Assembly: GCA_002746975.1 (NCBI GenBank)
Contig: NVXE01000008.1
Location: forward strand, 945-33,650
Direction: 5' to 3'
DNA length: 32,706 bases
From: Bacteroidota bacterium
GTDB lineage: Bacteria > Bacteroidota > Bacteroidia > Flavobacteriales_D > Sanyastnellaceae
Below, piece after piece: positions 1-32,706 of the stretch (the first letter of the stretch is position 1; each line of letters starts with the position of its first letter). The notes under the pieces were generated by a model. The model searched no databases and was not told where the DNA came from. It saw only the letters and a program-made list of their open reading frames with translations. A program made the translations under genes and the position numbers.

Positions 1-2594
1 TATGGGCAACCTCCTGAAGCACAAATGCTGGTTACAGAATAAGTCACTGCACCACAGTTATCAGTAGCAGTGATAGGTAGGTAGGTAATGTCATTTCCAT
101 CACCAGCAGAGCACTCAACTGTAACGCTGTAGTCATAAGCATCAAATACGGGAGCTGTAGTGTCTATAATTGTAATCGTCTGAGTAGCTGATGAAGCATT
201 GCCGCAGTCATCAGTAGCTGTGAACACACGAGTAATAATATAGTCGCCTGCACAGTAACCAGTAATAGTAGTCTCTACAACATCTATGGTAACATCTCCA
301 CAGTTGTCTGTAGCAGTAGCTGCATCCATAGGATGAGCGTCTGAACATTCTGCTGTGTAATCAGCTGGGATGCTAAGAACTGGAGCGGTAGTATCTACTA
401 TAGTAATAACCTGAGATGCTGAGGAAGCGTTACCGCAATCGTCAGTAGCTGTGAAAACACGTGTAATTGTGTAGTCTCCAGCACATAATCCAGGAGTCGT
501 AGTCGAGACAACATCTATAGTAACATCGCCACAGTTATCTGTAGCGGTTGCAGCATCCATAGGGTGATTGTCTGAACACTCTGCTGTATAATCCGCTGGG
601 ATACTAAGAACAGGTGCAGTAGTGTCTACTATAGTAATCGTCTGGGTAGCTGAAGTAGAATTTCCACAGTCATCAGTAGCAGTAAACTCGCGAGTAATAG
701 TGTAGTTACCTATACAAGAACCTGCTATAGTAGTCTCTAATACTGAAATACTAGGGTCACTACAGTTGTCGGTAGCTGTAGCGGCATCCATAGGATGATT
801 GTCTGAACACTCTGCTGTATAGTCAGATGGAATACTAAGGACCGGTGCAGTATCATCAACTAAAGTAATAACCTGATCAGAGGTAGATGTATTGCCACAA
901 TCGTCGGTAGCGGTGTAAGTACGAAGGTAAGTCCCGATAGGAGTTACACAACCACCACTTACCTCAACATCAACATAAGTGATAGAAGTAGAACCACAAT
1001 CATCTGATGCGGTAGCATAAACAATCCCGTTAGGATATTCATCACACTGAATAGTAATCGAAGGGTCGTTAGTGAGAACAGGAGCAGTAGTATCTACAAT
1101 AGTGAAAACCCCTGAAGTTGTAGAAGAATTCCCACAATCGTCGGTAGCGGTGAAAGTAACTGTCGTTGAGCCAGTTAACCCGCAATCGTCAGAAAATGAA
1201 TCGAAATTATTACTGAAAGTAACATTTCCACAGTTGTCTGAAGCTAAGGCCCCTCCATTTGAAACTAACCATGCCTGAAAAGCATCTATATTTCCAGATC
1301 CATCACACTCAACCGTAGCATCTGATGCTGCAGTGTCAATTGATGGAGCGGTAGTATCCTCGATAGTTAAAGTCTGTGTATGTATACTCTCGTTTCCACA
1401 AACGTCGGTAGCAGTCCAACGACGGATAAGAGTATAGCTATCTGGACATTGGCCGTCAATCCTGACCTCTCCAGAATAAGCAATGGTAACATCGCCAACG
1501 CAGTTATCTGTAGCGATAACCTCACTGTTGTCTGCCACAGCAGGTACAGCATCACACTCAGCAGTAACGTCAAGTGGACCAGCTGAAATTACTGGTGCAG
1601 TAGTATCGTTGCGATCAACACGAACTGTAGTTGATAATACACGTCCGCAATCAAGATCTATAGCTGTATAAACAAATTCAGCATATTCCTGACACTCTAA
1701 CTGTTCTTCAACACAGTTGTCTAAATCAATAACGATATCACCTGAAAGACCATTAACCGCCGTGCCGTTAATAAGTCCATTCCAAGCAAACCATCCTCCT
1801 AAACCGTAATTACAGTTGTGGTTGTTTACTCCATCACCAAGCTGAAAACGCTTGTTATAAGATGAAGGCATATGTGAAATCTGAAGAACTCCAGAAAGAT
1901 CACCATCACCAAGAAGGAAAGAACCTTCAGCAAGATCAAATACAGAAACTGCAGAAGTATCTACAGGACAAGGTGGGTATCCAGAAATAAGTAATGAATG
2001 CATAGGGCTAAGAGCTAACCAGTCTGCTGCATTATCCTCATTATCAAATCTAGCATCGATATGGAATATCTGAGCCGCATTATCGCGACAATAAACTGTT
2101 CCAACTAGGCGTGCAGATCCAGAATTAGGTGTGTGTACAAATTGTAATGGATTATTTGGATCCTCTACAAAGTAATCACTATCCGTAATGCCAGCAGCAC
2201 TTAAACCGTAAATACGAAGTGCGGCATCTGTAACTCCAAACTCATCAGGAGCAAGGGAGCTGTTCATTTTTGCCGTGTAACCTTCACACTCGGTTTGGAC
2301 TGCAGCTCCACCAGCTACTTCACTATTAGATGATAGCATGGTGCAGAACACATCATATGTGCTCCCTGTACATAGGTTAGCGGCAGTTAATGTAGTAGCT
2401 ACATTGCCTGATAAATATTCAGCACAAGATGTAGGAAGGTCTTCTGCACACTGGACCTCATAAGAAGGTAGTGCACTAGAAAAAATAATAGGACAAACGG
2501 GACCACAAGGGTCTCCACCTGATTGAGAGGTTTGTGCAAAGAGGGAAGATAACCCTAGTAAGCACGCAGGAAATAGAAATAACAGTTTTCGCAT
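1..2594 (-). CDS. Large secreted protein with tandem HYR-like four-cysteine repeats (partial, C-terminus outside window)
   Basis: An open frame of at least 864 codons starts at the ATG at 2594 and leaves the window still open at base 1. Residues 1-20 are a signal peptide (MRKLLFLFPACLLGLSSLFA). Residues about 20-327 are cysteine-bearing and I do not recognise them. From about residue 328 there are seven consecutive units of about 76-90 residues, the last one cut by the window edge. Each begins with DTTAP and contains EC, a DNC or DDC, a further Cys and TATDDCGN, as in HYR-like immunoglobulin-fold repeats of Bacteroidota surface proteins. Such proteins are usually exported by T9SS and act in adhesion or gliding; the sorting domain expected at the C-terminus would lie outside this window. 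A good promoter lies upstream and tRNA-Phe is divergent. The repeat-family assignment is firm; the role is inferred. Confidence 0.85.
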   Translation of the reverse strand, partial: MRKLLFLFPACLLGLSSLFAQTSQSGGDPCGPVCPIIFSSALPSYEVQCAEDLPTSCAEYLSGNVATTLTAANLCTGSTYDVFCTMLSSNSEVAGGAAVQTECEGYTAKMNSSLAPDEFGVTDAALRIYGLSAAGITDSDYFVEDPNNPLQFVHTPNSGSARLVGTVYCRDNAAQIFHIDARFDNEDNAADWLALSPMHSLLISGYPPCPVDTSAVSVFDLAEGSFLLGDGDLSGVLQISHMPSSYNKRFQLGDGVNNHNCNYGLGGWFAWNGLINGTAVNGLSGDIVIDLDNCVEEQLECQEYAEFVYTAIDLDCGRVLSTTVRVDRNDTTAPVISAGPLDVTAECDAVPAVADNSEVIATDNCVGDVTIAYSGEVRIDGQCPDSYTLIRRWTATDVCGNESIHTQTLTIEDTTAPSIDTAASDATVECDGSGNIDAFQAWLVSNGGALASDNCGNVTFSNNFDSFSDDCGLTGSTTVTFTATDDCGNSSTTSGVFTIVDTTAPVLTNDPSITIQCDEYPNGIVYATASDDCGSTSITYVDVEVSGGCVTPIGTYLRTYTATDDCGNTSTSDQVITLVDDTAPVLSIPSDYTAECSDNHPMDAATATDNCSDPSISVLETTIAGSCIGNYTITREFTATDDCGNSTSATQTITIVDTTAPVLSIPADYTAECSDNHPMDAATATDNCGDVTIDVVSTTTPGLCAGDYTITRVFTATDDCGNASSASQVITIVDTTAPVLSIPADYTAECSDAHPMDAATATDNCGDVTIDVVETTITGYCAGDYIITRVFTATDDCGNASSATQTITIIDTTAPVFDAYDYSVTVECSAGDGNDITYLPITATDNCGAVTYSVTSICASGGCP
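160..849 (-). repeat. Three near-identical tandem HYR-like units (77, 77 and 76 codons)
   Basis: Recurrence of the DTTAP-coding segment gives unit boundaries at 160, 391, 622 and 850, so periods of 231, 231 and 228 bases. The protein units are nearly identical, for example TAECSD followed by HPMDAATATDNC, but many codon third positions differ between copies. Four more divergent units lie on either side: about 850-1090, 1094-1361, 1363-1609, and a partial one at 1-159. Confidence 0.85.
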
Positions 2595-2644
2595 AATAAT
2601 ACGGTTTGGTTTAGATTCAACATAGCAATACTCAAAGACAAGTG

Positions 2645-2676
2645 CAAACATAGTACATAAAAATAAGATACGCAAA
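2645..2676 (-). promoter_or_regulatory. Promoter of the HYR-repeat gene
   Basis: On the minus strand TTTG (2673-2676) is followed after 20 bases by TATGTTTG (2645-2652). This matches the Bacteroidota primary-sigma consensus TTTG / TAnnTTTG. It leaves a leader of roughly 45 bases before the ATG at 2594. Confidence 0.6.
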
Positions 2677-2692
2677 TATTAATTGAATTTAG

Positions 2693-2725
2693 TTAGTGGA
2701 TATAGATAAGAACATAGTATATTTG
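2693..2725 (+). promoter_or_regulatory. Promoter of tRNA-Phe
   Basis: The -7 box is TATATTTG (2718-2725), with a weak -33 box TTAG (2693-2696) 21 bases upstream. The tRNA begins 13 bases after the -7 box. The 13 bases TAGTATATTTGCA (2715-2727) recur exactly in front of tRNA-Val (20524-20536). Confidence 0.6.
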
Positions 2726-2738
2726 CAACCTCTTAAAC

Positions 2739-2811
2739 GGTACTATAGCTCAGTTGGTAGAGCAATGGACTGAAAATCCATGTGTCCTAGGTTCGAATCC
2801 CAGTAGTACCA
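2739..2811 (+). tRNA. tRNA-Phe (GAA)
   Basis: A 73-base cloverleaf. The acceptor stem GGTACTA (2739-2745) pairs with TAGTACC (2804-2810), and A2811 is the discriminator. The anticodon stem ATGGA/TCCAT encloses the loop CTGAAAA, which gives anticodon GAA. The T-arm contains GGTTCGAATCC. The 3' CCA is not encoded and must be added after transcription. Confidence 0.97.
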
Positions 2812-2828
2812 CTATAATAAGACAAAGA

Positions 2829-2856
2829 AGTCCGCACAGTGTGCGGGCTTTTTTTG
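2829..2856 (+). terminator. Rho-independent terminator after tRNA-Phe
   Basis: AGTCCGCAC (2829-2837) and GTGCGGGCT (2841-2849) form a 9-bp stem with one G-T pair around a 3-base loop, followed by a run of seven T. It lies 17 bases after the tRNA and separates it from aroB. Confidence 0.9.
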
Positions 2857-2937
2857 TGAAGGGTATTTTGAATATCGCTGAATGTAATTAGGTAAGGGGA
2901 ATCGAAATAGTCGAACTTTGTAATTGAAGGTCCGAAA

Positions 2938-3999
2938 ATGATAAGCGTTGTATCGACATATTGGGAGGTTGAACTCGAACGGGTGGCCGGGAATAGTTCT
3001 GGGGTCGTCATTGTCGCAGATAGTAAGTTACCGAGAAGCTACTCTAAATGCGTTATTGATATATGTCAGAAACTGACTAATGTGTCACTTATCGAGATAG
3101 AGGGAGGTGAGAAGTCTAAGACTCTAATTACCGTTAATAATATATACGACTTTCTTGATGTGTCAGGAACAGATAGAAAAAGCGTGTTGGTTTGTTTGGG
3201 TGGAGGGACTATAACTGATCTTGGAGGATATGTAGCTAGTACCTATAAAAGAGGTATCAGTTTGGTGTTGATCCCTACCACGGTATTAGGGATGGTTGAT
3301 GCTGCAATAGGTGGTAAAACTGGTGTTAACCGGTTAGTTAAAGGTAGTGGTGGTGTTATGAAAAATCAGATAGGCACGTTTTATCAATCTTCTCTGACAG
3401 TATTAGACCAAACCTGGCTTTCCTCACTCCCACCAGATGAAATAAGAAGTGGTTGGGCAGAGATGGCGAAACATGCTTTGCTCGTAGGTGGTGCACATCT
3501 AAACGAGTTTATGAAAGTTTCAAGTAATTTAGGAGGGATAGGGAAATTTCTTAAAGAGTCTGCAGAAATAAAAGAGAAGATTGTATCTCGAGATGAAAAG
3601 GAAAACGGAGAACGAGCGTCATTAAATTTAGGGCATACAATAGGTCACGCATTAGAAAGCTTGAGCTTAGATAATGAAAGTAATGAGTCGCACACTAAAC
3701 ATGGGGAAGCAGTCGCTTGGGGGCTAGTTTTTGCACTTGAGTCCTCAGTATTCAAACTAGGGTTCAATAGAGACCTCGCTTCTAAGCTTCAAGAGTGGAT
3801 CGTGACAGGTATTGAAAAACAAATTGAATTAAATAGTTCAGTAGAAGTTTGGTCTAAAATGTGCGGAGATAAGAAAAACGTGAACGGCAACGTTAGAGAT
3901 GTATTACTACGAGCTCCTGGAGACATCATCTGGGACTTCGAATGGAAGTGGGAGGAATTCACAATCTTATGGGAGCAATTCCGCGAGAAATACACCTGA
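2938..3999 (+). CDS. aroB: 3-dehydroquinate synthase
   Basis: Second enzyme of the shikimate pathway: it converts DAHP to 3-dehydroquinate using NAD and a divalent metal, in the cytoplasm. At 353 residues it has the usual length. The NAD-binding segment GGGTITDLGGYVAS lies at residues 88-101, followed by PTTVLGMVDAAIGGKTGVN (113-131). The expected metal ligands are Glu175 (in GWAEMAKH), His233 (in GHTIGH) and His255 (in KHGEAVA). The ATG at 2938 fits the family's N-terminus. A weak -7-like GAACTTTG lies at 2913-2920. lpxD follows 31 bases after the stop, on the same strand, so some co-transcription with the lipid A genes is likely. Confidence 0.95.
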   Translation: MISVVSTYWEVELERVAGNSSGVVIVADSKLPRSYSKCVIDICQKLTNVSLIEIEGGEKSKTLITVNNIYDFLDVSGTDRKSVLVCLGGGTITDLGGYVASTYKRGISLVLIPTTVLGMVDAAIGGKTGVNRLVKGSGGVMKNQIGTFYQSSLTVLDQTWLSSLPPDEIRSGWAEMAKHALLVGGAHLNEFMKVSSNLGGIGKFLKESAEIKEKIVSRDEKENGERASLNLGHTIGHALESLSLDNESNESHTKHGEAVAWGLVFALESSVFKLGFNRDLASKLQEWIVTGIEKQIELNSSVEVWSKMCGDKKNVNGNVRDVLLRAPGDIIWDFEWKWEEFTILWEQFREKYT

Positions 4000-4015
4000 A
4001 CCGTCTACTAATAAA

Positions 4016-4023
4016 TATCTTTG
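4016..4023 (+). promoter_or_regulatory. Candidate internal promoter for lpxD
   Basis: TATCTTTG matches TAnnTTTG and ends 7 bases before the lpxD ATG at 4031, so a transcript from it would have almost no leader. No clear TTTG is seen at the -33 position. It lies in the short gap after aroB. Confidence 0.45.
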
Positions 4024-4030
4024 CAGTCAA

Positions 4031-5077
4031 ATGGAACAAACCGCAGCTGAGTTAGCAGTACTTCTAGAAGGGTCTGTTTCTGGAAATCCAGAAGCAAGAG
4101 TCCGTAAACTAGGGAAGATAGAATCCGCCGGTGCGGGGTCAGTAACTTTCTTAGCTAACATGGAATATGAGAAGTTCGTTTATACCTGCGGAGCAACAGT
4201 AGTGGTAGTGGGACGTGATTTCAAACCTAAACAACCTCTTCCAATCGGCATGACGTTAGTAGTCGTTGAAGATCCATACCGATCTTTCGCTAGACTACTG
4301 GAATCATACGATAATATTCTGAAACGAGACGAAGGTATTCATTCATCTGCAACTGTGCACCCCGACGCTATTATAGGAAAGGGTTGCGCCATAGGGCCTG
4401 GAGTTGTAATAGATAAGGGCGCGGTAATTGGAGATAGGACTGAACTACGTGCACACGTATATATAGGTAGGGACGTGACGATAGGTTGTGACTCGATGCT
4501 TTTCTCCGGGGTTAGAATTCTAGACAGATGTGGAGTAGGTAACCGTTGTACTATTCAGGGTGGAACTGTAGTCGGATCTGATGGCTTCGGGTTTGCTCCT
4601 AAAGACGATGGTTCATACGCAAAAGTCCCTCAGACTGGAAACGTAATTATTGAGGATGATTGTGATTTAGGAGCCCTTTGTGCTCTAGATAGGGCGACAC
4701 TTGGTTCTACCATCATTCGCAGTGGGTGCAAGTTAGACAACCTCATTCAGGTGGCACATAATGTAGTTATAGGAGAGAAAACCGTTATTGCAGCCCAAAC
4801 AGGCATTGCTGGATCTACTACTATAGGCTCTCAATGTATGATAGGTGGGCAAGTGGGGATAGGCGGGCACTTGAAAATTGCGAATGGATCTAGAATTGCC
4901 GCTAAGTCAGGAGTATCTGCAAGCCTGCTTACACCAAATGGTACTTACCAAGGAAACCCGGCAATGCCTATAAAAGCATTCCAAAAATTCCAAATTGCTC
5001 TTCGTAGGCTTGTTAGATTTGAGAAAAACAATAGTGGGGAAAGAAATCAAAGAGACCAAGAAACTCAAAATATATGA
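4031..5077 (+). CDS. lpxD: UDP-3-O-(3-hydroxyacyl)glucosamine N-acyltransferase
   Basis: Third step of lipid A synthesis: it adds a 3-hydroxyacyl chain from acyl-ACP to the amino group of UDP-3-O-acyl-glucosamine. The protein is 348 residues, normal for the family. The N-terminal uridine-binding domain includes VTFLANMEYEKF (38-49). A left-handed beta-helix of hexapeptide repeats fills about residues 105-310. The catalytic His is His243 in QVAHNV. The frame is open further back to 3899, but that extension lies inside aroB and has no family counterpart. I therefore start at 4031, where homologues begin and which follows a -7 box. The stop overlaps the lpxC/fabZ start (ATGA). Confidence 0.93.
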   Translation: MEQTAAELAVLLEGSVSGNPEARVRKLGKIESAGAGSVTFLANMEYEKFVYTCGATVVVVGRDFKPKQPLPIGMTLVVVEDPYRSFARLLESYDNILKRDEGIHSSATVHPDAIIGKGCAIGPGVVIDKGAVIGDRTELRAHVYIGRDVTIGCDSMLFSGVRILDRCGVGNRCTIQGGTVVGSDGFGFAPKDDGSYAKVPQTGNVIIEDDCDLGALCALDRATLGSTIIRSGCKLDNLIQVAHNVVIGEKTVIAAQTGIAGSTTIGSQCMIGGQVGIGGHLKIANGSRIAAKSGVSASLLTPNGTYQGNPAMPIKAFQKFQIALRRLVRFEKNNSGERNQRDQETQNI

Positions 5078-6507
5078 TTCAATCTAATAAGCAACACACA
5101 CTTAAAGATATCGCTGTCTTTAAAGGAGTGGGATTGCATACTGGTGAAATGTGCACTTTAACAGTATTGCCTGCTGAAGTTAACCACGGATATAAATTCC
5201 AAAGAACTGATATCGATGGAGAGAATATCATTGACGCATGCTCTAAAAACGTAATATCTACTTTAAGAAGTACGACACTTGGAAAAGGTAAGGTCGAGGT
5301 TCATACTACTGAGCATATTCTCGCTGCGTTATACGCTTCTGGTATAGATAACGCTTTGATACAGCTAAATGCAAGAGAAGTTCCTATCCTCGACGGTAGT
5401 GCTCAGTTGATTATTGAAAACTTTGAGAAGATAGGTACAGTAGAACAGGACGGAGATCGAAAATTTTATCGAGTAGTGAAGAACATTAGCTTTATAGACA
5501 AGGAAAGCGATGTTGAAATGCTAATAGTTCCAAATGAGGATGATAATAATGGGTTACGACTAACTGTTATGGTCGATTACAATAGCCCTGTTCTGGGCAC
5601 CCAACACGCGAGACTAGAATCGCTGTCAGAATTTGCAAAGGAAATAGCGCCCTGTAGAACTTTCGTATTTATGAAAGAGGTTAAGAAGTTAGCTGAGCAA
5701 GGGTTGATTAAAGGTGGAGATGTCGATAACGCTGTAGTTCTTGCGGAAAGACCTTATTCAAAGGACGAACTTCAATCGATTGCCAATTCTATGGGTAGGG
5801 ACGAACTTGGAGTGGTCGAAGATGAAGCTGGTGTTGTAAGCACATCAGCTCTTAGATTTCGAAACGAACCTGCTCGACACAAGCTACTGGACATCTTAGG
5901 AGACTTAGCATTAACTGGACGTTATCTTCAGGGACATATTCTTGCTGCTAGGCCTGGACATAAAGCTAATGTCGAATTTGCTAAGGCTATTAGTAAGAAA
6001 ATTAGTGATTTTGAAAGCAAACCCAATCTAAGAACTGATAGAGAGCCCTTGCTCGACATTAATGCTATTTCAAGACTTCTACCGCATCGTTACCCCTTCT
6101 TGCTTGTAGATAGCATCCTAGAGATGAACAAAAATAGTATTATAGGAGTTAAGAACGTATCTATGAATGAACCGTTCTTTCAAGGTCACTTCCCTGACAA
6201 TCCAGTAATGCCAGGAGTTCTACAGGTTGAAGCCATGGCACAAGTAGGAGGAGTATTTGCTCTTTCAAGTGTAGACGAACCTGAATTTTGGTCTACATAC
6301 TTTATGAAAATAGACGATGTCAGATTCAAACAAAAAGTCCTACCTGGAGATAGCATAGTTTTCCACCTAGAATTAATATCACCTATTAGAAGAGGATTAG
6401 TGCACATGCAAGGAAAGGGATATGTCAGAGGAAAGCTTGTTTCACAAGCCATATTACTTGCACAAGTAATAAAAGACAGAGTACCTTCAGAACTTAAAGA
6501 GGATTAG
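5074..6507 (+). CDS. lpxC/fabZ: Bifunctional UDP-3-O-acyl-GlcNAc deacetylase / 3-hydroxyacyl-ACP dehydratase
   Basis: A 477-residue fusion typical of Bacteroidota. The N-terminal part (about 1-310) is LpxC, the zinc deacetylase that commits to lipid A. The expected active-site residues are present: Glu80-His81 (TTEH), His269 and Asp273 (RHKLLD) and His296 (PGH). The C-terminal part (about 325-470) is FabZ, which dehydrates 3-hydroxyacyl-ACP in fatty acid elongation. It has LLPHRYPFLLVD (335-346) and the catalytic His372 and Glu386 in GHFPDNPVMPGVLQVEAMAQ. One polypeptide thus holds two enzymes that compete for 3-hydroxyacyl-ACP flux. It overlaps lpxD by four bases and lpxA starts seven bases on, so translational coupling is likely. 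Confidence 0.97.
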   Translation: MIQSNKQHTLKDIAVFKGVGLHTGEMCTLTVLPAEVNHGYKFQRTDIDGENIIDACSKNVISTLRSTTLGKGKVEVHTTEHILAALYASGIDNALIQLNAREVPILDGSAQLIIENFEKIGTVEQDGDRKFYRVVKNISFIDKESDVEMLIVPNEDDNNGLRLTVMVDYNSPVLGTQHARLESLSEFAKEIAPCRTFVFMKEVKKLAEQGLIKGGDVDNAVVLAERPYSKDELQSIANSMGRDELGVVEDEAGVVSTSALRFRNEPARHKLLDILGDLALTGRYLQGHILAARPGHKANVEFAKAISKKISDFESKPNLRTDREPLLDINAISRLLPHRYPFLLVDSILEMNKNSIIGVKNVSMNEPFFQGHFPDNPVMPGVLQVEAMAQVGGVFALSSVDEPEFWSTYFMKIDDVRFKQKVLPGDSIVFHLELISPIRRGLVHMQGKGYVRGKLVSQAILLAQVIKDRVPSELKED

Positions 6508-6513
6508 AAACAT

Positions 6514-7299
6514 ATGTCATCATTAATCAGCCCTCAAGCTTTCGTACACGAAAAAGCCTCCATTGGTGAAAATGTCGTTATTGAACCCTTTTCATTTATA
6601 GGACCAAACGTTACTATAGGTGACCGTACTCATATAGGTCCAAATGTCTCAATAATTGAGAGCACCTCTATAGGGAAGGATTGTAAAATATTCTCGGGGG
6701 CTGTCATAGGCGCCGAACCTCAAGATCTTAAATTCGATAACGAGTTGACAACTGTCGAGATAGGAGATAGAACTATAATACGAGAGTGTGTGACTATACA
6801 CCGAGCTACATCCGACCGATTAAAGACCGTTGTTGGAGATGATTGTCTAATCATGGCATATGTTCATATCGCTCATGACGTTAAAGTGGGCAACCACGTC
6901 ATTCTCGCAAATGCTGTCAACGTAGCCGGGCACGTAACAATTGATGACTGGGTAATTGTCGAGGGTATGGTAGGAATACAGCAATTCGTAAGAATAGGCG
7001 AACACGCTTTCGTTGCAGGTGGCTCCCTCGTACGAAAAAACATACCTCCATATATAAAGGCAGCGAGAGAACCCCTCTCCTACATCGGAGTTAATTCTAT
7101 AGGACTGAGAAGAAGAGGGTTTGACCTAAGTAAAATCCAAAGAATAGAAGATATTTACAGAACGCTGTATGTTCAGAACGCAAATATGAGTCAAGCGCTA
7201 AAGGTCGCGGATGCAGAATTCCCCGCTTGTGTAGATAAGGACTTCGTTCTAGGCTTTATTCGCGAGTCAGACAAGGGGATTATCCGAGGACCATTCTAA
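6514..7299 (+). CDS. lpxA: Acyl-ACP--UDP-N-acetylglucosamine O-acyltransferase
   Basis: First step of lipid A synthesis: it transfers a 3-hydroxyacyl chain from ACP to the 3-OH of UDP-GlcNAc. At 261 residues it is full length. The left-handed beta-helix repeats run from about residue 5 to 190, and the helical C-terminal part follows. The signature IGAEPQDLKF (65-74) and the catalytic His121 in VHIAHD are present. It is the last gene of the aroB-lpxD-lpxC/fabZ-lpxA block. The 158 bases after it are AT-rich, with no convincing terminator. Confidence 0.96.
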   Translation: MSSLISPQAFVHEKASIGENVVIEPFSFIGPNVTIGDRTHIGPNVSIIESTSIGKDCKIFSGAVIGAEPQDLKFDNELTTVEIGDRTIIRECVTIHRATSDRLKTVVGDDCLIMAYVHIAHDVKVGNHVILANAVNVAGHVTIDDWVIVEGMVGIQQFVRIGEHAFVAGGSLVRKNIPPYIKAAREPLSYIGVNSIGLRRRGFDLSKIQRIEDIYRTLYVQNANMSQALKVADAEFPACVDKDFVLGFIRESDKGIIRGPF

Positions 7300-7457
7300 A
7301 AAACACGAATTACCCTTAAATTTTCACCGTACGCAAATAACTTATTTTCAGCTAGTTACTTCAGAAAATGATGTTTTTTTACAAAAAAATGTAACTTATT
7401 TAGAAACATAGCAGTAAAAGAGAGTGAACTTTTTTTTACCCTATCAATCTTTATAAG

Positions 7458-8756
7458 ATGAACAAATTTTATTCAACCCTTGCTGCTATCGCAGTTCTTA
7501 CGACAGGAAACCTTCTGGCTCAGGATGTTACTGTTTTATCTAACTCAATGGATGCTACTTCAGCTTTCGACTGCTCTTATGATGTAAAAGACGCTGACAA
7601 GACTATCCTTTTAAACGGTTCTTCTGCAACCCAAATTTTCACAGCATGTACTGATGGAAAACTTTTGGAAGTTTCATTAGACATTAAAGGATTAAATGAT
7701 CGTGGAACTTACACTGTTGAGGTACGCTCGATGAATGGTGAAGTACTTGATATCGCTCGTTTCAAAAAGGAACAAGTTTTAGATGGAAAAGTATCTCTTC
7801 CAATGCAGACACACGTTAAAGCTGGATCACGCTACATGTTAAACATTTCTGCCGAAATTGGATACGACTTAAACCTTCGTGCTAAGCTTGGTCCAATGGG
7901 GACACTCACTTTAGATGGTACTCCATACCGCGGACAGCTTGCAGGTAAGTTTGGTTTTAAAAATGTTGAGGCTTCAACTCTTTCTAACGATTCCGGTCGT
8001 GCTTCAGACGGATCAGGAGATGACACTATTATACCATTAAATAAATCTGCAAACGGTCTTTGTAACACTGAAGTTTACAAGAACACTGGACGTATCGCTT
8101 CTACTGGAGAGACAGTGGCTCAGACATTCACTGCTTGTGCAAATGGATTTTTAAACCAGGCTTCTGTTCGGGTTCAACATATCGATGGTGACTTCGTAGG
8201 TCGTTTTAGTGTAAGAGACTCACACAATAACATCCTTGTAGCTCAAAATATATCAGCACGTAATGTTAAGGACGGAGTTCTCGTAGTTCCTATGCACATT
8301 AAAGTTCGTAAGGGCTTTACATATACTATAGGCGTTAAGTCAATTCGTGGAACTCGTCTTGCAATATTTTCAAACAACGATATAGCTGACGCTTTGGGCA
8401 CTTGTTCATTCAATGGTGCTAAACTTGATGTGAATATGTGTTTTTCTGCTCTTATCAAAAAGAACCCAGAGAATGACACTCCTTCTACTATAATCGAGCC
8501 TACTCTTAAAGTAACAGCTTTCCCTAACCCTTTTGAGAACGAGTTAGGTATTCGTATCGATGGAATTGAAGAGGGAAAGGTTATCGTTCAGCTAATCGAC
8601 TTCGCAGGAAACGTTCTTCGTTCTGACCTGATCAACATAGACCCAGACAACAAAGTAATTTCTTTCGACACTGACGATATCGATGAGGTAGGATTCTACT
8701 CTCTACGTGTAGTTCACGGAGATGATGTTACTCACACAACCGTAATCAAACACTAA
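7458..8756 (+). CDS. Secreted protein with two copies of an unrecognised module and a T9SS type A sorting domain
   Basis: A 432-residue protein. Residues 1-21 are a signal peptide ending in LLAQ. Residues about 50-170 and 213-335 are two diverged copies of one module. Shared marks are Q-x-FTAC-x-x-G-x-L (59-69 and 222-232), a DGKV or DGVL followed by PM and a V-x-x-G (109-123 and 272-286), and a late G-x-L-x-x-x-F block. A Gly/Ser/Asp-rich linker (175-200) joins them. The C-terminal 80 residues (from KVTAFPNPFENEL) are a T9SS type A sorting domain, so the protein should be exported and attached to or released from the surface. Arg is often coded CGT and RNY-type codons dominate, suggesting strong expression. 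The binding target is unknown. Confidence 0.85.
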   Translation: MNKFYSTLAAIAVLTTGNLLAQDVTVLSNSMDATSAFDCSYDVKDADKTILLNGSSATQIFTACTDGKLLEVSLDIKGLNDRGTYTVEVRSMNGEVLDIARFKKEQVLDGKVSLPMQTHVKAGSRYMLNISAEIGYDLNLRAKLGPMGTLTLDGTPYRGQLAGKFGFKNVEASTLSNDSGRASDGSGDDTIIPLNKSANGLCNTEVYKNTGRIASTGETVAQTFTACANGFLNQASVRVQHIDGDFVGRFSVRDSHNNILVAQNISARNVKDGVLVVPMHIKVRKGFTYTIGVKSIRGTRLAIFSNNDIADALGTCSFNGAKLDVNMCFSALIKKNPENDTPSTIIEPTLKVTAFPNPFENELGIRIDGIEEGKVIVQLIDFAGNVLRSDLINIDPDNKVISFDTDDIDEVGFYSLRVVHGDDVTHTTVIKH

Positions 8757-8793
8757 ACTTAAAGCTTAACACCCTACTAACAACATAAGAAAA

Positions 8794-8826
8794 GGCTCAA
8801 TCCATAACGGGTTGGGTCTTTTTTTT
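8794..8826 (+). terminator. Terminator between the convergent 7458 gene and galE
   Basis: GGCTCAATCC (8794-8803) pairs with GGGTTGGGTC (8809-8818) over ten positions, including G-T pairs, with a 5-base loop and a T run to 8826. The T run reaches the galE stop codon (8825-8827). In the reverse direction the stem is followed by TTTTC, so it may stop both transcripts. Confidence 0.85.
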
Positions 8827-9874
8827 ATATGAACTTTTTCTGCCAATTCCAGGCATCTTTTAATGACTCTTCAAGAGAACGTTTGGTGTACCATCCCAGT
8901 TCTGATTTGGCCCTTAAAGACTCAGACCAAATAGAAACTACATCACCAGACCTTCTACCTCCTAATACATGTGGAACAGAAACTCCATTAACTTTTTCAA
9001 ATGCTTTAATCACTTCAAGGACAGAAGTACCCACCCCAGTTCCAAGGTTAAATGCTCTACAAAATGGTCTATTTATCTGTGACTTATCGAATAAAAAATT
9101 AATGGCAGATACATGTGCTTCTGCTAAATCCATGATATGTAGATAGTCTCTTACACAAGACCCGTCTGGTGTTGGATAATCTGTACCAAATACTATGAGT
9201 GGTTTGCTTAATCCGGCTGCAGATTTGCAGATATATGGAACCAAATTATTTGGAACGCCTTTTGGAGATTCTCCTATTACTGATGAAGGGTGTGCTCCTA
9301 TTGGATTAAAATACCTGAGTAAGACTGATTGAAAGGTTTGTTTCGTTACTCTTTTTGTGTGGTCTTGTATCAGCCTCTCACACTCTTGCTTAGTAAAACC
9401 GTATGGCGAAACAGCAGGAAGGATGGGTGAGCTTTCATTGACAGGGACATTCTCAGGCTCGCCATAAACTGTGCAACTAGAAGAAAATACTAGTTTACTT
9501 ACTCCTTTCTCCTTCATGACTTCGAGTAAGACTCTAGTACCTCCTATATTATTGTCTTTATAAAGATCAGGTTTCTCTACACTTTCTCCTACAGCTTTTA
9601 ATGCTGCAAAATGAATAACTCCGGTTATGGGAGTCCCATTTTCTAATTCCGACTGAAAAACATCTCCTAGGCTTTCTTTATCTCTACAATCCACTTGATA
9701 GAATGGCACATCATAATCTACTAACGACCTTATACCTTCGATCGCACTAATATCAGAATTACATAAATTATCTAGCAGAATCACCCTAAACCCAGCTTTC
9801 TCCAATGATACTGCGGTATGAGACCCTATATATCCCGCTCCACCAGTAACTAAAATCGATTCCGTTCTATTCAT
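8825..9874 (-). CDS. galE: UDP-glucose 4-epimerase
   Basis: Interconverts UDP-glucose and UDP-galactose, supplying galactose for surface polysaccharide and for the Leloir pathway. The protein is 349 residues as an extended short-chain dehydrogenase/reductase. The NAD-binding GGAGYIG is at residues 11-17. The catalytic Ser lies in SSSCTVYG (131-138), and Tyr158 and Lys162 form the YxxxK pair. I start at the ATG at 9874, which puts the Rossmann motif right after the N-terminus; an in-frame TTG at 9889 is less likely. It converges on the 7458 gene and is divergent from the HPt gene. No LPS sugar transferases sit beside it here. Confidence 0.95.
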   Translation of the reverse strand: MNRTESILVTGGAGYIGSHTAVSLEKAGFRVILLDNLCNSDISAIEGIRSLVDYDVPFYQVDCRDKESLGDVFQSELENGTPITGVIHFAALKAVGESVEKPDLYKDNNIGGTRVLLEVMKEKGVSKLVFSSSCTVYGEPENVPVNESSPILPAVSPYGFTKQECERLIQDHTKRVTKQTFQSVLLRYFNPIGAHPSSVIGESPKGVPNNLVPYICKSAAGLSKPLIVFGTDYPTPDGSCVRDYLHIMDLAEAHVSAINFLFDKSQINRPFCRAFNLGTGVGTSVLEVIKAFEKVNGVSVPHVLGGRRSGDVVSIWSESLRAKSELGWYTKRSLEESLKDAWNWQKKFI

Positions 9875-9952
9875 ACACCAAATTAACAACTAGAAACAGT
9901 TCATACATTAATTAGATGTAACCTTTTATTAGAAACACTCGTAAACTATAAT

Positions 9953-10333
9953 ATGCTCGCTCCATTTGACTTAACATATCTAGAAGATGCTTTCCAAGGA
10001 AATCAGCGCTTAGTAAACGGAATTATTGAACTATTCCTAAAACAAAGCCCTGGTTACTGTGAAATGCTCGAAAACAAAGTAAACTCAGACGAGCTGGATT
10101 CTTTACATATTGTTGCACACACTTTGAAATCAAGTGTACAAATGTTGGGTTTAAAAGATACTGAGGAACTCGTATTAGGAATTGAGAGTCGGTCAAAATT
10201 TTCAGAAAATACTTCAGAGCTACCTGGAATGGTTTTTGAACTTATTTATGAATTAAAAAGAGCCCATACTGCTCTAAATTTATATCTTTCTTCATCAAAT
10301 GAAGGAGGAGCTTTTAATTCTGAAGTTGCTTAA
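9953..10333 (+). CDS. Stand-alone HPt phosphotransfer protein
   Basis: A 126-residue protein made of a single histidine-phosphotransfer four-helix domain. The phosphorylated His is His56 in AHTLKSSVQMLG, the classic HPt signature. It has no signal peptide or membrane segment, so it should act in the cytoplasm, passing phosphate between receiver domains of a hybrid kinase and a response regulator. No receiver or hybrid kinase is encoded beside it. The histidine kinase at 18254-19252 is of the simple, non-hybrid type and so is not an obvious partner. The start ATG at 9953 has no Shine-Dalgarno site. It ends nine bases before the stop of the convergent gene. Confidence 0.87.
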   Translation: MLAPFDLTYLEDAFQGNQRLVNGIIELFLKQSPGYCEMLENKVNSDELDSLHIVAHTLKSSVQMLGLKDTEELVLGIESRSKFSENTSELPGMVFELIYELKRAHTALNLYLSSSNEGGAFNSEVA

Positions 10334-10345
10334 AGAACAACTTCA
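10321..10345. repeat. Inverted repeat spanning two convergent stop codons
   Basis: TGAAGTTG (10321-10328) and CAACTTCA (10338-10345) are perfect 8-bp arms around a 9-base loop. The loop holds the HPt stop TAA (10331-10333) and the right arm holds the TGA of the opposite gene (10343-10345). No T run follows on either strand, so it is at best a weak bidirectional terminator. Confidence 0.5.
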
Positions 10346-10957
10346 TCCTAGCTCTAAATATACAGAAGACCCCATACATAAAAAACCTATTGCATAACCG
10401 CTATAGACTTCACTCATTGTATGTGCTTTCAAATAAAGACGACTCCAGCCTAAAATTCCTCCTGCCAAAATTATAATGGATATCCAATCCATATCGAAAG
10501 AATTATATCGCAGTGCAACCACTAAAACTGCAGCCAAAACACCACCAGAAGCTAGCATGTGCATGCTTAACTTAAACTTAAAGGTGATCAGCCATCCAAC
10601 TAATATTGAAATTACAAGTCCTAAAAGAAGGGATCTGTACAAAATAGGAATAAAGATTCCTGTTATCTCTAAAGACAAAATATAAGCTAGCAAATAATAA
10701 GATAGTACAATAAAAAAAGGTACCGCTCTTTCTTTTCTATTTCTAATATCTAAATCCGATATCATTTTTCTTTTATGCATAAAAAAAAGAGATACTGCAG
10801 GTGCCAACGAGTTTATTGCAATTATTAAAGTTAGATAGAAGAAAACCTCAAATCTATGTGAAAGATATGGGTCGAAATGTAAAAGAAGGAATAGAGATGT
10901 AAGGGGCATTAAGAGTGGATGTAGGACAGCCGATATAAATTTTGCTAGAAAATTCAT
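10343..10957 (-). CDS. PAP2-like polytopic membrane protein
   Basis: A 204-residue, strongly hydrophobic protein with about six membrane segments. The segment KLSMHMLASGG (129-139) and SRLYLKAHTMSEVYSGYAIG (172-191) resemble the second and third motifs of PAP2/type 2 phosphatidic acid phosphatases (PSGH and SRxxxxxH). In the second motif the Gly before His is Met. A canonical KxxxxxxRP first motif is not obvious, although RNRKERAVP (72-80) sits where it should be. It may be a lipid or undecaprenyl-phosphate phosphatase, or a relative that lost activity. It is the last gene of the asnS-rpoN unit, ten bases after rpoN. Confidence 0.65.
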   Translation of the reverse strand: MNFLAKFISAVLHPLLMPLTSLFLLLHFDPYLSHRFEVFFYLTLIIAINSLAPAVSLFFMHKRKMISDLDIRNRKERAVPFFIVLSYYLLAYILSLEITGIFIPILYRSLLLGLVISILVGWLITFKFKLSMHMLASGGVLAAVLVVALRYNSFDMDWISIIILAGGILGWSRLYLKAHTMSEVYSGYAIGFLCMGSSVYLELG

Positions 10958-10967
10958 GAGTTTAAAT

Positions 10968-12434
10968 TCAAATTTCCTTACGTAGTCTTGCGACTGAAAT
11001 ACCTAGTTGCTCTCTATATTTAGCAACAGTTCTTCGAGCGATATGATAACCTTTTGAGTTAAGTATGAGACCGAGTTTTTCATCGGTCAAAGGTCTCTTC
11101 TTATCCTCGTCATCTATTGAATCCTGAAGTATTCTTTTAACTTCTCTAGAGCTAACATCCTCACCGCTATCAGTTGACAGACTTTCAGAGAAAAAGGTTT
11201 TGAGTAAAAATGTTCCATACGGAGTTTGGACGTATTTACTGTTAGCGACTCTAGATACAGTACTAATATCCATACTAATTCTCTCAGCAATATCCTTGAG
11301 TATCATAGGTTTGATATCTGTCTCATCACCACTTAAAAAGTAAGCTTCTTGGTGTTCCACTATTGCCCTAATTGTCTTGAGTAGAGTAAGTTGTCTTTGA
11401 TGAATAGCATCTACAAACCACTTAGCAGCGTCGACCTTTTGTTTAACGAAGCTAAGAGCTTCCATCTGAGATTTAGATGTTTTGGCTCCGCTAGAATATG
11501 TATCCATCATCTCTTTGTACGAAGGGCTAATTCTAAGTTCGGGAGCATTTCTTTGGTTTAAAGAAACATGAACTTCGTCGTCTTGAATACTTAAAAGAAA
11601 ATCTGCAACTACATGCTGAACCATCCTTGAGGAATCACTTCCTGCATTTCCTGGACGAGGGTTCAATTTTTTAACTTCCTCTAGAGCTGACTTTAGTACT
11701 TCATCTGAAATATCCAGTTTTAGGGTTAGAGTTTCATAGTGTTTCTTTGAAAAAATATCAAAATGATTCCCTAAAATATTTTCTGCAATAGAAAGAACTT
11801 CAATCCTTTCTTCATCATTCTTTTCCTTAAAAACCTCAATCTTTCGCTGAATCTGAATTAATAAACAATCTTGAACACTGACAGCTCCTACGCCTGCGGG
11901 GTCTAAGGTTTGGACGATTGCAAGTGCGGACTCAAGATCCTTTTTCTCTACCATCAAATTCTGAGTGAAGGCCAAATCATTTACTATACTTTCTAAATCT
12001 CGCCTCAAATACCCATCATCATCTAGCTGACCTATGATGTGTTCTCCTAACATACGTTGAGTTTCATCTAGCCGATGCAAGCCCAATTGACTAATTAACA
12101 GCTCCCTAAATGTTGCACCAGCTCCAAGCGGAATATCCTTATCCTCAATATCCAAACCATGATTACTAATGCTTGTTTTATAATCAGGAGTTTCATCGTC
12201 TAGATATTCCTCAAAATCAAATTCTTCCAATGACTCATCTTTAGGGGACTCTTCCTCTTGAGAGCTTTCTCTCTCATCTTCTTCTAAACCTTCCTCTAAA
12301 GCTGGATTTGCTTCTAATTCTTGTTTAATCCTTGCTTCAAGCTCCACAGTAGGCACCTGCAACAACTTCATCAGTTGAATTTGCTGAGGAGATAATCGTT
12401 GTAATTGCTTTTGCTGTAGACTTTGTTTTAGCAT
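10968..12434 (-). CDS. rpoN: RNA polymerase sigma-54 factor
   Basis: Alternative sigma factor that recognises -24/-12 promoters and needs an AAA+ activator to open them. It has 488 residues. Region I is Gln- and Leu-rich (1-50, LKQSLQQKQLQRLSPQQIQLMKLLQ in pieces). An acidic region II runs about 50-100. The core-binding region and helix-turn-helix follow, with ISRVANSKYVQTPYGTF near residue 390. The RpoN box ARRTVAKYRE lies at about 466-475, close to the C-terminus. No sigma-54 activator or clear -24/-12 site was found in the window. It starts nine bases after asnS. Confidence 0.97.
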   Translation of the reverse strand: MLKQSLQQKQLQRLSPQQIQLMKLLQVPTVELEARIKQELEANPALEEGLEEDERESSQEEESPKDESLEEFDFEEYLDDETPDYKTSISNHGLDIEDKDIPLGAGATFRELLISQLGLHRLDETQRMLGEHIIGQLDDDGYLRRDLESIVNDLAFTQNLMVEKKDLESALAIVQTLDPAGVGAVSVQDCLLIQIQRKIEVFKEKNDEERIEVLSIAENILGNHFDIFSKKHYETLTLKLDISDEVLKSALEEVKKLNPRPGNAGSDSSRMVQHVVADFLLSIQDDEVHVSLNQRNAPELRISPSYKEMMDTYSSGAKTSKSQMEALSFVKQKVDAAKWFVDAIHQRQLTLLKTIRAIVEHQEAYFLSGDETDIKPMILKDIAERISMDISTVSRVANSKYVQTPYGTFLLKTFFSESLSTDSGEDVSSREVKRILQDSIDDEDKKRPLTDEKLGLILNSKGYHIARRTVAKYREQLGISVARLRKEI

Positions 12435-12443
12435 TAAACTTAA

Positions 12444-13874
12444 TTAAAATTCTGCCGACATAGGCGTTCTTGGGAATGGTATAACGTCTCTTATGTTCGT
12501 CATGCCTGTACAATACATTACTAGTCTTTCAAAACCCATGCCAAACCCACAATGTTTCGCTGATCCGAATTTCCTCGTCTCAAGATACCACCAAACATGC
12601 TCTTCTGGAATATTAAAGTCTGCGCACTTCTTTTTAAGAACATCTAGACGTTCCTCACGTTGAGACCCTCCTATCAACTCCCCTATTCCCGGAACAAGAA
12701 CATCCATTGCTGCTACTGTTTTTCCATCATCATTTGCACGCATATAAAATGCTTTAATCTCAGCAGGATAATCAGTAACTATAACTGGTCCACCAACATG
12801 CTTTTCGACTAACCACCTCTCGTGTTCGCTTTGAAGGTCAATGCCCCATTCAACAGGAAACTTAAACTTCTTTTTCTTGAATGGCTTGGAGTTCCTAAGT
12901 GTATTAATCACCTCGGTATAAGTCATATGTACAAACTCACTTTCTACAACATTACTTAGTCTTTCACGTAGTGAATGAGCATTTCTATCCTTCTCTGGAA
13001 GTTGTTTTTCCGCTTGTTTTTCTCTATTTTCCAGGAATACCAAATCATCTTCTCCGTGCTCCATAACATATGCCAGTACGTACTTCAAACAGTCCTCAGC
13101 AAGCTTCATATCGTCCTTTAAATCCGCAAAAGCTATCTCCGGCTCTATCATCCAAAACTCAGCTAAATGCCTAGAGGTATTAGAATTTTCAGCTCTAAAT
13201 GTAGGACCGAAAGTATAAACTTGACCTAACGCCATAGCCGCGAGTTCTGCCTCTAGTTGGCCACTGACGGTCAGGTTAGATGGTTTTCCGAAAAAGTCCT
13301 TTTCGAAATCTACTTTACCCTTTTCATTCTTAGGAAGTTCATCAAAATCCAAGGTCGTAACCTTAAACATTTCACCTGCTCCCTCAGCATCTGAACCAGT
13401 AATTATAGGGGTATGAATTTGGAAGAATCCCGCTTCATGAAAAAACTTATGTACAGCAAATTGAAGTAAATGTCTAACACGAAATACCGCAGCGAAAGTA
13501 TTGGTCCTGAATCTTAAGTGAGCTTTTTCACGGAGAAACTCTAGCGAGTGTTTCTTCATTTGAATAGGAAATTCGTCAGGGTCTGCACCGCCTAAAACTT
13601 TCAGCTCGACTACTTGAAGTTCAACCGCTTGACCACCTCCTTGACTCTCCACTAAGACACCTACAGCTTCTACAGCGGCACCTGTATTTAACTGTTTTAA
13701 TACATCGTCTTTAAATTCATCTCTCTGAATAACTAACTGAAGATTATTTAATGTAGAACCATCATTTATTGCAAGGAATCTATCGTTTCTAAACGTTCTA
13801 ACCCACCCGCAAACAGTCAGTGATTTTTCTGACGTAGGTGTCTCGAGCACCTTAACTATTCGTTGTCTTTCCAT
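12444..13874 (-). CDS. asnS: Asparaginyl-tRNA synthetase
   Basis: Charges tRNA-Asn with asparagine. The 476-residue class II synthetase has an N-terminal OB-fold anticodon-binding domain (CGWVRTFRND near residue 22). The catalytic domain has motif 2 FRAENSNTSRHLAEFWMIEPE in the middle and motif 3 GFGMGFERLVMYCTGMTNIRD near the C-terminus. I start at the ATG at 13874; an in-frame TTG three codons earlier lies inside the -7 box TATATTTG and is unlikely. It leads a tight unit with rpoN and the PAP2-like gene. Confidence 0.96.
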   Translation of the reverse strand: MERQRIVKVLETPTSEKSLTVCGWVRTFRNDRFLAINDGSTLNNLQLVIQRDEFKDDVLKQLNTGAAVEAVGVLVESQGGGQAVELQVVELKVLGGADPDEFPIQMKKHSLEFLREKAHLRFRTNTFAAVFRVRHLLQFAVHKFFHEAGFFQIHTPIITGSDAEGAGEMFKVTTLDFDELPKNEKGKVDFEKDFFGKPSNLTVSGQLEAELAAMALGQVYTFGPTFRAENSNTSRHLAEFWMIEPEIAFADLKDDMKLAEDCLKYVLAYVMEHGEDDLVFLENREKQAEKQLPEKDRNAHSLRERLSNVVESEFVHMTYTEVINTLRNSKPFKKKKFKFPVEWGIDLQSEHERWLVEKHVGGPVIVTDYPAEIKAFYMRANDDGKTVAAMDVLVPGIGELIGGSQREERLDVLKKKCADFNIPEEHVWWYLETRKFGSAKHCGFGMGFERLVMYCTGMTNIRDVIPFPRTPMSAEF

Positions 13875-13880
13875 GTAAGA

Positions 13881-13888
13881 CAAATATA
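13881..13888 (-). promoter_or_regulatory. -7 box of asnS, leaderless arrangement
   Basis: TATATTTG on the minus strand matches TAnnTTTG and ends six bases before the asnS ATG. The transcript should start at or within a few bases of the ATG. No clear TTTG is present at -33. Confidence 0.5.
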
Positions 13889-13942
13889 AGATATGCCCTT
13901 TGAATTAATAGATACTGTAGTAACTAAAACCTTCGATAAATG

Positions 13943-14617
13943 CTAATTTTCGAGCTTTCCGTCTCTTAATCTTATAATACTTTCAGCTCTTTCAGCAATC
14001 TCCTCTTCATGAGTAACCATAATAAGTGTATTCCCCCTTTTATGAATCTCATCGAACAACTCCATTATGCCTTGTGAAGTAACTGAATCAAGGTTTCCTG
14101 TAGGCTCATCAGCAAAGATAATTGATGGATTCATTACTAAAGCTCGGGCAACTGCAACGCGCTGTCTTTGGCCTCCGCTAAGTTCATTAGGTTTATGAGA
14201 CATCCTATCACCCAAACCTACTTGATCCAGAACCTCACTTGCTCTAGATATTCTGTCAGCCTTGGGAATACCTGCATAAATCATCGGTAGAGCCACATTT
14301 TCTAGGGCAGAATATCTTGGAAGGAGATTGAACGTTTGAAAAATAAATCCGATTTCTTGATTTCTTATTGAAGCTAAAGAATCGTCATCCAGCTCGGAAA
14401 CATCTTTATTATTTAACAGATAAGTACCTGAAGTTGGAGAATCTAAGCACCCCAATATATTCATTAATGTTGATTTTCCTGATCCCGATGGGCCCATCAT
14501 TGCTACATATGATCCTTTCTCAATTTCAATATTGAAACCATCTAGGGCTCTTACAGTTGAATCTCCAACTTTATAAAATTTGGAAAGATTTTCTGCTTTA
14601 ATTATCGGGTATCCCAT
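13943..14617 (-). CDS. ABC transporter ATP-binding protein, LolD/MacB family
   Basis: A 224-residue ATPase that would power a MacB/LolCDE/FtsX-like permease: lipoprotein release, antimicrobial export or related mechanotransmission. Visible motifs are Walker [10 protein letters not shown] (42-50), Q-loop Gln94, signature LSGGQ (146-150), Walker B IIFADE (166-171) and the switch His203. The segment [20 protein letters not shown] is typical of this subfamily. No permease gene adjoins it, so the partner must be elsewhere and the substrate cannot be told. The ATG at 14617 follows a -7 box by five bases. Confidence 0.9.
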
Positions 14618-14622
14618 GTGAG

Positions 14623-14630
14623 CAAAGTTA
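14623..14630 (-). promoter_or_regulatory. -7 box of the ABC ATPase gene, leaderless arrangement
   Basis: TAACTTTG on the minus strand matches TAnnTTTG and ends five bases before the ATG at 14617. A weak TTTC on the minus strand lies about 21 bases upstream (within 14652-14657). Confidence 0.5.
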
Positions 14631-14663
14631 AGTCGTGGAAACCGTTATGAAGAAAAGAAGTTG

Positions 14664-14671
14664 TAAGTTTG
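14664..14671 (+). promoter_or_regulatory. -7 box of the gliding-type secreted protein gene
   Basis: TAAGTTTG matches TAnnTTTG and ends 21 bases before the ATG at 14693. It is divergent from the ABC ATPase promoter, 33 bases away. No clear -33 box is seen. Confidence 0.45.
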
Positions 14672-14692
14672 AGACAATTGAAACCTTTGTTC

Positions 14693-16741
14693 ATGAAATT
14701 TATTTTATCTCTTTTCTTCGCATGCGGATTATACTTTGGATTATCCGCTCAACTTCTTGTCGAGCAACCTTACACCATTGAAGAATACGTAAGTGAAGTT
14801 CTTATTGGAAATGGTGTTACTGCTACTAATATAACCTACACTGGTTCAGAAGAACAAATAGGGTACCTTTCTGGAGCAGATGGTTTATTCTCCGTATCTT
14901 CAGGACTTGTGTTGAGTACTGACCACGCCACACACCTCAGCGATCCTGGATGTACTGACTCACAGTTTTGTAATGATTGTGCTGGAGCTGGAGTTGATGC
15001 AGACCTACTTAATGTCGCAAATTCTGTCCCCCCACTAATAGGACAAGGGTTTTCTGTTAGCTCTGTAAACGATCTGTGTATTTTGGAGTTTGATTTCGAA
15101 GCAGGAGGAGATAGTATTTCTTTCAATTATGTATTTGGGTCAGATGAATATTTAACATGGGTTAATACTCAATACAACGACATATTTGCGTTCTTTCTTT
15201 CTGGCCCAGGCATTACTGGTCCATACTCTTCACCCTCAGGCTTCCCAGATGGAGCTGTCAACATAGCGCAGGTTCCTAACAGTGACCCTCAGTTAGCTAT
15301 AACTATTAGCTCAGTTAATAATGTAACAAATACAGAGTACTATATTGACAATCCCAGTAATAGTGGAATATGTATAAATGGATACACTCAAACCTTCACT
15401 GCATCTGCTTTAGTGCAATGTGGAGAAACATACCACATTAAACTAGCAATCGCAGACGGATCGGACAGTGCGTTAGAGTCATTTGTGGTATTAGAAGAGG
15501 GAAGTTTTTCATCAAACGCCATCGATATTATTGCTGATGCCTCAATTGAGGGCGCTGAAGTCTTCCTCGGTGACACTACTGTAGTTGAAGGATGTAACGA
15601 TGCAGTATTTACTGTCATTAGGCCTGACGATACTACTCAAGACACTATTTATTTGAACGTTTATGGCACAGCTACTATGGGTGGAGATTTCAGTTCTGTT
15701 TTCTCTATTGTCATTATGGAACCAGGCCAAAGCACTGCTAACGTTGCCCTTGGAGTAATTAACGATAACGTAAATGAAGATCCTGAGTGGGTTACTGTCG
15801 AGTATGAATACGTAAATAGCTGTGGCGACACAATACTTACCAGCGCTACAATTGTTATCCTCGACCCCGACCCTGTTACACTTTTCACAGAACCCATAGG
15901 ATGTATTGACGATGCAGGAAATATCAACCTTTCCGTTAATCCATTAAGTGGTTATGGTCCTTACGATTATACTTGGGATACATCAGAAAACGACACCTTG
16001 AATAACTTCACTTTTAACACAGGTTTTATACCAGGGTCAGCTACTGTTACGGTTACGGATGTATGCGGGTCTATTACTGATGCAACCATAAGCTGGGAAG
16101 TTCTCGATGACTTTATCGGAAATGATGAAACGATCTGTTTAGGCCAAACCTCAACCGTCCCTACGACTGGAGGAACAGGTGGGTTTAGTGAGATTTTGAC
16201 TGAAGTGGAGGACTCTATGGGGAACACCTTTTGGACTAGTATCGTCGGAGCATCTCTAGACACCACTTTAATCTCATTCCTTGACAATCTCGATGCCATC
16301 ACAGGACTTTACGACGGCCTGTATAATTCAGGCTCTGGAGGGGTAGGGTCTATCGAAGTACAGTTAATTGACGGATGTGGGAGCGTAACATATAGCACTA
16401 TTACAGTTGAAATTTGCGAACTTGAATTTTACAACGTCTTTACTCCTAATAGCGATGGAGACAATGACACATTTGAAATTTTGGGACTACAGGGATATCC
16501 TGGCTCCAAATTAAGAGTGTATGATCGTTGGGGTACTCTTGTTTATTCTAATTCTAATTTCCATGGAGCTTGGAGAGGGTTAAACAATAAAAACTCCCCA
16601 CTTCCTGGAGGAACATACTATTATACTCTGGCAGTTAATTACACTGGAGAGGACCCCTTAGAATATAGTGGAGACGTAACCACCGACCTTAGCGTAGAAG
16701 GAATTGTTACTTTTTCGGGAAACGTTATGATTATGCGATAA
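14693..16741 (+). CDS. Secreted choice-of-anchor L / Calx-beta protein with gliding-type (type B) C-terminal domain
   Basis: A 682-residue surface or secreted protein. Residues 1-20 are a signal peptide ending in GLSAQ. A choice-of-anchor L domain follows (about 20-280), with FNYVFGSDEY and a Cys-rich segment. A Calx-beta-like domain (about 285-395) shows VVEGC, FTVIRP, a GTATMGGDF stretch and a late DNVNEDPEW. Ig-like segments follow. The last 106 residues (NVFTPNSDGDNDTF, RVYDRWG, LPGGTYYYTL) are the gliding motility-associated C-terminal domain, a T9SS type B signal. Its final part carries extra residues before the closing beta strand. I start at the ATG at 14693; an in-frame TTG at 14669 lies inside the -7 box. 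The 3' end overlaps gpmI by 11 bases. Confidence 0.87.
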   Translation: MKFILSLFFACGLYFGLSAQLLVEQPYTIEEYVSEVLIGNGVTATNITYTGSEEQIGYLSGADGLFSVSSGLVLSTDHATHLSDPGCTDSQFCNDCAGAGVDADLLNVANSVPPLIGQGFSVSSVNDLCILEFDFEAGGDSISFNYVFGSDEYLTWVNTQYNDIFAFFLSGPGITGPYSSPSGFPDGAVNIAQVPNSDPQLAITISSVNNVTNTEYYIDNPSNSGICINGYTQTFTASALVQCGETYHIKLAIADGSDSALESFVVLEEGSFSSNAIDIIADASIEGAEVFLGDTTVVEGCNDAVFTVIRPDDTTQDTIYLNVYGTATMGGDFSSVFSIVIMEPGQSTANVALGVINDNVNEDPEWVTVEYEYVNSCGDTILTSATIVILDPDPVTLFTEPIGCIDDAGNINLSVNPLSGYGPYDYTWDTSENDTLNNFTFNTGFIPGSATVTVTDVCGSITDATISWEVLDDFIGNDETICLGQTSTVPTTGGTGGFSEILTEVEDSMGNTFWTSIVGASLDTTLISFLDNLDAITGLYDGLYNSGSGGVGSIEVQLIDGCGSVTYSTITVEICELEFYNVFTPNSDGDNDTFEILGLQGYPGSKLRVYDRWGTLVYSNSNFHGAWRGLNNKNSPLPGGTYYYTLAVNYTGEDPLEYSGDVTTDLSVEGIVTFSGNVMIMR

Positions 16742-18251
16742 GGGACGTGCCCGTCATTTCTGATGGTAAGTCTATTGAGAGTAAATCTAATATCGTAGGA
16801 GCGATATCGGCGAGTTTACCGTTATTGACTCCTGTGACTTGCTCGGAAATTACAATTACTGGAACGGGATTAGTTGTGTGTGAAGTATGAGGTGAGCCGT
16901 CGGAATTCATTACAAGATCGGCATTTCCGTGGTCGGCAATGATAACGAATTGGTAATCATTTTCTAGACCTACTTTAATTACTTCTGAGAGACATGAGTC
17001 AGCTGTCGAAACAGCTTTAATAATGGCGCTATATATCCCTGTATGACCTACCATATCGGGATTAGCGAAATTGAGACAGACGAAATCTGCCTTATCATTC
17101 TTCATCTCTTCACTCACAAGACTTACTAATTCCCAAGCAGACATTTCCGGTTTAAGATCATAAGTAGCGACTTTAGGACTGTTCGCCATAAGTCTATTCT
17201 CTCCCTTGAATGGCTCTTCCCTACCTCCGTTAAAAAAGAAAGTTACGTGAGGATATTTCTCAGTCTCTGCAATACGTAACTGAGATAATCCGCAATTTGA
17301 AACCACCTCTCCAAGAGTGTTAACTAAGTTAGGTTTATTATAAATAACGCTTATGTCCTTAAACGAATCATCATAATTAGTCATCGTAACGTAATGCAAA
17401 GGCAATTTATTCATACCGTATTCACTGTAGCTTTTTTGGGTAAGAGCTGAAGTGATTTGACGACATCTGTCAGTTCTAAAATTAAAACAAAGCACAACAT
17501 CATCAGCTCTAATTAGCCCATCTACTCCCTCAATTTTGAATGGTTCAATAAATTCATCCCCAATAGAATTATCGTATGAAGACTTTATGCCGTCAAGTAC
17601 TGAACCGAATTTATTAGTCCGATTCTTATCACATAAAACCGACCATGATTTCGCAATTCTATCCCATCTTTTATCCCTATCCATAGCAAAATACCTACCG
17701 TGCAATGTTGCTATTTTAATTTTTGATTTCGTTTTAACTAAATAGTCCTCTAATTCTTTTAGATACCCCAAACCAGACATAGGCGGAGTGTCCCTTCCAT
17801 CAGTAAACGCGTGAATTACCGCATTACTCACACCAGCGTGGTTAACGGCATCAATAATAGCAAAAAGATGATTTAATTGTGAGTGAACTCCTCCACGAGA
17901 AACAAGCCCCATAATATGTAATCTCTTACCTTCTTTCATGGACAAAGAAATTGCATTCTGCAATTCTATCTCAGATGAAAAAGTGCCTTTTTCAATAGCT
18001 TGGTTAATTCTAAGCAAGTCTTGAAAGACAACTCTTCCAGCTCCAATATTCATATGCCCAACTTCGGAATTACCCATTTGGCCTTTAGGAAGCCCAACAA
18101 ATTCACCATCCGTACGCAAGGATGCATGAGGATGTGTTTTGTGCAATCTATCCATACAAGGCGTGGATGCGTTAAAAATAGCATCTGACGCATCCTGTGC
18201 GCCGTACCCCCAACCGTCTAATATCACAAGAGCTACTTTCCTTTTATTCAT
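16731..18251 (-). CDS. gpmI: 2,3-bisphosphoglycerate-independent phosphoglycerate mutase
   Basis: Converts 3- to 2-phosphoglycerate in glycolysis and gluconeogenesis with two Mn ions. It has 506 residues, the usual length. The phosphatase-type metal site begins with Asp12 in ILDGWGYG. The phosphorylated Ser62 lies in GQMGNSEVGH. HAFTDGRDTPP and the C-terminal ADHGNADLV metal site are also present. I start at the ATG at 18251, two bases after the histidine kinase stop; an in-frame TTG at 18269 would overlap the kinase. Its stop lies inside the end of the convergent secreted-protein gene, so neither gene has room for its own terminator. Confidence 0.96.
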   Translation of the reverse strand: MNKRKVALVILDGWGYGAQDASDAIFNASTPCMDRLHKTHPHASLRTDGEFVGLPKGQMGNSEVGHMNIGAGRVVFQDLLRINQAIEKGTFSSEIELQNAISLSMKEGKRLHIMGLVSRGGVHSQLNHLFAIIDAVNHAGVSNAVIHAFTDGRDTPPMSGLGYLKELEDYLVKTKSKIKIATLHGRYFAMDRDKRWDRIAKSWSVLCDKNRTNKFGSVLDGIKSSYDNSIGDEFIEPFKIEGVDGLIRADDVVLCFNFRTDRCRQITSALTQKSYSEYGMNKLPLHYVTMTNYDDSFKDISVIYNKPNLVNTLGEVVSNCGLSQLRIAETEKYPHVTFFFNGGREEPFKGENRLMANSPKVATYDLKPEMSAWELVSLVSEEMKNDKADFVCLNFANPDMVGHTGIYSAIIKAVSTADSCLSEVIKVGLENDYQFVIIADHGNADLVMNSDGSPHTSHTTNPVPVIVISEQVTGVNNGKLADIAPTILDLLSIDLPSEMTGTSLIA

Positions 18252-18253
18252 CT

Positions 18254-19252
18254 TTAATTTGTTGGCCAAACCACCACAAAGGTAGCACCCCCACCAGGAG
18301 TCGATTTAATTGAAATTTCTGCATCATGCATTCTCACTATCTTATAAACTAAATGAAGTCCTAATCCAGTACCCTCAACTTCTTTATCTCTAGCTAATCT
18401 ATAAAAAGCTTCGAAAACCATTTCTCTTTCCTCTGGTTCAATGCCAGGTCCATGATCTATTATCGAGAGAGTTGTTGCTTTCGAACTAATATCTAAAACC
18501 ACCTCGACAACTGATTCTTTCGAATTATATTTAATTGCATTTTCTAAAAGGTTTGTTAGACAGAGTTTCCACATCTCCTCATCACCTAACAACAACTTGT
18601 CTTTATCACCTATCACCTCTACATTAATTGATGCATTAGGGTTAAGGTGTTTAAATAAAAGAACTTCCTCCTCAATAAATTCTGCTATATTGAACGGATA
18701 TCTAACTAATGCATCAGGAAGGTTCAGTCTAGTAGCTTGCAAAATATCCTCAACTCGTCTTTCTAAACGAAGAGTCCCAGATTTAGCTACATCAAGCATC
18801 TCCTCCCGTTCTTCTCCCTCGAGCTTTAATCGTTTAATGGTATCTATGGCAAGCCTTATTGCAGCTATTGGGGTTTTTAATTCATGAGTTACAGCAAGAA
18901 TGAAATTTCGTTCTCTTGCTAACCGGTAATTATCTGCACGTATAACACGCCACATCCAGTTTATTCCAAAAATAAAAAGCAACGCGAAAATGGTGCCTTC
19001 TCCTGCCACCATTAATATTGTTTTCTCCCAATCGTTTACTGCTTGAAGGATTTGTTCTGAGGAAGCGCTCTCCACAGATTTGGCCTCCAAAAGACTTGTA
19101 GCAGAACTGATAAGCAAATTAGCCCACCAAGCTAATTGTAGGAAAACATAAGTTGATAAAACAAAAAAAAGGGCACGCGCTCTGCGTCCCCTTTTAATTT
19201 TAAATTCCTTTTTATACAAGTTACTTTCTTGAGCCGTTTTCTTTACCGCCAT
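18254..19252 (-). CDS. Membrane-bound sensor histidine kinase
   Basis: A 332-residue kinase. Two membrane segments (about 27-50 and 79-102) enclose a periplasmic loop of only about 30 residues, too small for a usual sensor domain. The dimerisation helix has the phosphorylated His123 in AVTHELKTPIAAIRL. The ATPase domain has an N-box NLLENAIKYNSK, G1 DHGPGIEP and G2 GTGLGLHLVYKIV. No receiver domain and no response-regulator gene adjoin it, so its partner is unknown. The ATG at 19252 lies 32 bases inside the end of the preceding frame; an in-frame TTG at 19219 is an alternative start. It is co-directional with gpmI, two bases apart. Confidence 0.9.
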   Translation of the reverse strand: MAVKKTAQESNLYKKEFKIKRGRRARALFFVLSTYVFLQLAWWANLLISSATSLLEAKSVESASSEQILQAVNDWEKTILMVAGEGTIFALLFIFGINWMWRVIRADNYRLARERNFILAVTHELKTPIAAIRLAIDTIKRLKLEGEEREEMLDVAKSGTLRLERRVEDILQATRLNLPDALVRYPFNIAEFIEEEVLLFKHLNPNASINVEVIGDKDKLLLGDEEMWKLCLTNLLENAIKYNSKESVVEVVLDISSKATTLSIIDHGPGIEPEEREMVFEAFYRLARDKEVEGTGLGLHLVYKIVRMHDAEISIKSTPGGGATFVVVWPTN

Positions 19253-19691
19253 TCTTGTTGTGCGTATTCTTGTCTAACCAAGGAGATGCTGGACTTAATT
19301 TAGAAACTTTTTTAGATATTAAAAAATGCTGAACTGTTCCGCTTCTTTCAAGTGTAGTCCAAACTGCATCGACATACCATCCGTTTGACGACAGTACGTT
19401 AAGTGCCTGACCTAAAGAAGCATACGCGACATTAGATATCTCGTATGCTGTAGAAATCGCCTTTTTATCAGCTCCGATTCTATTTAAAATTGGATCAAAG
19501 CTAATCTTAACTACCGACTTACCATTTAATTCAAAAGCCGTCATTTCACCGTAAATTTTGAAATCTTCGCTTGTAATAACAGAGCTCTCAGCCTTTCCTT
19601 TGGTATTATTCTCAGACTTAGAAATTTGGGCTTGAACTTGAGAAGACATCAACATAGTAACAGCAGCAAACACAATAGTAAATCGTTTCAT
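19221..19691 (-). CDS. Predicted secreted small protein, internal start within the methyltransferase frame
   Basis: Starting at the internal ATG at 19691 gives 156 residues. These begin with a clean signal peptide: KR, then a hydrophobic run, then SSQVQA before Gln. The mature part of about 135 residues has an alpha/beta look. ALNVLSSNGWYVDAV followed by HFLISKKV recalls small GW-type domains of the DUF4177 kind; this is only a resemblance. A signal peptide makes little sense inside a cytoplasmic enzyme, so a separate gene started here is likely. The bases before the ATG, AAATTTAATAAA, are A/T-rich as in Bacteroidota initiation regions. They hold TAATAA in another frame. The C-terminus overlaps the kinase start by 32 bases. 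Confidence 0.6.
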   Translation of the reverse strand: MKRFTIVFAAVTMLMSSQVQAQISKSENNTKGKAESSVITSEDFKIYGEMTAFELNGKSVVKISFDPILNRIGADKKAISTAYEISNVAYASLGQALNVLSSNGWYVDAVWTTLERSGTVQHFLISKKVSKLSPASPWLDKNTHNKNGGKENGSRK

Positions 19692-20501
19692 TTTATTAAA
19701 TTTTGAGAGCGGAATATACGACTTTCTCAGTTTAAGATGCTGTTCAAAATCCTCAACTCTGTTAAAAAGCCACCCTTTTCCTCTCCATTTCATAGTTACA
19801 TTCCAATGGGCATCTTCTAAGAGCTCTATCCATGCAGCTTTCATTCCTTCTGACCAATCAATATCATCGATAAGAATAGCTCCCCCTTTATTAAGCATAG
19901 TTTTTAAAATCTCTATATATTCAAGTGTTGCAAGTCCATCGTGGTGGCCATCAAGAAAAACAACATCCCAGCCTCCCTTGTCTTGATTGAGTAGCGTTTC
20001 AAATTTACCTGTTTTACATTTTATACTCTCTTCACATCCCAAAATCTTCCAATTTCTCCTTGCGTAACTTGAAGTATTACGACATCCTTCCCATGTTTCA
20101 ACTTCCCATCCAGAAGCAGCTAAATAAGCAGTTGTCAATCCTAGCGAGGTACCCATTTCTAATATTCTACAACTCGAACGTTTACTTTTCCAAAAAAGTA
20201 AAAGTCTCATCAAAGAAAATGCTACATTCTTCTGTTGTAACACAATGCTTACGATTTTTTTAATAGGTCTTAAATTATTTTTAAAGACTTTACTGCCTGC
20301 CCCAAAATCTTCCACCTCAATATAATCAGAGCTTCGCGACAAGGTTTGTCTTAAATGTTCAATCTTAGCTACCTGCTCAATAATTTCACTATTTACACCT
20401 ACTTCAACGTATTTACCTCCTCCCTCAAGGTGTCTCGCTATATCGAAAAGGAAGGGAGAATGTATCTGCCTCCAACTCTTATTTATTTCTTTTTGCTTCA
20501 A
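19221..20501 (-). CDS. SAM-dependent methyltransferase, in frame with a secreted protein (426-codon fused frame)
   Basis: Residues about 1-262 form a class I methyltransferase of a Bacteroidota type (IHSPFLFDI at 13-21). The SAM-binding LEMGTSLGLTTAYLAASGW is at 114-132, VFLDGHHDG at 181-189 and the acidic IDDIDW at 211-216. This part resembles a complete protein ending near FEQHLKLRK. The frame does not stop but continues through KFNK into Met271, which opens a signal peptide and a periplasmic-type domain. The only plausible start is TTG at 20501, since no ATG occurs before residue 98 and an in-frame TAA lies just upstream. Substrate unknown. The joint may be a real fusion, a lost stop, or a nested second gene (next entry). 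Confidence 0.75.
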   Translation of the reverse strand: MKQKEINKSWRQIHSPFLFDIARHLEGGGKYVEVGVNSEIIEQVAKIEHLRQTLSRSSDYIEVEDFGAGSKVFKNNLRPIKKIVSIVLQQKNVAFSLMRLLLFWKSKRSSCRILEMGTSLGLTTAYLAASGWEVETWEGCRNTSSYARRNWKILGCEESIKCKTGKFETLLNQDKGGWDVVFLDGHHDGLATLEYIEILKTMLNKGGAILIDDIDWSEGMKAAWIELLEDAHWNVTMKWRGKGWLFNRVEDFEQHLKLRKSYIPLSKFNKMKRFTIVFAAVTMLMSSQVQAQISKSENNTKGKAESSVITSEDFKIYGEMTAFELNGKSVVKISFDPILNRIGADKKAISTAYEISNVAYASLGQALNVLSSNGWYVDAVWTTLERSGTVQHFLISKKVSKLSPASPWLDKNTHNKNGGKENGSRK

Positions 20502-20502
20502 G

Positions 20503-20534
20503 TTGTCAAAGATGAGAACAACTTAGTATATTTG
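20503..20534 (+). promoter_or_regulatory. Promoter of tRNA-Val
   Basis: The -33 box TTG (20503-20505) is followed after 21 bases by the -7 box TATATTTG (20527-20534). The tRNA begins 11 bases later. The spacing and 13 bases around the -7 box are identical to the tRNA-Phe promoter. Confidence 0.65.
20507..20514 (-). promoter_or_regulatory. Candidate -7 box of the methyltransferase gene
   Basis: CATCTTTG on the minus strand differs from TAnnTTTG in one position and ends five bases before the TTG start at 20501. It overlaps the promoter region of the divergent tRNA-Val. Confidence 0.3.
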
Positions 20535-20545
20535 CACCCCGTTTA

Positions 20546-20620
20546 GGGCGATTAGCTCAGTTGGTTCAGAGCACCTCGTTTACACCGAGGGGGTCGGGGG
20601 TTCGAGCCCCTCATCGCCCA
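20546..20620 (+). tRNA. tRNA-Val (TAC)
   Basis: A 75-base cloverleaf. Acceptor GGGCGAT (20546-20552) pairs with ATCGCCC (20613-20619), and A20620 is the discriminator. The anticodon stem CCTCG/CGAGG encloses TTTACAC, which gives anticodon TAC. The T-arm contains GGGTTCGAGCCC. CCA is not encoded. Confidence 0.97.
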
Positions 20621-20643
20621 CTTAAAAAAAAGAAAGCGGAAAA

Positions 20644-20676
20644 GCCTAATACACACAGTGTATTGGGCTTTTTTGT
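20644..20676 (+). terminator. Rho-independent terminator after tRNA-Val
   Basis: AGCCTAATACAC (20644-20655) and GTGTATTGGGCT (20659-20670) form a 12-bp stem with one T-G pair and a 3-base loop, followed by seven T. Read from the other strand it is followed by TTTTCC, so it may also end the convergent folC transcript. Confidence 0.9.
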
Positions 20677-20699
20677 TTTACACGAATTCAAAGGATTAT

Positions 20700-21950
20700 C
20701 TATATCGATTTGAGAGCATCGCCCACTATAAAAATACTTCCGCAAACTATCGCTTTCGCATGTTTTTTATCCTTACATGTCCCTCTTGCGTCTAAAACGG
20801 CCTCCTCTACTGATTCAAAAGTCCTCCCATAAAGTCCATTTTTCTTACCTAAAGCACTCAAAGTAGACGCGTTCATTGCCCTTGGGATATCAGCCGAACA
20901 CCAATACATTACTGATGATTTAGGGAAAAGAGAAAGGACAGAAGATGGATCTTTATCTCCAACAGTACCAAATACTATATGTAATGTAAAGTCTGGATAA
21001 TCACGTTCAATAGATTCTAACATTAAGGATACACCATCAATATTATGCGCACAATCAAGAAGAACTGACGAATAACCTGAAGTAGAAGGAATCTCTTGCC
21101 AACGACCGGTTTGACCTGTTATACTTCTATAATGCTCAAGACCAAACAACTCGTTTTCTAGAGTAATGTTCCACCCTTGCTCTCTCATCACTTCAATAGT
21201 TTTTGAAGACGTAGCAAGATTTTGTGAGTCAAAAGGAGTCGTAACTAACTCGGAAATAAATTCTGGAAGTACTCGTCCGAAATGAGTTTCACAGCTCATC
21301 TTTAAAGCATGAACTAAAATTGTAGATTGAGCTTCAGGCTTCATACGGCCTAGAACTATAGGAACTTGATGTTTAATAATCCCCGCTTTTTCTTTAGCTA
21401 TGCTTACAATATCTGTACCTAAGAACTGCGTATGATCTAGACCTATATTCGTGATTACACATACCTCGGCAGTGGGGATTACGTTAGTACTATCTAGACG
21501 TCCACCCATACCTGTTTCAAGTATAACGATATTTGCTTTTTCATTTTTAAAAAACTCAATCGCCATTCCAAATGTCAACTCAAAGAACGAAGGAGCTCCC
21601 CAGATAGATTTATATTGTTGTACAAAATCAACGACATAGGTCTCCGGAATTTTCTCCCCGTTTAATCTAATTCTCTCACGAAAATCTGTAAGATGAGGTG
21701 AAGTAAAGAGTCCTGTTTTATAGCCTGCCGTTTGTAAAACAGATGCTAACATGTGAGCTACCGTTCCCTTTCCATTTGTTCCTGCTATATGAATAAATCT
21801 AAGACTTCTTTCTGGATTACCCAGCATATTGCAAACAGCTTTCGTACCATCAAGGTTTGCTTTGTAAGCTGCGGGCCCTGTTCGTTGAAACATAGGGAGC
21901 TTTGTAAACAGAACATCTATAGCGTCCTGAAACGACATCGAAGAGCTCAT
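20700..21950 (-). CDS. folC: Folylpolyglutamate synthase / dihydrofolate synthase
   Basis: Adds glutamate to dihydropteroate and to folates with ATP, keeping folates in the cell. The 416-residue Mur-ligase-family protein has the P-loop GTNGKGT (57-63), the Mg/ATP region LETGMGGRLDSTN and ITNIGLDHTQFLG, and a C-terminal LLDCAHN. One protein may serve both activities, as is common. Its ATG overlaps the stop of the TonB-like gene by one base (TAATG), so it is translationally coupled to the exbB-exbD-tonB unit, of which it is the last gene. A second Met at residue 5 is an alternative start. Confidence 0.95.
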   Translation of the reverse strand: MSSSMSFQDAIDVLFTKLPMFQRTGPAAYKANLDGTKAVCNMLGNPERSLRFIHIAGTNGKGTVAHMLASVLQTAGYKTGLFTSPHLTDFRERIRLNGEKIPETYVVDFVQQYKSIWGAPSFFELTFGMAIEFFKNEKANIVILETGMGGRLDSTNVIPTAEVCVITNIGLDHTQFLGTDIVSIAKEKAGIIKHQVPIVLGRMKPEAQSTILVHALKMSCETHFGRVLPEFISELVTTPFDSQNLATSSKTIEVMREQGWNITLENELFGLEHYRSITGQTGRWQEIPSTSGYSSVLLDCAHNIDGVSLMLESIERDYPDFTLHIVFGTVGDKDPSSVLSLFPKSSVMYWCSADIPRAMNASTLSALGKKNGLYGRTFESVEEAVLDARGTCKDKKHAKAIVCGSIFIVGDALKSI

Positions 21951-22747
21951 TACTCTAACTCGAACCTTATGGTTATATATCCAGAGCGACGCGGTAAGCT
22001 GGCATTCTGAGTAAAAGTTGCTGATAGTGCAGCTTCACGTGCTAATCTAATATGCTCAGAGTCTGAAAATGTTGAGTGCAATCCACCATCAAATTTGGCT
22101 GATATTACTTTTCCGTTAGAATCGACAACGATCTTTATTCGAATTTCTCCCTCTTGTTGTGGCTTTTCTTTGAGACGAGGTGCGTTAACTAGCGAACCTC
22201 CATTAAGAGAAGCATTACCGAAATCCCCGGATACTACGCCTGACCCATCAATCTTCCCTTCTTCATCGCCTTGGTTCCCCACTCCATCTGTGTTTCCCTG
22301 AGAGCCACCACCACCACTTGATGCTGAACTAGATTTAATTAGGTTAGCCGCAGCGGAAACTCTTTCTGGTATATTCTCTACGACAGTCTCCTCTACCTCT
22401 TCTTTATCAGCTGGAACGACCATTTCTGACTCTGCTTGAGTTGCAATATCCTCTGTAACAACAGGTTTCGTCTCTGTCGGGGCACTAACTGCCTCCTCTT
22501 TAACTTCTTCAATAACTTCTGATGGGACTTCAGTTTCAGTAACACCTCCAGCATCTTTAACCGACCCCAAATCTGCAAAACCTACTGCTACATATTGTTC
22601 CCCAGGAGGAGGGTCTTGAATTGTAAAAGCAACTAGGAAAAAGCATAAAAAAAGTACCATTGAAAATATTACTCCCGTCAAAATTGCAGCGCGAGTTTTA
22701 TTCTTTTTCTCGTTACTTTCGTGTAGGGTATTTCCGTCTTTAGACAT
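21950..22747 (-). CDS. TonB-like energy transducer protein
   Basis: A 265-residue inner-membrane protein that should couple an ExbBD motor to an outer-membrane receptor or to envelope integrity (TolA-like). After a short cytoplasmic start there is one membrane helix (about 19-43). A Glu/Val-rich stretch (about 65-130) and a Gly/Ser/Asp-rich linker (about 140-185) span the periplasm. The C-terminal 70 residues (GEIRIKIVVDSNGKVISAKF to the end) match a TonB-type C-terminal domain. The proline-rich spacer of classical TonB is absent; acidic and Gly-rich spacers replace it. Operon with exbD (nine bases upstream) and folC. Confidence 0.85.
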   Translation of the reverse strand: MSKDGNTLHESNEKKNKTRAAILTGVIFSMVLFLCFFLVAFTIQDPPPGEQYVAVGFADLGSVKDAGGVTETEVPSEVIEEVKEEAVSAPTETKPVVTEDIATQAESEMVVPADKEEVEETVVENIPERVSAAANLIKSSSASSGGGGSQGNTDGVGNQGDEEGKIDGSGVVSGDFGNASLNGGSLVNAPRLKEKPQQEGEIRIKIVVDSNGKVISAKFDGGLHSTFSDSEHIRLAREAALSATFTQNASLPRRSGYITIRFELE

Positions 22748-22756
22748 CGTTTCAAG

Positions 22757-23155
22757 TTATTTCTTAGGATTTGCCCCTAACATCACCTTCCATGAATTTG
22801 CTTTTGCAAGGCCTATCATTTCAACTGTTTGGCCTGTGGGAACAGATTGATCAACTTGAAGATAAAGAACTTTTTCAGACAACTTCTCCATCTCAGCTTT
22901 AAGCTTAGGTTCCAAATCTGCCCTATTTATAGGCCGTGTATCGCCATTCAAATGATATGATCCATCAGCTTGAATACTTACAGTTAAGTTAGATGTAACA
23001 GAAGTCGTACCCTTGCTTTGAGGAAGGTCCACATTCACTCCATTACTCACTAAGGTTGAAATAATGATGAAAAATATTAATAGTAGAAAAACGAGGTCAG
23101 TCATAGAACTCATCCCAGCATTAATATTGATTTTATTGTGTGTAGATAGATTCAT
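22757..23155 (-). CDS. exbD: ExbD/TolR family biopolymer transport protein
   Basis: A 132-residue stator partner of ExbB/TolQ in the proton-driven motor of the inner membrane. The single membrane helix (about 18-38, LVFLLLIFFIIIST) is preceded by MTD, with the conserved proton-carrying Asp20. A periplasmic domain with VDLPQ, SIQADGSYHLNG and LYLQVDQSVP follows. It sits between exbB and the TonB-like gene with gaps of nine bases each. Whether the system is of the Exb or Tol type cannot be told from this gene alone. Confidence 0.92.
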   Translation of the reverse strand: MNLSTHNKININAGMSSMTDLVFLLLIFFIIISTLVSNGVNVDLPQSKGTTSVTSNLTVSIQADGSYHLNGDTRPINRADLEPKLKAEMEKLSEKVLYLQVDQSVPTGQTVEMIGLAKANSWKVMLGANPKK

Positions 23156-23164
23156 ATCAGCGCA

Positions 23165-23854
23165 TTAACTTTTTGCAGGCTCTTCAAGAATATCTATAAA
23201 CTCTAAACTTGTAGCCTCCATCTTATTTACCACCTTTGACACTTTTCCTACAAGATGGTTATATGCCATATAGGCCAAAATCCCCACAATCAAACCCACA
23301 ATTGTAGTAACCATAGCTTGTTTCGTACCCGAAGAAATGTCTGAAACCTGAACTGTTCCTGCCGCTTCCATATCTAGAAATACGTTCACCATACCTATAA
23401 CAGTCCCAAGCATACCCACCATAGGGGCAGCACCTGCAACGGTAGCAAGAATATTCATATTCTTTTCCAAGCTATAAATCTCTAGCTTCCCAACGTTTTC
23501 TATAGAGGTAGAGATATCACTTAACGGTTTGCCTATTCTAGAAATCCCCTTGTAAAGCATTCTAGCCATAGGAGTATCGTTGTCCGCACAAAGGTTTTTA
23601 GCACTAGGGATTTGGCCTTGAGAGATATAATCTTTCAACCTCTGCATAAAGTCTGGAGATGTTTTTTCAGCCCTTCGAATAGCCATATAACGTTCGAAGT
23701 AAACATACATTGCGAAAATGCTCATTAGAGCAAGGGGTAGCATGATGTACCAACCTCCTTCCATTAGAAGTTCTAGAATGTTAACATCAACATCCGAAAC
23801 CACATCAGTAACTGCCTCGGCAGTATTTGCTTGTAAAATAATATTATTGAGCAT
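23165..23854 (-). CDS. exbB: MotA/TolQ/ExbB proton channel family protein
   Basis: A 229-residue inner-membrane motor subunit. Three membrane segments lie at about 35-54, 134-160 and 180-198, with the family signature GAAPMVGMLGTVIGMVNVF (141-159) in the second. A cytoplasmic loop of about 75 residues lies between the first two. It is the first gene of the exbB-exbD-tonB-folC unit. The 113 bases upstream of it hold no strict TAnnTTTG box, so its promoter is not clear; read-through from nhaD is possible. Confidence 0.93.
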   Translation of the reverse strand: MLNNIILQANTAEAVTDVVSDVDVNILELLMEGGWYIMLPLALMSIFAMYVYFERYMAIRRAEKTSPDFMQRLKDYISQGQIPSAKNLCADNDTPMARMLYKGISRIGKPLSDISTSIENVGKLEIYSLEKNMNILATVAGAAPMVGMLGTVIGMVNVFLDMEAAGTVQVSDISSGTKQAMVTTIVGLIVGILAYMAYNHLVGKVSKVVNKMEATSLEFIDILEEPAKS

Positions 23855-23967
23855 GTGTCTTATTACGCTATTATGAAACTAAACGCTAAGTTCCATGAAA
23901 TCGTATATTGAATCACACCTCTTCCCATGCGTTTTCAAGTCACACAGGTTAAAAACAAAGCCTTATT

Positions 23968-25341
23968 TTATGCAAACATTAACAAGTAAACTGCAGCTCC
24001 TGCAAAATACCCAGCAACGGCTAACAAGCTTATGTTCTTTAAGTACCAAACGAAATCAATCCTTTCAAGCCCCATAACAGCTACTCCAGCAGCAGAACCG
24101 ATTATCAAAGCTGAACCACCAGTACCAGCACAGTACGCCAAAAACTGCCAAAAGTGTCCATCCTTTGTGAATGCCATTGACCATTCATCAGTTGCCGCTT
24201 CTAACGGAATAACATCATACATGCCCATAGAGGCTGCTACTAATGGCACGTTATCTACTATAGCTGAGAATAATCCTATAGACATGTTAATCAGGTACAC
24301 ATTATTTAGAGCCTCTCTGAGGGAGTCAGCCGCAAGTAGTAAGTGACCGGCCTCCTGTAATGCAGCTACTGCTAAAAGAATTCCTAGAAAAAACAAAACT
24401 GACGCTGTATCAATTTTTCGAAGAACACCGATTACAGAAAGCTGAGTACGTTGCTCACGATTCTTATTGTAGTGAAGTCTTTCTGTAAGTAGCCAAATCG
24501 TACCTAGCGATAACATCATTCCCATAAACGGAGGTAGATGAGTAACCGTTTTAAATACAGGAACGAAAAGCAAACCGCCCACTCCCACTGCAAAAACTAT
24601 ATTTCTTTCTGTATTGGTTGTTGGTTCAAGCCCAGGCTCTCTATGAATAACAGGTCTTTCAACTGTGCCTTTTAAACGGAAAGAAAGAATCGCTAGTGGA
24701 ACTAACATCGCTACAAATGCTGGTAGAATTAAGTGCTTCATAATTACAGAAGTACTCAGCTGCCCACCAATCCAAAGCATGGTAGTTGTGACATCACCTA
24801 TAGGAGACCAAGCTCCTCCAGCGTTAGCCGCAACAACAACCATACCTGCGAACAGCCATCTCGTCTCTTTATCATCTACTAACTTTCTTAGCAGAGATAT
24901 CATAACTATACTTGTAGTTAAGTTATCTAATGCTGCAGAAAAGAAAAAGGTTAAGAAGCAAATAATCCATAGTAATTTAACCTTATTGTGAGTATTAATT
25001 TTATCTGTAATTACTCTAAACCCTTCATGTGCATCTATTAGCTCTACAATGGTCATTGCTCCCAATAGGAAGAAAAGGATGCTCGAAATTTCCTCCATAT
25101 GATGCATAAGTCTATGCTCATAGAAAATCCCTAATGAACCATGCTCACCAGAATTACTAGCTGAAAAATTAGCAAACATCTCACTCAAATGCGCTGGCAC
25201 TTCTTGATAACCCAGCACGAACAAACCCCATAGAACAGTTCCTGTTAAAAGAGCTGTCGCAGCCTTATCAACAGAGATTTTATGCTCGAGAGCAATTGCA
25301 AGATATCCTATTACAAAAACAGCAAGTAAAATATAGTCCAT
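23968..25341 (-). CDS. nhaD: NhaD-type Na+/H+ antiporter
   Basis: A 457-residue polytopic inner-membrane protein that exports Na+ (or Li+) in exchange for protons, important in marine and alkaline settings. Typical motifs are SAALDNLTTSIVM (135-147) with Asp139-Asn140, NAGGAWSPIGDVTTTMLW (173-190), SAIVDNVPLVAASMGMY in the C-terminal half and GTGGSALIIGSAAGVAVMG near the end. The length fits the NhaD branch of the ion transporter superfamily. Its ATG lies five bases after the dehydrogenase stop, so it is the third gene of anmK-dehydrogenase-nhaD. Confidence 0.93.
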   Translation of the reverse strand: MDYILLAVFVIGYLAIALEHKISVDKAATALLTGTVLWGLFVLGYQEVPAHLSEMFANFSASNSGEHGSLGIFYEHRLMHHMEEISSILFFLLGAMTIVELIDAHEGFRVITDKINTHNKVKLLWIICFLTFFFSAALDNLTTSIVMISLLRKLVDDKETRWLFAGMVVVAANAGGAWSPIGDVTTTMLWIGGQLSTSVIMKHLILPAFVAMLVPLAILSFRLKGTVERPVIHREPGLEPTTNTERNIVFAVGVGGLLFVPVFKTVTHLPPFMGMMLSLGTIWLLTERLHYNKNREQRTQLSVIGVLRKIDTASVLFFLGILLAVAALQEAGHLLLAADSLREALNNVYLINMSIGLFSAIVDNVPLVAASMGMYDVIPLEAATDEWSMAFTKDGHFWQFLAYCAGTGGSALIIGSAAGVAVMGLERIDFVWYLKNISLLAVAGYFAGAAVYLLMFA

Positions 25342-25346
25342 AGTAT

Positions 25347-26576
25347 TTAGCTTAAAGTATTTAGTGCTATATCGAAAGCCGTAGCAGTTAACAATGTTGA
25401 GTCAGAGCGCTTTAAATATGTTGCTTCTAATGCTCTACAAATTATCTCTGAAGTATCTCTAAATATAGCTTCGTCAGACATATCTACATTACTGTCACTC
25501 ATTAGATATGCGAAGACTCTTGCCATTCCGCAATTAGCGATAAAATCCGGGATTACTGTAATTCTCTGATCAACAGATTCTGCGATAGATCCGTAGAATA
25601 TTTCCTTATCTGCAAATGGAACATTTGCTCCCGCAGAGATAACTTTAACTCCCGCCTCTATCATTCTATCAACTTGATCTTGAGTCACTAATCTAGAGGC
25701 TGCACATGGTAAGAAGACGTCTGCTTTGATGTCCCAAACTTTAGAATTTATTTCTTCGAATGATACCGCATCGTTAGAAACGAGCGAGTTACCTCGTTTT
25801 GCGAAGAAAAGATCGGATACTTTATCTTCATTCATGCCATCGATATCGATAAGGCCTCCTGCTCGGTCTATAATTCCCACAATTTTCGCTCCAGCTTGAG
25901 TGAGATAGAAAGCTGCCGCTGCCCCTACGTTCCCCCAGCCTTGAATAATGACGCGTTTATCTTTAACGGACCCTCCATAAATATTGTAGAAATGTCGAAC
26001 TGATTCAGAAACGCCATAACCCGTGATGAGATCGGCAACCCTGTACTTGCGATTTATATCGGGAGAGATATTGACATCTTCAACGACCTGTGAAACTCCT
26101 TGACGAAGATTTCCGATTCTGTGAACTTTTTGAGCTTCGTTTGGTTTAAAATGCCCTGTAAAAACACCTTCCTGTGGATGCCACACTCCATTTGCTTCAG
26201 TCATAGGAATCACCTCATGGATTTCATCGACATTCATATCTCCACCCGTTCCGTAGTAATGTTTGAGAAGTGGAGTAACAGCAGTGTACCAACGCTCTAA
26301 AACACCTTTCTTTCTCGGATCGTTAGGGTCAAATTTAATACCCGATTTTGCGCCTCCTATCTGAGGTCCAGAAACGGTAAATTTAATTTCCATAGTTTTT
26401 GCAAGAGACTCTACTTCGCGTTGATCTAGACCCAAATGCATCCTAGTCCCTCCTCCTGCAGCACCTCCCCTGAGCGAATTTATAACAACCCAGCCCATAG
26501 CTTCGGTCTCATTATCCTGCCAGCTAAAAACAATTTCCGGCTTGCGATTTTCGTATGCCTTGAGTAGATGTTTCAT
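25347..26576 (-). CDS. Glu/Leu/Phe/Val dehydrogenase family protein
   Basis: A 409-residue NAD(P)-dependent amino-acid dehydrogenase. The substrate domain has GGAAGGGTRM, as in leucine/valine dehydrogenases. It also has TMEIKFTVSGPQIGGAKSGI with the two expected lysines and GTGGDMNVDE with the catalytic Asp. The C-terminal Rossmann domain has GWGNVGAAAAFYL and ends with PDFIANCGMARV. The substrate is open: the N-terminal motif is leucine-dehydrogenase-like but the protein is longer than those enzymes. I start at the ATG at 26576; an in-frame TTG at 26627 lies upstream of a -7 box. Neighbours are anmK (70 bases before) and nhaD (5 bases after). Confidence 0.9.
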   Translation of the reverse strand: MKHLLKAYENRKPEIVFSWQDNETEAMGWVVINSLRGGAAGGGTRMHLGLDQREVESLAKTMEIKFTVSGPQIGGAKSGIKFDPNDPRKKGVLERWYTAVTPLLKHYYGTGGDMNVDEIHEVIPMTEANGVWHPQEGVFTGHFKPNEAQKVHRIGNLRQGVSQVVEDVNISPDINRKYRVADLITGYGVSESVRHFYNIYGGSVKDKRVIIQGWGNVGAAAAFYLTQAGAKIVGIIDRAGGLIDIDGMNEDKVSDLFFAKRGNSLVSNDAVSFEEINSKVWDIKADVFLPCAASRLVTQDQVDRMIEAGVKVISAGANVPFADKEIFYGSIAESVDQRITVIPDFIANCGMARVFAYLMSDSNVDMSDEAIFRDTSEIICRALEATYLKRSDSTLLTATAFDIALNTLS

Positions 26577-26602
26577 GAAGTACGTATTGAACTTTGGAGC
26601 GG

Positions 26603-26610
26603 CAAAGATA
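26603..26610 (-). promoter_or_regulatory. Candidate -7 box of the amino-acid dehydrogenase gene
   Basis: TATCTTTG on the minus strand matches TAnnTTTG and leaves 26 bases to the ATG at 26576. A TTTG on the same strand lies only 14 bases upstream (26625-26628), closer than usual. It would let the dehydrogenase and nhaD be made independently of anmK. Confidence 0.4.
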
Positions 26611-26646
26611 CTACTACTTCTCTTCAAACTTTTCTTTTTATGGAAG

Positions 26647-27738
26647 TTATGGAAGCCAAACCGCTCCCCCTGAAGACGCCTTAGAAGCTCCGGTTACAGT
26701 TCGAAGAATGTTGGGCTTATTTAGATAGCGAAGTAAGCCTAGGAATGCGAAGGCGTAGGCTTCTTTCCCTTGCGACATTTGAGGGTTTGGGACTTCGAAA
26801 TTAAAGTCTAGGAGTTTTGATAAATTCTGTAGTCTCGTCATTAAGAAGGTGTTGAAAACGCCACCCCCGGTGATTAATACTGTGCCCGAGCTAGGACAAG
26901 CCTCTACGATAGTGCGAGCGATGTATTCTACGGAAGTTCGCATTCTATCTTCAAGTTTCGAGTCAGAATACTTCTTTAAAATCGGTAATACAGACTCGTT
27001 AATCCACTCCATCCCCAAGCTCTTAGGTGTCGGAAGTCCGTGATAGGGTAAAGACATTAGTGAGCTAAAAAGTTCTGGAATAATATCACCCGATAGAGCA
27101 ATATTGCCAGAATCGTCATAATCGAGGTTTATTTCTCGTGACAGATGATTTAAAAGGTTATTGCAAACTCCTATATCCCAAGCCTTAGTTTGGTTACCGT
27201 GGAGATGCGATATATTTGAGAAACCTCCGAGATTAATACACGCCGAGTATTCCGTAAATAAAAGTAAATCGACAAGAGGTACGAGCGGCGCTCCCTGACC
27301 TCCATAAGCAACATCAAGCCGACGTAAATCACAGACCACAGGAAGAGCGGTGAGGGCGGCTAGATCTGCACCTGAACCTATTTGGACTGTATAACCTTCC
27401 TTAGGGTTATGAAAAACCGTATGACCGTGAGATGATAATAAATCCGCCTTTTTATTTATAGAATTAACACACTGTGCAGCGAAATACGCCCAATCTCTAT
27501 CCAATTTATAAACGTCTTCAGACATTAACTTCATACTATTTCTTAATCTATTCTTTAATGAATCTGGAAAATCGAAACAACTGAAATCTTTTATCTCGCC
27601 CTTCCATTCATGCTCACCTTCAATGGAAGTGAACTCACAAAGTGCAACGTCAAGTCCATCCAAAGACGTTCCACTCATCAAACCTATGACTGTCCAAGAC
27701 CTCTTCAAGGGGTCAGTTAATGTATCTTCGCATTCCAT
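26647..27738 (-). CDS. anmK: Anhydro-N-acetylmuramic acid kinase
   Basis: Phosphorylates and opens 1,6-anhydro-MurNAc from recycled peptidoglycan to give MurNAc-6-phosphate. It has 363 residues, as usual. The ATP-binding GLMSGTSLDG is at 19-28, and the catalytic Asp142 lies in DLRRLDVAYGGQGAPLVP. SHGHTVFHNP (103-112), INLGGFSNIS and the C-terminal LITGGGVFN are also typical. The ATG at 27738 is only 11 bases from the divergent acyl-CoA dehydrogenase start, so each gene's promoter lies in or next to the other's coding region. TAATATTG on the minus strand lies just before the start. No other peptidoglycan-recycling gene adjoins it. Confidence 0.95.
   Translation of the reverse strand: MECEDTLTDPLKRSWTVIGLMSGTSLDGLDVALCEFTSIEGEHEWKGEIKDFSCFDFPDSLKNRLRNSMKLMSEDVYKLDRDWAYFAAQCVNSINKKADLLSSHGHTVFHNPKEGYTVQIGSGADLAALTALPVVCDLRRLDVAYGGQGAPLVPLVDLLLFTEYSACINLGGFSNISHLHGNQTKAWDIGVCNNLLNHLSREINLDYDDSGNIALSGDIIPELFSSLMSLPYHGLPTPKSLGMEWINESVLPILKKYSDSKLEDRMRTSVEYIARTIVEACPSSGTVLITGGGVFNTFLMTRLQNLSKLLDFNFEVPNPQMSQGKEAYAFAFLGLLRYLNKPNILRTVTGASKASSGGAVWLP
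27723..27730 (+). promoter_or_regulatory. Candidate -7 box of the acyl-CoA dehydrogenase gene
   Basis: TATCTTCG differs from TAnnTTTG in one position and lies 19 bases before the ATG at 27750. It is within the first codons of the divergent anmK. Confidence 0.3.
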
Positions 27739-27749
27739 TTAGCAATATT

Positions 27750-28892
27750 ATGAATTTCGAACTAACAGAAGAGCAAGTTGCCGTAAGAGATGCAGCAAGA
27801 GATTTTGCACAAAACGTGTTGAAGCCTGGTGTAATCGAACGCGATAGAGAGCAACGTTTCCCCACTGAAGAGGTGAAACAGCTTGGAGAGCTAGGCTTTA
27901 TGGGTATTATGGTAGACCCTAAATACGGTGGTTCTGGAATGGATGCTATTAGCTACGTTCTCGCTATGGAGGAAATAAGTAAAGTTGATGCTTCTACAAG
28001 TGTGATTATGAGTGTCAACAATTCTCTTGTTTGTTATGGTCTTGAGGAATATGGTACAGAAGAGCAAAAGCAAAAATTTCTCACACCTCTAGCAAGTGGT
28101 CAGAAGATAGGCGCGTTCTGCCTAAGTGAGCCGGAAGCTGGATCTGATGCTACTTCTCAACGCACCACAGCAATCGATATGGGTGACCACTACCTTGTAA
28201 ATGGCACAAAGAACTGGATTACTAATGGTGGCACTGCTTCAACGTACATAGTTATAGCCCAAACCGATGTTGAGAAAGGCCACAAAGGCATCAACGCTCT
28301 CATCATTGAGAAGGACATGCCAGGTTTTATGGTCGGAGCGAAAGAAGATAAATTGGGAATCAGAGGTTCCGACACGCACACTTTGATGTTCCAAGACGTG
28401 AAAGTCCCGAAGGAAAATCGACTCGGAGAAGATGGGTTCGGATTCAAGTTCGCTATGAAGACCCTTTCTGGAGGTCGTATCGGCATTGCTGCTCAAGCCC
28501 TAGGAATAGCAGCAGGAGCTTATGACCTAGCTCTAGCATACTCTAAGGAGCGCAAAACGTTTGGCAAAGAAATTTACAAGCACCAAGCAATTAGCTTTAA
28601 GCTCGCAGATATGGCAACCCAAATCGAAGGCGCCCGATTATTAGTTCACAAAGCCGCTGCTCTAAAGGATGCTGGCAAGAATTACGACCTGGCTTCAAGC
28701 ATGGCGAAACTTTACGCTTCTGAAGTAGCTATGATGCAAACCATCGAAGCAGTTCAAATCCACGGAGGATATGGATTCGTTAAAGAATATCACGTAGAGC
28801 GAATGATGCGTGACGCGAAGATTACGCAGATCTACGAAGGGACAAGCGAAGTCCAAAAGATTGTGATTAGTCGCAGCATTCTAAGGGACTAA
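27750..28892 (+). CDS. Short-chain acyl-CoA dehydrogenase (butyryl-CoA dehydrogenase type)
   Basis: FAD enzyme that introduces the 2,3 double bond in short-chain acyl-CoA, passing electrons to ETF. It has 380 residues. The N-terminal alpha domain starts with FELTEEQ, and AFCLSEPEAGSDA and NGTKNWITNG form the flavin and substrate site. The C-terminal domain has RKTFGKEIYKHQAISFKLADMA in pieces. The catalytic base is Glu363 in IYEGTSE, the position used by short- and medium-chain enzymes. The start at 27750 matches the family's N-terminus; the ATG at 27720 would overlap anmK. A branched-chain acyl-CoA role is possible, given the amino-acid dehydrogenase nearby. Confidence 0.93.
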   Translation: MNFELTEEQVAVRDAARDFAQNVLKPGVIERDREQRFPTEEVKQLGELGFMGIMVDPKYGGSGMDAISYVLAMEEISKVDASTSVIMSVNNSLVCYGLEEYGTEEQKQKFLTPLASGQKIGAFCLSEPEAGSDATSQRTTAIDMGDHYLVNGTKNWITNGGTASTYIVIAQTDVEKGHKGINALIIEKDMPGFMVGAKEDKLGIRGSDTHTLMFQDVKVPKENRLGEDGFGFKFAMKTLSGGRIGIAAQALGIAAGAYDLALAYSKERKTFGKEIYKHQAISFKLADMATQIEGARLLVHKAAALKDAGKNYDLASSMAKLYASEVAMMQTIEAVQIHGGYGFVKEYHVERMMRDAKITQIYEGTSEVQKIVISRSILRD

Positions 28893-28926
28893 ACCTTTAT
28901 AGCGCTCTGCTTTAGAGTACTCGTCT

Positions 28927-30342
28927 TTATAGTACCTGCTCGTTTCGAGAATTCCAAACGGTTCGTACGCCATCTAAAGTGGTGACGACTTCTAATTTCC
29001 CGTCCCCATCGAGATCCTGTAAGGATACTTTATCTGCTCGAGTAAGTCCTGAAATACCGACGGGCTCTGCTTCGGCTAGGGTGAGCTCTCGTAGCCATCC
29101 CGAGGAGTCGATAAATAGAACTGTCGTTTTTCCTATCGTATTTGAAATTCTAAAGGCGGGTTTAGAAATTGGAGCTACTCGGACGGGAGTGGAGCCTCGA
29201 ACTTGACCAGTTCGTTTTAATAGGAGTACGGACCCATCATAACAGCCCCCGTAAATGTAATCCCTAGATCCCACTCGAAGATGGGCGAGGTGTTCTATGT
29301 AATTACCTCCTTTAAGAGTTTTAAAATTCCAACCCGTAGTTACTCGACCTTCATCCTTGAGATTAATTAATTTCCCGCTCGCAGTTGCAACTAAAAATCT
29401 GTACTTTTCATTCCTGTCATAATCAAAAACAGCAAATCCCGTAATCTCAGCTTCGTAAGGATACCCCTTCACGTCCTTACCTGTGACGTCTAGTAAATAC
29501 ACGGCTGATGTGGTAGCAAAAGCGGTTTGGTATCTATTATTTGAATACAAATCTACTTCAAACGATTCTCCTAACGGCTTTTCATTCAACGCCTTAGACC
29601 AAACAACATTCCCTCCCTCCCCAATTGCCTCGACAGAAGTATTGACCTCGTTCCAAACAATATCCATATCGCTTCCCGTCCTATGATTCCTAGTCACACC
29701 GAGAGATTCTAGCGTCCCACCAAATGATTCCTCAACATTAATTTTACTTTGAACATCGTCATTCGCTTCACCCCCACCTTCAACAACCTTCGTGTAAACC
29801 ATTCTATCACGAAACCTGTGAGCAATAAAGCCCTCCATATTTAAAGAATCTCCCCAAACCACGACTCGCTCGTCTCCTGACTCAAATTTAAACACCTCCT
29901 TAGTGGCATTGCTATTTAAATGGGTTTTACTCAATCGGACATACGACTCGTCTGAGACTCGCCATTTCGAAGCCATTTGGCCTGGATTATCATCCCAACT
30001 ATCTAAAGCCTCCACACAACCTATCAAATACCCACCTCTATAAGGTTTCGTTTTCAAATTAAACTTAGAACTTAAATCTAATGAGTCCACAATTCGCGCC
30101 ACATGAAATACAAAGTGTTTTGAATTTGAGAACTTGTACAACACCTCATCAACCATAGGGGCCCACCACTCGGCAACATCAACAGGCGACTCCGACGCAT
30201 CCCACCTCTCCCAAACATCCCACGTATCAGAAGCGTAAAGTGTGGGGTTTTCCGACAATTCCCCATCTACATGAGAGCCGAAAAGGAAAAACCAAGTCGC
30301 TACAAGTGCTATAATAAATGAAAATATCGGAAGTAATTTCAT
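28927..30342 (-). CDS. Membrane-anchored or secreted beta-propeller-like protein
   Basis: A 471-residue protein of unknown function. A signal anchor (about 4-22) has no lipobox Cys after it. Residues 30-255 are acidic and Trp-rich and I do not recognise them. From about residue 265 to the end there are repeated blade-like strands such as TSAVYLLDVTGKDVKGYP (278-295), VATASGKLINLKDEGRV and YGGCYDGSVLLLKRTGQV. It ends with a DLDGDGKLE (443-451) calcium-loop-like motif of FG-GAP/VCBS repeats. From memory it resembles the C-terminal part of larger flavobacterial propeller proteins. It is the last gene after recG, ten bases downstream, and converges on the acyl-CoA dehydrogenase. Confidence 0.7.
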   Translation of the reverse strand: MKLLPIFSFIIALVATWFFLFGSHVDGELSENPTLYASDTWDVWERWDASESPVDVAEWWAPMVDEVLYKFSNSKHFVFHVARIVDSLDLSSKFNLKTKPYRGGYLIGCVEALDSWDDNPGQMASKWRVSDESYVRLSKTHLNSNATKEVFKFESGDERVVVWGDSLNMEGFIAHRFRDRMVYTKVVEGGGEANDDVQSKINVEESFGGTLESLGVTRNHRTGSDMDIVWNEVNTSVEAIGEGGNVVWSKALNEKPLGESFEVDLYSNNRYQTAFATTSAVYLLDVTGKDVKGYPYEAEITGFAVFDYDRNEKYRFLVATASGKLINLKDEGRVTTGWNFKTLKGGNYIEHLAHLRVGSRDYIYGGCYDGSVLLLKRTGQVRGSTPVRVAPISKPAFRISNTIGKTTVLFIDSSGWLRELTLAEAEPVGISGLTRADKVSLQDLDGDGKLEVVTTLDGVRTVWNSRNEQVL

Positions 30343-30352
30343 GGTCCTAAGT

Positions 30353-32455
30353 TCAGGAAATTTGACTCCAATTCGGCCTGTCTTTCAAAATTCTATCCAA
30401 ATTAATCTTTAATGTGGAGTGCTCTGCTTTTTCAAGCTCTGCATCTACTTCTAAAACACGTTGAGCCATATATCGGGCAGTTATCATAAGGTCTTTATCC
30501 CTCTGAATGTCAGCCATTTTCAAGTCCGGCAATCCACTTTGTTGAGTCCCCATAATATCCCCAGGCCCACGAATTTCCATATCTACCTCGGCGATTTCGA
30601 ACCCATCATTAGTTCGACACATCGTTTCCAGCCGTCTTCTCGCCTCTTTACTAAATTCATCTTTCGTCATCAAAATACAGTAACTCTGCTCTCCACCTCT
30701 ACCCACGCGTCCACGAAGTTGATGTAGTTGGCTTAAACCAAACCTTTCTGCACTCTCTATCACCATAAGTGTAGCATTAGGAACATTTACACCCACTTCA
30801 ATCACAGTAGTTGCCACTAGAATCTGTGATTCACCACTCACAAATCTACTCATCTCGATATTCTTATCGGCAGGCTTCATTCGACCGTGAACTATTCCGA
30901 TTCTGTATTTAGGAAGCGGGAACCTTCGAGAAATACTTTCGTATCCGTCCATTAAATCTTTGTGGTCGATTGTAGCACTCTCCTCGATTAACGGATAAAC
31001 AAAATATACTTGTCTTCCTTCCGAAATTTGTTTCTCCACGAACGAAAAAACAGATAATCTGCTAGCATCAGTTCTATGAGCGGTTACAATATCTTTTCTA
31101 CCAGGCGGAAGCTCATCTAACACACTTATATCTAAATCGCCATAGGCTGTCATGGCAAGAGTTCTCGGAATAGGTGTTGCTGTCATCACTAAAACGTGAG
31201 GGGCAAGCTTAGCTTTTGCCCAAAGCTTAGATCTTTGAGCCACCCCAAACCTATGCTGCTCGTCAATAACTACAAATCCCAAATTTTTAAAGACGACGGT
31301 AGGTTCTATTAAAGAATGAGTTCCTATGATTAAATCGACACGACCATCAGCTAGCCCCTCTAAAATTGGCTTCCTATCTGACTTTTTAGTAGACCCCGTG
31401 ATAATCTCAACCCGCACGTCCATCTCCCTCAGCAAGTCACTAATTCCTTCAGCATGTTGTCTTGCAAGGATTTCTGTAGGAGCCATAATACAAGCCTGGA
31501 AGCCGTTATCTATGGCTAAAAGAGAAGTCATAAGAGCTACTATAGTTTTTCCACTACCCACATCTCCTTGCAAAAGCCTATTCATGTGTCTCCCAGTATT
31601 AACATCTCCTCGTATCTCTTTAATTACTCTTTTTTGAGCCCCGGTAAGCTCAAAAGGCAAATGTTTCTCGAAAAACTCATTAAATTTATCTCCTACTTTT
31701 TCAAAACGAACACCTGGAAGATCAACCGTCGTTGCTTTTTTATGCCTGAGTAAAACAAGCTGTAAATAAAGTAACTCTTCAAATTTCAATCTCTTCAAAG
31801 CTTTATCTGCCATTAAAGGATTATCAGGTCTGTGGACTTGTTCAAAGGCATCAGACCTTCCAGGCAATCTTAATTCAGTAAGTAAGTTGCTCGGCAACGT
31901 TTCATCAACTCCTCCCTTAACCTCCTCCCAAGCGCCTCTAATTAATCTAGCTAAACCGGAGCTACTTAGCCCCCTAGCTCCTAATTTCTCTGTTGAAGAA
32001 TACACTGGCTGCAATCCACCACCTCGTCTTTTTTCATACAAATCAGCTCTTTCGACTTCTGGGTGCGGCACATTCCATTTCTTCCCGAATCGTGAAGGCT
32101 TACCGTAAATTATCACTTCGATATTTATAGGCAGTGAATTTATTATCCACTTAGCTCCTTTAAACCAAACCAATTCTAGCTCATTCTCCCCATCATTAAA
32201 TACCGCAACTAACCGACTCTGTTTCCCTCCTCCAATTAGAGTTTTCTTAGTGATTTTACCTTTAAACTGAAGAGCAGATGATTCAGCTGTGATATCAGAA
32301 ATTTTATAAAAAACAGATCTATCCTCGTACCGGAATGGAAGATGTTGGATTAAATCGAAATATGTACTAATCCCAAGTTCCGCCTGAAGAAGTTCGGCGC
32401 GCTTCGGCCCTACCCCTTTAAGATAAGCTACAGATGTTTCAAGATTTGTCGACAT
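30353..32455 (-). CDS. recG: ATP-dependent DNA helicase RecG
   Basis: Branch-migration helicase that reverses stalled replication forks. It has 700 residues, full length. The N-terminal wedge/OB domain begins with VAYLKGVGPKRAELL and has FRYEDRS (41-47). Helicase motif I is GDVGSGKT (297-304), motif II DEQH (398-401) and motif III TATPIPRT (425-432). Motif VI lies in QLRGRVGRGGEQ near the C-terminal third. It starts 34 bases after the stop of the upstream E2 gene and is followed ten bases later by the propeller-like gene. Confidence 0.97.
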   Translation of the reverse strand: MSTNLETSVAYLKGVGPKRAELLQAELGISTYFDLIQHLPFRYEDRSVFYKISDITAESSALQFKGKITKKTLIGGGKQSRLVAVFNDGENELELVWFKGAKWIINSLPINIEVIIYGKPSRFGKKWNVPHPEVERADLYEKRRGGGLQPVYSSTEKLGARGLSSSGLARLIRGAWEEVKGGVDETLPSNLLTELRLPGRSDAFEQVHRPDNPLMADKALKRLKFEELLYLQLVLLRHKKATTVDLPGVRFEKVGDKFNEFFEKHLPFELTGAQKRVIKEIRGDVNTGRHMNRLLQGDVGSGKTIVALMTSLLAIDNGFQACIMAPTEILARQHAEGISDLLREMDVRVEIITGSTKKSDRKPILEGLADGRVDLIIGTHSLIEPTVVFKNLGFVVIDEQHRFGVAQRSKLWAKAKLAPHVLVMTATPIPRTLAMTAYGDLDISVLDELPPGRKDIVTAHRTDASRLSVFSFVEKQISEGRQVYFVYPLIEESATIDHKDLMDGYESISRRFPLPKYRIGIVHGRMKPADKNIEMSRFVSGESQILVATTVIEVGVNVPNATLMVIESAERFGLSQLHQLRGRVGRGGEQSYCILMTKDEFSKEARRRLETMCRTNDGFEIAEVDMEIRGPGDIMGTQQSGLPDLKMADIQRDKDLMITARYMAQRVLEVDAELEKAEHSTLKINLDRILKDRPNWSQIS

Positions 32456-32456
32456 A

Positions 32457-32477
32457 GCGGTACGTGCAATCTACCGC
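32457..32477 (-). repeat. Small inverted repeat just before recG
   Basis: GCGGTA (32457-32462) and TACCGC (32472-32477) form a perfect 6-bp stem with a 9-base loop. It lies one base before the recG ATG, in the E2-recG gap. No T run follows, so it is not a normal terminator; a leader hairpin is possible. Confidence 0.4.
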
Positions 32478-32489
32478 ATAAATACGTTG

Positions 32490-32706
32490 TTAAACTAGCA
32501 TAAGAACAGGATTCTCTAGCAGGTTTTTAAAATCCTGCAAGAATCCCGCGCCAGTAGCACCATCGACCACTCTATGATCGCAACTCAGAGTCACCTTCAT
32601 AACATGGCCTGCCACCACCTTTCCGTCTTTCACAACTGGAACCTCGCTTATCCCTCCGATAGCAAGAATACAAGCATCAGGCGGGTTAATAATTGCCGTA
32701 AAGTTC
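32490..32706 (-). CDS. Dihydrolipoamide acetyltransferase (E2) of a 2-oxoacid dehydrogenase complex, C-terminus only
   Basis: The last 71 residues of an E2 subunit, reading in from the right edge. The catalytic-domain end shows INPPDACILAIGG (6-18), PVVKDGKVVAGHVM (23-36) and the active-site SCDHRVVDGATGAGFL (41-56), ending NPVLMLV. This pattern is typical of the pyruvate dehydrogenase complex E2, which would be pdhC/aceF; a branched-chain or other 2-oxoacid complex cannot be excluded from the fragment. recG follows after 34 bases on the same strand. The lipoyl domains and start lie outside the window. Confidence 0.9.
   Translation of the reverse strand, partial: NFTAIINPPDACILAIGGISEVPVVKDGKVVAGHVMKVTLSCDHRVVDGATGAGFLQDFKNLLENPVLMLV

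Follow-up and report, generated by a model that had tools for sequence, protein, structure and literature searches.

The cytochrome b/c1 protein FbcH of Bradyrhizobium is a precursor that is cut by signal peptidase. According to their abstracts, the Rpn toxin–antitoxin pairs (PMC10327210) and Cas11b (PMC11899642) make use of an internal in-frame start, the short product being a part of the long protein. For operon genes that overlap or abut, termination–reinitiation is reported (PMC10666635).

Here, we analyze a locus in a window of 32,706 nucleotides (the whole stretch of DNA examined, from a Bacteroidota bacterium, genome G000), in which a methyltransferase part (MT) runs without a stop codon into a signal-peptide protein (SPP, 156 aa from Met271). 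As in Rpn and Cas11b, by those abstracts, one frame would give a long and a short product, the short one being the C-terminal part; in the present case this is predicted from the sequence. Unlike the products described there, SPP is predicted to be a separate, exported protein that would reside in another compartment, and the split form survives in relatives. Like FbcH, the locus has a single frame in which an internal signal peptide with an exported part comes after a first part; it differs in that MT-SPP carries a high-quality internal start and in that the cleavage is only predicted. The likeness to termination–reinitiation pairs lies in the same-strand neighbours and the short spacer, and the relative G108, in which a single base separates the stop from the ATG, has a pair of this type; in the six fused genomes, however, the stop codon that termination and restarting would need is absent.

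The joined frame and its two parts

The frame of 426 codons that an earlier note had described is exact: it lies on the minus strand, runs unbroken from 20501 to 19221 and ends with a stop (Table 1). Its start codon is TTG, not ATG, and seven more codons upstream of this TTG are open in frame. In the AlphaFold2 model of the whole frame, two well-folded parts, with block-mean pLDDT values of 70–97 (residues 1–260) and 76–92 (residues 311–400), are separated by residues 262–310, the linker and signal peptide, with pLDDT below 50.

Table 1. Positions of the features of the locus within the window
Feature	Position	Strand	Remarks
MT + SPP continuous frame	19221..20501	-	426 codons, stop codon 19221-19223; same frame in G110, G105, G102, G113, G112
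MT, putative class I SAM-dependent, COMT-like O-methyltransferase part	19692..20501	-	270 codons, TTG start
Start context of internal ATG, inside MT tail	19692..19711	-	A at -3, -6, -12, -13; includes shifted TAA TAA
Internal ATG (Met271), inferred true SPP start	19689..19691	-	context score 8.19
SPP signal peptide (predicted)	19629..19691	-	21 codons, VQA then Q; sequence, crude scan and pN/pS
Folded SPP domain (predicted)	19281..19571	-	AlphaFold2, fusion residues ~311-407
Sensor histidine kinase gene (named by eye)	18254..19252	-	next gene downstream of SPP

The MT part matches PF13578 (Methyltransf_24) with 42.4 bits alone and 41.2 bits as part of the fusion, the Pfam gathering cut-off being 26.3. 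The best PDB matches of its fold in Foldseek are Rv0187 (6jcl, E 1.1e-10) and SafC, and most of the 50 PDB matches listed are titled O- or catechol methyltransferases; we take Rv0187, SafC and TrmR, all among these matches, to be methyltransferases. By Pfam score and fold, MT is thus a putative class I SAM-dependent O-methyltransferase.

The N-terminus of SPP, MKRFTIVFAAVTMLMSSQVQA followed by Q, has the form of a canonical type I signal peptide, as judged by eye and by a crude scan, and 135 residues are left after it, in agreement with the earlier note, which had placed a signal peptide and a 135-residue domain at Met271 (ATG 19691..19689). Both the signal peptide and its cleavage-type motif are conserved. 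In the AlphaFold2 model, the domain adopts a beta-beta-alpha-alpha-beta-beta fold with a short additional helix, and residues N98, G104, W105, R116, and G118 are invariant in 25 aligned sequences, the window's own included. No Pfam family scored above its cut-off against SPP. For the SPP domain, DUF4177 (PF13783) did not reach the gathering cut-off: 6 of the 25 members match it at E values up to 5, the best being 0.018, and P0002 is not among the matches listed. The SPP fold has weak Foldseek matches to KCTD proteins (best E 1.5e-4, TM 0.40), from which no function is taken.

The junction in related genomes

Both parts occur in 12 genomes of the genus, a count that includes G106 and G107, which have MT remnants only. 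The junction is stop-less in six of them (G000, G102, G105, G110, G112, and G113) and split in the other six. The distance from the MT start to the SPP ATG is 810 nt in all six fused genomes, and the tail before the ATG reads SYI[PS]LSKFN[KN]M; in the five fused genomes other than G000, each of the two parts is 58–68% identical to that of the window. The ATG is immediately preceded by AAT AAA in G000, by the synonymous AAC AAG in G110, G105, and G113, and by AAC AAT in G102 and G112. Among the split genomes, the SPP ATG of G101, G103, and G111 is preceded by a single TAG plus 12 nt, with the two parts in phase (825 nt), while G106 and G107 have several stops between the MT remnant and SPP, also in phase (399 nt). 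In G108, the sister of G000, the MT stop TAA lies one base before the SPP ATG and the parts are out of phase (811 nt), the two genomes being set apart by an indel of one base where the sequence is A/T-rich. One genus thus contains junctions with several stops, with one stop, with the genes one base apart, and with no stop, and 11 of the 12 genomes are in phase. As for the remaining genomes, in G109 SPP lies at a contig edge and its MT is missing, and in G104 both parts are missing. The two adjacent TAA codons in a shifted frame, to which the earlier note had drawn attention, lie at 19698..19693, just before the internal ATG; the second of them (-4 to -2) occupies the place of the real MT stop of G108, which makes the clue meaningful.

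At E 0.001 or better, MT matches were obtained in 110 of the 114 family genomes, a number that takes in weak matches to other methyltransferases as well as the G106/G107 remnants. SPP is matched in 35 of these 114 genomes by single-sequence search and in 53 of 399 genomes of the order by profile search. Only six of these 53, namely the fused six, have a frame longer than 430 aa, the others having at most 258 aa. G079, listed with an SPP frame of 477 aa, was considered as a further fusion and turned out on rereading to contain an SPP of 187 aa and a stopped MT. A scan of the genome contigs for further cases returned four loci only, all already in the set (G112, G108, G077, and G082).

MT is followed by SPP on the same strand in 41 of the 49 SPP matches of the family (five matches outside the family are left out of this count); the others are on opposite strands nearby (four), far away or on another contig (three), or without an MT listed (one). 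The gap between the matched parts, measured between matches of which the SPP profile match begins inside SPP, goes from 750 nt down to 13, with the fused six at the short end. The MT-then-SPP order is thus conserved in the family, whose members range between widely spaced gene pairs and a single common frame, the spacer being hundreds of nucleotides long in some and absent in others. In the g19 genomes shown and in clade B (see below), MT and SPP are two separate genes, and that relatives keep two genes supports the proposal of the earlier note that the genes were once separate and were joined by an indel or the loss of a stop.

The tree comprises clade A (G000 and G108), clade B (G101, G103, G109, and G111), and clade C (the five other fused genomes), with G106 and G107 chosen as the outgroup. 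The best tree joins B with C (support 77/85), and the test does not reject a grouping of A with C (p-AU 0.32). The G000–G110 junction alignment has a score of 32 that none of 1000 shuffles matches, indicating that A and C share junction sequence. The fusion history takes at least two changes on the best tree (12 genomes, with G109 left out) and, by reasoning, also two when A and C are joined; a single origin followed by a later stop in G108 and two separate origins would require an equal number of changes. In the other-genus relatives shown, MT ends with ..QHxxLRY-like or ..LRLA-like sequences about 10 residues before Met271, and the tail KSYI[PS]LSKF is thus an extension common to clades A and C, including G108. 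We have also considered that a conserved non-coding leader was turned into this coding tail, an idea to which visual inspection lends some appeal. The fused forms align poorly to the G106/G107 spacers, the score being reached by 46 (G000–G106), 166 (G000–G107), 831 (G110–G106), and 838 (G110–G107) of 1000 shuffles, and the idea was rejected. The clade B sequences align well to the same spacers (0, 1, and 7 of 1000 shuffles in three comparisons).

Within clade C, the pN/pS of the signal peptide (first 22 SPP codons) is 0.03, compared with 0.16–0.26 for the MT parts and 0.22 for the mature SPP, which indicates strong purifying selection on the signal peptide. In the same clade, the last 14 MT codons have a pS of 0.096 versus 0.26–0.38 elsewhere (permutation p 0.037) and rank 16th among 257 MT windows, themselves included, with lower values slightly upstream and at the MT start; this is weak evidence for synonymous constraint at the junction. 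The counts come from pairs drawn from five closely related genomes and are not independent of one another. When G000 is compared with the five, pN/pS is lower at the junction (0.06) than in any of the other five segments. Because G108 keeps the tail as far as SKF before its stop, this conservation speaks for the MT tail and not for the fused product.

Start signals and readings of the junction

A position-weight score covering positions -20 to +12 was trained on 307 kb of the same genome, with 111 unambiguous ATG starts and 1691 internal in-frame ATGs, and separates the two with an AUC of 0.91 (starts by five-fold cross-validation). The ATG at 19691 scores above 92% of the 111 starts, and the only one of the 1691 internal ATGs to score 8.19 or more is this ATG itself, its frame being in the set. 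The TTG at 20501 has a mediocre value of 1.69 on this ATG-trained score, above 39% of the starts. For the SPP ATG of the other five fused genomes the scores are 7.09–8.44, and for four split genomes (G108, G103, G111, and G101) they are 5.30–7.98; as the contexts of the split genomes are also good, the context marks the ATG as a start, not the fused state as mattering.

For F. johnsoniae, Baez et al. 2019 (PMC6847099) give A at -3, -6, -12, and -13 as positive start determinants. All four positions are filled before the SPP ATG in all six fused genomes, and in the window's own genome this holds for 8 of the 111 starts and 13 of the 1691 internal ATGs (ATG 19691 included). The mRNA from -30 to +30 around this ATG is folded no more strongly than around starts: its MFE is -3.3, the means being -4.4 for starts and -9.6 for internal ATGs, and only 1.75% of 400 sampled internal ATGs are as open. 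In the crude scan of 208 long ORFs in the 307 kb, 14 internal signal-peptide-like Met residues were found, of which Met271 has by far the best context, the next best scoring 1.29. These calculations point to a start-grade initiation region at the internal ATG in every fused genome, in support of the earlier suggestion that it is a real second start. SPP occupies the 3' end of the long frame, in the same phase and with no stop between, and stop-loss joining and internal initiation, which had been put forward as separate readings, are not alternatives. The earlier note had also envisaged relatives that are fused and lack the internal start; five relatives are indeed fused, and all five keep the ATG and the signal peptide.

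A promoter of its own for SPP (TTG-N17..23-TAnnTTTG within 250 nt upstream) did not stand out against shuffled sequence (mononucleotide shuffles) in the 12 genomes of the genus that were scanned, the best being G106, for which 72 of 200 shuffles were as good. Outside the genus, G014, G074, and G076 come near (11, 13, and 18 of 200 shuffles, respectively), and G015, G072, and G078 do not.

Taken together, we estimate a probability of about 75% that two genes have come to share one frame through loss of stop and spacer and that SPP is started inside it, the joined MT-SPP being a tolerated by-product or a source of SPP. The stop codon(s) and spacer between MT and SPP would have been lost, which would have created the shared frame, and both parts would lie on one transcript. 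To produce the exported SPP, ribosomes would bind straight to the A-rich leader of ATG 19691, and this initiation would be independent of MT termination, as the fused six have no stop between MT and SPP. Ribosomes coming from TTG 20501 could not stop and would yield the 426-residue MT-SPP protein, whose MT domain would fold by itself in the cytoplasm. This joined protein would be either a by-product that is tolerated or, by means of the signal peptide inside it, an additional source of SPP; the former is probably the case, given the stop in the sister G108. That G106 and G107 keep SPP without the MT core suggests that SPP is independent of MT. On the other hand, a conserved signal peptide would be expected as well if the fusion is made and then cut.

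An alternative of the latter kind is that mainly MT-SPP is produced and that the signal peptide inside it is threaded into the membrane, with MT on the cytoplasmic side; as in FbcH, signal peptidase I would cut after VQA and free SPP, and MT would keep a hydrophobic tail. Such a precursor agrees with the stop-less frame and identical 810-nt spacing in six species, with the junction being the most conserved protein segment between G000 and the five, and with a conserved signal peptide and cleavage-type motif inside one frame. It is nevertheless unlikely, because the start-grade context of the ATG would be superfluous, because the sister G108 has a stop between the parts, and because its MT tail is kept to SKF as well, so that the conservation is no proof of a fused product; in an MT-first precursor, moreover, 270 residues precede the emerging signal. 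That the joined protein is functional in a mixed manner, as an emerging precursor with membrane-threaded MT from which signal peptidase frees SPP while the internal start adds more of it, we regard as doubtful.

The uninterrupted frame in six species would also be expected of a true two-domain fusion, in which Met271 is a mere residue and the hydrophobic stretch a type II anchor holding MT in the cytoplasm and the other domain in the periplasm. This is quite improbable in view of the cleavable-type signal peptide with its VQA end (by eye), the start context, the split state of 6 of the 12 genus genomes, and the presence of SPP without a full MT in G106 and G107. An error in sequencing or assembly that removed a stop or a base, as the earlier note had feared, would fit the one-base indel between G108 and G000, but it is hardly credible, since the frame is open in five further genomes and the codon changes at the junction keep it so; with six genomes sharing the open frame, such an error is refuted for the group as a whole.

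As judged from the sequences, the junction of the preferred two-gene reading is real and conserved in a small group of species, and known processes (spacer loss, stop loss, and internal start) appear to suffice for it; it is a tidy evolutionary oddity of several marine bacteria, not a new kind of system. It offers a natural test of whether ribosomes without Shine–Dalgarno pairing can start inside a frame that others are translating, and of how the cell handles a cytoplasmic enzyme that has a signal peptide behind it. Gene finders could annotate such a frame as a single odd fusion, with the exported protein being lost. If the joined protein were functional, one frame would determine in what ratio two proteins are made and in which of two compartments each is placed, and the interest would be higher if it were a working precursor.

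Neighbouring genes

Upstream of MT (window 20502-20621), a plus-strand tRNA-Val begins 44 nt from the MT start in divergent orientation, and the gap contains a TATATTTG box on the tRNA strand, which is presumably promoter-like. In the region upstream of SPP in G106 (L091) and G107 (L092), the MT remnants lack the SAM-binding core and retain the first ~50 residues (tblastn) and the last ~38 (by eye); in each of the two species the frame is intact and about 117 codons long.

A histidine kinase orthologue follows SPP in 10 of the 12 genus regions, the exceptions being G106 and G107, for which no histidine kinase match was obtained in the 8.5–9.3 kb fetched around SPP, with SPP and gpmI present. 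In the window, the ATG of this gene overlaps the SPP end by 32 nt (19221-19252) and has a poor context score of -1.46. By eye, an ATG stands behind the SPP stop in the clade C fused relatives, at the place of an ATT in G000, and the G108 histidine kinase aligns from the upstream start.

Elsewhere in the window, an LpxD-like frame (3899-5077, named by eye) has a listed start that gives an overlap of 101 nt with the gene before it, and the true start may be an ATG further inside. At 5074-6507, a single frame contains an LpxC-like part and, after it, a FabZ-like part (both named by eye), LpxC-FabZ fusions being common in Bacteroidota.
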